Of a stretch of DNA of 64,000 bases, positions 1-64,000 are shown piece after piece (position 1 is the first letter of the stretch; each line of letters starts with the position of its first letter). The DNA comes from an archaeon. Lineage in GTDB: Archaea > Methanobacteriota_B > Thermococci > Methanofastidiosales > NM3. The stretch spans positions 31,827 through 95,826 of the forward strand of contig RXIG01000008.1 of assembly GCA_004212155.1 (NCBI GenBank), written 5' to 3'. The position numbers were made by a program, and so were the translations under genes. Below the pieces are notes generated by a model that was not told the origin of the DNA, made no database searches, and saw only the letters and a list, made by a program, of their open reading frames with translations.

Positions 1-721
1 TGAGCTGCTCGCACTGGAGCTCTGCATGCAGGCGTATCGTGAACGCGGGGAAGCTGTCCTTCAACTGCTTGTAGAACTCAGGCGTGCAGGCAAATGCGAA
101 AAGGCACCCCTTCGGCATGTTCGAGATGAATCCGCGCAGCGCCTCGAAGAACTGTATGAGGTCCGACTCGGACGCGGTCATGATGTTTTCGATCTCGTCC
201 AGGATGAGCGCAGAGAGCTCGTGGCGCCCCATGCCCTCCCTGAGCTGGCGTGCCACGGCCTGGGGGTCGTAGGTCGCCCTTGTCACGCGGGGGCGCGACG
301 AGACGGGTGGCGGCGGCGCGGGGGCGAACATACGCTTGATGGCTGCAACGAATCCCGTCGCCTGCGGCGGCACCGCGATCTCCTCTTCGGGATGCAGGGC
401 GTCGAGGAAGCCCTGGGTCACCTGAGCGATGTCGTTGTTGTCGACCTTTTGGAAATGTACGAATCCGCCGGATCCCTCTACAAGGCTCATGATGCCCTTG
501 AGGCGCTGTGTCTTTCCGGCCCCAAGCTCGCCTACGAGCGAGATGGCAAGCGATGAGCTGTTGTCAACGACCTCGGAGAGGATCTCTGCAAGCCTGGTAT
601 CGATCGTTTGTGAGACGTGGATGTCCTCCACGTTCTCTATGCCTTCGCTTGACAGCGACGTGAATGGATTGCGTGCAAGTGCGAATCGAGAATAATCAGG
701 AGGATTCGATTGTTCGTACAT
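1..721 (-). CDS. AAA+ family ATPase (ORC/CDC6- or ExeA-like), truncated at left edge
   Basis: Minus-strand reading from ATG at 721: MYEQSNPPDYSRFALARNPFTSLSSEGIENVEDIHVSQT...SLVGELGAGKTQRLKGIM (Walker A)...ALILDEIENIM (Walker B). It runs off the window, so it is absent from the ORF track. Confidence 0.8.
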   Translation of the reverse strand, partial: MYEQSNPPDYSRFALARNPFTSLSSEGIENVEDIHVSQTIDTRLAEILSEVVDNSSSLAISLVGELGAGKTQRLKGIMSLVEGSGGFVHFQKVDNNDIAQVTQGFLDALHPEEEIAVPPQATGFVAAIKRMFAPAPPPPVSSRPRVTRATYDPQAVARQLREGMGRHELSALILDEIENIMTASESDLIQFFEALRGFISNMPKGCLFAFACTPEFYKQLKDSFPAFTIRLHAELQCEQL

Positions 722-847
722 TAATACACCTTATTTTTCCTACAGTATAAATTAATATAAATCTTACGTATTTCAAACGCGATATTACCGAAATCGAGAT
801 AGAGAAAGGTTTTTATTCGTAGGAAAATGATTCTTTATGGAATTATC

Positions 848-1840
848 ATGAAACGGTCAGCCATCGTCCTCGTGATGCTTTTCTTGTGCGTGTCGTGTGC
901 GAGCGCAGGTGCCAGTCCGACCGAGCACGACCTCATCATCGTCAGGGACGACATCCCCATCGAGTACGTCATCGGCCTCCCCTTCGCATCGGCACACAAC
1001 ATTCCCCTGCTCCAGGTACCAGGCGACGCGCTTGATGCGAACGAGCAAAAACAGCTCGCTGGCTACTACCAGAACGGGGCGCGCAGGGTGCTGATACTGG
1101 GGGGCGTCGACACGGCGATCTCGGATGCGGTCGAGGAGACCATCCGGGAGATCGGCTACGAGGTGGAGCGAAAAAGCGGCCTTGCGCGGGAGAACACTGC
1201 CGCGCTCTTTGCCATCGAGACGTGGAAGGAGTCGCCGCAAGCCGTCGTGCTCAACGGGTCCGTGGAGGAGTCGTACCTCGTCGGGCTGCAGGCGGCCATG
1301 CAGCTCTCATGCCCCATACTGCTCACCAACGACACGACGCTGACCTACGACACGAGCAGGGCGCTCGAGTCGCTCGGGTGCGAGACGGCATATGTCATCG
1401 GCTCGACGATCGAGCAGGGCGTCTTTGACGAGCTCGACGCCATGGGCATCAAATACGTGCACATCGGCGAGGACATCGACCCTCACGAGGTCATCGAGCG
1501 GCCAGACGACGGTCTCGACCTTCTCTCTCCCGCATCGTTTATCTTCGGGGCGATCATCGGCATCGTCGGGATGTATGCGCTGCTTCGATACCGGAGCACG
1601 AGGCAGATGCCCGAGGTGCCGCTTTTCGTCCTGACAGAGGATGAGCGCACGGTCGTCAACGCCATCGTGCGCGCAGGCGGGGAGCTGCGCCAGGACGAGC
1701 TGCCCAAGCTCACGAACTATTCGCGCCCCAAGGTCTCCCGCATCGTCAACGACCTGGAGGGAAAACAGATACTCATGCGCGAGAAGAAAGGAAAGACTTA
1801 TAAAGTGAGCATAGCGAAGAAGTTTATCAACAGGAAGTAG
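848..1840 (+). CDS. Exported CWB2-like sensor domain, one TM segment and C-terminal winged-helix DNA-binding domain
   Basis: Signal peptide MKRSAIVLVMLFLCVSCASAG; CWB2-like repeats (VIGLPFASAHNIPLL...GARRVLILGGVDTAISDAVEETI...LSCPILLTNDTTL); TM SFIFGAIIGIVGMYALL; MarR-like wHTH ELPKLTNYSRPKVSRIVNDLEGKQILMREKKGKTYKV. Confidence 0.75.
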   Translation: MKRSAIVLVMLFLCVSCASAGASPTEHDLIIVRDDIPIEYVIGLPFASAHNIPLLQVPGDALDANEQKQLAGYYQNGARRVLILGGVDTAISDAVEETIREIGYEVERKSGLARENTAALFAIETWKESPQAVVLNGSVEESYLVGLQAAMQLSCPILLTNDTTLTYDTSRALESLGCETAYVIGSTIEQGVFDELDAMGIKYVHIGEDIDPHEVIERPDDGLDLLSPASFIFGAIIGIVGMYALLRYRSTRQMPEVPLFVLTEDERTVVNAIVRAGGELRQDELPKLTNYSRPKVSRIVNDLEGKQILMREKKGKTYKVSIAKKFINRK

Positions 1841-1857
1841 CCTGAGGAGTGAAGTTC

Positions 1858-2013
1858 ATGAAATGTTCTTCTTGTCATAGAGAGATTACCCCTAAGGAAA
1901 AGATGGTCCAGTTCCCGTGCCCCGAATGCGAGGAGACGGTCATTCGGTGTGAGAAGTGCAGGGTGCTTGGTAATAAGTATACATGCACGAGCTGCGGGTT
2001 CGTCGGACCGTAA
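1858..2013 (+). CDS. Small zinc-finger protein (HVO_2753-like), 51 aa
   Basis: MKCSSCHREITPKEKMVQFPCPECEETVIRCEKCRVLGNKYTCTSCGFVGP*; four CxxC motifs; directly upstream of aEF-1beta, a known archaeal pairing. Confidence 0.85.
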   Translation: MKCSSCHREITPKEKMVQFPCPECEETVIRCEKCRVLGNKYTCTSCGFVGP

Positions 2014-2026
2014 GGAGAGATTCACA

Positions 2027-2305
2027 ATGAGCGATTATAACACGGTAGCAACGATAAGGGTCATGCCAGAGGGCGTGGAGACCGACCTCGAGGCCCTTAA
2101 GACGAAGATCCAGGACGCGGTGCCTGGCAACATGAAGATACACAAGATAGAGGAAGAACCAATTGCGTTCGGCCTCGTGGCGCTCAACGTCATGATCCTC
2201 ACGTCAGACAAGGAGGGCGGCGACCTCGACCCGGCAGTAGAGGCGTTTGATACCCTCGAGAACGTGAGCGAAGTAGACATCACCGATGTCAGGCGCCTGC
2301 TCTAG
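2027..2305 (+). CDS. ef1b: Translation elongation factor aEF-1 beta
   Basis: MSDYNTVATIRVMPEGVETDLEALK...PIAFGLVALNVMILTSDKEGG...VSEVDITDVRRLL, typical aEF-1beta length and motifs. Confidence 0.95.
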   Translation: MSDYNTVATIRVMPEGVETDLEALKTKIQDAVPGNMKIHKIEEEPIAFGLVALNVMILTSDKEGGDLDPAVEAFDTLENVSEVDITDVRRLL

Positions 2306-2316
2306 GCCCGCTTTTC

Positions 2317-3315
2317 TTAGAACCACTGATCGAGCGTCTCTTGTTTGATGACGCTCTCGATTCCCTTTTCCAATCGTTCCAGGGCGCGTTCCACGCGTAT
2401 GTGTGAAAAGTCGCGCTTGTCGCAGAGGAACGACTCGATGCTGTCCGACTGTGGCGACGAGAACGAGAACTCGTAGTCGTCGGTGACCTTGGGCGAGAGG
2501 AAGAGGCCCTTTAGCGTCTCGTCGACGCCATACGATGAGAACGACCCTTCACGAACGACGTCAAGCGCCTTTTTCGGACCGATGCCCTTGACCCCGAGAT
2601 TGTAGTCGGTACCCACGAGCAGCGCGACCTCGACGAGCTGCTCGCGCGTGAGCGAGAGCGACTCGAGCACCGCGGCGAGCTCGACCTGTTCGGGAACGAC
2701 CTCGCGGTAGACGTTCTTGCCAGGCATCTTGCGCCGGCCCGAGATCGTGACGTTGCGGATCAGCATTGGCGCGCCGAAGAGCAGCGAATCGTAGTCCTGG
2801 GACGCAACTGCGAAGACGCGCTTGTCGGTGCTGCACATGTATGAGGCCTGCGCCTCGCCCTCGGATGGCGCATCGATGTAGGGGATGCCCATGAAGGTCA
2901 GCAGGTCCCGTGCCTCGGCGAGCATGTCAGAGGTGAAGGTAAGCATCTGCTGTGAATACTTGGCATAGTCCTCCTTCCTGCCCTCGACCTTCGCACGGAT
3001 GGCCTTCTTCTTGGCCTCGTCCTTGTGCTCTTTGCGTTCGCGCAGCGTGTCGATCTTCTCGCGCGGAGGCGTGCCGTCAAAGACGTATACGGGACGGATG
3101 CCCATCTCGAGCAGATTGATGGAACGATAAAAGAGACCGGAAAGATGTGACGTGGTGCGTCCCTGGGAATCCTTGAGCACCTCGCCGTCACGCTGGCGTA
3201 TGATGGCCAGGAACTGGTAGAGCGCATTGAGCGCATCCACCGCCAGCACCTTCCCATGGAGCGCCGCGAAGTCGATCTCGGTGCGCGGCACCACATCCTT
3301 GAGGTCGACGCCCAT
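2317..3315 (-). CDS. fen: Flap endonuclease FEN-1
   Basis: MGVDLKDVVPRTEIDF...VFDGTPP...YIDAPSEGEAQASYM...GTDYNLGVKGIGPKKAL; C-terminal PIP-like ETLDQWF. Confidence 0.95.
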   Translation of the reverse strand: MGVDLKDVVPRTEIDFAALHGKVLAVDALNALYQFLAIIRQRDGEVLKDSQGRTTSHLSGLFYRSINLLEMGIRPVYVFDGTPPREKIDTLRERKEHKDEAKKKAIRAKVEGRKEDYAKYSQQMLTFTSDMLAEARDLLTFMGIPYIDAPSEGEAQASYMCSTDKRVFAVASQDYDSLLFGAPMLIRNVTISGRRKMPGKNVYREVVPEQVELAAVLESLSLTREQLVEVALLVGTDYNLGVKGIGPKKALDVVREGSFSSYGVDETLKGLFLSPKVTDDYEFSFSSPQSDSIESFLCDKRDFSHIRVERALERLEKGIESVIKQETLDQWF

Positions 3316-3317
3316 GA

Positions 3318-3497
3318 TCACTCATCCGGGCGTACGACGGTAATGGGAAGGACACCCATTTCGAGCTCCTTGATCGCTACGCGAATGGAGTCGAAGTCGT
3401 CAGTATCAATGAGGATTGGCGCATCCATGGATATCTGCAGGGCCCGTGCGCCTATGACCCGTGCACGCTCGTATCTATTCAATCGTATAGGAATCAC
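3318..3497 (-). CDS. rpoK: DNA-directed RNA polymerase subunit K (GTG start), 59 aa
   Basis: Manual minus-strand translation: [59 protein letters not shown], the RpoK/Rpb6 core. Missed by the ORF track because of length. Confidence 0.85.
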
Positions 3498-3619
3498 CCG
3501 GTTTCGTACGTTCTCGGTAAACGATAAGATATAAGAACCTTAATAACGTTACGCATACTGTTTTTAATCATTTCGGTATCCTTGGGCCATTTCGCACCTT
3601 AAAAGCCTTGCGATGGCCG

Positions 3620-3708
3620 TGAAGTGTAGCCCCGGGGGCACATGATGAGGAGAGGCGGGGACATGCGATGACGCCTGTCCCCAATTGAGTAAAAAAACTA
3701 ATTTTTTT
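3620..3708 (+). ncRNA. Candidate small structured RNA
   Basis: GC-rich island in an AT-rich spacer; TATA-like CTTAAAAG about 25 nt upstream; GGGGACA/TGTCCCC inverted repeat; followed by a T7 run. Confidence 0.3.
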
Positions 3709-3716
3709 GCGAAGAA

Positions 3717-3788
3717 TCACTTCTTTTTTACGTTCTTCTGAGTTGCAGTCGTTTCTTTCTTCTTTTTAGGCGATGCCTTAGCTCCCAT
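3717..3788 (-). CDS. 23-aa lysine-rich peptide
   Basis: MGAKASPKKKKETTATQKNVKKK*; preceded by GGAGGTGTGTGC (strong SD) immediately upstream of ATG. Confidence 0.45.
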   Translation of the reverse strand: MGAKASPKKKKETTATQKNVKKK

Positions 3789-3971
3789 GCACACACCTCC
3801 AAATATTATAAGATTAATAACCTATATATAAACTTATCTATTGGTAAATTGCTATTAGAAAAAAAAATAATATTATTATATACTTATAATAAAAATATAA
3901 ATATTAAATAATAAAATAATTAATAAAAATAAATTAAAAAATAATTAATAAAAGAAAAATAAAGAAAAAGA

Positions 3972-5645
3972 TTAAAGCTCGTTGAATATCTTATCTTCAA
4001 GGAGCCTTATCTGTTCATCCACGTAGTCAAGCGTTTCCTTGTCCATGCGGGCAGCAAGCGTGTTGCGGCGGTCGACGATCTTCGAGTAGTTCGACACGGC
4101 ACCTTTCAGGTCCTTGCGTATCGTCTCTGGATCGTAGTGCGCCACTGCCTTGTCAAGACCGTCCACGAGCTTGGCGGCGTCAGGGTCGCTTGGCGTCGGC
4201 GCCGTGCGTCCGGGCGCTACCGGCGTCACGAGCGTTCGCTGTGCACCCTCGCCCCCCTCTGGAGGTCCTGGTGGCGGCACCGGTGCTGCCTCTCCGTAGA
4301 ACTCGGGTGGTGGTCCTTCCTCCTCCTCTTCTTCCCTGCGGCGGGCAAGGAGTATGATAAGGATTGCCAGGAGTAATAGCAACAGCAGCAACCCAAGGAA
4401 CCACGTCTGCATATACCACGGCGTCCCGTCGTCCTCTTCGCACGACTCGATGCGGTCATCGATCATCTGGACCATTGCATCGTCGTCGTAGCTGGCATAG
4501 ATCTCCCTGGCGTCCTGCCACTTGTTAATGGCGCTCTCGCAGTCGCCCTGGTCGGCAAAGGCATCGCCCTGTTCGACAAGCTCCTCTGCAAGGCCGTACT
4601 TGTCGCACTTTTCCAAGTAGAAGTCGCACTGGGCCACGCCGTCCTCGTCGCCGCACTGCTCATAGAGGGCCCGGGCTATCTCGAGCTGCGAGCGCGCTTC
4701 CTCGCAGTCCTCCTCGTAGACCTCCATGGCCGCCTCGAACGTCTCCTCTGCGAGCGTGCAGGGATCTTCTGCCTCGGCCACCGTGAAGGTGGTCTGTATG
4801 GAGTTATTGTCAATGTTCGAGTCGTACTGGTGCGGATTGAGGTACATCTTGGCGGTTAGGTCGCCAAGCCTGCTTGCGCCCCAAGAGAGCGTGACGGTCT
4901 GTGTGGAGTTCGGTTCGAACGACAACGTCGTCGAAGCGAGGTTGCCCTGTGCGATCTCCGGGATGTAGAAGCCGAGTATCTTGTCGGGCAGATTCACATC
5001 GCCGTCGACGGTCACGTCGACACTGACGTTGACCGTGTCGCCAAGCGCCGGCTCCTCGGGTGTGATGACAAGATTTGACAGTATCACGTCGTATGGTTCG
5101 AGCACGCGTACCGGAAGGGTCACAGACCTGTCGCCGATCGATGATGTTGCGGTGAACTGGATCTCGTAGAGGCCCGGAGCCTCGCCCTCGGGTACCGAGA
5201 CGTCGACGGTGACGGTCTCGCTGTCATTGCCCTCGAGTATGAGCCGGTCCTCAGAGAGCGTCACGTCCCATTCTGGCGGGCCCATGACGCTGAGATAAAT
5301 GTTGTTCACGTTCGCCATCTTGAACGAGCTCGCGCTGCCGGTACCTGGCATGCCCATGCCCCCGCCTGTGACGAAAGAAGACTCACTTGGCGGAGATGGG
5401 GGGGGTGGTGGAGTTTCCGTTGGTGGAGATGGCGATGTGGTGGGGGAAGGTGTAGTCGTAGGTTCACCCGTACTGCTCGTGAGCACGGTTACGTCTATGC
5501 TTGTGGAGTACCCTGCATAGACCTGGGCCTCTTCCCCGCTCCACTGTATATATACCTGGAGGTCGGCACCTGCCACCATCGCCCCCGAGAGGAGGACGAT
5601 GAGGACCAGTGCCGCTCCACAGACAGACCGACGCATCAGGTTCAC
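3972..5645 (-). CDS. Secreted, membrane-anchored protein with CARDB/Ig-like domains and acidic cytoplasmic tail
   Basis: Signal peptide RRSVCGAALVLIVLLSGAMVAG; Ser/Thr/Pro linker; VTLSEDRLILEGNDSETVTVDVSVP; TM WFLGLLLLLLLLAILIILLARRREEEEEEG; helical C-terminus. Confidence 0.8.
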   Translation of the reverse strand: MNLMRRSVCGAALVLIVLLSGAMVAGADLQVYIQWSGEEAQVYAGYSTSIDVTVLTSSTGEPTTTPSPTTSPSPPTETPPPPPSPPSESSFVTGGGMGMPGTGSASSFKMANVNNIYLSVMGPPEWDVTLSEDRLILEGNDSETVTVDVSVPEGEAPGLYEIQFTATSSIGDRSVTLPVRVLEPYDVILSNLVITPEEPALGDTVNVSVDVTVDGDVNLPDKILGFYIPEIAQGNLASTTLSFEPNSTQTVTLSWGASRLGDLTAKMYLNPHQYDSNIDNNSIQTTFTVAEAEDPCTLAEETFEAAMEVYEEDCEEARSQLEIARALYEQCGDEDGVAQCDFYLEKCDKYGLAEELVEQGDAFADQGDCESAINKWQDAREIYASYDDDAMVQMIDDRIESCEEDDGTPWYMQTWFLGLLLLLLLLAILIILLARRREEEEEEGPPPEFYGEAAPVPPPGPPEGGEGAQRTLVTPVAPGRTAPTPSDPDAAKLVDGLDKAVAHYDPETIRKDLKGAVSNYSKIVDRRNTLAARMDKETLDYVDEQIRLLEDKIFNEL

Positions 5646-5651
5646 CGTTGT

Positions 5652-8600
5652 TTAGGAGATTGTGATTGTACAATCATCGTCGCAGTATATCCAGTATCCA
5701 TGCCATGGATTGAACTCATCAAATCCGCTTGCAAATCGCCCACGCGGGTCGTAGAGCTGTGCCTGGTTCGTTGGCGATCCAGCGACCTCGTCGGGGAGGT
5801 ACGTCCACATGAGGTTGACCGTTCCTGGCACTGAAGCATCCAATGCCGTTGCGATGTCGTTGTTTGCTGTCAGCAGGTTGTAGCCTATCAGGCTCCACTG
5901 GCCACCGGTGATGTCAATAGAGCGAGAGGTAGTACTCTCTTCTCCTACCACTGTAAGCTCTGCAAGCCCATTTAGTCGTATCCAGTAGCCGCGGTCATGT
6001 TCCGGATATTTCACGGTCGATGACTTTACGCTAGATGTGTCAGGGTAGTCGTAGTATTCGTAGTATTCGTCAGTGCCATTGTACTGAGCGATCTTGTCCC
6101 ATGTCGAGTAATCTATGCCACTCGCATAGAGCAGTGCGGGCCATGGCACGTCCTCTGGCACGAGCACGGGGAACGACATCATGTACCAGCCAGCCTCAGG
6201 GAACGTTAGGTCGGATGATGTGCCAGGTTCGAGTACTAGAGACACAGTATCTGAGTCGCCCACTTCTACCACGAACTCAGACGCATCCATTATCATGTCA
6301 GCGTCGTTATCCGAGGCACATGCAACATACGTTTCACCATCGCCATCCGTTGGGAGATTGGTAAACGTAGCAATACCTGAACCATTGGTTGCGGCCTCGC
6401 CAAAGTATTCGTATACTTGTGTTGATTCATTGAAGTGCCATATCGTCACTAGTGCCCCCACATATGAGCTCGCTGAATCATCAGTGACAGTGACCTCGAG
6501 ATCGCCAAATCCTGCAACGCTCATGTCAAGACTGATGTCCTGAGTTATGGTGTCTCCTGGATTAACAACCACGCCATTCACTACTTCTGTAACGAATCCT
6601 AACTTGCTGAATTCGAGATCGTAGGTAGCGTCCGGCAAGTCGTTGACGCTGTATGTACCATCACCAAGTGTGGAAGCGTAGTACTCGTCCGTTGTAGATG
6701 TATTTGTTGCTTTTACTGTTACACCCTGTATGGGGGTCGTACCGTCCATCTGCGTAACTGTACCATTTATGATACCAAGCGTAGAGGATGATTCATTGAT
6801 GGTAGCAGTTATGTAGTAACTATCCCAATCATCGTAATCGAGCGTTACCCATTTGGTGGTTACATCGTAGCCCGTCTTGGAGAACTTGACGAACCAGGTA
6901 CCAAGGGGTACGCCCGTTTCATTGTCGTCGTTATCTCCGTCGTAGTTAAGGTCAGCATGCTCCCATCCAGATGTGTCCCAGTTGCCGCTACTATCAGTCT
7001 GTGTAGTGAACCGTGGCGTAGAGAAGTCATCTGGAGAGAACCATTCTACGTCCGCACCTTGAACTGGATTGGAGCCGTCATCTACACTACCTGTGACATT
7101 TACGAAGTAGCGTGACATCGGTATGTCCTGTTCGATGATGTCGCCCTCAGAGATGACGATCGGGTCCTCAATCTGCCAGTCTTGGTACTCTGGTAGTTCA
7201 GTGCCATCCACGATCTGAACACACTGGAGCGTGTACGTTCCAACAGGCAGGCTTGGCACCGAGTAGAACCCGGTATCATCGGTGAATGCCTCGAACGTGC
7301 CTACGCCATTCTTAACAGCGATGATCTTGGCGTTGATGACCTTGTCGCCCGCATCCTTGACACCATTTCCATTCACGTCCTCGAAGACGTATCCGCTTAT
7401 GGTGTTCGTGAGCTTGTTGAGCGAGTAGTTCATGGTGTTGAGGCCAAGCTCGACGGTCGTGTATTCCTCGTGAGACTCGTACCCGGCAGCGTTTACCTCT
7501 ACGAGGTAGGTCTCATCAGCAGTGAGGCCCTCGAGTATGTAGAATCCGAAGCTATCGGTGTCTTCGGAAACACTGTCAGCGGTCACACTGGCATTGACGA
7601 TACCCTCCGTCTTGGGCACGGAGGCATCGACATCATAGTCATTCTCGCCATCTGCATCGAAATATACTTCCCCATAAAGATATGCAGAAGTATAAGATGT
7701 CGTCTTGTAGAGTGGGAAGTCGATCCACTGGCCACTGCCCTCCACCATGGGTAGATTCCTCTGTATGCCTGGCTCGTATATTCCTTCATCTGCGAGATCG
7801 CCCGCCACGATGGTCATCTTCGTCGTCGAGCTGTTTATCTGTGAAGACACTTCGTTGATAATATAGTATCCAGTTGAATCGGTCTCGGCCTTGAGCCCCG
7901 CGGATGCCACATCGTTGTTGACACCTGAGCCGGGGATATAGACCGGCATGTCAGGGATGCGCTCGTTCTCATCGACGACGCCGTTGTTGTTCATGTCCCA
8001 GAAGGCGATACCCTCTATCCATGAGTCATACGGTGTCGATGGTGTCGATGGAAGCTCGATCATGACCTGTGTGTTTGTCGCTTGGTCCCGTGCCACCGTC
8101 ATGGTGTACTGCTGCGGCGTGGTACCAGTGATCTCTTCCTTTGCGGTCACATGGTAGGTCCTGCCGCCATCGTTTGGCACATCCATGAAGACGAAGTTGT
8201 AATCATCTCCATTTATGTCGTTGTTGGTGGAGCTAGAGCTATAAACTGTGCGACCAAGTCCGGGGATTGATACCTCGACATTTTCAACTTCCTCGCCTGG
8301 CTGATAAGCTGGGTCACTATTATTGTTTCGCCAAACGATACCGTAAAGGTTGTTGTCAGGCATCGTTGTCTCGTCCCAGAGCGCGAAGTGTTCGGTGACT
8401 ATCGCCCTGCCTGGGACGACCACATCGTAGCGCTCCTTGGTCACATAATCGGTGGTATTCGGCTCCATGGGTGCCTGGAGCGTGTAGGTGCCACGGTTGG
8501 CCACGAGTACGTACCATCCGTTGCTGTCGGTAACACCCGTTTCCTCATTGGATGGGATATCGTCGTCCATGGCTAGCACTTCTATTCCCTCGATGCCATC

Positions 8601-11600
8601 GTTTGTGGACGAGTCACGGACGTAGCCCATGATAAGCCCTTCCTCCTTCTCGATGAGGAAGTCGACACCGGATGTGGTGCCTCCGTGCACGATATCCACA
8701 TCATACACAGCTGCAAGAGAGTAGTCCTGCTTCGTGCATGTCACGGTGTATCCAATGTATGGCAGATTGGAGTAGAGGCCGTTGATGTAGTAGGCCCCGT
8801 TGATGTCGGTCGTGACCTGTCGGCCAGCGATGCTCACGGTGGCATTGCGCACGGGCACATCGATCGTGTCATCGTAGACACCGTTGTGATTGACGTCCTC
8901 GTAGACGTGGCCCTTGAGCGCGCCATCCTTCTCGAGCGTGTAGTCGATGTTGTCGGTCTCGTGGCCAGCCGTCACGGGGACGTTGTACTGTATCTGCGAG
9001 ACGTAAAACGGCTTGCTCGCCTGGATGGCGTAGTTTGCTGGGACGACATCAAGCAGGATCCAGAATCCCTCGATGTCGGACCATGTGGCATTGTCGCTGT
9101 TTTGTATCCAGACCTCGGTCTCGGCGTTGATGTCGTTGAGCGAGAGCTCGACATCGCCCGATACCGAGCCTGTCACCGGCAGCGGATCGGCCTTGTCCAT
9201 CGGGTATCCGATATCGGTTGTGACATCGTCGAAGTATACCTCTTCATATACTAGTATATTATTACAGAGGAGGTATGGCTCCGGGTCGGGCGTATGATTC
9301 TTGTAGAGGTCCGGGTCCGGCGCGGGTGGTGACGTGGATTCATACTTCTCGACATCGTAACCGTTGAGCTCTGCTATGCCCGTGTACCTGTTGATCTCTC
9401 GACCAAGGTCGAGCGTGAAGTCCTTCGTTATTGGTACATCGAGTATGGTGTAGTAGCCGGTCGTGTCGGACGTAGCGGCAAACATGCGCGATAACGACAC
9501 GTTGGCGTCGGGCAGGGGGATATCCGTTGGCGGATCGTACGTTAGATTATCATCCTTGTCCTCCCAGACGTACCCCTCGACGCGTCCTGTCTCACGTGTC
9601 GGTGATACGTTCTTGGTCACGGTCGACGATATGGTCACGTAGTTGAACTCGTATTCGTACCATGGGTTTCCATAATCGTCACCATCATACTTTTGCATGA
9701 TGAGTAGATGACGCCCTTTGGGTATGGAGTTATCCTCTAGACCCATTTGATCGGCAAAGGCATAGTTCCCGTAAAAATCACTGTACGTATACCTTAGGGC
9801 ATCGAGAGGACGCCATGAATTTTCATATCCGGGTGTCCAAAGTATGGACTCATCAACTGGGTCGCCGTCCTCGGTCACCCTGCCAACAAGTTCGCCCGTC
9901 AGGCGCTGCATTTCAACGTTATTGTCAGGATTCTCCTCATCAGCGATTACGCCCATCATTGCGGGTGCGACCCACCAGTCGTAATCATCCTTGTAGGCCA
10001 CCATGTTGTGGTCGCCTGCATCGGCCTTTACGAAGTAGAAGCCGAAATCATCTGAGGTCACTGACGGATATCCAGGTATCTCGACGGTAACGCCAGAGAG
10101 TCCCTCTCCTTCTTCGAACGCGTCTGTACCGTTGGTGTCCTCGTATGCGACGCCTGAAACGTAGCCGTAATTGGATACCGTCTCATCAGGGAGTGCGTAG
10201 CTGCCCTGGAAGTTGCATACTGACTGAGCGCCGCTCGAGACGGTAATGCCCGTCCTGACGACCACATCGTGTGTCGTTTCCTCGTAGTCGCCCGCACCGC
10301 CATCATCCGCCACGACGGTGTATGAGCCTACAGGCACCTGCACGAACTCGTAGATGCCGCTGTCATCGGTGATGGCCTCACGGCCGTATGCACGGACGCG
10401 TGCGCCCTCGATCGCGGTGTTGCTTCCGCGGTCGTAGACAACGCCCTTGATGATACCCGTCCTTCGAACGATCGTTATGTCATATGAGTTGTCAAACGAT
10501 TCGTTTGCTGGCAGCGGCGTGACCGTGAGCGTGTTGGTGTAGTAGTCCGGTTCGTTCGTCTTGACGATCACATCGTCAACGTAGTAGCATATCGACGAGG
10601 ATTCGTAGTCGTACACTGAGTAACGCTCGATGTTGATACCCTCAAGCACATACCAGCCATTGACGTCGGTCAGGGAGGAAATGGTGGTATTTGGTATCGA
10701 CACTGAAACGTTTTCTACAGGCAGACCATCCTTGTCAAGGATCTGTCCAACGATGAAGCCTGGGTTCTCCTCGAGCTGGAAGTTGGTCTCCGCGTTGAGA
10801 TTGGGTATCACCTCGACGCGCTCCTTGGCCGTCTTGTGGTCGAGAAGGCCCTCATATTCGCTTTCCTCAAGCTCGCAGTCGATCGGTGGGCACGGGTCGG
10901 TCACGACGACATCATACTCGCCGTTTGGCACTTCCTCGAAGAAGTAGTACCCTGCCCTGTCGGTCGCCGTTGCAAGACCGAGGCCCGGCACCTCGACCGT
11001 TGCGGCCTCGATCGGGTTGCCGTTCACGTCGGTGACGATGCCCGATATGTAGCCGTTGGTCGGTGTGAGCGGTTCTGGTGAGAGGTTGAAGTCGGCTGGA
11101 ACGGGTGTAACGGGTGGACCGGGCTGCACGAACGGACTTAGGGGTCCGCCGTTGAGCCCGAACGCTCCGGAGTCGTCGTAGTAGAGCACATCGGTCTTGT
11201 ACCCGTCCTTCTCACAGATCATCGTGTAGCTGCCAGGTGTGACGCCTGTTATCTTATAATACCCATCTGAATCGGTGATCGCTGAGAGGCCAAGGCCCTT
11301 GATCGACACCTCTGCGCCCTCGATGGGCGCGGAGCCGTTCGAGACATGGCCTTCGATCGAACCGAAGTTCTTGCTTATGGCGAAGTTGATGCCTTCTGTT
11401 GTCTGTCCCCGGTAGACACGTACGGCAGTCTTGACCTGCGAGACATACTGGTCCTTGGAGGTCCTGATGTCATACGTGTCGGTGGGAAGGCCCTTGAACA
11501 CGAAGTTTCCGAACTGGTCGGTGCGCACGACGGCATCATCGCCGAGCACATCGGTCGCGAGCGCATGGGTCACGTGGTCGAGCGCCTCGACCTTGACGCC

Positions 11601-12047
11601 TGCGACAGGCGAGCCGGACGTATCGACGACCCGTCCGTAGATCGAGTCCTTGAGATGCATCTCGACCGTCCCTCCAGCAAGGGCGAGCGTACCGCCGGAG
11701 TTGTCGACGTTGTACGACACGGTCTGGAACCCGTCGGCCTTGAACGTGAGGTAGTGAAGCCCATCCCAGTCCAGGCCGGCAGGAGACCCGGAGAAGACGT
11801 CCGTAAACGATCCGTCCCCCGCCGTGGTCGCACCGGCCGATCCGGCATTATCAAGATAGACGCCGATGCCCTCGAGACCCTCTCCGGAATCGAACTCATC
11901 GTTGCCATTGAAGTCGAACCAAACCGCGTCCGCATCCCCTGTGATAGCGTTTGCGGCCTTGGCCGGTTCGGCATTAATATATACTAAACTTAGAAGTATT
12001 ATGGCTCCTATGAAAAGAGACACGCCCTTTTTCATCTTTTCTTTCAT
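5652..12047 (-). CDS. Giant secreted repeat protein (CarboxypepD_reg / SdrD-B-like repeats), 2131 aa
   Basis: Signal peptide, then about 19 repeats such as GHVYEDVNHNGVYDDTIDVPVRNATVSIAGRQVTTDINGAYYINGL; C-terminal WY...RGYWIRL...GYWIYCDDDCTITIS module. Confidence 0.9.
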   Translation of the reverse strand: MKEKMKKGVSLFIGAIILLSLVYINAEPAKAANAITGDADAVWFDFNGNDEFDSGEGLEGIGVYLDNAGSAGATTAGDGSFTDVFSGSPAGLDWDGLHYLTFKADGFQTVSYNVDNSGGTLALAGGTVEMHLKDSIYGRVVDTSGSPVAGVKVEALDHVTHALATDVLGDDAVVRTDQFGNFVFKGLPTDTYDIRTSKDQYVSQVKTAVRVYRGQTTEGINFAISKNFGSIEGHVSNGSAPIEGAEVSIKGLGLSAITDSDGYYKITGVTPGSYTMICEKDGYKTDVLYYDDSGAFGLNGGPLSPFVQPGPPVTPVPADFNLSPEPLTPTNGYISGIVTDVNGNPIEAATVEVPGLGLATATDRAGYYFFEEVPNGEYDVVVTDPCPPIDCELEESEYEGLLDHKTAKERVEVIPNLNAETNFQLEENPGFIVGQILDKDGLPVENVSVSIPNTTISSLTDVNGWYVLEGINIERYSVYDYESSSICYYVDDVIVKTNEPDYYTNTLTVTPLPANESFDNSYDITIVRRTGIIKGVVYDRGSNTAIEGARVRAYGREAITDDSGIYEFVQVPVGSYTVVADDGGAGDYEETTHDVVVRTGITVSSGAQSVCNFQGSYALPDETVSNYGYVSGVAYEDTNGTDAFEEGEGLSGVTVEIPGYPSVTSDDFGFYFVKADAGDHNMVAYKDDYDWWVAPAMMGVIADEENPDNNVEMQRLTGELVGRVTEDGDPVDESILWTPGYENSWRPLDALRYTYSDFYGNYAFADQMGLEDNSIPKGRHLLIMQKYDGDDYGNPWYEYEFNYVTISSTVTKNVSPTRETGRVEGYVWEDKDDNLTYDPPTDIPLPDANVSLSRMFAATSDTTGYYTILDVPITKDFTLDLGREINRYTGIAELNGYDVEKYESTSPPAPDPDLYKNHTPDPEPYLLCNNILVYEEVYFDDVTTDIGYPMDKADPLPVTGSVSGDVELSLNDINAETEVWIQNSDNATWSDIEGFWILLDVVPANYAIQASKPFYVSQIQYNVPVTAGHETDNIDYTLEKDGALKGHVYEDVNHNGVYDDTIDVPVRNATVSIAGRQVTTDINGAYYINGLYSNLPYIGYTVTCTKQDYSLAAVYDVDIVHGGTTSGVDFLIEKEEGLIMGYVRDSSTNDGIEGIEVLAMDDDIPSNEETGVTDSNGWYVLVANRGTYTLQAPMEPNTTDYVTKERYDVVVPGRAIVTEHFALWDETTMPDNNLYGIVWRNNNSDPAYQPGEEVENVEVSIPGLGRTVYSSSSTNNDINGDDYNFVFMDVPNDGGRTYHVTAKEEITGTTPQQYTMTVARDQATNTQVMIELPSTPSTPYDSWIEGIAFWDMNNNGVVDENERIPDMPVYIPGSGVNNDVASAGLKAETDSTGYYIINEVSSQINSSTTKMTIVAGDLADEGIYEPGIQRNLPMVEGSGQWIDFPLYKTTSYTSAYLYGEVYFDADGENDYDVDASVPKTEGIVNASVTADSVSEDTDSFGFYILEGLTADETYLVEVNAAGYESHEEYTTVELGLNTMNYSLNKLTNTISGYVFEDVNGNGVKDAGDKVINAKIIAVKNGVGTFEAFTDDTGFYSVPSLPVGTYTLQCVQIVDGTELPEYQDWQIEDPIVISEGDIIEQDIPMSRYFVNVTGSVDDGSNPVQGADVEWFSPDDFSTPRFTTQTDSSGNWDTSGWEHADLNYDGDNDDNETGVPLGTWFVKFSKTGYDVTTKWVTLDYDDWDSYYITATINESSSTLGIINGTVTQMDGTTPIQGVTVKATNTSTTDEYYASTLGDGTYSVNDLPDATYDLEFSKLGFVTEVVNGVVVNPGDTITQDISLDMSVAGFGDLEVTVTDDSASSYVGALVTIWHFNESTQVYEYFGEAATNGSGIATFTNLPTDGDGETYVACASDNDADMIMDASEFVVEVGDSDTVSLVLEPGTSSDLTFPEAGWYMMSFPVLVPEDVPWPALLYASGIDYSTWDKIAQYNGTDEYYEYYDYPDTSSVKSSTVKYPEHDRGYWIRLNGLAELTVVGEESTTSRSIDITGGQWSLIGYNLLTANNDIATALDASVPGTVNLMWTYLPDEVAGSPTNQAQLYDPRGRFASGFDEFNPWHGYWIYCDDDCTITIS

Positions 12048-12280
12048 CTTTCATTTCCTCCCAATTGACGATGTAGTGCTTGAAAATAGGCAATAATTAG
12101 GAATATGTCTACCATCCATTCCTAGGAACTCGTGCATTGCCATACACCATGGTATAAGTAATCATTTATTGAAACTTTTCCTTTAAATACTTTTTGCAGA
12201 ACATTTCGAGTAAATAATGTAAAATAAGTAAAAGTAAGAAAAGTATGCAAAAGAAGTAGGAACGGACGGGCACGCAGGCC

Positions 12281-13387
12281 TCATTCCTTGCGTTCCACGA
12301 GATAGTGGACGAAGAGCTTGAGCATATCCTTCGCTTCACACTCGGGAAGCACCTTCCTTGCCTCCTCCCATGACGATATGACGAGCGCATCGGCGATCTC
12401 CTTGGCGCTCTCGATCGCACCATGTCGCTCGATGATGCCGATCGCCGCGTCAAGCCTTTCCCTCTCGCGGGTGTGCTGCGAGAGCGTGTCAAGGAGCGTC
12501 TGCGCCTCCTCGGGCGGGGCGCGCTGGAGCGTCTTGATCACGAGCAGCGTGATCTTTCCCTCGGTGATGTCGTTGCCATACGGCTTTCCGAACCGTTCAC
12601 GGTCCTCGCCCTTCGTGACGATATCGAGAATGTCGTCCTGGATCTGGAACGCGACGCCGACCGACTCGGCGAACCGTCCAAGCACGTTCACCGTTTCGTC
12701 ATCGGCCCCCGAGAGTACGGCGGCAAGCTTGGCCGACATGCGCGCAAGCGTGCCGGTCTTGTAGGCGCACATCTGTATGTACTGCTCCTCGGATATGGCG
12801 TCCGCGCTTCGCTCGCCCCGGTGCCAAGAGATGTCAAGCGCCTGTCCCAGGTGCACGTTGATCATCTCGGTGGAGTAGATGTTGTAGGCGCGAACGAGCA
12901 CGTCGTCGGAAAATCCTGCCTTGTTGTTCACGAAGAGGGCAAGCGGGATGAAGTAGAGCGCGTTGCCGGCGTTGATCGCCGTGTCGACGCCAAAGAGGGT
13001 GTGCAGGCTCTCCTTTCCGCGGCGCATCTCGGAGCCGTCCTCGATGTCGTCGATGATGATGGTGCCGTTGTGCACGAGCTCGACGAGCGCGGCATAGTCG
13101 CGCGTCCGGTCCCTGTCGCCGCCAAGGGCGTCAACGATAAGCGTGAAGAGGATGGGGCGCCAGCGCTTGCCGCCGCGGGAGAGGAAGTCCCAGACGGGGC
13201 GGGAGATGCCCATCGTGAGCGATTCGGTATCGTAGCCGTATGCAGGCTTTCCCGAAAGCATGTTGACATAGTCCTCCGTCATCGCACGGGGAAGGGCCTT
13301 TTCGAGTATGAGCTCTATGATCTCCTTTCTAGATTCCAAGAATGACTCAAGGTCGTGGCGTGGCACTGGTCTCACCACTACCCCCAT
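12281..13387 (-). CDS. Trans-polyprenyl diphosphate synthase (GGPP/FPP synthase type)
   Basis: Both Asp-rich motifs: VHNGTIIIDDIEDGSEMRRG and FQIQDDILDIV; GGKRWRP. Confidence 0.92.
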   Translation of the reverse strand: MGVVVRPVPRHDLESFLESRKEIIELILEKALPRAMTEDYVNMLSGKPAYGYDTESLTMGISRPVWDFLSRGGKRWRPILFTLIVDALGGDRDRTRDYAALVELVHNGTIIIDDIEDGSEMRRGKESLHTLFGVDTAINAGNALYFIPLALFVNNKAGFSDDVLVRAYNIYSTEMINVHLGQALDISWHRGERSADAISEEQYIQMCAYKTGTLARMSAKLAAVLSGADDETVNVLGRFAESVGVAFQIQDDILDIVTKGEDRERFGKPYGNDITEGKITLLVIKTLQRAPPEEAQTLLDTLSQHTRERERLDAAIGIIERHGAIESAKEIADALVISSWEEARKVLPECEAKDMLKLFVHYLVERKE

Positions 13388-13478
13388 CTCACGACGCGCT
13401 TAAATAGTTTGTTTAATGTGGGTCCCGGACGCATGTCGCAATCGACGCCATGGTGAAGACGGTCTCCGTGCCGGCGCC

Positions 13479-14672
13479 TTACTTCCCCTTGCGAGAGAAG
13501 TAGTCGTTTGCCACGCGCTGATAGGCGGTGCGAAACGGCACGCCCTGCCTGACGAGCTCGTACGCCTTCTCGGTTAGGAAGATCTCCTCGGAGAGGCTCG
13601 CCTCGCATGCGGATTCGGACACGGCAAGCGTCGACACGACGCGCCCCATCATCGCAAGCGACGAGCTGACAGTGTCAAGCGATGAGAAGACGACGCCCTT
13701 TGTGAGCTGCACGTCGCGGTGGTAGCCCGAGATGAGATTGTGGGTGACCGTTGCCACCTGCATCTCGTTGCCGAGGATGACCGAGTAGTAGCCGCGTATG
13801 ACCTCGAGCGCGTCGGGATTGGTCTTTTGCGGCATGATCGACGATCCGGTGGTCATCGAGGTGTCGATGACGAAGTAGCCAAGGTCAGGGTGGGAAAACA
13901 GTATGAGGTCGCTTGCGAGCCTGTTGAGGTCATACATCACGCTCGAGAGCCCGGAGAGCATGAGCTTTTCATGCTTAGCCCTGCTGAGCTGCGAGTAGAT
14001 GCCGTTGACATCGATCGAAGGAAGCCCGAGCTCGTCGGCGACGAGTCGGCGGTCGGTGTGGATGGGAAGGCCGTATCCCGCGCCGGTGCCCAGCGGATTG
14101 GAGCGGATGAGGCGCAACACGCCCTCGATCGTGATGACACTGTCGGTAAGGACGCCGATATAACCCTGCGCCCAGTCGCGCACCGTGGTGGGCATGGCCT
14201 TTCTCGTATGGGTGTGTCCAGCAAACGACACGTCCCCGCGCGAATCCGCCACATCCTGGAGCGCGCCAATGAGGTCGAGTATCGAGTCGACGATATGGTG
14301 CAGCTCGTCGATGTAGCAGAGGCGAAGCGCGCAGAGCACCTGGTCGTTTCGCGAGCGGCATGTATGGATCTTTCGTCCCGTGTCGCCGAGGCGCTCCACG
14401 AGGAAGCGCTCGATGGCGCTATGGCAGTCCTCGTCGTCGGGCGAGAGCGAAAACGTCCCTTTGAGCGCCATCTCCCTCAGTTCCACAAGCGCATCGGTAA
14501 GCATGGAGAGCTCATTGTCGTCGATGATGCCTGCCGCATTGAGGCCCTTGGCGTGGGCTATCGATGCGACGCAGTCGTAGGGGAGCAGGCGCTCATCGAG
14601 CTTCGCATCGCCCGCGGCCGCAAATGCGGAGGCCGCCTCGTCGTGGGCAACGTCCTTATCCCATAGCTTCAT
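13479..14672 (-). CDS. argH: Argininosuccinate lyase
   Basis: MKLWDKDV...LLPYDCVASIAHAKGL...CRSRNDQV...TGSSIMPQKTNPDALEVIRGYYSVILG. Confidence 0.93.
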   Translation of the reverse strand: MKLWDKDVAHDEAASAFAAAGDAKLDERLLPYDCVASIAHAKGLNAAGIIDDNELSMLTDALVELREMALKGTFSLSPDDEDCHSAIERFLVERLGDTGRKIHTCRSRNDQVLCALRLCYIDELHHIVDSILDLIGALQDVADSRGDVSFAGHTHTRKAMPTTVRDWAQGYIGVLTDSVITIEGVLRLIRSNPLGTGAGYGLPIHTDRRLVADELGLPSIDVNGIYSQLSRAKHEKLMLSGLSSVMYDLNRLASDLILFSHPDLGYFVIDTSMTTGSSIMPQKTNPDALEVIRGYYSVILGNEMQVATVTHNLISGYHRDVQLTKGVVFSSLDTVSSSLAMMGRVVSTLAVSESACEASLSEEIFLTEKAYELVRQGVPFRTAYQRVANDYFSRKGK

Positions 14673-15883
14673 TTTTTACTACCAGCCTTGAGACGCAATC
14701 CGAATATGCGAATAAAACCCTTTGCATCCGTCTGGTCGTAGCCGCCATGCTCGTCCATGGAGGCGATGCCGTTGTCGTAGCGCGATGAGTCGGAGTGGCG
14801 TCCGATGACGTGTGCCGCGCCCTTGTAGATGGCCAGGTCGACGTGGCCGTTCACTGCCTTCTGGCTGTGGCGCACCGACTGCATGAGGAAGTCGAACTCG
14901 GGCGAGAACCACAGCCCATTGTAGATCAGGCGCCCGATCTCGATGGACATCCACTCCTTGTAGTGCTGCACCTCCTTGTCGAGCGTGAGCGACTCGAGGT
15001 CGCGATGCGCATTGAAGAGTATCGTGCCGCCGGGCGTGACGTAGACGCCGCGCGACTTCATCCCCATGAGGCGGTTTTCCACCATGTCGACGATGCCCAC
15101 ACCGTGCTTCAGGCCGAGCTCGTTGAGATGATCGAACAGCGCGAGCGGTCCCTCGACGCTCGTGCCGGCCTCGATGTCCTCCACCTTCACGGGCGCGCCG
15201 CCCTTGAAGTGAATGCGGATGAGGTCGGGCTCGTCGGGCGCATCGAACGGATGGGTCCCCTTCTTGAACATGTCCTTGTCATACGGTCGTCCGGGGTCCT
15301 CGAGCACGCCGGCCTCGTAGCTCGTATGCAAGAGATTCTCATCGATCGAAAACGGTTTTCTCAGGGAAACGGGTATCGGTATCTCGCACTTTTCCGCATA
15401 GGCGATCATGTCCTTGCGGCCCTTGAACTCGGCAAGCCATTCGGGGTCCTTCCACGGGCTGAGTATCTCGGCCTCCGGCATGAGCGTCATGTAGGCGAGC
15501 TCGAAGCGCGCCTGGTCATTGCCCTTGCCGGTGGCACCGTGGCAAAGCACTCCTGCGCCCTCCTCGCGCGCGATGCGCACGTGCTCCTTGGCGATGATGG
15601 GGCGTGCGACGGCGGTACCGAGGAGATAAACGTTCTCGTAGACGGCATTGGCAGCGATCGCCTCGTAGACGTAGTCGGTGAGAAACTCCTCCTTGAGGTC
15701 GCTCACATAGACCTTTGATGCGCCGCATGCGCGTGCCTTCTCGGCTATCTGGTCGAAGTCGTCGTGCTGGCCCACATCGGCGATGTAGGCGATGACATCA
15801 TAGCCCTTGTCGATGAGCCAGCGCAGGATCACCGACGTGTCAAGACCGCCACTGTAGGCCAAAACCACCTTGTTATAATCCAT
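14669..15883 (-). CDS. argG: Argininosuccinate synthase
   Basis: KVVLAYSGGLDTSVILRWL...GATGKGNDQARFELAYM...ENRLMGMKSRGVYVTPGG; overlaps argH start. Confidence 0.97.
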   Translation of the reverse strand: MDYNKVVLAYSGGLDTSVILRWLIDKGYDVIAYIADVGQHDDFDQIAEKARACGASKVYVSDLKEEFLTDYVYEAIAANAVYENVYLLGTAVARPIIAKEHVRIAREEGAGVLCHGATGKGNDQARFELAYMTLMPEAEILSPWKDPEWLAEFKGRKDMIAYAEKCEIPIPVSLRKPFSIDENLLHTSYEAGVLEDPGRPYDKDMFKKGTHPFDAPDEPDLIRIHFKGGAPVKVEDIEAGTSVEGPLALFDHLNELGLKHGVGIVDMVENRLMGMKSRGVYVTPGGTILFNAHRDLESLTLDKEVQHYKEWMSIEIGRLIYNGLWFSPEFDFLMQSVRHSQKAVNGHVDLAIYKGAAHVIGRHSDSSRYDNGIASMDEHGGYDQTDAKGFIRIFGLRLKAGSKK

Positions 15884-16041
15884 ATGATCACGTGCGTCGA
15901 CGTAGCAGACACCTCACTTAAAAGTATCGACCAATTTCAAACTGGCACGCAGGATAAGACGGCCATTTTTGACATTTCGATATCAAACGCACGTGTCCTT
16001 ATAATAACATTTTTATATGATATGATACGAGAAGCCACCAT

Positions 16042-16677
16042 ATGAAGACAACGGCGGAGATCACGAAGGAGTACATCGACACGCACCCGTCGATAAAGGA
16101 CTGCATCAGCAACAACCTTATCAACTACTCGAAGCTTGCCGAGAAGATCGCGCGGGAAAAGGACATCCAGAAGAAGACGAGCAAGGACGCGATCATCGTG
16201 GCCAGCAGGCGCTACTTCGAGCAGCTCAGGCCAAAACGGTCACACGAGGAGGTCATCATGGACATCCTCTCAAAGAGCGAGCTTGAGATAAAGAACAAGA
16301 TCATCGTTTTCATCGTGAAAAAGACCGTTCATCCGCGAACGCTCATATCGCTCGAGGACAAGATCAAGAAGGAGCAGGACATCTACTACAGCATCGAGGG
16401 CTCCACCGCCATCACGCTCATCACGACGGAAAAGCACCGTCAGCTGCTCAGGGACGCGCTGGGCGACGACGCCTTCAAGTCGTCAGAGGACCTGGCGATG
16501 ATCACGATAAAGAGCCCGCCTGAGCTCGAGACGACGCCGGGCGTCATCGCACACCTCTACTCGCTCTTCGGCGAGCACGGCATCAACATATGCGAGACCA
16601 TGAGCTGCTGGACAAACACGATCTTCATCATCAACGAGGCCGACATCGCCCGTGCGATGCAGTTCCTCAACTTCTAG
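16042..16677 (+). CDS. ACT-domain protein, 211 aa
   Basis: C-terminal ELETTPGVIAHLYSLFGEHGINICETMSCWTNTIFIINEADIARAMQFL (ACT-like). Confidence 0.75.
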   Translation: MKTTAEITKEYIDTHPSIKDCISNNLINYSKLAEKIAREKDIQKKTSKDAIIVASRRYFEQLRPKRSHEEVIMDILSKSELEIKNKIIVFIVKKTVHPRTLISLEDKIKKEQDIYYSIEGSTAITLITTEKHRQLLRDALGDDAFKSSEDLAMITIKSPPELETTPGVIAHLYSLFGEHGINICETMSCWTNTIFIINEADIARAMQFLNF

Positions 16678-16686
16678 GTGGACACC

Positions 16687-17451
16687 ATGATACTCATCAA
16701 GGCAGGCGGGTCGGCGATCACGGACAAGAAGGTGCCCTTCTCGATTAAGGATGAGGCGCTCGCCGAGCTTGCGGCCGCGCTTCGCGACACGGAAGAAGAC
16801 GTCGTGCTCTGCCACGGGGGCGGTTCGTTCGGACACCCGCTGGCCGCACGCTACGATGTGTGCGGCGCCATCACGTCAAAGACGCAGCGCGAGGGCGTCG
16901 CCCGCATCAACGTCGCCATGCGCACGCTCTCAAACAGGGTCTGCGAGGCGCTCAACGAGGGGGGCGTCAACGCGTTCGCGCTCCAGACAAGCGCGGTGAT
17001 GACCACGCGCGAGGGCATCATCGACTGGAGCAACGACGACCTGATACGCCAGACCGTGCAGAAGGGATTCGTGCCGGTGCTCTACGGCGACGCCGTCCAT
17101 GATGCGGCGCTTTCGTTTTCCATCCTCTCGGGCGACCAGATCATGCTCCATCTCGCACGCACATTTCCCGGAAGCAGGGCGATCTTCCTAACCGACGTCG
17201 GAGGCATCTACACCACCGACCCGAAAGAGGATGCTGATGCGCAACGCATCGACCACGTGACGTTCGGACGCCTGCCCTTCATCGAGGCGGGCGGGTCGGG
17301 CGACGTTACCGGCGGCATGCGGGGCAAGCTCAATGAGATAGCGAGATTTGGGGACGCCGTCGAGATGGTCGACATCATCGGGCTCGGCGAGCCGGGCGCG
17401 CTGGCGCGCACGCTCAGGGGCGAGCATGTGGGCACGCGCATCACGCGATGA
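16687..17451 (+). CDS. ipk: Isopentenyl phosphate kinase (archaeal mevalonate pathway)
   Basis: MILIKAGGSAITDKKVPF...VVLCHGGGSFGHPLA...LSGDQIMLHLA...FLTDVGGIYTTDP...GDVTGGMRGKL. Confidence 0.9.
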   Translation: MILIKAGGSAITDKKVPFSIKDEALAELAAALRDTEEDVVLCHGGGSFGHPLAARYDVCGAITSKTQREGVARINVAMRTLSNRVCEALNEGGVNAFALQTSAVMTTREGIIDWSNDDLIRQTVQKGFVPVLYGDAVHDAALSFSILSGDQIMLHLARTFPGSRAIFLTDVGGIYTTDPKEDADAQRIDHVTFGRLPFIEAGGSGDVTGGMRGKLNEIARFGDAVEMVDIIGLGEPGALARTLRGEHVGTRITR

Positions 17452-18388
17452 GGCGGATGAGGGCGTACGAGACCGCGCCCGACAAGAACGGCGTCGCTAT
17501 CCAACTGCCCACGATGCGCATGATAAAGCGCCTGTTGACCGATGTCGTGCCTTTCGTCAATCCCACCCCTACCACGCTTCCTACCGTCGCCTGGCTCAGC
17601 GAGACGGGGATGCCTATGAGCGTGCAGGCAAAGACGGTAAACGATGACGAGAACTGGCACACGAACGCCTGCAGGGGGTCGAGCTGCGTTATCCCCTTCC
17701 CGATGGTAAGTATGACGCGCTTTGAGAAGAGGAGCGCACCGATCGCGATGAACAGCGCACCGAGCACGATGGCGCTCTCGGCGTTCATGACATCCTGGGC
17801 CACGAGCGTTCCCACGGCGTTGCCGATGTTGTTTGAGCCGAGCGAGAACGAAACGAGGATGCCAGACCCCGCAACGAGTAGCGCAATGAAGCGCTCGTAA
17901 GTATACGCCCTTTGTTTGAAGAGGCGTGAGAACACGCCCCTGTAGAAGAAAAACGACAGAAACGACATGGCGGCTGAGAAGAAAGGAAGCAGCGTCCAGA
18001 CGACGGCGATGTCAAAGAGCACCGACGAGTTGAGGGCAAGGCCTGTTGCAAGCCCCGTTCCCGCCAGGGCGCCCACCACCGACTGCGTTGCCGAGACGGG
18101 AAAGCTCAGATACGTTGCTATCGCAACGGCGCTTGCGGCGCACGTGAGTGCGACAGAGAGCGTCAGGAGCTCAAGCGAGGACGTGTCAAGGAGCCCCCTT
18201 CCCACCGTGTCGATCGTGTTGCTTCCCGCAAGGAGCGCACCGGCGACGACGGAGACGCCAGCTAGCGCCGTCGCCTTGCGGTACGAGAGGATGTTGGCCC
18301 CCACCGTCGTACCGATGGCGTTGGCTATGTCGTTTGCCCCGATCGTTGCTGCGATGAACATGCTTGCAGCTATCAACGCCAGTTCCAT
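17441..18388 (-). CDS. Inorganic phosphate transporter, PiT family
   Basis: MELALIAASMFIAATIGANDIANAIGTTVGANILSYRKATALAG...GSNNIGNAVGTLVA, duplicated PiT signature. Upstream ATG in the track judged too long. Confidence 0.9.
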   Translation of the reverse strand: MELALIAASMFIAATIGANDIANAIGTTVGANILSYRKATALAGVSVVAGALLAGSNTIDTVGRGLLDTSSLELLTLSVALTCAASAVAIATYLSFPVSATQSVVGALAGTGLATGLALNSSVLFDIAVVWTLLPFFSAAMSFLSFFFYRGVFSRLFKQRAYTYERFIALLVAGSGILVSFSLGSNNIGNAVGTLVAQDVMNAESAIVLGALFIAIGALLFSKRVILTIGKGITQLDPLQAFVCQFSSSFTVFACTLIGIPVSLSQATVGSVVGVGLTKGTTSVNRRFIMRIVGSWIATPFLSGAVSYALIRLIA

Positions 18389-18566
18389 GGAGATCCCGTC
18401 CTTACCTACAATGGCGGACAGATACATAAATATTGTGAGCGCTTTGCCATACTTCGCCGCGCATATGAGAGAGGTCGGGGCGAGAACGCATGTGTCGACA
18501 CCCCACGGGAAAAACAAATACAAATATATATAAACATGCCGCGCAAGACATTTCTTGGTGATTATA

Positions 18567-19256
18567 ATGGAACAAGGGAAAGATTTTGATTACGAAGTAT
18601 TGAAGAGTCCGGCATACACCTTGCTGCAGGTCAACCTCAAGAGCGGCCAGTCCATCAAGGCGGAGGCGGGTGCCATGGTCTCGATGTCTGCCAACTGCAC
18701 CGTGCAAACGGGTATGCAGGGAGGCATGTTCGGTGCGTTCAAGCGCAAGGCGCTTGGAGGCGAGTCGTTCTTCCAGAACACGTTCACGGCTGAGAACGGC
18801 CCGGGCGAGATCACGCTGGCACCAGGGTATCCAGGCGACATACAGTGCATCCCGATGGAAGGCGAAAGGTGGATGATGCAGTCGGGAGCGTTCCTTGCAT
18901 CGACCCCCGACATGACACTTGACACCAAGTTCCAGGGGCTGCGGGGCATGGTATCGCGCGAGGGGCTCTTCTTCCTCAAGGCGGAAGGCAGGGGCGACCT
19001 CTTCGTCTCGGCGTTTGGCGCGCTCATCAAGCGCGAGCTTGCCGGCGAGATGATCATCGACACCGGGCACCTCGTGGGATTCTCCGAATCCATCGACTAC
19101 GAGGTCAAAAAGATCGGGGGGCTCAAGTCGACGTTCCTCTCGGGTGAAGGGCTCGTGCTCAAGCTCAAAGGGCACGGCAACGTCTACCTGCAGACGAGGA
19201 ACCCGACGGCGTTTGGCAGCTGGCTCGTTCCGTTCCTTCCCAACAAGAATCAGTAA
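18567..19256 (+). CDS. AIM24 / TIGR00266 family protein
   Basis: QVNLKSGQSIKAEAGAMVSMSANCTVQTGMQGGMFGAFKRKALGGESFFQNTFTAENGPGEITLAPGYPGDI. Confidence 0.9.
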   Translation: MEQGKDFDYEVLKSPAYTLLQVNLKSGQSIKAEAGAMVSMSANCTVQTGMQGGMFGAFKRKALGGESFFQNTFTAENGPGEITLAPGYPGDIQCIPMEGERWMMQSGAFLASTPDMTLDTKFQGLRGMVSREGLFFLKAEGRGDLFVSAFGALIKRELAGEMIIDTGHLVGFSESIDYEVKKIGGLKSTFLSGEGLVLKLKGHGNVYLQTRNPTAFGSWLVPFLPNKNQ

Positions 19257-19334
19257 GTCACCAGATGGTGACTCTCTTTTTTCTTCTGTTTTCAGTTCTC
19301 TAATTCATAGATTTTTTTTCTTTCTTAAAACGTA

Positions 19335-19568
19335 AAATGAAAGAGTAAGATCATTGAAGATTCATTCATATCAATTTACATACGTGGACCTAATCAGGGA
19401 GGGACTGTCAGTATAGTCACCACAATATTTGACGATGACACAAAACGAAGTGCGTATCGCTTTAAGCCCGTGCACATCGGCATCCACCTTTACCTTCCAT
19501 CGTCTGACAGAATGAAAAAAGCAATATGGCTCGAAGGCAAAAACAACTTTGGTTTCTGCATCAACTAG
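19335..19568 (+). pseudogene. Start-less ORF fragment, possible gene remnant
   Basis: Open frame DSFISIYIRGPNQGGTVSIVTTIFDDDTKRSAYRFKPVHIGIHLYLPSSDRMKKAIWLEGKNNFGFCIN* without an in-frame ATG/GTG/TTG near its 5' end. Confidence 0.35.
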
Positions 19569-19738
19569 CGGTCGTTTGTGAATCGAGCTAAAAATACCGG
19601 GACATGAAGGCGTATCATCATTGCAGAGACATTACATTGAGTTTTTATATGAGTCAGGGATAAGTTTTTTAATCTAATTTTAGTAAATTATATAGTTATT
19701 CATAAAAATAAAATAAGTATTATTTGGGGTGATAAATA

Positions 19739-21961
19739 ATGAAACGAATTAATATTATTTTCTCTTATGCTTTTATTTTCATTCTGCTATCTGCTTTGTT
19801 CGCTTTCTCGCCTGTTTCAGCAGCCGCAACGATAACACTCTCGCCCAGCGGGGGAGATGATACTGCGGCGATCCATGCTGCCATAGACGACATCGATGAA
19901 GGGGGTACAATATATTTTGAAGGCGGCACCTTCTACGCCAACATCGTGATCAATGATCCTGGGAAGTCATTCTCGCTCGTGGGCGCCGGTGCGGGCTCTA
20001 CCATACTTGATGGTGAAGACAACGGTTCCATCCTTCGTATCGAATACACGGGCGATTGCGCTGTTACGGTTGAGGGATTCACCATTACCAATGGAAGCGG
20101 CACGATAGATAATGATTATAGCTTTAATATGAATGGTGGTGGAATATACATCTATCAATCAAAAGCCGTCGTATCCAACTGCATTTTCATTGAAAATTAT
20201 ACAAATTCATACGGTGGTGGACTATACTCCCACGAATCAGACGTAGCCCTGAACAACTGCACGTTCGAGGATAATACAGCGGGGAGTTATGGCGGTGGCA
20301 TTGATATCGACTATTCATCCACTATTGTTAACAACTGTACGTTCTTGAACAATGATAGTGGCGATTATGCGGGAGGAATGGATATTTACTACTCGAAAGC
20401 CACGGTCACTAACAGCACGTTCGAGAATAATTACGCTGACTACGGTGGCGGAGTATATGTTTATGGCATGTATGAAAACACCACAGAGGGCGCAATTGAC
20501 ACGTCTTTAGCATCATCGTCTGGTAAACGTAGAGATACAGGTTCTGTATACCCCCTGGGCGAAGTGTTGGGTACAAACAGCGATGCCGGCAGTGTCTTTA
20601 CCGATTGTACTTTCAAAGAAAACGATGCTGAATATGGCGGCGGCATGTACAACGATTACGAAGCCATCATTTCAATTGCCACCTGCACGTTTGAGGAGAA
20701 CAGTGCCTATTACAACGGGGGGGGAATTGAAAACTATGATACGTATAGCGTGAACATAGACAACTGCCTGTTCACCGGGAACTATACGGAGTCTGGCAAC
20801 GGCGGCGGCATGCACAACTGTGGCGCCAGCCTCGTCGTGAGCACCTGTATATTCGAGTATAATGTTGCCGAATACCAAGGCGGAGGCATGATGAACGGTG
20901 ACTATTCAGAGCCGATCGTTACTGATTGCATCTTTCGATTCAACGAAGCGTACTACCAAGGTGGTGGGGGCATGATGAACGCCGGTGGGGCGGCCCCTCA
21001 CGTCATCTCTTGCACGTTCACGAACAACTGGGCGGAAAACCGCGGCGGTGGGATGTATAATGCAGGTTCCACAGGTGCTACGCCCATCGTTACCGATTGC
21101 ATATTCTCTTACAACGAGGCAGGCTGGCGCGGAGCTGGTATGGATAATCATGGCTACAGCGAACCGTACGTCACCAACTGCGTATTTGTTGGAAATGTCG
21201 TGATTGGTGAGCCACATTCAAATGCCATTGCTTCGATGGGCGATGAAGTCCCCATGGAAAGTGCCGGGGGCGGCGGTATGTTCAATGGGTATTCATGCGT
21301 GCCGACAGTAATCAATTGCACGTTCACGCAAAACTCCATACCGTACTACAGTTCTGGGGGGACCTATGATGGCGAGAACGGCGGAGGTGTGAAGTTCAAC
21401 ACATCGTACACATCGACGTTTACCAACTGCGTTATCTGGGGGAACTTCTGCGGTGACAATCCGAACGAAGTCCTTGATACCAACGGGGACTATGCGCTCA
21501 TCACGTACTCCAACGTCGGCGGCGGCTGGCCCGGCGAGGGCAACATCGACGCAGACCCGCTCTTTGTCAACGCACCAACTGACGTCGCGCTCCGCTCTGG
21601 CTCGCCCTGCATCGACGCCGGCACCGACATGAGCCCCGACGTGGTCGACGATATCCTCGGCGTTGCCAGGCCGCAGTACCGCGCATATGACATGGGTGCC
21701 TATGAATATGTGGCAAAGAGCACCTGGTCGCCCGTCTCGATCATGCCACTTGCGCGAACGCAGCTGGCATATGTCCTTGAGGAATGGAACGCGCTGTCCG
21801 AGCAGCTGCCCGAGGAGCCAAGCGACGAGATGACCGAGCTCATCGAGCGCATCCAGGAACATATGGGAAACGCGACAGGACTGGCAAATCCAATCTACGC
21901 ATCTGGCGAGCTTGCAAAGGCGCTCTCGCTCATGGGCGAGCTATCGGCGCTCATGGCATAA
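19739..21961 (+). CDS. Secreted parallel beta-helix (polymorphic outer membrane protein-like repeat) surface protein, 740 aa
   Basis: Signal peptide; repeated [YG]GGG[IM]...NCTFENN motifs; helical C-terminal tail. Confidence 0.85.
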   Translation: MKRINIIFSYAFIFILLSALFAFSPVSAAATITLSPSGGDDTAAIHAAIDDIDEGGTIYFEGGTFYANIVINDPGKSFSLVGAGAGSTILDGEDNGSILRIEYTGDCAVTVEGFTITNGSGTIDNDYSFNMNGGGIYIYQSKAVVSNCIFIENYTNSYGGGLYSHESDVALNNCTFEDNTAGSYGGGIDIDYSSTIVNNCTFLNNDSGDYAGGMDIYYSKATVTNSTFENNYADYGGGVYVYGMYENTTEGAIDTSLASSSGKRRDTGSVYPLGEVLGTNSDAGSVFTDCTFKENDAEYGGGMYNDYEAIISIATCTFEENSAYYNGGGIENYDTYSVNIDNCLFTGNYTESGNGGGMHNCGASLVVSTCIFEYNVAEYQGGGMMNGDYSEPIVTDCIFRFNEAYYQGGGGMMNAGGAAPHVISCTFTNNWAENRGGGMYNAGSTGATPIVTDCIFSYNEAGWRGAGMDNHGYSEPYVTNCVFVGNVVIGEPHSNAIASMGDEVPMESAGGGGMFNGYSCVPTVINCTFTQNSIPYYSSGGTYDGENGGGVKFNTSYTSTFTNCVIWGNFCGDNPNEVLDTNGDYALITYSNVGGGWPGEGNIDADPLFVNAPTDVALRSGSPCIDAGTDMSPDVVDDILGVARPQYRAYDMGAYEYVAKSTWSPVSIMPLARTQLAYVLEEWNALSEQLPEEPSDEMTELIERIQEHMGNATGLANPIYASGELAKALSLMGELSALMA

Positions 21962-22144
21962 CGGACCAACGCAGTCCTTTTGGACTGCTATCTTCTCTTT
22001 TATATCTGGTCTTGAAAGATCTGTTTCTTCTTTATCATGCCACTGTATGAATCCAATGTTTTTAAAATGGAAATAAAAAGTTCTTCGATAAAAATAAGCA
22101 TGAAACGACTTTAAAATAAATAAAAAAATATTTTTGTAGAAATA

Positions 22145-22933
22145 TCAATCCTTTTCTATCGCATCGATAAGCGTGAGCTGGTGCGCGCCGATGCACTTGT
22201 TGTAATCGAGCTGCGCCTCGACACCGTAGACGTCGCGGATGTTGTCGGGCGTGAGCACCTCCTCTGACGCACCGCACGAATGGACGCCGCCGTCCTTGAG
22301 CAAGAGCAACCGGTCGCAGTAGCGAAGCGAGAGGTTGAGGTTGTGGGATATGATAATCACGACCATGTTGTGTTCGACGGCAAGGGAGCGCACGAGCTTC
22401 ATGACCTCGAACTGGTGATTGATGTCAAGCTGTGACGTGGGCTCGTCGAGGAGGAGGACCCGCGGCTCCTGCGCGAGCGCGCGGGCGATGATCACGCGTT
22501 GAAGCTCGCCGCCTGAAAGTTGCGATATCGGCCGCTCAAAGAGATGATCGATCGATGTGAGCCTCATCGACTCGCGGACGATCGAGATGTCGTGGGCGCC
22601 CTCGCGCTGGAATCGGCCCAGGTGCGGGATGCGCCCCATCATGACGACGTCAAAGACGGAAAACGGGAACGTGAGCGTCGTCGACTGGGGAACGACGCCA
22701 AAGACCCTCGCGATACGGGAACGGTCCCATACCGTGACATCCTCGCCATCGAGCGTGATGGCACCGCCCTGGGGACTGAGAACGAGGCGCAGGCACCGAA
22801 GCAGCGTCGTCTTGCCCGAGCCGTTGGGGCCAACGATGCCAAACACCTCGCCGCTATGCGCGGAAAACGAGACGTCGCGCAGCACTTTTTTGGTGGGAAA
22901 CGAGAAGTTGAGGGACGAGACTGAAAGTTTCAT
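22145..22933 (-). CDS. ABC transporter ATP-binding protein (iron/siderophore/B12 family)
   Basis: GIVGPNGSGKTTLLRCL; QLSGGELQRVIIARALAQEPRVLLLDEPTSQLD. Confidence 0.95.
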   Translation of the reverse strand: MKLSVSSLNFSFPTKKVLRDVSFSAHSGEVFGIVGPNGSGKTTLLRCLRLVLSPQGGAITLDGEDVTVWDRSRIARVFGVVPQSTTLTFPFSVFDVVMMGRIPHLGRFQREGAHDISIVRESMRLTSIDHLFERPISQLSGGELQRVIIARALAQEPRVLLLDEPTSQLDINHQFEVMKLVRSLAVEHNMVVIIISHNLNLSLRYCDRLLLLKDGGVHSCGASEEVLTPDNIRDVYGVEAQLDYNKCIGAHQLTLIDAIEKD

Positions 22934-22936
22934 TTT

Positions 22937-23998
22937 TTACCACCCCATGCGCTCCTTGCGCTTTCGCAGGAGATAAAGGAAGAACGGCACGCCGAAAAGC
23001 GACGTGATGATGCCGACGGGAAGCTCGGCAGGCATGATGATCGTGCGCGCCAGCGTGTCGGTGAGGATCAAAAAGATCCCGCCAACCAAGACGGAGGCGG
23101 GGATGAGGATCTTGTGGTCGGGCCCGACGAAGATGCGGGCGATGTGGGGGATGATGAGGCCGACAAAGCCGATGACGCCCGAGACGGCAACGCAGGCGCC
23201 CACGGTAAACGCGGTGAGCACGAGTATGATACGCTTGGTCGATTCGACCTTGATGCCGAGGTCGGTCGCGTTCTCCTCGCCAAGCAGCATGGCGTTGAGC
23301 TCGCGGGAGAGCACGTAGAAGAGCGGGACAGCGACGACTATGAGGGGAAGCGTCACCGCGACCTTGTCCCACGTCGACGCCCAGAGCCCGCCCATCATCC
23401 AGAAGACGATGCGCTCGAGCTGCTGGTCGGCAAAGTAGAGCATGAGGGAGACGAGGGCCGAGAAGAACGACGAGAGCGCGATGCCTGAAAGGAGGAGCGT
23501 CTCTGTTGGCACCTTGTTGTTGACCCGCGATATCATGTAGACGAAAAAGACGGTAAGCGTCGCGAAAAGAAACGCGAAGAACGGCAGGAAGATATAGGCA
23601 AGACCGAGATTGACAGCAAGAGCCGCACCGAACGCGCCCCCCGATGAGAGGCCGCAGACGTAAGGGGACGCCATGGGATTGCGAAAGAGACCCTGCATGG
23701 CACATCCTGAGACGGCCAGGCCCATCCCGACAAGCATACCGAGCAGCACGCGCGGGAGGCGGACGTCCATCACGATGGAAGTGTACGAGTGGGGCCACGT
23801 CTGCATGACAGAGTCGCCCACGCGCGGTATCTGCATCCAGAAGATGTGCAGGATCGTTGACGGCGAGATCGATACCGGTCCGACCATGATGCCGAGGACT
23901 GCAACGGCGAACAAAGAAAGGATGAGGCCCACCATGACGGTGAGCCGATACATCCGTACGCTATGGAAGTACGCTTCGATATCCTGCATCACGTTCAC
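22937..23998 (-). CDS. FecCD-family ABC permease
   Basis: RLPRVLLGMLVGMGLAVSGCAMQGLFRNPMASPYVCGLSSGGAFGA; GFVGLIIPHIARIFVGPDHK. Confidence 0.95.
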   Translation of the reverse strand: MNVMQDIEAYFHSVRMYRLTVMVGLILSLFAVAVLGIMVGPVSISPSTILHIFWMQIPRVGDSVMQTWPHSYTSIVMDVRLPRVLLGMLVGMGLAVSGCAMQGLFRNPMASPYVCGLSSGGAFGAALAVNLGLAYIFLPFFAFLFATLTVFFVYMISRVNNKVPTETLLLSGIALSSFFSALVSLMLYFADQQLERIVFWMMGGLWASTWDKVAVTLPLIVVAVPLFYVLSRELNAMLLGEENATDLGIKVESTKRIILVLTAFTVGACVAVSGVIGFVGLIIPHIARIFVGPDHKILIPASVLVGGIFLILTDTLARTIIMPAELPVGIITSLFGVPFFLYLLRKRKERMGW

Positions 23999-25290
23999 TC
24001 GAAGTACTCAGGATAAAACCATTTCGCCAGCTGCTCGAGCCCGAGCACGAGACGGGGGTTCGATGTGACCATGTCGCTCTCGACGGCATAGACCCTGTCG
24101 TTGGCAACAGCGGATATCTGGTCCCATCCGCTGCGCGCCTTGATCTCCTCGACGGATGCGCCATACGAGAGCACTACGATGACGTCGGGGTCCTCCTGGA
24201 TGATCCACTCGCTTGAGAGCACCGGGTAGCGCGACTCCTCGTCTGCTGCGATGTTGATGCCGCCTGCCATCTCGATGAGCTCGCCGGTGAACGTGTCGGC
24301 GTTGAGGCTCTTGAACGGTTGGGACGTCTCGTAGAAGACCGTGGGTCGGTCCTCGACAGGGATCGTGTCCACGTAGTCGGTGATCTCCGATATGCGCGCC
24401 TGCATGTCGCCGATGACTTCCTGTGCGTTCTCCTCGAAGCCAAGGATCGTGCCGAAGAGCCCGATCTCATCGTAGATGTCGCTGACCGAGGCGGGATTTA
24501 TCGCCATCACGTTGATGCCGCGCTGCTCGATGTTCTCGATGGCATCGCCGTAGAAGTACCATATGACGACGAGGTCGGGCTCGAGCTCGATGAGCTTTTC
24601 CATGTCAAGCGACGACCCGCTCCCGAGATTAGGAAGGCTGGCGACCTCCTCGGGGTACGTGCTGTACTTGTCGACGCCGACGACCTTCTCGCCCGCACCG
24701 ATGGCAAACATCACCTCTGTGGCGGAGCTTGCAAGCGACACCACGCGCTCGGGCACCTTCCCTATGGTGACCTCGCGGCCGGCGCCGTCCTCGAACGTGT
24801 AGTCGATATAGGTCTCCTCGATCGAAGGCGGCACGAGGACCGCATCGATCACGTGGAGCGTGCCGTTGGTGCATTCAATGTCCTGTTCGGTAACAGAGGC
24901 CCCCCCTATGGAGAGCGAGCCTGCGGCATTGACCTCGATGTCCTCGCCCTGCAGCGTGGCAAGCGTCTGGGACTGTGAGATCTTGGATGCCGAGTACGAC
25001 CCTTCAAGCACGTGATACGTCAATATCTGTTCCAGGAGCGCCGGGTCGGACGCATAGCGCTCGTCTAGAGACTCGAGCGCGTCGTTGCTTGGCGCAAGAA
25101 GGGTGTAGTCTCCCTCCTCGCCAAACACATCATAGAGTCCTGCGGACGTGAGCGCGTCAACGAGCATCGAGAGCTGCGGGCGCTCCTCGAGCTCATCGGC
25201 GATGGTCGTATCGGGGCCGCCCCCGATGCATCCGCCGACAAGTCCCGTCAAGAGGACGATAAGCAAACCAAGTGTTACAAACTTTTTCAT
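23995..25290 (-). CDS. Lipoprotein: FAS1 (fasciclin) domain fused to FepB/BtuF-type periplasmic-binding domain
   Basis: Lipobox MKKFVTLGLLIVLLTGLVGGC; FAS1 LSMLVDALTSAGL...YTLLAPSNDALESL...ILTYHVLEGSYSASKIS...CTNGTLHVIDAVLVPP; PBP GKVPERVVSLASSATEVMFAIGAGEKVVGVDKYSTYP...EPDLVV. Confidence 0.92.
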   Translation of the reverse strand: MKKFVTLGLLIVLLTGLVGGCIGGGPDTTIADELEERPQLSMLVDALTSAGLYDVFGEEGDYTLLAPSNDALESLDERYASDPALLEQILTYHVLEGSYSASKISQSQTLATLQGEDIEVNAAGSLSIGGASVTEQDIECTNGTLHVIDAVLVPPSIEETYIDYTFEDGAGREVTIGKVPERVVSLASSATEVMFAIGAGEKVVGVDKYSTYPEEVASLPNLGSGSSLDMEKLIELEPDLVVIWYFYGDAIENIEQRGINVMAINPASVSDIYDEIGLFGTILGFEENAQEVIGDMQARISEITDYVDTIPVEDRPTVFYETSQPFKSLNADTFTGELIEMAGGINIAADEESRYPVLSSEWIIQEDPDVIVVLSYGASVEEIKARSGWDQISAVANDRVYAVESDMVTSNPRLVLGLEQLAKWFYPEYFE

Positions 25291-25567
25291 TGATGTTACC
25301 TCCTTGTGATTCATAACACCTTTTGGATACAATATAAATATTTTTCTCAATGGATATGCCATTTTATGGTAAATAGTAACACAAAACAAACTAGTTGTTT
25401 CAAATAGTAACAAGATTTTGAGAATAATAAATATGAGGGCAGATTCAGCTAATAATATAAAAAGTAACACAAAATATAATATTAAAAATAAAACGTGACA
25501 CGAAGTCGGATGCATGCGCCGCATAGACGATGGCAAGATTTATGTGGTTGCACTGCGAATGTGTGCC

Positions 25568-26422
25568 ATGAACGTGCTCTTCTGCGGAAACATGAATCAC
25601 GACATCATACTCGTGGTCCCGCGCTTCCCCGAGTTTCACGAGAAGCTCTCAGTGGAAACGTACTACGAGGGCGAGGGCGGGTCGGCTGCCAACACGTGCT
25701 GGTGGTATGCGGGCCTCGGCGGGAGTGCGCGCATGTGCGGAGCCGTCGGACAGGACGCGCGGGGGGATGCCTGCGTGCGTTCGCTCGCACACAATGGCGT
25801 CGACACGAGCCATGTCGTGCGGGCAGATGCGCCCACCGGTCTCGCCGTCGCCATGTCGTGCGGGCAGGACAAGCGCATGGTCAAGGTGAACGGCGCCAAC
25901 GACCATGTGCGCTGCACGCGCGAGGCACTCGGGGACGTCGGCCACCTTCATCTCTCATCGGTGGCAAGAGACGTGGCAAACGAGGCGATGCGCCTCGCCC
26001 GCGACGCGGGCGCCACCGTATCGTGGGACCCTTCGGAGCGTCTCTACGAGGACCTGCTGCCGCTTGTCGACATCCTCTTCATCAACGAGGACGACCATGC
26101 GCGGATGAATGCGAAAGGACACCTGCCTCCGACAGTGGTCGTCACGAAAAATGAAGGTGGCTGTGTCATCAACGACACGACCGATGTCCCCTCATACGGA
26201 TCGGACGCCGTCGACACCACGGGCGCGGGGGATGCGTTCGACGCAGGCTATCTCCACGCACTCCATGCGGGCTGTGATCCCTGGGAATGTGGCATGTGGG
26301 GCGTCGTTTGCGCATCGTTTAATGTCGCGCGCATCGGCGCACGCGACGGGTTCTCAAGCAGGGACGACATCAGCGCCACCGCACGGCGCATGATCAGGGG
26401 CCTGCGTGCATCATCTCGTTGA
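25568..26422 (+). CDS. PfkB-family carbohydrate kinase
   Basis: MNVLFCGNMNHDIILVVPRFPE...GGSAANTCWWYAGLG; VDTTGAGDAFDAGYLHAL. Confidence 0.9.
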   Translation: MNVLFCGNMNHDIILVVPRFPEFHEKLSVETYYEGEGGSAANTCWWYAGLGGSARMCGAVGQDARGDACVRSLAHNGVDTSHVVRADAPTGLAVAMSCGQDKRMVKVNGANDHVRCTREALGDVGHLHLSSVARDVANEAMRLARDAGATVSWDPSERLYEDLLPLVDILFINEDDHARMNAKGHLPPTVVVTKNEGGCVINDTTDVPSYGSDAVDTTGAGDAFDAGYLHALHAGCDPWECGMWGVVCASFNVARIGARDGFSSRDDISATARRMIRGLRASSR

Positions 26423-26873
26423 AATCGTCGAATCGTTCGAAGTGCTTGATCGCTGTGAGCTCGGCGTCGAGCAGATGGAAGTGTGACGCCTCCATCTCGG
26501 AGAGGTAGCGCAGCAGCGCGCTTTCCTCAGCTCCCTCCACCACCTCGGCAAGCGAAGCGTAGAATCTGCGAGCCGCGTCCTCGCCGCCCTTGGCGAGCTC
26601 AAAAAGCTCTGAGAGCGACTTCTCGGGGTCGAAGGCAAGCGATGGAAGCTCGAGCGACTCCATGCGTTCGCTCGACACTGTGGCCGAGACGCCCTTTCGC
26701 TTCATGAGCGCGGCGATGGCGTTCTTGTGGCGCCCTTCCTCCTCGGCGAGCCCGGCGATCTGCTCCTTCAAAAAGTACTGGTCCGTCTTGTTCTTGAGGT
26801 GAAGGTAGAACGTCTGCGCTTCAGCCTCCGATGTAATAGCGATCTGCAAAATATCCTTTACCGTATATCCCAT
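26394..26873 (-). CDS. Ferritin-like / rubrerythrin-family protein
   Basis: ILQIAITSEAEAQTFYLHL...AGLAEEEGRHKNAI...EMEASHFHLLDAEL, four-helix diiron-like ExxH motifs. Confidence 0.85.
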   Translation of the reverse strand: MGYTVKDILQIAITSEAEAQTFYLHLKNKTDQYFLKEQIAGLAEEEGRHKNAIAALMKRKGVSATVSSERMESLELPSLAFDPEKSLSELFELAKGGEDAARRFYASLAEVVEGAEESALLRYLSEMEASHFHLLDAELTAIKHFERFDDFNEMMHAGP

Positions 26874-26881
26874 TTGTTCAC

Positions 26882-28054
26882 CTACCTGTCGAAAAATCCC
26901 TTTGGCGTGAGCGGTGACATCCTCCTCAACCGGTCCACGACCGGCGGCAGCTTCTCCAGGAGGAAGTCGATATCGTCATCGGTGGTCAAGCGGCCCATGT
27001 TGAACTGGACCGACCCGTGCGCCTCCTCGTTGGACTGGCCGATCGCCGAGAGCACGTGCGACGCCGAGAGAGTCTTCGAAGAGCATGCGGAGCCTGTGGA
27101 TGCGGCGATGCCGTAATTGGAAAGCGAGAGCAGCATCGCTTCTCCCTCTATGTAGTCGAAGAGGAAGTTGACGTTGTTTGGCACGCGCTGCTGCCTGTCG
27201 CCGTTGAGGTGCGTGTCGGGAATGGCCTCGAAGGCGCCGTCGATGAGCTTCGTCTGAAGGTGCGAGAGGTGCGCGATGTCGCGTGTAAGGCGCCTTTGCG
27301 CAAGCTCTGCCGCAGCGCCCATGCCCACGATGCCAGCCACGTTCTCGGTGCCGGAGCGAATGCCCCATTCCTGTCCGCCGCCATGCATCACCGGCTCGAT
27401 GCGCACGCCGCGCCTGATGTAGAGCGCGCCCATGCCCTTGGGACCGTAGATATCATTTGACGAAAGCGTGATCAGGTCGGCACCGCAGTCATTGGCATCG
27501 ACGAGGATGCGCCCCACGGCAGCGGTCGCATCGGTATGAACGGGGATGTTGCGCTCATGCGCCCGCTCGGCGATCTCCTTGATGGGCTGCACGGTGCCTA
27601 TCTCGTTGTTTGCAAACATTACCGATACGAGGACCGTCTCTTCGGTCATGGCATCCGCCACTGCATCTGCATCGACGATGCCGTTTGGCTCCACCGGCAC
27701 GCGGGTCACCTCGAATCCCTCCTTTTCCAACGCCTTGAGCGGCGTGTGGACGGCCCAGTGCTCGATGTTGGTGGTCACGATATGGGTGCCGCGCCTCCTT
27801 GCGCGGCGTGCCACGCCCTTGAGGGCGAGGTTGTTCGATTCGGTGGCCCCCGACGTGAAGACGACCTTGTCGCCCTCGCCGGCACCAACAAACGACACGA
27901 CCTGAGCGCGTGCGGCCTCGACCGCTTCGCGCACTGCATCGCCGTATTCGTGCAGTGAGGAGGGGTTACCAAAATGAGTGGTAAAGAAGGGCTTCATGGC
28001 CTCGAAGACCTGTTCGTCGACAGGCATGCCGGCCCCGTAGTCGAAGTAGAGCAT
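26882..28054 (-). CDS. Cysteine desulfurase (NifS/IscS family)
   Basis: MLYFDYGAGMPVDEQVFEAM; VFTSGATESNNLALKG; SSNDIYGPKGMGALYIRRG; STGSACSSKTLSASHVL. Confidence 0.95.
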   Translation of the reverse strand: MLYFDYGAGMPVDEQVFEAMKPFFTTHFGNPSSLHEYGDAVREAVEAARAQVVSFVGAGEGDKVVFTSGATESNNLALKGVARRARRRGTHIVTTNIEHWAVHTPLKALEKEGFEVTRVPVEPNGIVDADAVADAMTEETVLVSVMFANNEIGTVQPIKEIAERAHERNIPVHTDATAAVGRILVDANDCGADLITLSSNDIYGPKGMGALYIRRGVRIEPVMHGGGQEWGIRSGTENVAGIVGMGAAAELAQRRLTRDIAHLSHLQTKLIDGAFEAIPDTHLNGDRQQRVPNNVNFLFDYIEGEAMLLSLSNYGIAASTGSACSSKTLSASHVLSAIGQSNEEAHGSVQFNMGRLTTDDDIDFLLEKLPPVVDRLRRMSPLTPKGFFDR

Positions 28055-28062
28055 GGTATCAC

Positions 28063-28422
28063 CTAGAAGTATAGCGTGCCGTCGGCCTCGAGGACAAGCT
28101 TGTTGAGCGTAGCGGCGCCGACGATCTCGACGTCGTCGCGAAGCGATCCCTTCTCGAGTCCGAGAAGCTGTGCCGACTGTTCACAGGCATAAAGCGTCAC
28201 GCCTGCGTCGACGGCCTGCTGTATCACGTCGGAGAGCGCGGGGAACGAACCCATGCGGACAAATGCCGCCTCGCCCTTCTGGACGATGGTGAGTCCCTTG
28301 ATGAGGAAGTATATCGTTGCGTCGACGCCCATGGCCTGGGCGGTCGTGGCGAGGATGAACGGCGCGTAGGTGCGCTCGGGGGTGTCGATGCCGCTTGTCT
28401 GCACGTAGAGCAGCTTCTTCAT
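28063..28422 (-). CDS. DsrE-family protein
   Basis: MKKLLYVQTSGIDTPERTYAPFILATTAQAMGVDATIYFLIKGLTIVQKG...LYACEQSAQLLGL. Confidence 0.85.
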   Translation of the reverse strand: MKKLLYVQTSGIDTPERTYAPFILATTAQAMGVDATIYFLIKGLTIVQKGEAAFVRMGSFPALSDVIQQAVDAGVTLYACEQSAQLLGLEKGSLRDDVEIVGAATLNKLVLEADGTLYF

Positions 28423-28691
28423 TTTTCACCGCCCCGCTTGCGGATGACAAACTCCCAGTGGTCATCCTTCTCGGCAGTCGAGACGAGCTCGTTGCCTGAT
28501 ATGTCGGCCCACGACTCGACGTCGCGCGGCGCCGACGGGTCGTCTGCTCGCAACACGACCGTGTCGCCTTCCTCGATCCTTTTTATCGCCTGGCCCAGTC
28601 TCACGATGGGCTCGGGACAGAACAATCCAATCGCATCGATCTCTTCAGTCGCTATGGGAATTCCTCCTTGAGCTTGCTGCACTCGGCCCAT
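28419..28691 (-). CDS. TusA/SirA-family sulfur carrier (start uncertain)
   Basis: IDAIGLFCPEPIVRLGQAIKRIEEGDTVVLRADDPSAPRDVESWADISGNEL (CPxP motif). Nearest ATG gives MGRVQQAQGGIPIATEE, overlapping the ArsR 3' end. Confidence 0.85.
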   Translation of the reverse strand: MGRVQQAQGGIPIATEEIDAIGLFCPEPIVRLGQAIKRIEEGDTVVLRADDPSAPRDVESWADISGNELVSTAEKDDHWEFVIRKRGGEK

Positions 28692-28978
28692 GGGACGCCA
28701 TGCGGGCATACCTCCTGGTCCCGGTGCATGAGACAGTACATCACACAGATGATGGGCACCATCTTGAGTGAGTACAATCGTTGCTTGCCGCACTTCTTGC
28801 AGTCGACCACCTCGACCTGGCGCAGCTTGGCGAGCTGATGGGACGTCGCAGAAATCGACATGCCAAGCTCGTGCGACAGTTCGGTGACGGTACGCGGCTC
28901 CTTCCACAGCATGCGTATGATCCGTAACCTGTTTTCGTCCGAGAGTGAGGAGAAAAATGAACCAAGTTCCCGCTCCAT
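28652..28978 (-). CDS. ArsR-family transcriptional regulator with Cys-rich C-terminus
   Basis: MERELGSFFSSLSDENRLRIIRMLWKEPRTVTELSHELGMSISATSHQLAKLRQVEVVDCKKCGKQRLYSL; C-terminal CVMYCLMHRDQEVCPHGVPWAEC. Confidence 0.88.
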   Translation of the reverse strand: MERELGSFFSSLSDENRLRIIRMLWKEPRTVTELSHELGMSISATSHQLAKLRQVEVVDCKKCGKQRLYSLKMVPIICVMYCLMHRDQEVCPHGVPWAECSKLKEEFP

Positions 28979-29012
28979 ACAGTTGAATGAACTTTCAAAT
29001 ATAAATAAGTTT

Positions 29013-29156
29013 CTATTCAACGAACTTATTGGGATTTTTGTCGAATTCATCCTTGCACGCTCGACAACAAAAGTAGAAAACCGTGTCATTGAACGTGCTT
29101 TTGTGCTTGACGGTCTTCGGGTCCACATCCATCTTGCAAACAGGGTCTATCGCCAT
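29013..29156 (-). CDS. YHS-domain protein, 47 aa
   Basis: Manual translation MAIDPVCKMDVDPKTVKHKSTFNDTVFYFCCRACKDEFDKNPNKFVE*. Short, so missed by the track. Confidence 0.88.
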   Translation of the reverse strand: MAIDPVCKMDVDPKTVKHKSTFNDTVFYFCCRACKDEFDKNPNKFVE

Positions 29157-29165
29157 GATACCGCC

Positions 29166-29660
29166 TCACCCCTGCGGGAAGCTGTACTCGTCCCACATGA
29201 ACCATCGGCCCGTGTCGTCGAGGTAGCTGCGCGTCTCATCGAGGATCTCGTAATGGCGCTCCTCCTCGTAGGCGAGCTGCTCGAAGATCCGCTTCATCTT
29301 GGAGTCGTCCTGGTCGGCGGCCATCTGCTTGTAATGCTTGTAGCCCTTGCGTTCCATATCGAGGGCCATCTCGAGCGCCTCGCGGTCGCTGGCCTTGTCT
29401 GAGACCGCATCAGAGGCGGCAGAGACCTCGCTGAATATCGTTGCCAGTTCCCGCTTGGGGTCGACGAACGCGAGGTCGTCCAAGCATACGTCCTCCTCGC
29501 ATGATAGCTTTTCAAGGAATGCAAGATGGCGTTTCTCATCCTCGACAAGCGAGAGGAACATCTTCTTCCCCAGCTCGTCCTTTGTCTTTTCGGCTGCCTT
29601 AGAATAGAATTCTATACCGTCCTTTTCGGTCTTTATGGCAATCTCAATAGCTTCGTTCAT
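29166..29660 (-). CDS. Rubrerythrin-family ferritin-like protein
   Basis: AIEIAIKTEKDGIEFYSKAAEK...LVEDEKRHLAFLEKL...LAYEEERHYEIL. Confidence 0.88.
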   Translation of the reverse strand: MNEAIEIAIKTEKDGIEFYSKAAEKTKDELGKKMFLSLVEDEKRHLAFLEKLSCEEDVCLDDLAFVDPKRELATIFSEVSAASDAVSDKASDREALEMALDMERKGYKHYKQMAADQDDSKMKRIFEQLAYEEERHYEILDETRSYLDDTGRWFMWDEYSFPQG

Positions 29661-29676
29661 CTAAATCCTCCCTAGA

Positions 29677-32022
29677 TTATGTATCCTTTCCACGTATTTT
29701 AACGTTTCGAAGCAGGAGCGAGTTGGTCACCACAGACACCGATGACAGCGACATGGCAAGCGCCGCGAACTCCGGGCGCATGGTGACGCCCACCGACGAG
29801 AACAGTCCCGCGGCGACCGGAATCATGACAACATTGTAGACGAGCGCCCAGAACATGTTCTGGCGGATCTTGCCATAGATCCTTTTGGAAAGCGAAAACG
29901 CGCCCACGACGTCCCGGAGGTCGTTTCGTACGAGCACGATGTCGCCTGACTCGATGGCGATGTCGGACCCCGAGCCGATGGCGATGCCCGCGTCGGCCTG
30001 TATGAGCGCCGGCGCATCGTTGATGCCGTCGCCCACCATGGCCACGCGCTCGCCGCGCTTTTGTAGCGCCTCGATCTCGTGCGCCTTGTCCTCCGGGAGT
30101 ACGTTTGATATCACGTCGCCAATGCCGATCGAGCCTGCGATCGAGCGCGCCGTGGTCTCGTTGTCCCCGGTAAGCATGATTACCGTGATGCCCATGCCCT
30201 TGAGCTCATCGACGACCGCGCGCGCCTCGGGCTTGACCGTGTCGGCGACAACGACCCATCCGAGGAACGCATCACCGCGTGCCAGATAGATGACGCTTTT
30301 GCCCTCGCGCTCATGCGACGAGGCCTCATCGGTGACGGAGACATCATGCTCCTCGAGGAATCGCCTGTTGCCCAGGTAGTGCACGGCGCCGTCGATGGTG
30401 GCGACCACGCCCTTGCCGGGTACGGTGTCAAAGTCGGTGACCTCGCGTCCGTCCAGCCCCAGCTCGTCTGCCTTGGCGACGATCGCGTCGGCCAGGGGGT
30501 GTGACGCCTTGCGCTCGATGGAGGCCGCCGTCCCGAGCGCCTCGTCGGATGAATGCGATGTGACGCGCGGCGTGCCGAGTGTCAGCGTTCCCGTCTTGTC
30601 AAAGACCACGGTGGTCGCCGCATGGACCGTCTCGAGCGCCTCGCCGCTCTTGATCAGGATGCCGTTTGTCGCGCCGACGCCCGTTCCCACGGTAATGGCG
30701 GTGGGCGTGGCAAGCCCCAGCGCGCAGGGGCACGCCACGACGAGCACGGCGATCATCGTGGTAAGCGAGAAGAAAAACGTCGCATCGAAGGCGAGGTACC
30801 AGAGCGCAAGCGAGAGCACCGCTATCGATGCGACAACGGGGACGAAGTAGGCGGCGACCCGGTCGGCGAACCGCTGTATGGGGGGCTTTGACGCCTGCGC
30901 CCTCTCCACGAACGCCACGATCTGCGAGAGCAGCGCGTCGGCGCCCACCTTCGTTGCCCTCACGCGTATGAATCCGTTCTTGTTGATGGTGGCGCCATAG
31001 ACCTCGCTTCCCTCCGACTTCTCCTGGGGGATCGGCTCGCCGGTGAGCATCGACTCGTCGATGGTGGAGTAGCCCTCGGCGACCACGCCGTCGACAGGCA
31101 CCTTCTCCCCGGGACGAACGATGACGATGTCGCCCTCGCGGATGAACTCAACGGGCATCTCCACCTCGGTGCCGTCGCGCTCGACGACCGCATACTTGGC
31201 CTGGAGCGCAACGAGCTTTTGCAGCGCCTGGGACGTCTTGCCCTTGGCAATCGACTCCATCATCTTGCCGAAGATGACAAAGGTGAATATCATCGCCGTC
31301 GTCTCGTAGAAGAGTGGGCCGTCGTAGAAGAACGTCGAACCCACCGAGTAGAGGTATGCTGCCGACGTGCCCATGATCACGAGCACGTCCATGTTGGCCG
31401 ATGCGTTGCGAAGCGAGTAATAGGCGCCACGGTAGAACGAGCTGCCGGAGATGAACTGCACCGGCGTCGTCATGAGGAAGAGCACGAGCGCCTTTGACGG
31501 CACGTCGAAGAAATGTGTGATGAGTATGATGGGGATCGAGAGCGCCAGGGTGAAGGCAAAGAGATTGCGAAACGGCGCATGCTCTGCGGCGCGTTCGCTT
31601 TGCCTTTTCGTGACAACAGAGTATCCGAGATCCTCGATGGTGGCGGCGATCGCATCCATCGACGTGACGAGCGGGTCATAGGACACGAACGCCTTTCCCG
31701 TCGAGACGTTGACGGTCGCCGTACCGACGCCGTCAAGCTTTGCGAGTCCCTCCTCGATGGAGCGGGCGCAGTTGGCGCAGTGCATGCCCTCGACTGCGAG
31801 GACCGCCTGGTCCTTGCCGACACCGTAGCCCTGCTGGCGTATCACCTCGGCGAGCTCTGCGCCGCTGACACGCTCGTCGTCATAGGTCACGGTCGCCGTG
31901 TTGAGCGAGAGATTGAGCGTCGCCTCGAGGACGCCCTCTGTATCATTGAGGCGTGCCTCGATGGAGCGGGCGCAGTTGGCGCAGTGCATGCCTGTTATCG
32001 GAACGGTCACGGTACGATTCAT
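29677..32022 (-). CDS. copA: Copper-translocating P-type ATPase with two HMA domains
   Basis: [12 protein letters not shown] twice; [36 protein letters not shown]. Confidence 0.96.
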
Positions 32023-32046
32023 CAGACAACACCTGTTGCGTTGACG

Positions 32047-32925
32047 TTAACCATGGAAGTACTCCGTGCCGGTATGGGGCTCGTGGTACTCCTTTCCGGG
32101 TATGCCCACCGCATCGGCCCTGCACTGTCTGCAGAGGCGAAACTGCGGAAGGTATCGTTCGGCCTCCTCGCGTGCCGACTTGAGCTCATCGCACGTGGGC
32201 GGCGGAAGATCGCGGAACTGGTAGAGCGGGATGAGCGGGATGATGTTCATGATCCAAGCGCCGCGTGCAGAAGCCTCCCTCGCTACATGTGCGATCTCGT
32301 CACGGTTGATCGTGGGGATGAGCACGGTGTTGATCTTCACGGGGATCTCGAGGTCGCGCGCCATCTCAAGGCCCCTTAGCTGGTGGGATATGAGTGTCCG
32401 GGCCCCCTCCGTCCCTCGCAGGAGCTTCCCGTCGTAGTAGACGTGTCCGACGACCTGCGCGACGATCTCGGGATGGATGCCGTTGATCGTGACGGTGATG
32501 CTTCCCACACCGACGTCGTGGAGCTGCTCGATCTTGTCGGGCAGGAGGAGTCCGTTTGTCGCGACGCAAAGGTGCATGTCGGGAAACGCTTCCTTGACGC
32601 GCGCGAACGTCTCGAACGTCTCCTCGTTGAAGAGGGGCTCGCCAGGACCGGCGATGCCGACGACCTTGAGCTCGGGCATCGTCTCGCGCGTTTCGCGCAC
32701 CTTCTCAACAGCGTCCTCGGGACGCATGAGATGGCTGTAGGCGCCCGGCCGCTGCTCGCACTTGTTCTTCGTCCTGCTGCAAAACATGCACTGTATGTTG
32801 CACTTGGGGGCGACGGGCAGGTGGATGCGGGCCGTCGTGAAGTGGGCCTTCTCATTGAAACATGGGTGAGCGCTCGTCAGGTGAGCGAACTTCGACCCCA
32901 CCTTGTTCCACGCGGGATTTTTCAT
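32047..32925 (-). CDS. NifB-like radical SAM protein
   Basis: HPCFNEKAHFTTARIHLPVAPKCNIQCMFCSRTKNKCEQRPG (CX3CX2C); C-terminal LCRQCRADAVGIPGKE characteristic of NifB. Confidence 0.88.
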   Translation of the reverse strand: MKNPAWNKVGSKFAHLTSAHPCFNEKAHFTTARIHLPVAPKCNIQCMFCSRTKNKCEQRPGAYSHLMRPEDAVEKVRETRETMPELKVVGIAGPGEPLFNEETFETFARVKEAFPDMHLCVATNGLLLPDKIEQLHDVGVGSITVTINGIHPEIVAQVVGHVYYDGKLLRGTEGARTLISHQLRGLEMARDLEIPVKINTVLIPTINRDEIAHVAREASARGAWIMNIIPLIPLYQFRDLPPPTCDELKSAREEAERYLPQFRLCRQCRADAVGIPGKEYHEPHTGTEYFHG

Positions 32926-32931
32926 GTTGTG

Positions 32932-34119
32932 CTACTCCTTGAGCAAGCGGGCGAACTCGCGGCCGAACTCCTCGCACGATGCGAGCTCCTCGCTTGTCGG
33001 CACCCATTTGAGCTCGAGGGGTTCGCGAACGACGTCGATGCCGCTGTCCTGGAGCATCTCCTCGATGGCGGCGCACGCGCCGCCGCCCCAGCCGTAGGAG
33101 CCGAATGCGGCACCTTTCTTCTTCTTGGGACGGAGTCCCTTCATGTAGGTAAGGAACCCTCCAACGAGCGGGTACATGCCGTTGTTGAGCGTTGGCGACC
33201 CGACAAGCACGCCCTTGCTCTCGAGCATCTCGGTGATGACATAGCTCTTTTCCGTGTCGCGCAGGCGCATCAGCCTGACCGCCACGCCCTCGGACTGTAT
33301 GCCCTCGGCAATCGCTTTGGCCATCTTCTCGGTCGAATTCCACATCGTGTCGTATGCGATGACGACGCGGTCGGTGGCGGCGCCGGATGCCCATTTGGCA
33401 TACCATGTAACGATCTGTGTCGGGTCGTCGCGCCATATGACGCCGTGGTCGGGCGCGATGACGTCGATCTCGATGCCCATCGACTGCACGCGCTCGATAA
33501 GGCGCGATATGAGCGGGCTGTAGAGCCAGAGGATGTTTGCGTAATAATCCCCTGCGACGTGATAGAGGGTCGAGGGATCGACCTCGTCGTTGAATCGCTC
33601 GGACGACGCAATGTGCTGGCCGAACGCATCAGAGGAGAACACCACGTGGTCCTCAACAAGATACGACATCATCGAGTCGGGCCAGTGGAGCATCGGCGTC
33701 TTGATGAACTGCAGCGTCTTTGATCCGAGCGAGATCGAATCGCCGTCATCGACCACCGTGATGTCGTTGGTGGTGCCAAAGTGCTTCTGCAGTTCCTCGC
33801 GGCCCTCCTCGGTCGCGAGTATCGTTGCGTTTGGAAGCATGCCGGCAACGACGGGAAACGACCCTGAATGGTCCATCTCCACATGATTGACCACGAGGTA
33901 ATCGATCTTGTCCAGGTCGACGATCTCCTTCACGCGAGCAAGGAACTCGTCCTTGAACGGGCGCTTGACCGTGTCGATGAGGGCGATCTTCTCGTCGATG
34001 ACGAGATATGCATTGTACGTCGTCCCATAGGGCGTCTTATACCCATGGAAGTCGCGGATGTTCCAGTCGATGGCGCCGACCCAGTATATACCTTTCTTGA
34101 TCTCGACAGTGTTCATCAT
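32932..34119 (-). CDS. fprA: FprA-family flavodiiron protein
   Basis: YNAYLVIDEKIALIDTVK; NHVEMDHSGSFPVV; MLHWPDSMMSYL; flavodoxin VIAYDTMWNSTEKMAKAI; FGSYGWGGGA. Confidence 0.95.
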   Translation of the reverse strand: MMNTVEIKKGIYWVGAIDWNIRDFHGYKTPYGTTYNAYLVIDEKIALIDTVKRPFKDEFLARVKEIVDLDKIDYLVVNHVEMDHSGSFPVVAGMLPNATILATEEGREELQKHFGTTNDITVVDDGDSISLGSKTLQFIKTPMLHWPDSMMSYLVEDHVVFSSDAFGQHIASSERFNDEVDPSTLYHVAGDYYANILWLYSPLISRLIERVQSMGIEIDVIAPDHGVIWRDDPTQIVTWYAKWASGAATDRVVIAYDTMWNSTEKMAKAIAEGIQSEGVAVRLMRLRDTEKSYVITEMLESKGVLVGSPTLNNGMYPLVGGFLTYMKGLRPKKKKGAAFGSYGWGGGACAAIEEMLQDSGIDVVREPLELKWVPTSEELASCEEFGREFARLLKE

Positions 34120-34185
34120 ATATCACCACAAATCTATGTAGATTATGAAAATGAATAAGAAAATGGATAATAAAAAATAGTCGTC

Positions 34186-34302
34186 TTACTCCCTGAGGCG
34201 CATCTTGACGCCGCAGCATACGAGCGTGCCGCCGCCGGATTCCATGACCTGAACGACATTGCCGCAAATATCACAAACGTATATTTCTCCTTGCTTAGTC
34301 AT
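34186..34302 (-). CDS. Desulforedoxin (Dx domain), 38 aa
   Basis: Manual translation [38 protein letters not shown], CxxC...CC iron-site pattern. Confidence 0.9.
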
Positions 34303-34484
34303 ACTTCTACACCTCCATGCACCCTTGCCCGTTCGGCGTCGAACGCAGGGCGCGTAATATCTCACTTATCGCGCACGTTTATTAATATATCTAAAAAGAG
34401 TGAATGCATAATCAACACTTTATAGAAACCATGGTCGCCTGCTTGTATGTTCTTTCATCCCCCGAAAAATGTATAATACAAGAA

Positions 34485-34518
34485 GACGGGGAGAGAAAAC
34501 GAATCTCGATCCCCCGTC
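34485..34518. terminator. Strong hairpin GACGGGG...CCCCGTC, possible terminator
   Basis: Perfect 7-bp outer stem plus inner GAGA/TCTC, downstream of the minus-strand 63-aa ORF. Confidence 0.4.
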
Positions 34519-34567
34519 AAGTGTGTGAAAGAGCCATAGAAGCGTGATGGCGCGTCTTGATAGACCT

Positions 34568-34759
34568 TTATGAATCCTTATTTCTTGTACGCGGTTCTTC
34601 ACGCGACATGCCATCCTCGGGTGGATCACCCGGGCCGGGGCTTATCTCGTTGCTATGATTATTGTATTCCTCGTCGCACTGGACATCGGAGATGACCGCA
34701 CCCTTACAGAGCGTGAGGGCCATCATTGTGATAATGGCTATAGCTAGCGTTTTTTTCAT
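34568..34759 (-). CDS. Small exported protein, 63 aa
   Basis: MKKTLAIAIITMMALTLCKG signal-like N-terminus followed by a polar tail; no recognised family. Confidence 0.4.
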   Translation of the reverse strand: MKKTLAIAIITMMALTLCKGAVISDVQCDEEYNNHSNEISPGPGDPPEDGMSREEPRTRNKDS

Positions 34760-35015
34760 AGAATGCCCCCACTATGTATGGCTCTTTGTATTTTATAAAC
34801 ATTTATTCATAAGTTCACTTTCTCTGCACTACTTTGATGATGAGGGAAGTTGCGAAAGGAAAATACGATATTTTCAATTTTTTGAAGATATATATATATA
34901 CTGTATTATTGAAATAAAGAAAAATATCACCATTTTAAAATAACGAAATGGATTGCAGTTAAAAAAAGTCATAACATATAAATAAATCATACGGCAAACA
35001 ATTCAACGGGATACC

Positions 35016-35690
35016 ATGACTGAAACATCAGGAAATGAGAATCCGGGCATGCCCCTCATAGGAGACAAGCTTCCCGAGATGACGGTGAACACCACCTTCG
35101 GAAAGATCGAGCTCCCCAAGGATTATGCCGGAAAATGGTTAGTGCTCTTTAGCCACCCGGGCGACTTCACGCCCGTATGCACCACAGAGTTCATCGGGTT
35201 CGCAAAAAGGCATGACGTGTTCAGGTCGATGAACTGCGAGCTCCTCGGCCTGTCTATCGACCAGGTCTTCTCCCACATCAAGTGGGTGAAGTGGATCGAG
35301 GAGAACATGGGCGTCAAGATAACGTTCCCTGTCATCGCCGACGACCGCGGCAAGGTCGCAGAGACGCTCGGCATGCTCCACCCCAACAAGGGCAACAACA
35401 CGGTACGCGCCGTCTTCGTCATAGACGCGGACGGAATCATACGACTCATACTGTACTATCCGCAGGAGATCGGCCGAAAGATCGATGAGGTCATACGCGT
35501 TGTCAAGGCGCTCCAACACGCCGACAAGAACAAGGTCGCCCTGCCCGCGGACTGGCCAGATAACGAGATCATCGGAGACAAGGAGATCGTGCCCCCGGCA
35601 AGCACCGTCAAGGCCGCTGACAAGCGCATGCTCGACAAGGACCTCGAGTGCAAGGACTGGTGGTTCTGCTACCGAAAGCCAAAGAAGTAG
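35016..35690 (+). CDS. Peroxiredoxin (Prx6/1-Cys-like group)
   Basis: [23 protein letters not shown]...[23 protein letters not shown]...[17 protein letters not shown]. Confidence 0.95.
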
Positions 35691-35728
35691 ACCATATCTT
35701 TTTTTATCTATTTTACATAGTAGGGTGC

Positions 35729-36031
35729 ATGAAGGCGCAGAGAAGCTACGGATGGTACAAACACCATGCCTGGGCGGCGCTTGCCATGCTCTCCCTTTTC
35801 TTTGCGGCGCGCCAGCTCATCTCGGTGCCAGACATGGTCACGGCCGTCGTCATCGCCGTGTTGAGCATCTATGCGATAGGTGCCCTCGTCTTCACCTATC
35901 TGGCAAACAAGGAACCAACGCAGCAGCAGCGTGGGGAAGACCTCGAGGCCAAGGCTGCAAAGGAGCAGGAAAAACTTGAAAAAAAGCGAATCAAAGCTGA
36001 GCTGAAGGCGAAAAAGAAAGAAAGGGGCTAG
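35729..36031 (+). CDS. Small two-TM membrane protein with charged tail
   Basis: MKAQRSYGWYKHHAWAALAMLSLFFAARQLISVPDMVTAVVIAVLSIYAIGALVFTYLANKEP...KKKERG. Confidence 0.65.
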   Translation: MKAQRSYGWYKHHAWAALAMLSLFFAARQLISVPDMVTAVVIAVLSIYAIGALVFTYLANKEPTQQQRGEDLEAKAAKEQEKLEKKRIKAELKAKKKERG

Positions 36032-36057
36032 GAAGGACGATGTCCTTCACAGCATCA

Positions 36058-36294
36058 TCAAACGCTGACGACTTCCTTTACTTCCGGTATCTCTTTCTTG
36101 AGTTCCGACTCGATCCCCATCTTGAGGGTGAGTTGTGACATGGGGCAGCCGCCGCATGCTCCGGTGAGGCGTACCTTGACCTGGCCGGTCTCCTCGTCCA
36201 CATCGACGAGCTCAACATCGCCGCCGTCAGCCTGAAGCATGGGTCGTACCCTGTCTAAAACCTTTTGTACTTCTTGTTTGTTCATCATTTGCAC
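36058..36294 (-). CDS. NifU C-terminal-domain Fe-S scaffold
   Basis: [54 protein letters not shown] (CxxC). Confidence 0.95.
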
Positions 36295-36619
36295 CGTATC
36301 TTATAAAGGAAACGAAGCTATTAAAAAGGTTTCTGTAAAGCAGGCCTCCTGCTATCGGCATTCGTGCCTATGATGAAAAACGGTAAGTAATCCACGGTGT
36401 ATCGATTCTCACCATGGGTCGACCGATACCCACAAAGGGCGAAAAGGGACTTTGCATCTCACTTCTTGATACTTACTCCCCCGGATATGGATTATATAAT
36501 GGAGGGAATAAAGGCACGTGAAGACACGGATAACGATGCACAAATACGCACAAACCTTTTTGTGCATTGTATGTACAGGAAATGTACCAACATGCACCCG
36601 CTGAAAGGATGATGACCAC

Positions 36620-38050
36620 ATGGATCATAAAAAGGATGATTTCAAATTACGGAGGGAGTCTTTGTGGAACTCGCTCTCCGATACGGACAAGAAGGAAATG
36701 GAAACGCTCGTGACCCACTACAAGCGTTACCTGGACGAAGCAAAGACCGAACGCGAGGCGGTACGGACCACGGAAGCGATGGCACGCGAACGCGGATTCA
36801 TCCCGCTCGATGAGCTCGAGAAGAAATATCAGGGTTCTGACACCTCGCCCGCAGGAGAGCGATTCTACGTAAAGAACAAGGAAAAAAACATCCTCCTCGG
36901 CATCATGGGGACGACGCCCCTGTCGCAGGGATTCTCGCTCATCGCATCGCACGTCGACTCGCCCAGGCTCGACCTCAAGCCCAATCCCCTCATCGAGAAG
37001 GAGAAGTTCACGCTTCTCAAGACTCACTACTATGGCGGCATGAAGAAGTACCAGTTCGCATCGATACCCCTCGCGCTGCACGGCGTGGTCTACATGCAGG
37101 ACGGAAAGCGCCTTCGGTTCACTATCGGCGAGGACGAGGACGACCCGGTCTTTACCGTCAACGACATCCTGATCCATCTCGCCAAGCAGGTGCAGTACGA
37201 GCGCAAGACCCCCGACGTCATCAAGGGCGAGGAGCTAAACATCCTCTTCTCGAGCATTCCCTACCCTGGTGACGACACGAAGGAGGCGGTCAAACGCTAC
37301 GCCCTCGCGCTGCTCAACGAGCGCTACGGGCTCGCCGAGGAGGATTTCGTCTCGGCGGAGATCGAGGCAGTGCCGGCCGGAAGGGCACGCGACGTTGGCA
37401 TCGACCGCAGCATGATAGGGGCCTATGGCCAGGACGACCGCATCTGCGCGTTCACCTCGGTCCAGGCGCTCTTCGAGCTCGAACACGCGCCCGCACAGAC
37501 GGCCCTCGTGCTCCTGGCCGACAAGGAGGAGATAGGCAGCGAGGGAAGCACGTCGATGCAAAGCTCGTTCTTCTCGTGGATCGTTGCGCGCCTGCTTGCA
37601 CTCTCTGGCGAGTACCGCGACCTTTCGATGCTCAACGCGTTCATGAACGCGCGAGCCCTCTCGGCCGACGTGGCCGGAGGAATCAACCCGAACTTCCCTG
37701 ACGTCCATGAGCACAACAACGCCCCGCGCCTCGGATACGGCATCGCGCTCACGAAGTACACGGGTAAGAGCGGCAAGTACAACGCCAACGACGCCAACGC
37801 CGAATACGTGTCCCACATCCGCTCGATCTTCAACGCCGCCGGCGTCCGCTGGCAGGCTGCCGAGCTTGGCAAGGTCGATGAGGGGGGCGGCGGAACGGTG
37901 GCCAAGTTCCTCTCGAAGCTTGGCATCGAGACGATCGACTCGGGACCGCCCGTGCTCTCGATGCACTCGTCGTTTGAGGTCTCATCAAAGGTTGACCTGC
38001 TGACGGCAAAGCGGGCATACAGGGCCTTCCTCGATTGGAAAAAAACGTAA
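36620..38050 (+). CDS. M18-family aminopeptidase
   Basis: SLIASHVDSPRLDLKPNPL; LLADKEEIGSEGSTSMQSSFF; GGGGTVAKFL; PVLSMHSSFEVSSKVDL. Confidence 0.92.
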   Translation: MDHKKDDFKLRRESLWNSLSDTDKKEMETLVTHYKRYLDEAKTEREAVRTTEAMARERGFIPLDELEKKYQGSDTSPAGERFYVKNKEKNILLGIMGTTPLSQGFSLIASHVDSPRLDLKPNPLIEKEKFTLLKTHYYGGMKKYQFASIPLALHGVVYMQDGKRLRFTIGEDEDDPVFTVNDILIHLAKQVQYERKTPDVIKGEELNILFSSIPYPGDDTKEAVKRYALALLNERYGLAEEDFVSAEIEAVPAGRARDVGIDRSMIGAYGQDDRICAFTSVQALFELEHAPAQTALVLLADKEEIGSEGSTSMQSSFFSWIVARLLALSGEYRDLSMLNAFMNARALSADVAGGINPNFPDVHEHNNAPRLGYGIALTKYTGKSGKYNANDANAEYVSHIRSIFNAAGVRWQAAELGKVDEGGGGTVAKFLSKLGIETIDSGPPVLSMHSSFEVSSKVDLLTAKRAYRAFLDWKKT

Positions 38051-38073
38051 AAGAAAAGAAAAAAATGGCGGGG

Positions 38074-38868
38074 CTACACGGGACGAAGCGTTCCGAAGAA
38101 GACCTGCCATGCAAGCGCCGTCTTTGCAACGAGGCTGAGCACGATATACATCTTCTCGCCGAAGTAGTAGCTCTTCCATGGGCCCTTCTCCATGTACTGG
38201 AGCGCCATGTTGGCAGCGAAGCTCATGAAGAATACAAAGATCGTAAAGAAGATGTAGTATACGAACGTCGGGACACCGCCACCGTCGCCGCCCGCGCCCG
38301 AAAGGTGCATGGCGATGACGATCCATGGCGCCGCGCCGGCGATGCAACCGAAGATGTAGAGCGACCAGTTTGTCTTTTTTGTATGCTGATTCAATAGCTC
38401 CATGCCCAGTCCGAACAGATTCATGCACGCATTCGCGATGAATATGGGAATGAGCGCCGCGATGTCGTAGACGCCTGTGAGCATCGCTATGATAACGATC
38501 ATCACCGACGAGCTGATGGCATACTCGTACCAACGCAGATAGTTGATATGGCGCTTGAGATTGCGCTTGTACCATCCGTATCCCCACGGCGACGCGAGCG
38601 TGAAGTGCGCAACGGCGGAGATGAAGAGAAACAGTGCGATCCCGGGGCCGAGACGGACCAGGGCCACCTCGTTTGCCACCGTCTCAAGTGACTGGGTCGC
38701 AGAGCTGTAGTTCAGATAGAACGTCTTGATCGGCAAGGCAAAGTCGTTACTAATGGCATAGAGCACGATCGACTGTACCAGGTGCAGCGCGCCCATGAAC
38801 GCGTTGAACTTCCTGAGCCCCGAGAACACGGATTCAGGTACATCCTCATTAGTAGAATTGCTCATCAT
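38074..38868 (-). CDS. Heliorhodopsin
   Basis: 264 aa, seven hydrophobic segments; GALHLVQ (H29), AVAHF (H88), INYLRWYEYAISSSVMIVIIAML (E115 in TM3), MNLFGLGMEL, GCIAGAAPWIVIA, GGGVPTFVYYIF, FAANMALQY, GPWKSYYFGEKMYIVLSLVAKTALAWQVFFGTLRP (candidate retinal K249 in TM7, codon 38122-38124). Confidence 0.93.
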   Translation of the reverse strand: MMSNSTNEDVPESVFSGLRKFNAFMGALHLVQSIVLYAISNDFALPIKTFYLNYSSATQSLETVANEVALVRLGPGIALFLFISAVAHFTLASPWGYGWYKRNLKRHINYLRWYEYAISSSVMIVIIAMLTGVYDIAALIPIFIANACMNLFGLGMELLNQHTKKTNWSLYIFGCIAGAAPWIVIAMHLSGAGGDGGGVPTFVYYIFFTIFVFFMSFAANMALQYMEKGPWKSYYFGEKMYIVLSLVAKTALAWQVFFGTLRPV

Positions 38869-38971
38869 AAAGAATAGGCTCTGAGACTATATTAATCTTG
38901 TCTTTGAGCTTCCAATGAGGATATAATAAAAGAAAAGGAAAAAAAAGAGAGAAAACAAGGCGCTATTTCAT

Positions 38972-41392
38972 TTACGTGAATTCCTTGAGGTTTCGCGCCA
39001 TGTTCTGGACCTTTTGTTCCACAAGGCGGTGGATGGTGCCCTCCTCGAACGTCCCGTCCTCTCGCCGTTTGCCTGCCTTCCTGTCCGTGAGCACCTCGAG
39101 CCCCTCGTCGATCGTGCCCACCGCGTAGATGTGGAACGAGCCGTCTCGCACGGCCTCGATGACCTCCTCTTTTAACATGAGGTTTTGCACATTGGATGCA
39201 GGTATCATGACGCCCTGTTCGCCGGTCAGGCCCTTGACCTTGCAAAACGAGAAGAATCCCTCGATCTTTTCGTTGACGCCGCCGATCGGTTGCACCTCGC
39301 CGTACTGGTTGACAGAGCCTGTGATGGCGATGTTTTGCTTTAATGGGACGCCCGAGAGCACCGAGAGCAACGTGTAGAGTTCCGTGCTCGATGCGCTGTC
39401 GCCGTCGATCCCGCCGTAGCTTTGCTCGAAGACGAGCCGTGCCGAGATGCCAAGCGGATTGTTCTGGGCATAGTTTTGCATGAGGTAGCCGCCGATGATG
39501 AGCACGCCCTTGGTATGCGATGAGCCGCCAAGCTCTGCCTCGCGCTCGATATCGACGACGCCGCCCTTGCCCACGCCCACGGTTGCAGTGACGCGTGAAG
39601 GGCGCCCGAACGCATAGTCGCCGACGCTCATGACCGAGAGGCCGTTTGCCTGCCCCACCTTCGTTCCCTCGGTTTCAAGGATGATCTGTCCTCGCTCGAA
39701 CATCTCGCGGATCTTCTCCTCTATGAGGTTCGAACGGTATATCTTCTCGTTGATGGCCTTCTCGATATTGTCGGCGCTGATCTTGTTGGCATTGTCCCGG
39801 ATGGAATAATAGTTCGCCTCGCGGATGATGTCGGCGATCTCCGCGAACTGCGTCGAGAGCTTGTCCTGGAGGCTTGCCAGGCGGGAGCTGTACTCGACGA
39901 GGCGGGAAAGCGCTTCTGACTCCATGTGATTGAGCCCTTCCTTGTCGCAGAACGTACAGACGAACCGGGCGTAATCGATGAGATTTTCATCTGTGCGGTC
40001 CATGCTGCTGTCGAAGTCGGCCTTGATCTTGAAGAGCTCCTTGAAGTCGGGGTCGAGGTTGTAGAGCATCTGGTAGAGGTACGGTGTGCCGATGAGCACG
40101 ACCTTGATTGACAGAGGGATGGGTTGTGGTTTGATGCCGCGGACCGAGATATAGCCGAATCGTTCCGCCGGCTCCTCAATGATGGCCTTTTGCTGCTTGA
40201 TCGCCATCTTGAGGCTTTCCCACGAGAGCGGGTTTTTCAGTATGTCCTCGATGGCAACGACGAGATAGCCGCCGTTTGCCTTGTGGAAGTCCCCGGGCTT
40301 GATGAGGGTGAAGTCGGTGGTGAGCATGCCGAACTGCGCCTCTTTCTCGATCTTTCCGAAGAGGTTCTGGTAGGTCGGATTGTACTCGACGATGACGGGT
40401 GCGCCATCGGTCTGCGAGTTGTCGACGACGACGTTGACCTCGTACTTCCTGAAGATACGTTCGCCCTGTTGCATCGCCTGTTGTATGGACGGAGGGGGTT
40501 GCTGCCCCCCCTGACCGCCGATTTGCTGTTCCGGCCCCTTCGAGGCCACGATGAATGCAAAGATGTTTTCAACGATATGGGTTTGCACCGCATTGATGTA
40601 GTCGAGGATCTCCTCATGGTCGCCAAACGTCTGCTTGATATCCTCAACGAGGTGACCAATGGTGAATAGCGCCACCTCCTTGTTGAGCTCCTTGAGCTTC
40701 TCGTTGACCTGCTTGTCGATGCCACGAAGCTTGTGCATCGCGTTGCGCAGGTCCTCGGATACATTCTCGCGCTTCTTCTGGATCTCCTTTCGCATATCCT
40801 CGTCGAGCGAGAGGAACTCCTGCTCGCTCATGGGCGTTCCGTCGTCCTTGAGCGGGATCACCATGAGCCCCGACGTCGCGCTCTGTATGGTAAAGCCTTC
40901 AGACTGCGCCTTCTTGTTGATCTCCTCGAAGAGGCGATTGCGTTCCTTGGTCGCCTCCTTGACGACCTGATCACGGCGCGAAGAGTACTCCTCTCCCTCG
41001 AACGCCTCAGGCAGGACGCGCTTTGCCTCATCGACAAATGAGACCATCTCCTCCCTGAACTTCTTTCCCATGCCGGGCGGCAGTTCGATGGCACGTGGCT
41101 CGTACTCGTTATCGAAGTTGGCGACATAGCACCAGTCCGATGGCACCTCCTTGTCGCTTGAAGCCACCTCGAGAAAGTCCTTCACTGCTGTCATTCGGCC
41201 GGTGCCGGGATATCCCGATACGTATATGTTGAACCCGCTGTCCACCATGCCTATGCCAAACTTTAGGACATGGACCGCCCTATCCTGACCAATGATCTCC
41301 TTCGAAGGCGATAGGTCTGACGTAGAATCGCACTCGAACTTGGCGGGGTCTACCCGCTTCCTTAACTGATCGGGGCCTAATTCCTGATACAT
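38972..41392 (-). CDS. Lon-like AAA+ protease (COG1067 / LonC-YcbZ-like)
   Basis: Walker A variant GYPGTGRMT; S16 protease catalytic region GGIDGDSASSTELYTLLSVLSGVPLKQNIAITGSVNQYGEVQPIGGVNEKIEGFF (Ser/Lys dyad). Confidence 0.92.
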   Translation of the reverse strand: MYQELGPDQLRKRVDPAKFECDSTSDLSPSKEIIGQDRAVHVLKFGIGMVDSGFNIYVSGYPGTGRMTAVKDFLEVASSDKEVPSDWCYVANFDNEYEPRAIELPPGMGKKFREEMVSFVDEAKRVLPEAFEGEEYSSRRDQVVKEATKERNRLFEEINKKAQSEGFTIQSATSGLMVIPLKDDGTPMSEQEFLSLDEDMRKEIQKKRENVSEDLRNAMHKLRGIDKQVNEKLKELNKEVALFTIGHLVEDIKQTFGDHEEILDYINAVQTHIVENIFAFIVASKGPEQQIGGQGGQQPPPSIQQAMQQGERIFRKYEVNVVVDNSQTDGAPVIVEYNPTYQNLFGKIEKEAQFGMLTTDFTLIKPGDFHKANGGYLVVAIEDILKNPLSWESLKMAIKQQKAIIEEPAERFGYISVRGIKPQPIPLSIKVVLIGTPYLYQMLYNLDPDFKELFKIKADFDSSMDRTDENLIDYARFVCTFCDKEGLNHMESEALSRLVEYSSRLASLQDKLSTQFAEIADIIREANYYSIRDNANKISADNIEKAINEKIYRSNLIEEKIREMFERGQIILETEGTKVGQANGLSVMSVGDYAFGRPSRVTATVGVGKGGVVDIEREAELGGSSHTKGVLIIGGYLMQNYAQNNPLGISARLVFEQSYGGIDGDSASSTELYTLLSVLSGVPLKQNIAITGSVNQYGEVQPIGGVNEKIEGFFSFCKVKGLTGEQGVMIPASNVQNLMLKEEVIEAVRDGSFHIYAVGTIDEGLEVLTDRKAGKRREDGTFEEGTIHRLVEQKVQNMARNLKEFT

Positions 41393-41579
41393 TCAAATCC
41401 TCCCAGATGTGGAAAAAATCATATTCAACTCGTTGTATAAACGTTATATGGCGGAATATTTAATTGTATTGGACACCCCTTCCCGTATGGTCGGTATGTT
41501 CGTAGAGACACGTTGAAAAAACCGAAACCGTTATATTATCTCGCTTGAAGCTGAATAAGAACTACCATCATGTGATCCA

Positions 41580-44207
41580 ATGCGCCGCCATTGTGTGCCC
41601 CTCTCAGCCGCCTCGACGTCACATATCACTTCTATCGGGGGCAAGGCTGTCAATCTCGCCAAGCTACTTCAACAGGGATTTCCCGTCCCCGAGGGATTCG
41701 TCATCCCGGCTACCACGTATGAGCGCTTGGTCGAACAGAGCGGGCTCGGCGGCCGCATACGCGATCGCATAGCGTCGACATCGTTTGACCACGGCGCATC
41801 GGTCGCGGCATGCAGCAACGATATCAAGGCAATGATACGGTCGCTTGAGCTTCCTGAGGAAGTGTCCAGTGCCATTACCGGCGCCATGAACGGCGTGCGC
41901 GGGACCAATTTGTGGGCCGTACGTTCCTCCGCGGTATCAGAAGATCTGCCAGAAGCATCGTTTGCGGGTCAGCAGGATACGTTCCTCAACGTACCCGCCG
42001 GCGACGTCATCGCGCATGTGAAGGAATGCTGGGCATCGTACTGGAACGAACGTGCGATAGCCTACCGACACGACGCGAGGATCCCCCATGGCGAGGCCGG
42101 CGTCGCGGTGGTCGTGCAGAGGATGGTCGATGCATCGAGGTCAGGCGTCATGTTCACGCGCGACCCCCTCGGCGACAGGGACACGACGGTGATCGAGGCA
42201 AGCTGGGGGCTTGGAGAGTCGATCGTCTCCGGCATCGTCACACCTGATCGGTTCATCTGCGACCGCGACAGGGGGACGGTGCGTTCACGGGTCATCAACA
42301 CGAAGAAGAAGGCGACCTATCTCTCGACACGGAAAACCACCATCGAGGACGTGCGCCACGACCTCCAGACGGCACCGTCGCTCACGCCGGCGCAGGTGCG
42401 CCAGCTCGTCGATGCGGGCCGACATATCGAGGACTGCTTCGCGATGCCCCAAGACGTCGAATGGGCCATCGAGGGCGAGGACCTCTACATCCTGCAGTCA
42501 CGGCCGATAACGACGTTCAAACAGGACGAGGAAGTCCTCTGGACACGCGCATACGGCGATGAGTACTGGGCCGATGTCACCTCCCCCCTCTTTTTCTCGC
42601 TACTTGGCCACTACCTGGCGACCTATGTGAACAGGGAGGGCTCGCAGATACTTGGCTATACGGAGCTTACCGACAAGGAGCTCCTCCACGTCCACAAGGG
42701 GCATATCTACTTCAACGCAGGGGTGCTCGAGCAGGTGTTTACCTACAATCCGCGATTCTCCCGAACGAAGGAGCTGCTCAACTACTTCCCCCTCGAGGAC
42801 CAATCCAGGATACGCAACGCCAAGACGAAGGTCGCACGGCGCCTGCTTGGCGAGCTTCGCGTCATGCTGCTCGACCCTGACGGATCGATCTTCCGCACCG
42901 ACAAGGCATACCGCAAATGGGCCCGCGAGTTCCTCGCATCGGTCAGGGAACATGACGCCATAGACCTTGCGGCATGCACCGATGAAGAGCTCGCGAAGCT
43001 CTACCAGTCGTTCGAATCATCGTTTCTCAAACACTACCGTCTCATTCGTTACGGCATGGTCACGCACAGCATCGGCACCAACCTCATGATAAAGCGCTGG
43101 CTCGAGGCGTGGCTTGGCGACACCAACGGCGTGCTCTATTCCAGCCTCATCTCAGGCCTCAAGGACAACAAGACGATCACCACAAACATCGCCATCTCAC
43201 AGCTCGCATCTACGTTTCGCTCAAACGAACGTCTCGCTCACGAGCTGGAAAGCCTGCCAGGCAAGCAGTTCCTCGAAGTGCTTCGGGCCGAACCCGCCTT
43301 CGAGCGTGAACGAGGCGCGTTTGATGCGTTCCTGGATGAGTACGGCCATCGTTCGCACACGCGGGAGATCTACTTCCCCCGGTGGGCCGACGACCCCACC
43401 CTCGTCATCGGCATCCTGCGCTCGCTCGTGTCCGCGCCGGCCGTCGACATGAGAAAGCTCGAACAAGAACGCCGCGAGCAGCGCATCGAGACGGAGCGCG
43501 AGATCCTCGAGCGGCTTGGTGCACAAAGCGGCGGATTCCTGAGAAAACGCATCTTCAAGCTCGTACTGGCATACGCGCAGACATACCTCATATTTCGTGA
43601 GAATCAGCGGTATTATCTCGATCACATCCTGTTGCGCCTGCGCAGGCTCTTCATGGAGTTTGGGAGGCGCTATGCCGATGCAGGACTCTTTGACGTCCCC
43701 GAGGACGTCTTCTTCCTCTCGAAGGAGGAGGTCTTTGGCATCCGTGACATCGACAGGGACGAACTGAAACGAACGATAGCACGACGGCGTGATGATTTCG
43801 AACGCTACCGTGACGTGTTGCCGCCAAAGTTCCTCAAAGGGCGCATAGAGTTCGATGATACGGTCAAGGAGGACGGATCGCTCGTCCACGTGACGGGGAC
43901 AGCCGCCAGTCCGGGCATCGTCACGGGCACGGTGCGCGTCGTGCGCTCGATAGAGAATCTTACCGACATCAGACAGGGAGAGATCCTCGTGACGACCAAC
44001 ACTGACCCAGGATGGACACCCGTCTTCACGAAGATCGGCGGCCTCATCACCGAGACGGGAGGCATCCTCTCACACGGCGCGGTGGTCTCGCGTGAGTATC
44101 GCTTGCCCGCCGTCACGGCGGTCAAGGGCGCAACGACGCTCTTTTCCACGGGACAGACACTGACGCTTGATGGGAACGAAGGGATCATATATGTGGTGGA
44201 GGAATGA
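41580..44207 (+). CDS. PEP synthase / rifampicin phosphotransferase-like enzyme
   Basis: N-terminal PPDK ATP-grasp GGKAVNLAKLLQQGFPVPEGFVIP...VRSSAVSEDLPEASFAGQQDTFLNV; C-terminal swivelling His domain GGLITETGGILSHGAVVSREYRLPAVTAV. Confidence 0.9.
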   Translation: MRRHCVPLSAASTSHITSIGGKAVNLAKLLQQGFPVPEGFVIPATTYERLVEQSGLGGRIRDRIASTSFDHGASVAACSNDIKAMIRSLELPEEVSSAITGAMNGVRGTNLWAVRSSAVSEDLPEASFAGQQDTFLNVPAGDVIAHVKECWASYWNERAIAYRHDARIPHGEAGVAVVVQRMVDASRSGVMFTRDPLGDRDTTVIEASWGLGESIVSGIVTPDRFICDRDRGTVRSRVINTKKKATYLSTRKTTIEDVRHDLQTAPSLTPAQVRQLVDAGRHIEDCFAMPQDVEWAIEGEDLYILQSRPITTFKQDEEVLWTRAYGDEYWADVTSPLFFSLLGHYLATYVNREGSQILGYTELTDKELLHVHKGHIYFNAGVLEQVFTYNPRFSRTKELLNYFPLEDQSRIRNAKTKVARRLLGELRVMLLDPDGSIFRTDKAYRKWAREFLASVREHDAIDLAACTDEELAKLYQSFESSFLKHYRLIRYGMVTHSIGTNLMIKRWLEAWLGDTNGVLYSSLISGLKDNKTITTNIAISQLASTFRSNERLAHELESLPGKQFLEVLRAEPAFERERGAFDAFLDEYGHRSHTREIYFPRWADDPTLVIGILRSLVSAPAVDMRKLEQERREQRIETEREILERLGAQSGGFLRKRIFKLVLAYAQTYLIFRENQRYYLDHILLRLRRLFMEFGRRYADAGLFDVPEDVFFLSKEEVFGIRDIDRDELKRTIARRRDDFERYRDVLPPKFLKGRIEFDDTVKEDGSLVHVTGTAASPGIVTGTVRVVRSIENLTDIRQGEILVTTNTDPGWTPVFTKIGGLITETGGILSHGAVVSREYRLPAVTAVKGATTLFSTGQTLTLDGNEGIIYVVEE

Positions 44208-45124
44208 GCATTATGAATACGGACTTGCTGCATGAACCGGGTACGCACCGGGAATGGAACGAAAGCTTTTATTTCAACTTTTACGACACGTCAAACGACG
44301 TCTGCGGATTCATGAGGGTCGGCCTCAAGCCGAACAAGGGCGTAAAGGACATCTTCTGCTATCTCATGCTGCCCGATGGGTCGTTTATCGGGAAGAAGGA
44401 GACGGTCGAAAAGCACGACGACGCGCTCGAGGCCGAGGGGCTTGCATTCAAGATGGTCAGCCCCGAACGCTGCTGGCGCATGACGTATGAAGGCATGGTG
44501 AGGACGTTCTCGAGTACGGGTCCCGTCGAGGTGCCCCTCACGTTCTCCCTGCGATTCAAGGCGTTAAGCGACATCTTCGACTACCGGAGGTCCGTTGGCA
44601 AGAAGGGGGAGGAGATGTCAAGGGACGTCGCATCCGAACACCTTGAACAGTTCGGAAGGATCACGGGGCGCGTGACGACCGAGACCGGCGACTACGACAT
44701 CGATGCGCTAGGCGAGCGTGACCACTCATGGGGGGTGCGCGAATGGACGTCGCCGCAGCAGTGGATCTGGCTCAATGCGCACTTCTCCCCCGACTGCTCG
44801 ATCAATCTCACGAAGCTTACCGTCGACGATGGTGATGTTGACGCTGGATTCGTCTTCAAGGACGGAGCCCTTACACCTATCGTGTCGGCCAGCGAGCATA
44901 CGACCTACGACGATGAGGGCGAGCCACGTTCGTTCGAGCTCGACCTGACCGACGAGGATGGTCGACACCATGTCCTCGCTGGTGTCGTGGAGCGCAGCGT
45001 GCACCTTCCCTTCGCAAGCCAGGACGGTCGCGAGCTCTCTGTGATGTATGAGACGCTCTCGCGCTACGAGTACGAGGGAATGGCGGGATACGGAATCGCC
45101 GAGTACCTCATACGCAGGAGATAG
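44204..45124 (+). CDS. DUF7064-like / hydroxyneurosporene-synthase-like protein
   Basis: WNESFYFNFYDTSNDVCGFMRVGLKPN...DIDALGERDHSWGVREWTSPQQWIWLNAHF...YGIAEYLIRR; start overlaps upstream stop. Confidence 0.7.
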   Translation: MSIMNTDLLHEPGTHREWNESFYFNFYDTSNDVCGFMRVGLKPNKGVKDIFCYLMLPDGSFIGKKETVEKHDDALEAEGLAFKMVSPERCWRMTYEGMVRTFSSTGPVEVPLTFSLRFKALSDIFDYRRSVGKKGEEMSRDVASEHLEQFGRITGRVTTETGDYDIDALGERDHSWGVREWTSPQQWIWLNAHFSPDCSINLTKLTVDDGDVDAGFVFKDGALTPIVSASEHTTYDDEGEPRSFELDLTDEDGRHHVLAGVVERSVHLPFASQDGRELSVMYETLSRYEYEGMAGYGIAEYLIRRR

Positions 45125-45126
45125 CG

Positions 45127-45420
45127 TCACCTGTCTGCAAACGCATTGCTGGCACAATAAGCGCAGCCTGCACCGCCCACGAAGATGGCGACCCTGAGTG
45201 CCTCGGCAATCTCCTCGTCGGTGGCGCCCTCGGCTCGTGCGGAGTCCGACAGCGAGCGTACTCCGCCGACTGCGCCATGCGCGGCATCGATGGCCATCGC
45301 TATCAGGAATTTGTACTTTTTTGGCAGTTCGCCCTCGGAGAACGCCAGTTCGCGGTTCTCCTCGAGCTTGGCACGCATCTCGGGGTCGAGACGTTCAAGC
45401 GGTTCTAGTGGGTCATACAT
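45127..45420 (-). CDS. Carboxymuconolactone decarboxylase (AhpD-like) family protein
   Basis: MYDPLEPLERLDPEMRAKLEENRELAFSEGELPKKYKFLIAMAIDAAHGAVGGVRSLSDSARAEGATDEEIAEALRVAIFVGGAGCAYCASNAF. Confidence 0.85.
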   Translation of the reverse strand: MYDPLEPLERLDPEMRAKLEENRELAFSEGELPKKYKFLIAMAIDAAHGAVGGVRSLSDSARAEGATDEEIAEALRVAIFVGGAGCAYCASNAFADR

Positions 45421-45491
45421 TGTATCACCATGTAAGGTATACATGGGACAATAAATAAAATCTCCCCGTGAGGGGAGGAAAAGAGTGTGTC

Positions 45492-45881
45492 TCAAAGATT
45501 GTAGGGGAACGTGTCCTCGACCTTGATGACGACGGCGAAGTTTGCGGGCGGAAGCTCTGGGCGCATCTCCTTGAGCATCGAGGACAACTTCTCGAACAGC
45601 GGGCCCGAATCCTGCAGGTCCACCGTGCCCTTGATCTGGCATCCCTTGTTGCCTTCCTTGTCAAGCACGTAGAGGGCTATCTTGGGATTGTACTTGAGGT
45701 TGTCGATCGTGTGAGGCGAGGCGATCTCCGCAAACGCCAGCGTATCGTCGCCCACGACGGCGATGCTCCCCTTGGGGGAGACGTTGGGTACCCCGTCCGT
45801 TGAGGCAGTAGCAGCATATATCAGATGTTCCTTGTTTATCAGGTCCTTGACCTTCTGATCCAACTTTACCATGTGAATCAC
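45492..45881 (-). CDS. Pyridoxamine 5'-phosphate oxidase-like FMN-binding protein
   Basis: VKDLINKEHLIYAATASTDGVPNVSPKGSIAVVGDDTLAFAEIASPHTIDNLKYNPKIALYVLD. Confidence 0.88.
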   Translation of the reverse strand: MIHMVKLDQKVKDLINKEHLIYAATASTDGVPNVSPKGSIAVVGDDTLAFAEIASPHTIDNLKYNPKIALYVLDKEGNKGCQIKGTVDLQDSGPLFEKLSSMLKEMRPELPPANFAVVIKVEDTFPYNL

Positions 45882-45967
45882 CAGTACACACTATGATAAG
45901 TTACATTTATATATTTAAGCGTTAGAAAAATGTATTAACTACACTCTAGTATACGGAAGATGGGACC

Positions 45968-46720
45968 ATGCAGGAAGATACCACAACACTACAATCGGAG
46001 GTCCGTGCGCTGCGAAAGGAAGTGGGCCAGCTCCACGCCCTTCTCAGGCGCCACATGGAATCGACGGCACAGCAGCATGTGGAATCGCTCATTGAGACCA
46101 CGCGTTCGAACATGATTGATGCGGTCGCCCACCACTATGGCCAGCAGGTCGACGAGACGCTGGAGAGGACCATGGTGGACGGATGCGAGATGAAAGAGAC
46201 GTGCAAAAGGGCGTTTAACACGCTGCTTCAGCGCAATCTCGAACAGCTTGGCAGCACCGCCATCAACGAGGACGCGCTTTCCGATGTCAGGAAGGAGCTG
46301 CTCAAGATGCGCTCGAACGCACCGTACGAATCGTGCGCGACATGCTTTTCCGAGGCCACGGCCCTCTTCGAGCGTCAGGTCGAGCTCATGCGTTCGCTTC
46401 GCATCTACAACGATCCCGTGCGCGAACGCAGGGAGGTGCAGGAGATCGATGAGGGGCCGTTCGTCAAATCGGTCATCGAACCCGTCGCCAACAAACAGCG
46501 GCTCCAGATGCTCAAGGCGCTCGCAAATGAGACCATGACGTTCTCGGCGCTCTCCCAGCTCACCGGGCTCTCAGGCGGCAATCTGCTCTTTCACATCAAC
46601 AAGCTCGTTGCAAGCGAGCTGGTCATCCAGCGTCACGAACGTGGGGACTACATGATAACGGAAAAGGGGTATCGCACACTGGCGGGCCTCAGCGACATCG
46701 CTGTCAGGATACGCGTATGA
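45968..46720 (+). CDS. Coiled-coil, Cys-containing protein with C-terminal winged-helix DNA-binding domain
   Basis: N-terminal coiled coil LQSEVRALRKEVGQLHALLRRHM; CATC; ANKQRLQMLKALANETMTFSALSQLTGLSGGNLLFHINKLVASELV. Confidence 0.75.
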   Translation: MQEDTTTLQSEVRALRKEVGQLHALLRRHMESTAQQHVESLIETTRSNMIDAVAHHYGQQVDETLERTMVDGCEMKETCKRAFNTLLQRNLEQLGSTAINEDALSDVRKELLKMRSNAPYESCATCFSEATALFERQVELMRSLRIYNDPVRERREVQEIDEGPFVKSVIEPVANKQRLQMLKALANETMTFSALSQLTGLSGGNLLFHINKLVASELVIQRHERGDYMITEKGYRTLAGLSDIAVRIRV

Positions 46721-46867
46721 TGCTTCTACGTGCGACCGCACTCGATAACAGGCGCCTGCGGACGAACATATGCAAGTGATTACCGTTGTTGACCAGGTAT
46801 TTAAGTATGATGTTCTTATTTTGAATAAAATGTCAATAAAATATTCGAAAATTATAAATATATATCC

Positions 46868-47125
46868 ATGATATGCGGTCCTGGTGCCAAGATGTACCAA
46901 AACGACATATCACGAAAACTTCTCGAGGTCCTCAGGGACCGAGGATCGGACATACCGTATTACGTAGGGTCGGGCGAACTCTCCGCACGCCTTGACGTTC
47001 CCAGAGAGGAGCTAAAGACCTATGCACGCCAGCTTACCTCGCAGGGGTATGTCGAGATGGTGGAAGGGTTCGAACCCCTCTTCATCGTCAAGTTGACCGA
47101 AAAGGGGTTCAAGTCGCTTGAGTGA
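46868..47125 (+). CDS. Small winged-helix protein
   Basis: NDISRKLLEVLRDRGSDIPYYVGSGELSARLDVPREELKTYARQLTSQGYVEMVEG. Confidence 0.65.
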   Translation: MICGPGAKMYQNDISRKLLEVLRDRGSDIPYYVGSGELSARLDVPREELKTYARQLTSQGYVEMVEGFEPLFIVKLTEKGFKSLE

Positions 47126-47140
47126 TGGGTAGGCGGATCC

Positions 47141-47767
47141 CTACCCGAACGCATCGCAACATGCGCCGTCTCCAGCGTCAAACGCCTTCATGTTCGCATC
47201 TATGGTCTTTTCTGGGACCACGCCCCCAATGACGTCCTTGACGGTCTCCTTCTTCAATGGGAATCCAGGCAATCCGCATGCGGCGCCCAGGAGGACGACA
47301 TTTTCCGCCCGTGCATTTCCAGCCGCTTCGGCAAGGTGCAGCGCATCGACCTCGAGCACGTTTGGCGTCACGCTCCGTACTCGTTTTCTTACCTCATCAA
47401 GCGAGAAGTACGGCTCCGTGGCGGCATCCTCGCGCACGTGTCGCATCGTTTCGAGCGGATGGTGCATCAGGCGCGTGTTCATGATGATGTATCCATCGTC
47501 TCGCAGGAACTCGATGTAGCGAAGCGCCTCGGTCGCCTCCATGGCTATCATCACATCGGCATCGCCCGGCGGCACGAGGGGGCCGTATGTGCCCTCGCCC
47601 ATCCGCAGATGGACGCTTATCGACCCGCTGCGCTGGGAGAGGCCGTGCTGCTCCCCGGTGATGACGGGGAGGCCTTCCTGGGCGCATGCGGTGCCGATGA
47701 CGTTGGAAAGTAGCATCAGTCCCTGGCCGCCGACGCCCGAGAGCACCATGTTGTACCGTCCGTTCAT
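47141..47767 (-). CDS. iorB: Indolepyruvate:ferredoxin oxidoreductase beta subunit
   Basis: MNGRYNMVLSGVGGQGLMLLSNVIGTACAQEGLPVITGEQHGLSQRSGSISVHLRMG; coupled to iorA. Confidence 0.93.
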   Translation of the reverse strand: MNGRYNMVLSGVGGQGLMLLSNVIGTACAQEGLPVITGEQHGLSQRSGSISVHLRMGEGTYGPLVPPGDADVMIAMEATEALRYIEFLRDDGYIIMNTRLMHHPLETMRHVREDAATEPYFSLDEVRKRVRSVTPNVLEVDALHLAEAAGNARAENVVLLGAACGLPGFPLKKETVKDVIGGVVPEKTIDANMKAFDAGDGACCDAFG

Positions 47768-49659
47768 GTGTCATCACCCCTGGTCGAGTATATGGCGCTG
47801 ACAGGACACATCTTCGCACAGACCATGCAGCCGTTGCACAGTTCCGATCGTATCGTGCTCTTGCCTGTCGCGGTATCGAGTTCTATTGCGGGGCAGTGTA
47901 CTCCCCGTATGCATGCGTAGATGTTCTGGCACGTGTCGTGGGAGACCTCGTTGGGAACGATCGGCGTCCCTGCATGACGCTTGAGCCTGTCATTGTAGAG
48001 CGCGCATGGGCCGTGGGAGATCACCACCGAGACGCCGCGGTAGGAAAGCGCCTCCTTGAACGTCTCGACGTTGTCCTTGGGCTCAAACGCGCTCACCTCG
48101 GCGACATGCGGCACGCCAAGTCCCTTCACGACCGACGGGATGTCAAGCTTCGTGACGGGGGCCGCACCGAAGTCGGAGCCCGGATTGGGCTGCTGTCCCG
48201 TCATCGCCGTCACCGAGTTGTTGAGTATCACGAGGGTGAGGTCGTGGTTGTTGTGCACGGCGCTGAGAAGGCCAGGGATGGCGGCATGGAAGAAGGTCGA
48301 GTCCCCGACAAATGCCACGACCTTGTCGTTGAGCACATGCTGCATGCCGCTTGAGAGCCCGAGAGAGGCGCCCATGCACAGCAGCGAATCGGTCACCTCG
48401 TACGGCTCGAGGAGGAACATCGAGTAGCAGCCGATGTCGTTGTTGAGCACATACGGCGTCTCCTTGAGCGCCTGCTGTACTGCCCAGAACGTGCCCCGAT
48501 GCGGACATCCTGGACAGAAGATGGGCGACCTGACGGGGAGGCCTTCCTTGAGCGACTCGGCGCGCGACATCACATCGGCATACGAGTCGGCAGATGCAAT
48601 GTCAAGCGATGATGCGATGCCCGCTCTGACGATGGGCACGTTGTATTCGCCGACGAGGGGAAAGTCGCCCGAGAGCTTGCCGCGTATCTCCACATCAATG
48701 CGCCTCTCGTGCGCGATCGACCTTATCTCGCGCTCGAGGTACGGCATGAGCTCCTCGACGATGACAATCCGCCGCTTGTCCTTGAGAAACGTGCCTATCA
48801 GGTCCGAGGGCAACGGGTGCGTCGTCGCCAGCTTGAGCACATGGGGGCGTGAATCCATCGTCTCGAGCGCCTCGCGGACATAGAGGTAGGACACCCCCGA
48901 CGTGATGATGCCGACTTCGCCCTCTCCGGCCTCGATGATGTTGAACGCGCTCTGCTCGAACTCCTCGCGGATATGGGACAGCCGCTCCAGCGCCTCCCCC
49001 TTGAGGCGCCGCGCCGTGGCGGCAAGCGTGTAGTAATGGGCGCCGACGTCCTTCCAGCTGGCACGGTGAAACGGCGAGCGCTTGATCTCTCCCACCGACA
49101 CGATGGCGCTTTGGTGGTTCACGCGCGTCGTCGTCCTGACGAGCACGAGCGTTGAGTACTTCTCTGACAGCTCAAATCCCCATTTTGTCATCTCGTAGGC
49201 TTCCTGGGCCGTGGACGGTTCGAGCATGGGGACGTGCGCGGGATATGCATAGAATCGCCCGTCCTGTTCGCTCTGCGACGAATGTGCATGTGGGTCATCG
49301 GCGACGAGAAGCACCATGCCTCCTCTCACGCCCGTGTATCCGACGCTGAAGAACGCATCGCTTGCCACGTTGAGGCCCACGCTCTTCATCGACGTGAACG
49401 ACCGCACTCCGGCAAGCGAGGCGCCAACAGCGGTCTCGAACGCGACCTTCTCATTGGCGCTGACCTCCATCGTGAGGTCCTTGAACTCCCCTGAAAACAT
49501 CGATACGGTATCGAGTATCTCGCTCGTTGGAGACCCCGGATAAAACGCGGCGACCTTGACGTCGCTTTCCACCACCGCACGCGCAATGGCCTCGTTGGCC
49601 AGCATGAACGCAGTAGTCGGCGCGGCGGATATCAAATCCTTTTTGGCAATAGAGAACAC
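47764..49659 (-). CDS. iorA: Indolepyruvate:ferredoxin oxidoreductase alpha subunit
   Basis: FYPGSPTSEILDTV; FCPGCPHRGTFWAVQQAL; TPP region VAFVGDSTFFHAAIPGLLSAVHNNHDLTLVILNNSVTAMTGQQPNPG; ferredoxin CNGCMVCAKMCPVSAIY. Confidence 0.95.
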   Translation of the reverse strand: MFSIAKKDLISAAPTTAFMLANEAIARAVVESDVKVAAFYPGSPTSEILDTVSMFSGEFKDLTMEVSANEKVAFETAVGASLAGVRSFTSMKSVGLNVASDAFFSVGYTGVRGGMVLLVADDPHAHSSQSEQDGRFYAYPAHVPMLEPSTAQEAYEMTKWGFELSEKYSTLVLVRTTTRVNHQSAIVSVGEIKRSPFHRASWKDVGAHYYTLAATARRLKGEALERLSHIREEFEQSAFNIIEAGEGEVGIITSGVSYLYVREALETMDSRPHVLKLATTHPLPSDLIGTFLKDKRRIVIVEELMPYLEREIRSIAHERRIDVEIRGKLSGDFPLVGEYNVPIVRAGIASSLDIASADSYADVMSRAESLKEGLPVRSPIFCPGCPHRGTFWAVQQALKETPYVLNNDIGCYSMFLLEPYEVTDSLLCMGASLGLSSGMQHVLNDKVVAFVGDSTFFHAAIPGLLSAVHNNHDLTLVILNNSVTAMTGQQPNPGSDFGAAPVTKLDIPSVVKGLGVPHVAEVSAFEPKDNVETFKEALSYRGVSVVISHGPCALYNDRLKRHAGTPIVPNEVSHDTCQNIYACIRGVHCPAIELDTATGKSTIRSELCNGCMVCAKMCPVSAIYSTRGDDT

Positions 49660-49755
49660 CCCATATAATGATGAATGTCCAGATATATATTATTTGTCAA
49701 CCAAGAATTAAGCTACATTTTTATAGATGCGATGCCCATCCTCAGTAGTGATACC

Positions 49756-49941
49756 ATGGCTGACGAGATAAAAAGCTGCAGGCTGGGCGAGAAGACCGTA
49801 TGCCCGCGCTGCAACCACTCCTTCGTTCCTGACGAGGAGATGGTCGAAGAAAAAGAACGGGAAAGGGAGGGCGGACGAGACGAGCTCAATGCCCTCATAT
49901 CATGCCCCGTGTGCGGATCGAAGATGAAGCTCAACTTCTAA
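49756..49941 (+). CDS. Small zinc-ribbon protein
   Basis: MADEIKSCRLGEKTVCPRCNHSFVPDEEMVEEKEREREGGRDELNALISCPVCGSKMKLNF, two CxxC pairs. Confidence 0.7.
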   Translation: MADEIKSCRLGEKTVCPRCNHSFVPDEEMVEEKEREREGGRDELNALISCPVCGSKMKLNF

Positions 49942-49945
49942 CGCC

Positions 49946-50443
49946 TTACCAGGCGTACTTTTCCTTCGCCCACACGTCCTCGAGGGGGTCCTTTGGTTTT
50001 TGGGAATGTTCACCCTTCGGGTAGCCGACGGTGAGGAGCGCGACGATGCGCTTGTCGCCTGGCACGCCAAGAAGCTTTTTGACCTCGTCCTCCTTGAACG
50101 CGCCGACCCAGCAGCTTCCGAGCCCGCACTCGACGGCCTCGAGCACGATATGTTCGAATGCGATCGCCACGTCGACATCGGCCCAGTTCGTGACGGTGGG
50201 GTCTGCGACGCCGGCAATGAGGATGGGCGCCTCGGCGATCCACTTCTGCCCGTTGCACGCCTCGATCATTGCTGGATCCCTTCCGGGGTTCTCGATGACG
50301 ACATATTTCCTGTGCTGCCTGTTGCGTGCGGAGGGCGAGAGCCGTGCCGCCTCGATAAGTGCCATGATCGTTGCATCGTCTATTGGGCGTTCCTCGTAGC
50401 TTCGAACACTACATCTCTTCCTAATAGCATCCATTAATTCCAT
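49946..50443 (-). CDS. Nitroreductase-family protein
   Basis: MELMDAIRKRCSVRSYEERPIDDATIMALIEAARLSPSARNRQHRKYVVI; GLGSCWVGAFKEDEVKKLLGVPGDKRIVALLTVGYP. Confidence 0.93.
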   Translation of the reverse strand: MELMDAIRKRCSVRSYEERPIDDATIMALIEAARLSPSARNRQHRKYVVIENPGRDPAMIEACNGQKWIAEAPILIAGVADPTVTNWADVDVAIAFEHIVLEAVECGLGSCWVGAFKEDEVKKLLGVPGDKRIVALLTVGYPKGEHSQKPKDPLEDVWAKEKYAW

Positions 50444-50615
50444 TCTATCACCGTAGATACGTCTATAGGGGGGTATTAAATAGTTACGCCAGCACATCGC
50501 GTCGAAGTCAACGGGGACGAAAGCGTCGCGCCTGAAAGAGAAATCTTATATGTAGAAAGAAAAATAGGAACGTAACGAGATGCGCTCCGGCGCGCGACAC
50601 GACTGGGTGAATCAA

Positions 50616-50966
50616 ATGACATCGCGGCAGAAACAGAAGGGATACCGTTACGAGAAAAAGACAGAAGAGTACCTCAACTGCATATGCGGTGTCACAGCGA
50701 AGCGTTCACTGGCATCGGGGGCCTATGGCAAGTACAGCAAGGAGCTTGACGGCGATGTGCAAGCAGAGATCTACAAGTGCACGTACAAGGTCGAATCCAA
50801 GGCACGCCAAAAGGACTTTCCCAAATGGATGGAACAGGCGTTCTCGCAGGCCGAGATCGTCTTCTTCTGGAAGCCGCGAAGCGAACCGGTCGTCGCGATG
50901 CCGTTTGATGTCTTCAAGAAGTTGCTCGAATCAAAGGACGATGATGTAGCAGGCCTGATCGATTGA
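50616..50966 (+). CDS. Putative PD-(D/E)XK-fold nuclease (Hjc-like)
   Basis: MTSRQKQKGYRYEKKTEEYLN...SLASGAYGKYSKELDGDVQAEIYKCTYKVESKARQKDFPKWMEQA; D...ExK pattern. Confidence 0.65.
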   Translation: MTSRQKQKGYRYEKKTEEYLNCICGVTAKRSLASGAYGKYSKELDGDVQAEIYKCTYKVESKARQKDFPKWMEQAFSQAEIVFFWKPRSEPVVAMPFDVFKKLLESKDDDVAGLID

Positions 50967-50973
50967 AGGCATC

Positions 50974-51693
50974 ATGACTAATGGTTTGAAGACTATGATG
51001 AATGATCTCTTCGAAGGGCTTGACGTCGAACCGGTAGAGGAGGCAGACGAACAGGTCGCCCCAAGCTATGATAAAATCAGTGCGTTCTACGGTCCAATCG
51101 AACGTATCATCGAGAAAAGTGCACATGAAGCTGCGTTGAAGTTGCTTGATGCGCATCCAGGTGAGCATATTGCTGAGATAGGCATTGGGACAGGACATAC
51201 GCTCGCCGCCATAGCCGAATGCGTGGGTGAAAAGGGGCATGTCACGGGCATCGATATCACACCAGGTATGATATCCAGGTCACAAACCCACCTGATAGAT
51301 GCAGGGCTCATGAGCCGTGCTACGATCGTTGATGAGGATGCTAGGTCGCTATCATTTAAGGATAATACGTTTGATGGTGCTTACTGCGGATTCATGCTCG
51401 AACTTCTTAAAGAAAACGATATCAAACGAGTAGTTCACGAGCTGCAAAGGACATTACGCCCTGAAGGGAGGCTTGTCGCATTGAGCATGACAAAGGATGG
51501 ATGCGAGACATCGCTTTTCGTACGGACATATGAATGGTTTCATAGGCGTTTTCCCACACTGCTGGACTGCAGACCCATATACCTTGCTCATGCCCTAAAG
51601 CAATGCGGATTCATTATCGAAAATAAGCGCATGATGAATGTGTCCTATATCGTACCAGTAGAGGTCGTGCGGGCAATGCCAGAGAAGGAATGA
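50974..51693 (+). CDS. SAM-dependent methyltransferase (UbiE-like class I)
   Basis: HIAEIGIGTGHTLAAIAECVGEKGHVTGIDITPGMISRSQTHL...LSFKDNTFDGAYCGFMLELL. Confidence 0.88.
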   Translation: MTNGLKTMMNDLFEGLDVEPVEEADEQVAPSYDKISAFYGPIERIIEKSAHEAALKLLDAHPGEHIAEIGIGTGHTLAAIAECVGEKGHVTGIDITPGMISRSQTHLIDAGLMSRATIVDEDARSLSFKDNTFDGAYCGFMLELLKENDIKRVVHELQRTLRPEGRLVALSMTKDGCETSLFVRTYEWFHRRFPTLLDCRPIYLAHALKQCGFIIENKRMMNVSYIVPVEVVRAMPEKE

Positions 51694-51771
51694 TGGTGCT
51701 CCGACCGGGATTCGAACCCGGGTCTCAGGCTCGAGAGGCCTGGATGATTGACCGGACTACACTATCGGAGC
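51694..51771 (-). tRNA. tRNA-Glu (anticodon CTC), CCA encoded
   Basis: Minus strand GCTCCGATAGTGTAGTCCGGTCAATCATCCAGGCCTCTCGAGCCTGAGACCCGGGTTCGAATCCCGGTCGGAGCACCA; cloverleaf stems pair. Confidence 0.95.
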
Positions 51772-51890
51772 ACATGAAGTATTCATGCGTAGGAAAATGC
51801 GTTTATAAAGTTTTCGTTTTAACTTTTTTTCTAAGTTCTGATGCCACGCGGGCCTGGGCACCATTAATAAGCGATGCCGTACATGACCGT

Positions 51891-52619
51891 ATGATTTCCA
51901 TGCACATTGAGAAGAAGTATCTGGTCCAGGTGGGATTGCTATGCCTCATCGTCGTGGGCATATGGTGGCCGGGCGGATCGCCTACTGATACGCTCTATCA
52001 GGCCTCAACGCTCCACGAGCTTTTCGAGGGCAACTATGAGGGAAGATTCAGCTATGGTGACATCGCCGCAAACGGTGACTTCGGCCTTGGCACGTTCGAG
52101 GGTCTTGACGGCGAGATGGTGATGCTCGAGGGAATCATATACCACGTACGCGCAGACGGCACGGTGCTTGAGCGCTCAGGCGATGCGCTCACACCGTTCG
52201 CCCAGGTGACGCGATTCGATACCGACATCACGGCACGGTATGAGAACGTGGGGATCGATGAGCTTAACGCGACGATAACGTCGCTTATCCCCGATCGTTC
52301 GCTCATCTACGCCGTGAGGATAGACGGGACGTTCCCCTCGATGGAGGTGCGAAGCATCGCGAGGCAGGACCTGCCCTACCGTCCGCTCGACGAGGCTCTC
52401 GAGGAACAGGTCGTCTTCACCCTGGAAGATGTGAGGGGCACGATCGTCGGATTCTGGATGCCCCCGTCCATGGACGGCCCGAACGCGGCGGGATACCATC
52501 TCCATTTCATTACTGATGACAGGTCGGCGGGAGGCCATGTGCTCTCTTTCAGGGCAGGCGCCGTAGATGTGGCGCTTGACGAGACCTATGACGTGCGCCT
52601 CGCCCTCGCCGGGGAATGA
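51891..52619 (+). CDS. Alpha-acetolactate decarboxylase with N-terminal membrane anchor/signal
   Basis: N-terminal KKYLVQVGLLCLIVVGIWWP; STLHELFEGNYEGRFSYGDIAANGDFGLGTFEGLDGEMVMLEGIIYHVRADG...TPFAQVTRF; AGYHLHFITDDRSAGGHVLSF. Confidence 0.9.
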   Translation: MISMHIEKKYLVQVGLLCLIVVGIWWPGGSPTDTLYQASTLHELFEGNYEGRFSYGDIAANGDFGLGTFEGLDGEMVMLEGIIYHVRADGTVLERSGDALTPFAQVTRFDTDITARYENVGIDELNATITSLIPDRSLIYAVRIDGTFPSMEVRSIARQDLPYRPLDEALEEQVVFTLEDVRGTIVGFWMPPSMDGPNAAGYHLHFITDDRSAGGHVLSFRAGAVDVALDETYDVRLALAGE

Positions 52620-52633
52620 GAGGAACAAGCGCC

Positions 52634-54031
52634 CTAGTCGGATGTGGCCTTTTCCGCAACATCGTCGTGCACGAACGGCTCGCTGAGCCGCGAAAGGGCC
52701 CTGCGGAACCAAACATACCCGACGATGGCAGATATGAAGTCGCCCGTAGCGATCGAGAGCCACACGCCCACTACAGGGAAGTCGAATACGTAGATGAGCA
52801 AGAGCGCCATGGGCACCGACACGACGCCCGAACGGATGAACGCCAGTACGAACGATGGATAGCCCCGTCCGATGCCCTGGAATCCCGCGGCCGAGAGGAA
52901 CGAGAGCGGAAGGATGGGATAAAACGGCGCCAGCACGCGCAGGTATCCCACGCCGATCGAGATGACGCCCTCCTCATTGGTGAAGATGTTCATGATCTGC
53001 CCTGGAAAGGCGTAGAATACCACGAGGCACACGAGCATGAGGCCAACAAGCATCTTCATGGCATAGACGTTGATGCGCCGGATGTTGTCATAGAGCTGCG
53101 CACCCTTGAAGAACCCAACCGCGGAGACGAATGCGCTCGAGAGCCCGATCATCGGAAGGAAGACGAGCGACTCGACACGGAACCCCACGCCAAACGCAGC
53201 GAGCGCGTCACGGCCAAACGGTGCCAGTATCGAATTAAGGAAGAACAAAGAAAGCGAGAACGAGAGGGTTCCAAGCGAGGCGGGGAACCCCACGTCGACG
53301 ATACCTCGCAGTATCGACGTGCTGAATGAGAAGTGTTTCATGTCGAATCGCAGGAACGTGCTCTTTTTCACGAACAATAGATAGAATATGAATATGAACA
53401 CGAGGGCCCGTGACAACACCGTTGCGACTGCCGCACCGGCGACGCCCCAGTCGAGCACGAAGATGAAGATGGGGTCGAATATCACGTTGAGCACCGCTGC
53501 GATGCCCATGATGATCATGGGATGCTTCGTGTCGCCCTCGCCGCGCAACACGGCGTTTGCTATAACGGTGAGGTACATGAACACCGACCCAAGAAGGATC
53601 ACGAACAAGTATGCATACGCCTCATCGTAGACGGCAGGGGGGGCATCGAGGAATCCAAGAAGCGATGGGAGCGCCAGGAGCCCGACGATCGTCGTCGCTA
53701 CGGCGCCGATGAAGGCAAGAATGAGCGCATGCTCGGCCGCATTGTCGGCATCACGCAGATGCCTTCCCCCTATGGAGCGTGCTATGAGCGACTGTGCGCC
53801 GATGCCAAAGCCGCTGGCAAGCGCGATGATAAACACCTGGAACGGGAACGCAAGACTGACGCCAGCAAGCGAACTTGGGCCGAGCCGTCCGACGAATATG
53901 GTATCGACGATGTTGAAGCCGGTCTGGAAGGTGAACGCCACGATCATGGGCAGCGCGAGGCCGAGCAGGCCGCGCTCGGGGTGGTCCTGCAGCGTGACGA
54001 AGTGGGACGACCGTGTGGTGCGTTGTTCCAT
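52634..54031 (-). CDS. MATE-family efflux transporter
   Basis: GLLGLALPMIVAFTFQTGFNIVDTIFVGRLGPSSLAGVSLAFP; VLRGEGDTKHPMIIMGIAAVLNVIFDPIFIF. Confidence 0.95.
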   Translation of the reverse strand: MEQRTTRSSHFVTLQDHPERGLLGLALPMIVAFTFQTGFNIVDTIFVGRLGPSSLAGVSLAFPFQVFIIALASGFGIGAQSLIARSIGGRHLRDADNAAEHALILAFIGAVATTIVGLLALPSLLGFLDAPPAVYDEAYAYLFVILLGSVFMYLTVIANAVLRGEGDTKHPMIIMGIAAVLNVIFDPIFIFVLDWGVAGAAVATVLSRALVFIFIFYLLFVKKSTFLRFDMKHFSFSTSILRGIVDVGFPASLGTLSFSLSLFFLNSILAPFGRDALAAFGVGFRVESLVFLPMIGLSSAFVSAVGFFKGAQLYDNIRRINVYAMKMLVGLMLVCLVVFYAFPGQIMNIFTNEEGVISIGVGYLRVLAPFYPILPLSFLSAAGFQGIGRGYPSFVLAFIRSGVVSVPMALLLIYVFDFPVVGVWLSIATGDFISAIVGYVWFRRALSRLSEPFVHDDVAEKATSD

Positions 54032-54146
54032 GATCTCACAGGGAGCTAGTTTCAATACTACGTTTAAAAGTCTTATCGGGCTTCGAGCAATGCGAACGGG
54101 CCACTTCACGCGAAATATTTTAAAAGGGAACGACGGCATCACATCC

Positions 54147-55232
54147 ATGGAGGATGCACCGCGACTCTGCCCGTTTTGTGCCGATCGGCTTGGCATCGCC
54201 GACTACAGGGAGGGCCGCTGCGAGATCTGCAACGACACATGCATGGACACGTCTCTTGCCGACACCATCGATCCCACGTTCGAATATCACACGTTCAACG
54301 TCGGCGTCGTGCTGCCAAAGGACGTCGTCGAACGCGACGAGGCGTTCGTGCGAGAGCACGAGCTCGCCCATGCACATGGTATCAAGACCGCTCTCAATCG
54401 TGCGCTGCGCTCGCGACTCAGCGAACGGCTCAACGCACAGGCCGACACCGAGGACCCCGATGTCATCTTCGAGATCGACCATATCAAGGGACGGGTGTTC
54501 TATAGGATCAAGTCGCTTGCCCTGTGCGGCCGCTACAGGAAGGAGGTGCGCACCATCCCCCAGACCAGGTGGTGGTGCACGAAGTGCAGGGGAAGGGGAT
54601 GCGAACACTGCGGCCACACGGGAAAGATGTATCCCACCTCTGTCGAGGAGATCGTGAGCGCCCCCATCATGCGCGTCGCCAGCGGAAGGAAGACGAAGTT
54701 CCATGGGGCAGGACGCGAGGACATCGACGTGCGCATGCTCGGAGAGGGACGTCCGTTCGTCCTGGAGATCATCAATCCCAAGGTGCGCACGCTTGACCTG
54801 GAAGCGCTCCAGGATGAGATAAACAAGGACGAGCGCGTACACGTGTACGATCTTCGACCCTGTGAAAAGGCGCGTATCGAGAAGCTCAAAAACACGAAAT
54901 ATAGAAAAACATACAGAGCCCATATCGATAAAAAACTTTCAAATAATGAGATTGAGCTTATAGAAAAAAAATTAGAGACTGAAATACGTCAAAGAACGCC
55001 AATAAGGGTTTCACACAGAAGAAGCGATAAAATACGAAAGAGAAAAGTTTATAAAGTAAGGGGAAATAACAATAAAACTACAGTACTGGAGATATATTGT
55101 GACGGCGGCCTTTATATTAAGGAGCTAATATCAGGTGATGAAGGCCGAACGAATCCCAGTGTTTCCAGCATTCTTGGTACACATGTGCGCTGTACTGCGC
55201 TTGACGTGCTCGAGGTACACTGTGATTTGTGA
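54147..55232 (+). CDS. pus10: tRNA pseudouridine synthase Pus10
   Basis: CPFCADRLG...CEICND; WWCTKCRGRGCEHCGHTGKMYPTSVEEIV; GAGREDIDVRMLGEGRPFVLEI; C-terminal LGTHVRCTALDVLEVHCDL. Confidence 0.93.
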   Translation: MEDAPRLCPFCADRLGIADYREGRCEICNDTCMDTSLADTIDPTFEYHTFNVGVVLPKDVVERDEAFVREHELAHAHGIKTALNRALRSRLSERLNAQADTEDPDVIFEIDHIKGRVFYRIKSLALCGRYRKEVRTIPQTRWWCTKCRGRGCEHCGHTGKMYPTSVEEIVSAPIMRVASGRKTKFHGAGREDIDVRMLGEGRPFVLEIINPKVRTLDLEALQDEINKDERVHVYDLRPCEKARIEKLKNTKYRKTYRAHIDKKLSNNEIELIEKKLETEIRQRTPIRVSHRRSDKIRKRKVYKVRGNNNKTTVLEIYCDGGLYIKELISGDEGRTNPSVSSILGTHVRCTALDVLEVHCDL

Positions 55233-55250
55233 CGAGATGTGGTGATTGAT

Positions 55251-55547
55251 ATGACACTTAGATCCAAAGGATTCAGAAGTAAGACGAGATCGAAGCTCTC
55301 AAAGCGAAGGAGAGACAGGGGAATGCTTCCGATAACACGCTCATTGGCCATCTTCGACGTTGGTCAGACGGTGCACATAGTGCTCGAACCGTCCGTGCAC
55401 AAGGGCATGCCCCATCCTCGTTTCCACGGCAAGACCGGCAAGGTCGTAGAGCGAAGGGGAAGAAGCTACCTTCTCCAAGTACGTGAGGGTGACGCAAGGA
55501 AGCTCATCATCTCACGACCCGAGCATCTCAAAGCTCAAACACAGTGA
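55251..55547 (+). CDS. rpl21e: Ribosomal protein L21e
   Basis: MTLRSKGFRSKTRSKLSKRRRDRGMLPITRSLAIFDVGQTVHIVLEPSVHKGMPHPRFHGKTGKVVERRGRSYLLQV. Confidence 0.96.
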   Translation: MTLRSKGFRSKTRSKLSKRRRDRGMLPITRSLAIFDVGQTVHIVLEPSVHKGMPHPRFHGKTGKVVERRGRSYLLQVREGDARKLIISRPEHLKAQTQ

Positions 55548-55891
55548 TATGCATGATTGGCAAAAAGATAATCGACGAACAGTACGTGACCCAGGCTCGC
55601 GCGAAGGAAATACTCGAGAAGCGCGAGGAAGGCATCGAACCACTCTATGAGCAAAAGACGGCGCTCATCATACTCAACAGGTTTACCCACATCACTGCAA
55701 GCGATGCCGAGGAAATGGTTGAAAAGATACGGGAAGGAGTACCCCGTATAAAGACAGAGAACATCGTGAAAATCGTCGATTTGATGCCACAGGACAAGGA
55801 TGACCTCAACGTTCTTTTTTCAAAGGAAAGGGTAATACTCACCGATGACGAAGTAGCTACGATTCTTGAGATAGTCGACAACTACCGCTGA
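55544..55891 (+). CDS. rpoF: RNA polymerase subunit F (Rpb4)
   Basis: IIDEQYVTQARAKEILEKREEG...TALIILNRFTHITASDAEEMVEKI; position between L21e and DUF655. Confidence 0.9.
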   Translation: MICMIGKKIIDEQYVTQARAKEILEKREEGIEPLYEQKTALIILNRFTHITASDAEEMVEKIREGVPRIKTENIVKIVDLMPQDKDDLNVLFSKERVILTDDEVATILEIVDNYR

Positions 55892-55925
55892 TACATGTGG
55901 CCACAACTTGAGGTGAGACGTTTTT

Positions 55926-56477
55926 ATGAGTCCAAAGAAATATGAAACGGAAGCCATAGTGCTCGATTATCTTCCAAGCGGGCACTACGGGGACGGGATG
56001 CCCTCCTACAAGAGGGTGCCCATAGCGCAGCTTTTGGGAACGAACTTCTTTTCGCTTCTCGAGGTCGTGCCAAAAGAAGAGCTCTCCACGTATGATCGGG
56101 TCTTCATTGGCAAGGGCGACAGGGCAAAGATATCCCATGTCAAGCGAAGGGTGCACTACAATGAGCTGACATCGTATGCCAAGTCCGAGCTCGAGGAGAT
56201 ACTCAAGGTGGTTGTTACCGAACAGGAAGAGCGGTTCGTACGGTTCTTCAACAACGCCCGCCCCATCTCCATCAGGTCACACCAGCTCGAGTTGTTGCCT
56301 GGCATAGGGAAAAAGCTCATGAAGGAGCTGCTTGCCGAGCGGGAGAAGAAACCGTTCGAGAGCTTCCACGACATCCAAGAACGCGTGGGCTCTGTGCCCG
56401 ATCCGGTGCACATGCTCGTCAAGCGCATCCTCGCAGAGCTCAACGAGGAAGACAGGTACAAGGTCTTCGTACGCTAG
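55926..56477 (+). CDS. DUF655 family protein
   Basis: YETEAIVLDYLPSGHYGDGMPSYKRVPIAQLLGTNFFSLLEVVPK...LLPGIGKKLMKELLAEREKKPFESF; archaeal synteny. Confidence 0.93.
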   Translation: MSPKKYETEAIVLDYLPSGHYGDGMPSYKRVPIAQLLGTNFFSLLEVVPKEELSTYDRVFIGKGDRAKISHVKRRVHYNELTSYAKSELEEILKVVVTEQEERFVRFFNNARPISIRSHQLELLPGIGKKLMKELLAEREKKPFESFHDIQERVGSVPDPVHMLVKRILAELNEEDRYKVFVR

Positions 56478-56539
56478 AGGACACTTGACCATACAATTCT
56501 TTTTATGATTCATCTTCCATAAGCACTAGTGATACAACC

Positions 56540-57337
56540 ATGTTCAAGGACCCACGGCCACTATTGAAGCGCCACGGACTCGAGGCGAAAAAGCACCATT
56601 CGCAAAACTTCCTCATCTCACCACGGGTCGTCTCGGTAATGGCATCATATGCCCGGGGCACCGTGCTCGAGGTGGGGCCAGGCGTCGGAACGCTTACCGA
56701 TGCGCTCGCAGAACGGGCAGAGCGCGTCATAGCGATCGAGAAGGACCCCTACCTGTGCTCGGTGTTGGAGCAGGAGTATTCGTGGGCAAACGTCGAGGTG
56801 ATCAATCGCGACGTTCTGGAAGGGGAGCTGCCCGCATTTGACGTCTGCATATCGTCAGTGCCCTATGCCATCTCGTCGCCGCTGTTGTTCAAGTTGCTCG
56901 ATGAGCCGTTTGATACGCTCGTCTTGCTGCTCCAACGCGAGTTCGTGGACCGGCTCGTGGGACGGGGCGAACCGTCGCGACTCACCTTCATGGCGCAGAG
57001 CATGGCCGATGCGCGAAACGTGCTAGCGGTGCCAAGGACCAAGTTCTACCCCCCGCCACGCGTGGACTCCGCCGTAGTCGAGATCGTTCCCAACCGGAAG
57101 TTCGAGGTCGACGCATGGTACCGTCGAACCGTCGAGGGCCTGCTCACCCACAAGCGCAAGCGCGTTCACAATGCGCTCGTCGACAGCAGGGCAATATTTA
57201 ACAAAGGAAAGGACGAAATGAAAAGCATCGCAAAGAACGCGCCCCATGCACGAACGCGTGTCGTCGAACTCGACATCCATGAGGTGCGGGAGATAGCTGA
57301 TTATCTCAACAGCGAGTGTTTTGAAGAAGGTGGGTAG
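56540..57337 (+). CDS. ksgA: 16S rRNA dimethyladenosine transferase
   Basis: KKHHSQNFLISPRVV...VLEVGPGVGTLTDALAERAERVIAIEKD; CISSVPYAISSPLLFKLL. Confidence 0.94.
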   Translation: MFKDPRPLLKRHGLEAKKHHSQNFLISPRVVSVMASYARGTVLEVGPGVGTLTDALAERAERVIAIEKDPYLCSVLEQEYSWANVEVINRDVLEGELPAFDVCISSVPYAISSPLLFKLLDEPFDTLVLLLQREFVDRLVGRGEPSRLTFMAQSMADARNVLAVPRTKFYPPPRVDSAVVEIVPNRKFEVDAWYRRTVEGLLTHKRKRVHNALVDSRAIFNKGKDEMKSIAKNAPHARTRVVELDIHEVREIADYLNSECFEEGG

Positions 57338-57895
57338 ATGGAGCTCAGTGAACAGGTCTTGGATCGTATACGTTCGGTCCCTGGCGTATTGCATGCCCAG
57401 GAACTGGATGAGAGGCAACGCATTATGGTAAAGAAGCTTGAGAAGCAGGCGGAAAACACCGGCGCAGCTGGTGGACTCATGGAGTTTGTCAACGAGGGCG
57501 TATGGGAAGCGCTCGCCCGGGAGCATGTGATCCTCATCGTCGCAGACAACGAGCAGGGATTTCGCGACCCACCCGAACCGTGGACGCTCATGGTCGATGA
57601 GAAGAAAAACGTCATCGGCGAGTGGCTGCATCCCGAGAGGATCGAGGGATTCAAGGAAAAAAAGAACGTGCAGTTCATCAGCAGCGACTTCGTCCTCTAC
57701 ACAGACAGGAAACGCACGGGAAAATGCTATTTCCTGCTGCCAGGCATATCATTTCCCGAGATCGAGGACGTGGTCGGCGTAGACAACGTGGTGAGCGGCA
57801 GCGTTTCGCCGCCCGCGGACGCCTACCTGAAAAAGGAAGTAAATATGACCGAGAACTACTGGACGATACTGGTGGGATACGATGAATCAGATTGA
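57338..57895 (+). CDS. Conserved-looking hypothetical protein in the KsgA operon
   Basis: MELSEQVLDRIRSVPGVLHAQELDERQRIMVKKLEKQAENTG...; coding composition, directly abuts ksgA and overlaps the next gene. Confidence 0.7.
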   Translation: MELSEQVLDRIRSVPGVLHAQELDERQRIMVKKLEKQAENTGAAGGLMEFVNEGVWEALAREHVILIVADNEQGFRDPPEPWTLMVDEKKNVIGEWLHPERIEGFKEKKNVQFISSDFVLYTDRKRTGKCYFLLPGISFPEIEDVVGVDNVVSGSVSPPADAYLKKEVNMTENYWTILVGYDESD

Positions 57896-58154
57896 TGTTG
57901 GGTCGTATGCGCGCTACGTCAACACCGGCACCATAGGCAGGGTCGTTGATGTGCGTGAGGAGGACGGCATGACGTTTGCCAAGCTTGATGCAACCGAGCT
58001 CTATTACGACATCACGTACCTCGAGGCGGCAGAGAAGCCGGCCGAGGAGGCAAAACGCACGGGACATGACCTGGCATTCGAACAGAAGACGCACGATGAG
58101 CTCAGGGACGCGCTCGGCTCGGGCGACATGAGCGAGAACGTTGGCGGCGGATGA
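57882..58154 (+). CDS. DUF2098-like protein
   Basis: VGSYARYVNTGTIGRVVDVREEDGMTFAKLDATELYYDITYLEAAE. Confidence 0.75.
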   Translation: MNQIDVGSYARYVNTGTIGRVVDVREEDGMTFAKLDATELYYDITYLEAAEKPAEEAKRTGHDLAFEQKTHDELRDALGSGDMSENVGGG

Positions 58155-58727
58155 TCACAACACGTCATATGCTGCCATCGCCGCAAGCTCGGCCTGCCTG
58201 CGCGTCGAACCGCTCCCTATGATGAGCACGTCTCCGTCGTTGAGCCTGAACGTTTCGCACAGAGTCGAAACGTCCTCCGGATAGTCCGCCTCGATGTCCA
58301 TGAAACCCGGCGGCATTGTCAGCGTGCCGTTCCTGTAGACGAGGACGGTCGCCCCGTCGCCGCCGATCTTTATGGCTTCATCCCTCTGTGATATGCCATT
58401 GCTGACAGAGGCGCTCTTCTGGCGCGCAACGATGCAAAAATCATACGGTCCGAGGCTCAATCGTCCGGCGTCAACATGCGAGGCCATGCGAAAATACGGT
58501 TGTGCGTCGAGATATTCCTTGCCGCGTTGCGTGATGACCTGGCCATGCTGGGTCGATTCGATGAATCCGTCGCGAAGCAGTTTCTTCAGGATCGTCCGAA
58601 CGGAACACTCGGTAAGCTCCATCTTCTTCCTGAGCAGGTGCCTGCCGATAGGCCCCTTCGTATCGATAATGCGCAACGCTCGAAAAACATCATATGCATG
58701 GTAGTTGGGTTGGGGACCCACGCTCAT
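58155..58727 (-). CDS. DUF4443-like protein with N-terminal winged helix
   Basis: YDVFRALRIIDTKGPIGRHLLRKKMELTECSVRTILKKLLRDGFIESTQHGQVITQRGKEYL. Confidence 0.7.
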   Translation of the reverse strand: MSVGPQPNYHAYDVFRALRIIDTKGPIGRHLLRKKMELTECSVRTILKKLLRDGFIESTQHGQVITQRGKEYLDAQPYFRMASHVDAGRLSLGPYDFCIVARQKSASVSNGISQRDEAIKIGGDGATVLVYRNGTLTMPPGFMDIEADYPEDVSTLCETFRLNDGDVLIIGSGSTRRQAELAAMAAYDVL

Positions 58728-58783
58728 GCCAGCATTACGCAGCGAATTGATAAATACTTTTTGCTGTTTAATTCGCGGCTCAT

Positions 58784-59812
58784 TCAGCCAAAGAGCATAT
58801 TGCCAATGCGCTTTGCCACTGCATACGTGGCGTCCTTCTTGCCATGGTGCTTGAATCCGGCCTTCCACACGTCGATCTCGCTGATGTCGGCACTGACGAT
58901 CTCTTTTTTCGACTCGCGTATGCGTTGCATGTGCGCCTCGATCTCTGCTGTTGACAAGCCCTTGTAATCGATGAATCGGGCACCGTAAATCGCATTGCGT
59001 GAACCAACGTCGATGTCCACCGAGACGTGTATTCGCGAGCAGTCAAGCGAGGACGGGTCAAAGAGTCGTTTGTTCGCACGAAGCCGTTCCTTGGGGAGGA
59101 TGGTGACTCCCATGCCCTCATAATGATGATAAAATGACAAAAAGCGCTGGATGCGCTCATCGCGTATCTGTTCGGTCTTCTTGGACGGGTAGTCGGAGAC
59201 GCCCACGATCATGACGTTCTCGGGCGCTATGTGACCGTCGTCGATGAGCCGGTAGAGGAACGAATCGGCATTGAAGCTCTCCGGGCGATTCACGACGAAG
59301 GGATCGTCGGGGTCGAAATGGCTCTGGGGATTCGTGTCGATGTCGTACTGTATGAGCCCGCAGCGGTAGCTCGGCAGGATGCCGTCGAAGTGGCTGTCGA
59401 ACATGACGACGCCCACATCATCCTTTCCATGCAACTCGCAGGCGTGCATGATCGGTGCCGCGGCAACCGAGTGGTCGACCGCGATCATCAGCGAACGGTT
59501 GTCGCCGACGAGCTCCCCCATGCCGGCCTTGATCGCCTGTGTGTACTCCCAGCACCCATCGCTGTCGATGAAAGCGACATAGTTCTCGACGGTGCTCATG
59601 AAAAGCTCCTCCTCACTTGGGAGGGGCGTGAGCCACGACTCAACGGGGACATTGCCAAGCAGCTGGTGCTTGAACGAAAACGAACGGGAAAGTGCCGTGT
59701 ACGGGTCGGGATGAGGAAGTGAAGCCCGTGCGCGCTGGTCATGCTTGAGGCGCACCACCGACTCGCGTTCGTCCGGGTCGAGGGGAACGCCGTATACAAG
59801 AACATCGTTCAT
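58784..59812 (-). CDS. Divergent ureohydrolase (arginase/agmatinase-superfamily) protein
   Basis: GELVGDNRSLMIAVDHSVAAAPI; VGVVMFDSHFDG; RIHVSVDIDVGSRNAIYGARFIDYKGLS; altered versions of the manganese-site motifs. Confidence 0.7.
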   Translation of the reverse strand: MNDVLVYGVPLDPDERESVVRLKHDQRARASLPHPDPYTALSRSFSFKHQLLGNVPVESWLTPLPSEEELFMSTVENYVAFIDSDGCWEYTQAIKAGMGELVGDNRSLMIAVDHSVAAAPIMHACELHGKDDVGVVMFDSHFDGILPSYRCGLIQYDIDTNPQSHFDPDDPFVVNRPESFNADSFLYRLIDDGHIAPENVMIVGVSDYPSKKTEQIRDERIQRFLSFYHHYEGMGVTILPKERLRANKRLFDPSSLDCSRIHVSVDIDVGSRNAIYGARFIDYKGLSTAEIEAHMQRIRESKKEIVSADISEIDVWKAGFKHHGKKDATYAVAKRIGNMLFG

Positions 59813-60029
59813 AGTATCCACGAACCGCAACAGTATAAAAAGATTACGCAAATGAATAATATACGCCATAAAAAGAACGATATGTTCTTAAATACTAGAT
59901 TAACATAACAAATAATAAAAAAATATACCCTATAAAAAAATATGAGATTCCAAATATGATAATTGTTGCTGTACCGTATTCTCCAATAACTTTAAATATT
60001 TATCTAATATTCAATATAATGGTGACACC

Positions 60030-60488
60030 ATGGACGATTTGGATAAACAAATCCTTAACATCCTTCAGGACAACGACAAGACCCCGTACTACGAGATAGG
60101 AAAGCGTCTTGGTGTAGGTTCGACAACGGTTCATTCCCGCGTGAAGAAACTGGTGGAGAACGGGACCATTAAACGGTTCGCCGCCATCGTGGACCCAAAG
60201 CTTGTAGGATATACCGCATGCAAGATGGTCGGCCTCACGGTCCAACCGGATAAGATTGAGGAAGTTGCAGAAAAGATTTCAAAGTTTGACGAGGTCACAA
60301 TGATCGGCACAACGGGTGGCGACCACGACATCGTCATGGAGGTCATAGGGCCGGACGAACGGGCGATTGGACGATTCATAAACGAAAAGATAAAGACGGT
60401 CGAAGGTGTGAAGTCAGGCATCGGCATGATCCATGTCTCGACCTTCACTGAGATCTACAAGCACAATCACAAGATCGTCTTTTACTAA
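60030..60488 (+). CDS. Lrp/AsnC-family transcriptional regulator
   Basis: LDKQILNILQDNDKTPYYEIGKRLGVGSTTVHSRVKKLVENGTIKRFAAIVDPKLVGYTACKMVGLTV. Confidence 0.95.
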   Translation: MDDLDKQILNILQDNDKTPYYEIGKRLGVGSTTVHSRVKKLVENGTIKRFAAIVDPKLVGYTACKMVGLTVQPDKIEEVAEKISKFDEVTMIGTTGGDHDIVMEVIGPDERAIGRFINEKIKTVEGVKSGIGMIHVSTFTEIYKHNHKIVFY

Positions 60489-61063
60489 TCCTTTCGGACC
60501 GCTTTCACGGCCGCTACGATCCTTTTTCCCAGATTGCGGGCATTTTCTCGCGTGCCCTCGTCATTTTTTGCATCATCCTTCTTCTGGGCATAGACCATGA
60601 GGCCAAGGCCGGGAACGCCCCCAAGGCCGACGACCATCATCTTGTTGGTAAGCATGAATCCGTCAAGCGAGGCGAGCGTGTTGAAGTGGCCCCACTTCCA
60701 TGCAACGGCCACGGATGCGCCAACCTTGTTCTCAAGAGACTTTCCCTGCCGCCATATGACGCGTTCGCGGTCGATGAGCGCCTTGACCTGAGAGGGCACG
60801 TTGCCAAAGTAGACGGGGGCTCCCATGACGATGCCATCGGCAGCAAGCATTTTGTCGTATATGCCCTGTACGTCGTCGTCATGCTTGCAGCGTTTGTTCT
60901 CGGCGCAAAACTCACATGCCTCGCATGGATAGATCGTCTTTCCTGCGATGCTGATAAGCTCGATATCCGCCCCTTCCGCCTCAGCGGAACGAAGCACCTC
61001 TTCGAGGACGAAGTCGGTATTTCCGCCCCTGCGGGGACTACCTGATATGCCTAGTATCTTCAT
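60485..61063 (-). CDS. NADPH-dependent FMN reductase / flavodoxin-like iron-sulfur flavoprotein family
   Basis: MKILGISGSPRRGGNTDFVLEEVLRSAE...CEACEFCAENKRCKHDDDVQGIYDKMLAADGIVMGAPVYFGNVPSQVKALIDR. Confidence 0.93.
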   Translation of the reverse strand: MKILGISGSPRRGGNTDFVLEEVLRSAEAEGADIELISIAGKTIYPCEACEFCAENKRCKHDDDVQGIYDKMLAADGIVMGAPVYFGNVPSQVKALIDRERVIWRQGKSLENKVGASVAVAWKWGHFNTLASLDGFMLTNKMMVVGLGGVPGLGLMVYAQKKDDAKNDEGTRENARNLGKRIVAAVKAVRKD

Positions 61064-61595
61064 TTGATCACCATGATAGCTTCCTGACGAGGCTATAAAT
61101 ACGTTTTTGTGAAAAATACGACGAAGAATCACAATGAGGCGGTATCGTGCTTTAGCGTTGCCCATATGCCGTGATTAGAGCCATGCAAGGGCACCAAAGT
61201 AACATGAAGCGCGCCTGTTTTTGTGACGATCTCAATCAAGATGCATCCCAAAGACAGAGGCATGACATGCGCTATCGCAGGCAGCATGGTACGGAGGATT
61301 CATTCTTGGGGGAACATTCTAAATTTCATATGGAGCCACATTGGAAGAGACTGGTCGCCGTTCAGTGTTATCTGCAAAGGCATCCTCTCTCTGTTGAAGT
61401 GACAACACCCTGAAAATCACGGCCGCAATGTCTTCGGGAAACAATGTTCTGTTGAGAGCAAATATTATACACATAAGAACTATTTATGTCTTATTGTATT
61501 ATATAAATTATTAATATGTCTTATTAGACATTATAATAACTCTTTAAGGAATACATTTATATATCGTTTCATGCTAGAAAAGCTAGGTGTAACTT

Positions 61596-62807
61596 ATGGA
61601 CAAGATAAAAGCATGTCTTGCATTGATACTGGCACTAAGCATCGTAACGGCCGGATGCATAGGTGGTGGGGACGAGACAGAGACCCCGGGACCAACCCCT
61701 GTACAGATCGTCTATATGTCCGGAGTTGGCACGATGCCATCTGCCCTTTCAAATGGGGAGGTCAATGCGTATATCGCTTGGCAGCCCATGGTGGCCGTGG
61801 CCGACGTGGGAAACATCGGGAAGGTCATCACCTATTCTCAGGACCTTCCGCCCGAGGGCGAATGGGAAAATCATCCATGTTGTGCTCTTGTGACGACCAA
61901 CTCGTTTGCCGAGCAAAGGCCCCGCATGGCGCAATACCTCACCATGCTCATGATAAACGCGACCAACTACATCAATGAATACCCAACGGAGACGGCACAC
62001 ATCTGTGCTGACTGGTTATTCGGTGGCGAGGAACTGACATATGGCCCCGTGACCGTGGACTCGTATGAGGTGGAGGAAGCATCGATCCCCACCATCAAGT
62101 TCATCACCGAGCCGACGGAGAAATGGAAGGATGATGTGGTGAAGTTCGTCCATGCTGAGGAGGAGATAGGCCTCGTGAACGATGTACTCGTGGGCAAGAC
62201 AGATGAGGAGATAAAGGACCACATCTTCAATCAAGATATATACGCTGCGGCGATCGCCTCGCTCGACTCTGGAGACTATATGTCAGATGAAGCACCCGCT
62301 AATGTTCCCACCATCGACTTCGGATACCTGCCATCCGACCACGACGCAGCACTCTTTGTTGCTGCAGAGAACTGGGAATACTTCAGGGACAACTACGGCA
62401 TCTACCTCTCTCCGGTGAACGCGGGCCCTAATGGAACGTACAACCTCGTCATCGACGGCACGACCATGGCACGCATAAATCTCATCGAGTTCTCCGCAGG
62501 TTCTGCGGCGATGACGGCGGCCAGCCAGGGAAACATCGATTACAGCATCATCGGTGTCCCGCCGGCAATACTCTTCATCGACCAGGGTGCGCCGGTACAG
62601 ATCGTATCCCCACTCCAAACGGAAGGGTCCGGTGTCGTCGTCTCAAACGACGCATCCTATGACGACTGGGATGGATTCGTCGAGTGGATAAAGGAGCAGC
62701 AGGCAGACGGCAAGACGGTCAAGATCGGCGACCCGATGCTGGGCTCGATCCAAGACGTCATGCTCAAGCGAGCGCTCAAGGAAGAAGGTATACCTTACGT
62801 GGAGTGA
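61596..62807 (+). CDS. Lipoprotein substrate-binding protein (SsuA/NMT1-like), apparently circularly permuted
   Basis: Lipobox LALILALSIVTAGC; first half VQIVYMSGVGTMPSALSNGEVNAYIAWQPMV...HPCCALVTTNSFAEQRP...; second half from 62313 IDFGYLPSDHDAALFVAAENWEYF...IIGVPPAILFIDQGAPVQIVSPLQTEGSGVVV...GSIQDVMLKRALKEEGI. Confidence 0.85.
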   Translation: MDKIKACLALILALSIVTAGCIGGGDETETPGPTPVQIVYMSGVGTMPSALSNGEVNAYIAWQPMVAVADVGNIGKVITYSQDLPPEGEWENHPCCALVTTNSFAEQRPRMAQYLTMLMINATNYINEYPTETAHICADWLFGGEELTYGPVTVDSYEVEEASIPTIKFITEPTEKWKDDVVKFVHAEEEIGLVNDVLVGKTDEEIKDHIFNQDIYAAAIASLDSGDYMSDEAPANVPTIDFGYLPSDHDAALFVAAENWEYFRDNYGIYLSPVNAGPNGTYNLVIDGTTMARINLIEFSAGSAAMTAASQGNIDYSIIGVPPAILFIDQGAPVQIVSPLQTEGSGVVVSNDASYDDWDGFVEWIKEQQADGKTVKIGDPMLGSIQDVMLKRALKEEGIPYVE

Positions 62808-62829
62808 TCTCCACGATCTCTTTCCTTTC

Positions 62830-63351
62830 TCATTCCGAAAGCTTTTGAGCAGCCCGTGTGATGGCGTCTTCGAGAGCGAACTTCGGCATCATCGTGACAA
62901 CGGGAATCCTCACGAGCTTGTCGATGGTGGGTGATACGATGGGCGCGCAGACGATCGCATGGGCACCTCCTCGCTCTGCATTGACGGCAGCGAGGATGGC
63001 ATCCTCCATCGTGACTGCGGAAAACTCCCTGACGACGTATTCCTTTCCATCGACCTCTATGGACTTTCGAGGTATGGTCGAGAGGACCGTGCGCGCGGCG
63101 ATGACGGCGATGAACGGTTTGTCTGTGACGCCTTCGAGCCGCTTGAGCGCCTGCAGGATATCGCGCACCGCCCTGAGCGTGGGTTCCCTGTTCCCATCGA
63201 CGATCTTGTAGAGCGTGCTCTTGGGGATGCCGGAATAATCGGCAAAGCTTGATATCGACATATGCTGTTCACTATATATCGTGTGTTTGAGGGCATCGAT
63301 GAATCGCTCGTGCGAGATGGAGATTGCAGAAAGTACGTCCGAATATGTCAT
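62830..63351 (-). CDS. XRE-type HTH regulator with C-terminal ligand-binding-like domain
   Basis: HMSISSFADYSGIPKSTLYKIVDGNREPTLRAVRDILQALKRLEG; C-terminal AILAAVNAERGGAHAIVCAPIVSPTIDKLVRIPVVTM. Confidence 0.85.
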   Translation of the reverse strand: MTYSDVLSAISISHERFIDALKHTIYSEQHMSISSFADYSGIPKSTLYKIVDGNREPTLRAVRDILQALKRLEGVTDKPFIAVIAARTVLSTIPRKSIEVDGKEYVVREFSAVTMEDAILAAVNAERGGAHAIVCAPIVSPTIDKLVRIPVVTMMPKFALEDAITRAAQKLSE

Positions 63352-63551
63352 AAATATTACCTAATACGCCTTCTAGTGTATAATATTTATACTTTTGTAT
63401 AAATAATTTGGCGTCATCCAAAAAAAAGAAGAAAAATTTATAAATTAGCCTACCAGCTTATGCTGTAAGTCTCTGAGGACACGCCTACCCATCAATTGGT
63501 AGAAGAGGACGATGGCAATGAACTTCGTCTTTACCATCAGAGGTGCACATC

Positions 63552-64000
63552 GTGAAGAAAAGAATCATCAAGGTATTACTTCCCATCGCCATCATCATAG
63601 GATGGGAGCTCATCTCCTTAACGATAGACAATCAATGGAAACTCCCGTTGCTCGAGAGCATCGTCTCGATCCTTGCAGACCCCACGAAACGGCTTCTGGG
63701 AACGGGATCGCTCATTGAGAACACCTACTTCTCCCTCAAACGGGTGTTTCTAGGATTCGCCCTCGCATCGGGCATCGGCATACCCCTGGGCATAGGCATG
63801 GGGTGGTGGACCAGGATAGGCGACGTCTTCGACTATACCATCGAGGTGCTCAGACCCATTCCCCCCCTGGCATGGATACCACTCATACTGGCCTGGTTCG
63901 GGCTGGGGCTGCGCTCTTCCATCATCATCATATTCATAGGTGCGTTCTTCCCCATCCTCGTCAATACGATAGAGGGCGTCAAGAACGTGAACAGCGGACT
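63552..64000 (+). CDS. ABC transporter permease (SsuC/TauC family), truncated at right edge
   Basis: Manual translation from GTG: MKKRIIKVLLPIAIIIGWELIS...YFSLKRVFLGFALASGIGIPLGIGMGWWTRIGDVFDYTIEVLRPIPPLAWIPLILAWFGLGLRSSIIIIFIGAFFPILVNTIEGVKNVNSG. Confidence 0.92.
   Translation, partial: MKKRIIKVLLPIAIIIGWELISLTIDNQWKLPLLESIVSILADPTKRLLGTGSLIENTYFSLKRVFLGFALASGIGIPLGIGMGWWTRIGDVFDYTIEVLRPIPPLAWIPLILAWFGLGLRSSIIIIFIGAFFPILVNTIEGVKNVNSG

Follow-up and report, generated by a model that had tools for sequence, protein, structure and literature searches.

A heliorhodopsin with an apparently intact retinal site in an Mcr-encoding archaeon that has no detectable retinal pathway

The locus described here raises the question of what a light-sensing rhodopsin would do in an archaeon thought to be anaerobic, and from where such a protein would obtain its retinal. 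The window, by which we mean the whole stretch of 64,000 nucleotides analysed, carries an open reading frame that an earlier note, made from the letters alone, had read as an archaeal heliorhodopsin with an apparently intact retinal-binding site and an unexplained retinal source. The gene and the codons of its key residues are the following.

38074..38868, minus strand: heliorhodopsin gene, 264 amino acids, identified by PF18761, NF038020, alignment with TaHeR and a model compared with 6is6
38122..38124, minus strand: AAG codon of K249, the retinal Schiff-base lysine (K241 of 48C12), by alignment
38524..38526, minus strand: GAG codon of E115, the Schiff-base counterion (E107 of 48C12), by alignment
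38605..38607, minus strand: CAC codon of H88 (H80 of 48C12), by alignment
38782..38784, minus strand: CAC codon of H29 (H23 of 48C12), by alignment

The reading frame runs from 38868 to 38074, with ATG as start and TAG as stop. Its product matched Pfam family PF18761 (E 7.3e-96, 320.6 bits, cut-off 26.7) and the NCBIfam family NF038020, 'heliorhodopsin HeR' (E 2.1e-96, 322.2 bits, cut-off 100), in both cases far above the curated cut-off. A sequence search of the PDB returned six significant matches, all of them heliorhodopsins, with TaHeR at the top (E 1.9e-75). Among characterised proteins the best alignment was thus to a heliorhodopsin and not to a non-rhodopsin family, with 53.6% identity to TaHeR and 44.9% to 48C12; the closest named homologues come from a 'Methanomicrobia archaeon' (98% identity) and a 'Candidatus Methanofastidiosia archaeon' (77%). 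PF18761 was the sole family matched, and the type-1 rhodopsin family PF01036 matched neither this protein nor anything in the host genome. With the fold search described below, these results agree with the proposed family assignment: judged by its sequence, the protein is a genuine heliorhodopsin (type-3 rhodopsin). It is an ordinary member of the family, and its interest lies in the host and in the retinal question.

The earlier proposals for the lysine and its codon, the counterion and the two cavity histidines were all borne out by alignment with 48C12. At the positions of a possible ESL-type motif in TM3, E115 (E108 of TaHeR in the literature numbering) is followed by S119 and then by I126, where TaHeR likewise has isoleucine and not leucine. 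In TM7, the SxxxK motif S245-K249 aligns to S237-K241 of 48C12. Lysine, counterion glutamate, both histidines and SxxxK match 48C12 and TaHeR, and K249, E115, H29 and H88 are invariant in an alignment of nine copies, that of the window plus eight from relatives. The site thus appears intact; the protein is probably functional, and retinal binding is predicted. Methionines (M156 and M221) occupy the two main positions that tune colour, where 48C12 has Q148 and Q213, so that a bluer maximum is expected, and A248 precedes K249; by the natural-variant rule of PMC7807009 the absorption maximum should lie below ~550 nm.

An AlphaFold2 model made with the window protein and eight relatives as input (mean pLDDT 83.9, pTM 0.80) contains seven long helices, in agreement with the seven hydrophobic segments noticed earlier, and a beta-hairpin in the AB loop (strands at residues 44-55 and 60-72). 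When the PDB was searched with the model, the ten top matches were all heliorhodopsins, and type-1 rhodopsins ranked after them with E > 1e-3. The model superposed best on TaHeR (6is6; TM 0.89, rmsd 1.7 A) and also on 48C12 (TM 0.85-0.87), so that the structural check likewise predicts a heliorhodopsin fold with the AB hairpin. We counted nine K/R residues in the BC, DE and FG loops versus two in the AB, CD, EF and C-terminal segments (limits set by hand), which agrees with the inverted topology in which the N terminus is inside. The residue I126 also bears on whether the protein could be a light-driven ion pump or channel that serves energy supply. The third motif position is occupied as in TaHeR, and there is no carboxylate donor. 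Cellular heliorhodopsins such as OcHeR showed no pumping (PMC11109279), although one viral heliorhodopsin is described as transporting protons (PMC9448325). We regard a pump or channel as highly improbable.

The host genome (G000) comprises 1.49 Mb in 28 contigs and is 90% complete; the heliorhodopsin gene lies on contig C9. Host and relatives, 60 genomes with the host's own included, were searched family by family with profiles. The host encodes McrA (methyl-coenzyme M reductase). No haem-copper oxidase was found in its genome, which suggests little oxygen use, and nothing there scored above the cut-off for reverse gyrase, which makes hyperthermophily unlikely. The host is an uncultured, probably strictly anaerobic, Mcr-encoding relative of Methanofastidiosales, presumably with a single membrane; other members of its class resemble Thermococcaceae, as far as is apparent. 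A mix-up in the genome bin was considered and rejected, since the gene is embedded in a contig of 95.8 kb and both its neighbours are the same in a genome of the same genus (G001); its GC content (0.546, window 0.558) also contradicts such a mix-up. Heliorhodopsin genes were present in nine of the 60 genomes (own included) and in all three genera seen of the host's family. In the tree, the copies of this family form one clade (100/99) that branches in taxonomic order, as expected for vertical inheritance. The gene was not found in another genome of the same genus (G002, 96% complete), which implies a loss. In the literature searched we found no placement of a heliorhodopsin in Methanofastidiosia.

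The gene had been placed between an M18 aminopeptidase and a Lon-like protease, and profiles identified both neighbours. These neighbours and other features of the window are listed below.

36620..38050, plus strand: M18 aminopeptidase (NCBIfam, 642 bits), convergent with the heliorhodopsin gene and 23 bp from it
38972..41392, minus strand: Lon-like protease (AAA_32, LonB LID, Lon_C), 103 bp upstream of the heliorhodopsin gene on the same strand
38888..38895, minus strand: TATA-like element TTAATATA, starting 27 bases before the ATG, putative function
38929..38955 (approximate), minus strand: T-rich tract in the gap between the Lon-like and heliorhodopsin genes, possibly an archaeal terminator of the Lon transcript
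32932..34119, minus strand: flavodiiron protein (oxygen/NO reductase family), 4 kb from the heliorhodopsin gene
35016..35690, plus strand: peroxiredoxin (PRK13189, 356 bits), 2.4 kb from the heliorhodopsin gene
12281-13387: polyprenyl synthetase gene

The TATA-like element is also present in G001, there too downstream of a T-rich tract. Its conservation after such a tract suggests that the heliorhodopsin gene probably has its own promoter and transcript, with a near-leaderless start. The flavodiiron protein and peroxiredoxin, both within 6 kb, provide a context that is suggestive only. Among the selected neighbours that were scanned, no two-component genes were recognised beside the heliorhodopsin gene. 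The Lon-like protease (38972-41392, minus strand) also has a LonC helical domain and scored 151 bits against the archaeal LonB equivalog, whose cut-off is 517. Elsewhere in the window, 5652-12047 on the minus strand encodes a 2131-residue protein rich in CarboxypepD_reg-like domains, which is probably a large protein of the cell surface.

Where could the retinal come from? The earlier note had seen no Blh/Brp, CrtB, CrtI or CrtY gene in the window, and profile searches for the retinal-pathway families found none there either; in the host genome, matches were confined to contigs C10 and C17. On C17, genes for CrtID, CrtB, a UbiA prenyltransferase and a methyltransferase share one strand, and next to them is a divergently oriented gene of the CruF family (L020:8397-13074). 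CrtID scored as a bifunctional phytoene/3,4-desaturase (679 bits, cut-off 640). The UbiA protein, encoded adjacent to crtB, belongs to the PRK12875 group (336 bits, cut-off 205) and may act as a lycopene elongase; the CruF-family protein scored 115 bits against the CruF equivalog, below the cut-off of 155. From these assignments, the cluster is likely a set for red C50 carotenoids of the bacterioruberin type. The proposed search of the rest of the genome thus yielded a carotenoid cluster but no detectable lycopene cyclase, Blh/Brp or cleavage oxygenase, which sharpens the question of retinal supply raised by the earlier note. None of the 60 genomes had a match that reached the cut-off for Lycopene_cyc (PF18916), BCD/Blh or RPE65-type oxygenases, and the lycopene cyclase family PF05834 was found in neither G000 nor G001. 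PF05834 matches in relatives from the order were mostly short pieces (residues ~1-40 or 1-145) that scored close to the cut-off or under it, and we discounted them because nucleotide-binding segments of flavoproteins are expected to give such matches. A weak BCD (Blh/Brp) match on C10 (G000:C10:64413-64754; 18.4 bits, cut-off 28) was rejected, as it lies on the strand opposite to two genes resembling cobamide-type methyltransferases.

The gene content suggests that the host probably makes lycopene-level intermediates and a C50 carotenoid, but makes retinal by no known route. Retinal would then be scavenged or come from an undescribed route; with a genome 90% complete, a retinal gene could also sit in the missing tenth. 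Synthesis within the cell from lycopene or the C50 carotenoid, by an undescribed and possibly oxygen-independent route, would fit a host that has CrtI and CrtB but neither a cyclase nor a cleavage enzyme of a known kind. It also has a precedent in the actinobacterium Aurantimicrobium minutum, a producer of retinal that has no known gene for the purpose (PMC7734400), so internal synthesis has to be weighed. However, the crt cluster looks complete for a C50 carotenoid without retinal, and the missing haem-copper oxidase points to little oxygen use. Moreover, CrtB is absent from four of the seven heliorhodopsin genomes of the host's order (G003, G004, G006 and G009), so that this explanation seems unlikely; a strict link between heliorhodopsin and carotenoid genes was rejected for the same absences. 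In Halobacterium, bacterio-opsin is reported to restrain lycopene elongase. A protein that works in vivo as a chromophore-free opsin, for instance by restraining lycopene elongase, would suit a host with no retinal pathway in which the PRK12875 gene adjoins crtB. Such a role is quite improbable given the full conservation of the retinal lysine, counterion and pocket residues across relatives and the occurrence of heliorhodopsins in genomes lacking CrtB. Scavenging has a parallel in the host of TaHeR, which was reported to lack retinal synthesis; its heliorhodopsin was proposed to admit retinal through an opening in its side, above the ionone ring (PMC9385722).

We then considered what the protein might act upon. 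Within the host's order (21 genomes), we observed a photolyase in all seven genomes with heliorhodopsin versus 7 of the 14 without it; a one-sided Fisher test on this small sample, uncorrected for phylogeny and chosen after G004 had been seen, gave p=0.03. Only in G004 are the two genes adjacent: there, a class II photolyase gene (L031:544-1944) ends 38 bp upstream of the heliorhodopsin gene on the same strand. TfHeR of Trichococcus flocculiformis is reported to interact directly with a class II photolyase (PMC9769723), and heliorhodopsin genes of Thermoplasmatales adjoin crt and photolyase genes (PMC8612252). In G002, heliorhodopsin, photolyase, CrtB and CruF are all missing, as though a set of genes for defence against light had disappeared. 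Against the link, the two genes do not form one operon in the host, where the class II photolyase (L061:9492-10934) lies on C17, at a distance of ~17 kb from the carotenoid cluster, and the heliorhodopsin on C9; and the association fails in both heliorhodopsin-bearing class relatives taken as Thermococcaceae, in which photolyase (PF00875) is absent. On the 3' side of the C17 photolyase gene and on the same strand are a TIGR03916-like radical SAM gene and a TIGR03915-like gene, both below the curated cut-offs. Photolyase and these two genes (L061:7625-10934, on C17) might constitute a UV-repair operon, and the order is the same at L062 of G001.

Alternatively, the heliorhodopsin could sense light for a partner other than photolyase, such as the Lon-like protease, a transporter or a metabolic enzyme, and the photolyase link would then only reflect the usefulness of both genes in lit habitats. 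The Lon-like/M18 arrangement is the same in G001, but neighbours are kept only within the genus and vary among relatives (Lon/M18, adenylate kinase, CDF transporter, Rieske oxygenase, photolyase). The literature counts ten classes of neighbour, glutamine synthetase and ABC transporters among them (PMC11109279), and the gene seems to be served by a promoter of its own. Set against the adjoining photolyase in G004 and the full co-occurrence in the order, we give this alternative a modest chance. In genus g5 the heliorhodopsin gene lies between CDF cation-efflux and ATP-cone/Mrr-type nuclease-like genes (L026:8895-11654, L027:5686-8403). In two class relatives, likely Thermococcaceae, it adjoins a gene for a Rieske-type oxygenase (L028:9695-11476, L029:9160-10264), apparently truncated in L029 and an odd neighbour for anaerobes.

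On balance, we favour with moderate confidence a regulatory light sensor, not a pump, that is linked, as proposed for other heliorhodopsins, to photoprotection and UV repair and that would use scavenged retinal. In this sensor, K249 would carry all-trans retinal in a protonated Schiff base, with E115 as the partner of its charge, also in vivo. Light would isomerise the retinal, and a slow photocycle, presumably without pumping, would alter the cytoplasmic face, whose K/R-rich BC, DE and FG loops may contact a partner protein. The likeliest output would be a photoprotection and UV-repair programme, in which the class II photolyase is joined, in this species, by C50 carotenoids; the cell would most likely scavenge the chromophore from outside, probably from neighbours. 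A bolder version, which we consider doubtful, is that a methane-making anaerobe uses its heliorhodopsin as a light-defence switch for photolyase and C50 carotenoid, with retinal entering through the side opening or made by a cyclase- and oxygen-free route. Here a rhodopsin that senses light is conserved, and passed down within a family, in Mcr-encoding archaea thought to be anaerobic. If it holds retinal in these cells, the supply must bypass the known oxygen-dependent enzyme, which makes the retinal-supply question testable in a simple background. A natural comparison that bears on the role of heliorhodopsin is provided by the sister species G002, from which the genes for heliorhodopsin, photolyase and carotenoids are missing together.

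Among known systems, TaHeR of Thermoplasmatales archaeon SG8-52-1 (PDB 6is6, 7u55) shares all retinal-site residues with the window protein, and its host, too, is reported to be without a retinal-making route; it belongs to another archaeal class, whereas the window's host encodes Mcr and a C50 carotenoid set. The heliorhodopsin of Thermococcus sp. 2319x1, apparently from the same GTDB class as the host, is 47% identical to the window protein and absorbs at 530 nm with retinal (PMC7807009). The relative G050 has FDEA 44-47, M145, M205 and S232 at the numbers published for that protein, from which we infer that its heliorhodopsin corresponds to it; the window protein differs in having A248 and not serine before the lysine, and G050 has no photolyase. 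Equivalents of K241, E107, H23 and H80 of 48C12 (PDB 6su3, 6uh3) are present, but its colour positions Q148 and Q213 are methionines here. As with TfHeR, a class II photolyase gene adjoins the heliorhodopsin gene in G004, although the photolyase of the window's own genome is on another contig. Compared with the haloarchaeal bacterioruberin cluster (CrtI/D, LyeJ, CruF), the host has CrtID and the PRK12875 UbiA protein over cut-off and a CruF-family protein, the last of these short of the equivalog cut-off (115 versus 155 bits), and its product is a predicted one.

Follow-up and report, generated by a model that had tools for sequence, protein, structure and literature searches.

The 64,000-nucleotide stretch of DNA analysed here (hereafter the window), which comes from a methane-producing archaeon, ends shortly after a gene for a substrate-binding lipoprotein, P0001 (61596..62807, + strand; an intact open reading frame of 403 aa). 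An earlier note, made from the sequence alone, held that the two halves of this protein stand in the opposite order to that of canonical SsuA/NMT1-type binding proteins. This raises the questions of whether the gene is a true natural circular permutation, how a rotated order of this kind could arise, and what the protein binds. With a probability of about 0.86, we read P0001 as a permuted, lipid-anchored importer subunit of the SsuA type, which most likely binds a sulfonate and represents one of at least four permuted classes that have arisen repeatedly.

Order of the halves in the window protein

P0001 begins with a signal peptide (61596..61658, + strand), recognised from its sequence and present as helix 2-21 in the AlphaFold model. 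As described in the earlier note, the lipobox (TAGC, with Cys21 the putative site of the lipid anchor) precedes the swapped halves, and G20 and C21 are invariant in alignment A1 of the proteins that share the breakpoint of the window gene (class A, see below). The N-terminal part of the mature protein is the canonical second half (61701..62189, + strand; positions 141-284 of a 288-position model), including AYIAW.P and HPCC motifs that are invariant in alignments A1 and A3. This is followed by the former C-terminal tail and a linker from the old C-terminus to the old N-terminus (62190..62309, + strand), a segment that aligns to the C-terminal tail of the canonical homologues L006 and L045 and continues unbroken into the first strand. 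The canonical first half (62310..62801, + strand; positions 7-138 of the model) comes last and terminates just past the helix IQDVMLKRALKEEGI; the motif IDFGYLPSDHD indeed starts at base 62313, where the earlier note had placed the beginning of this half.

Profile comparisons show how the two halves relate to the canonical protein. The sole Pfam family in P0001 is PF13379 (NMT1_2), which scores 108.2 bits against a cut-off of 24.7 and is matched in two stretches, the best stretch listed taking residues 36-141 to profile positions 154-251; in the orthologue L003, residues 227-392 correspond to positions 3-149. A second profile, built from canonical archaeal homologues alone, wraps round in the same manner, with residues 37-202 and 237-402 in stop-to-stop open reading frame numbering (P0001 residues 36-201 and 236-401) matching positions 192-338 and 55-188, respectively. 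Because the first stretch maps to the second half of the profile and the second stretch to its first half, the order in P0001 is reversed. The collinear N-to-C order of the SsuA/NMT1_2 profile is recovered only when P0001 is rotated in silico: joining the C-terminus to the mature N-terminus, as had been suggested, yields a single collinear match (hmm 58-338, E 1.1e-60, 199 bits), and all 200 shuffled P0001 controls stayed below 2 bits against the canonical profile. The possibility of two partial copies of one lobe was ruled out, as the two stretches cover different halves of the profile. The halves of P0001 are in reversed order, each lobe is present once, nothing large has been lost and the old termini are joined; these observations show that P0001 is a naturally occurring, circularly permuted SsuA/NMT1_2-type protein.

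Predicted structures agree with this assignment. The AlphaFold model of P0001, built with 11 homologues, is confident (pLDDT 88.3, pTM 0.84), as is that of the canonical homologue L045 folded likewise (pLDDT 91.9). Foldseek depends on sequence order, so that its failure with P0001 is informative only beside this canonical control: no PDB entry matched the P0001 model under E 1e-3 (TM at most 0.31), whereas the L045 model matched E. coli SsuA 2x26 (TM 0.84, E 8e-19) and, taken together with it, Xanthomonas SsuA (TM 0.81-0.84, E about 1e-18). A fold recognised in canonical order and missed when rotated is as expected for a circular permutation. Searching PDB at the sequence level with P0001 returned weak matches to its C-terminal half only (3un6, E 0.066). 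In the models, the secondary structure elements of P0001 follow one another as they would in L045 if it were opened in the loop between helix 115-127 and strand 133-136 and closed by the linker, and it is over 62310..62801 that the order wraps round relative to the control.

The old C-terminus is thus linked to the old N-terminus, and the new termini lie in the loop that separates a helix from the strand after it. Given this position of the new termini, the membrane anchor would attach to the two-lobed protein at another point, away from the site shared by both canonical ends, and P0001 would presumably still fold and bind its substrate in the manner of a Venus flytrap. A different arrangement is possible in L137 (3936-5123, - strand), a substrate-binding protein (SBP) of class B that ends in PGF, a hydrophobic stretch and RRR, resembling a PGF-CTERM sorting or anchoring tail; judged by this tail, L137 may be anchored at its C-terminus instead.

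Conservation and repeated origin of the rotated order

The contig, and with it the window, ends about 1.2 kb beyond the window gene, and the assembly is in 28 contigs with a completeness of about 90%. A fault of assembly or binning, in which two canonical genes, either adjacent or chimeric, were put together the wrong way round, is therefore conceivable. We regard the chance of this as negligible. A paralogue at 55% identity (L002), situated deep within another contig (C7) of the same genome, has the same permuted order, as do the orthologues L003, L004, L005 and L026 from independently assembled sister genomes. In addition, permuted genes occur on near-complete chromosomes (e.g., G184:C1, 2.18 Mb; G091:C1, 2.20 Mb; G222:C1, 2.08 Mb; G518:C1, 1.49 Mb), and the paralogue, the orthologues and these genes all retain the reading frame, signal peptide and breakpoint. 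Since the paralogue, the sister-genome orthologues and dozens of other archaea share one order, a misassembled junction is excluded.

Scanning GTDB contigs recovered the permuted form in records of Methanofastidiosia, Methanomicrobiales and Thermoplasmata (L035-L044), while the Bathyarchaeota match, L045, is in canonical order. Overall, permuted relatives span Methanofastidiosia, Halobacteriota and Thermoplasmatota. Among the matches listed, a permuted profile was near-full-length and collinear in about 60 of 394 genomes of the phylum to which the Methanomicrobiales matches belong and in about 17 of 390 genomes of the phylum of the Thermoplasmata matches. Matches were also found in 38 of 398 genomes of the phylum of L045, none of them permuted among those listed; genes that matched in two pieces there were all in canonical order. 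The central claim of the earlier note, that of a natural circular permutation, is thus upheld: the profile wraps round, orthologues have the same order, canonical homologues occur next to regulators and permeases of the same types, and the predicted structure, set against that of a canonical control, agrees. The arrangement, which the earlier note took to be unusual for an ABC binding protein, is no isolated case: several archaeal groups commonly carry SsuA-type proteins in permuted form, and these have arisen repeatedly.

Placed on the 288-position model, the breakpoints fall into four classes. Class A, that of the window, is cut at about 138/140; class B (L010, L016, L126 and L137) at about 98/101; class C, from Thermoplasmatota (e.g., L097, L105 and L146), at about 75/77; and class D, represented by L156 only, at about 175/186. 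Among the representatives that were read, the new N-terminus is always found in a loop that precedes a strand, and a linker connects the old termini; no large segment has been lost or duplicated.

A single ancient permutation, inherited or transferred and later modified by trimming of the ends and by some reversions to canonical order, could in principle explain this distribution. Class A has the same breakpoint in all three archaeal groups, as such an origin would predict, and class D is nested in class C, from which it follows that ends can shift within a permuted lineage. However, the classes are scattered across SBP trees built from de-permuted alignments, and the approximately unbiased (AU) test on the SBP tree rejects a single permuted clade (p about 1e-99) and also a single class-A clade (p 6e-4). 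The tree of the adjacent permease, which requires no de-permutation, shows equal scatter and likewise rejects a single permuted clade (AU test, p 6.5e-6). L126 and L137 fall with high support within otherwise canonical clades, L126 shares synteny at the nucleotide level with the canonical L144, and a return to the exact canonical order would itself be a further permutation. We therefore consider a single origin quite improbable. The fewest changes between canonical and permuted order on the tree number seven, of which the starred branches force at least three. Permutations of this protein have arisen several times independently in archaea, the number of events being uncertain given the weakness of some tree nodes.

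Rotation in place and candidate DNA-level routes

The genomes carrying L126 (permuted, class B) and L144 (canonical) have in common the regulator, SBP, permease, ATPase and upstream genes, which makes it possible to follow a rotation by nucleotide alignment. Positions 3003-3804 of L126, comprising the regulator, promoter and signal peptide, correspond to 3118-3923 of L144, and 4752-6366, comprising the stop codon, permease and ATPase, correspond to 4841-6461. Between these flanks, the two segments of the mature region are exchanged, with 3836-4437 of L126 aligning to 4216-4820 of L144 and 4469-4746 aligning to 3937-4214. Protein identities are 69% and 84% for the two segments and 59% for the signal peptides. 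In this pair, signal peptide and stop codon have stayed in place and only the mature region between them is rotated, and the permutations in this family probably came about through rotation of the mature coding region in this way.

The near-exact rotation in L126 and L144 fits a cut-and-paste event just as well as a tandem duplication followed by two in-frame deletions. The earlier note had read the order of the halves as a signature of the duplication route, with subsequent loss of both ends. That route is one candidate; among the SBP open reading frames examined, none had an N-C-N-C or otherwise partly duplicated form. Such forms are expected under one model of permutation but are no prerequisite for calling a permutation. 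Two open reading frames of 562 and 610 aa, considered as candidate duplicated intermediates, proved to be ordinary canonical haloarchaeal proteins with a spurious N-terminal extension.

Another potential source of a rotated gene is the union of halves from two different genes. Fission and fusion is one of the two standard models of circular permutation (PMC3320104), and for the type I binding protein TpMglB-2 another gene has been put forward as a possible source of the permuted part (PMC4990184). For the proteins described here, we judge such an origin very improbable and favour the rotation of one gene, because a single canonical orthologue, L144, is the nearest relative of both parts of L126, both flanks are conserved and split half-genes were not seen. 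It is also conceivable, albeit unlikely, that a specific recurring DNA process repeatedly rotates the SBP gene in archaea, for example by excising the mature segment as a circle and re-inserting it in a new register within an unchanged frame of signal peptide and stop codon, and that selection exploits this to shift the free termini, and with them the lipid anchor, from one lobe to the other.

Predicted function and relation to known systems

The genes around P0001 are consistent with a role in an ABC importer. The gene next but one encodes an ABC permease of the SsuC/SaoP type (63543..63998, + strand), truncated at the contig end, whose orthologue (L035:8083-8847) matches SaoP, NtrB, TauC and SsuC models; across the data set, a same-strand SsuC-type permease adjoins the SBP at 139 loci. 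Between P0001 and the permease lies a helix-turn-helix regulator (62830..63351, - strand; Pfam HTH_3) with a conserved C-terminal part, IVCAPIVS...IPVVTMMP. Regulators of this type adjoin canonical and permuted relatives alike, and a gene cluster of this regulator type is present at 72 SBP loci. In the window clade the regulator sits between the SBP and the permease, while in L039 and L006 it is upstream of the SBP, so the SBP appears to have changed sides relative to the regulator. Upstream of P0001 is an NADPH-dependent FMN reductase or iron-sulfur flavoprotein (60485..61165, - strand; PF03358, 116 bits). Similar flavoproteins occur close to the SBP in L003, L017, L108, L138 and L139, and a link between this protein and the transporter is uncertain.

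The best curated match of P0001 is TIGR01728 (SsuA_fam), at 65 bits against a cut-off of 163.5, a shortfall due in part to the inability of the model to follow the permutation; SaoX and TauA come next. P0001 is likely the lipid-anchored binding subunit of an SsuABC-type importer, which most likely binds a small sulfonate and hands it over to the adjacent permease. Our best guess for this sulfonate, held with moderate confidence, is coenzyme M or a precursor. Class-A (L114, L068), class-B (L137) and canonical (L180) members adjoin genes for cysteate synthase, sulfopyruvate decarboxylase or both, which are enzymes of coenzyme M biosynthesis. In the window orthologue L035, methanogenesis marker 2 is encoded downstream of the transporter genes. 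The window genome contains mcrA and a full-length homologue of methanogenesis marker 16 (coenzyme M synthase), and gave no match for sulfopyruvate decarboxylase; owing to the marker 16 homologue, import of finished coenzyme M is possibly not obligatory.

Two larger class-B genomes of about 3 Mb, G006 and G009, belong to family f3 of the order of the window genome. Families f1 and f4 of this order gave mcrA matches; f2 gave none, and neither did G006 and G009, which are apparently non-methanogenic. Coenzyme M for methanogenesis is thus not the substrate everywhere, and other sulfonates are likely imported in G006 and G009. A substrate other than a sulfonate, i.e., another small anion or molecule bound within the NMT1/THI5/TauA/NrtA superfamily, is a possibility to which we give roughly a one-in-three chance. 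Members of this superfamily bind nitrate, bicarbonate, thiamine precursors and taurine; besides the two genomes lacking mcrA matches, L002 and L026 are orphan binding proteins with no adjacent permease. A sulfonate is favoured instead by the ranking of the curated matches, by the coenzyme M biosynthesis genes beside several members and by the reported co-regulation in Methanosarcina acetivorans, in which ssuA and ssuC expression rises on coenzyme M starvation (PMC12068725).

Several other gene neighbourhoods were recorded. The orphan permuted copies L002 (G000:C7) and L026 (G002:C47), for which no permease gene was found in the stretch read, lie beside a CDC48-type ATPase and an iron-sulfur protein, respectively. 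In L114, a canonical SsuA-like protein with no obvious signal peptide (3020-3925, + strand) is encoded directly upstream of the permuted SBP, so that its gene sits between the latter and sulfopyruvate decarboxylase. Genes for RamA-type corrinoid activases are found near permuted SBPs in L129, L131, L132, L146, L154, L155 and L156, and for an MtrH-like methyltransferase in L120, L129, L131 and L132, which suggests a link to methyl-compound metabolism in those lineages.

Among characterized systems, P0001 is closest to SsuA/TauA (TIGR01728, PF13379; E. coli SsuA 2x26), with which it shares the family profile in both halves and an SsuBC-like transporter context, and on whose E. coli member the canonical archaeal homologue superposes (TM 0.84). 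It differs from these proteins in its swapped halves, in the placement of its termini and lipid anchor on the fold, in its sub-cut-off score and in an additional beta-hairpin insert found in the window clade. SaoX (NF040735) is the second-best curated model for the C-terminal half, and the permease orthologue scores with SaoP, but P0001 reaches only 44.3 bits against a cut-off of 300. The coenzyme M-specific SsuABC of M. acetivorans (PMC12068725) ties an SsuA-type binding protein to coenzyme M metabolism. A published circular permutation is TpMglB-2 (Tp0684) of Treponema pallidum, a "Type Ic" binding protein, which is also tethered, ABC transporter-associated and conserved in relatives, and for which tethering was proposed as a possible reason for the permutation (PMC4990184). 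That protein has a bacterial type I sugar-binding fold, a family to which the NMT1_2/SsuA-type P0001 does not belong, and one breakpoint, as opposed to the four breakpoints and repeated origins of the archaeal SsuA-type proteins. Permutation relations among ABC binding proteins have also been detected for glycine betaine-binding proteins by CPSARST (PMC2395249); those were drawn from solved structures of deeply diverged proteins, whereas the orthologues compared here occupy equivalent operon positions and can be aligned even as nucleotides. A literature search on circular permutation and SsuA found no permuted SsuA-type protein described, though most subscription papers lay outside its scope and an earlier description is possible.

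The significance of this family lies first in how permutations originate. Natural circular permutations are usually met between deeply diverged proteins, in which the route is no longer readable. In this family, canonical and rotated versions of a single orthologous operon are available at about 70-84% identity, alongside further independent rotations with other breakpoints, so the debate between duplication-and-trimming, fission-and-fusion and cut-and-paste becomes testable by denser sampling. Secondly, permuted proteins are missed or under-scored by collinear profiles and by fold searches that depend on sequence order, so that annotation is likely to be poor for these importers, which possibly take up coenzyme M, in many methanogens.
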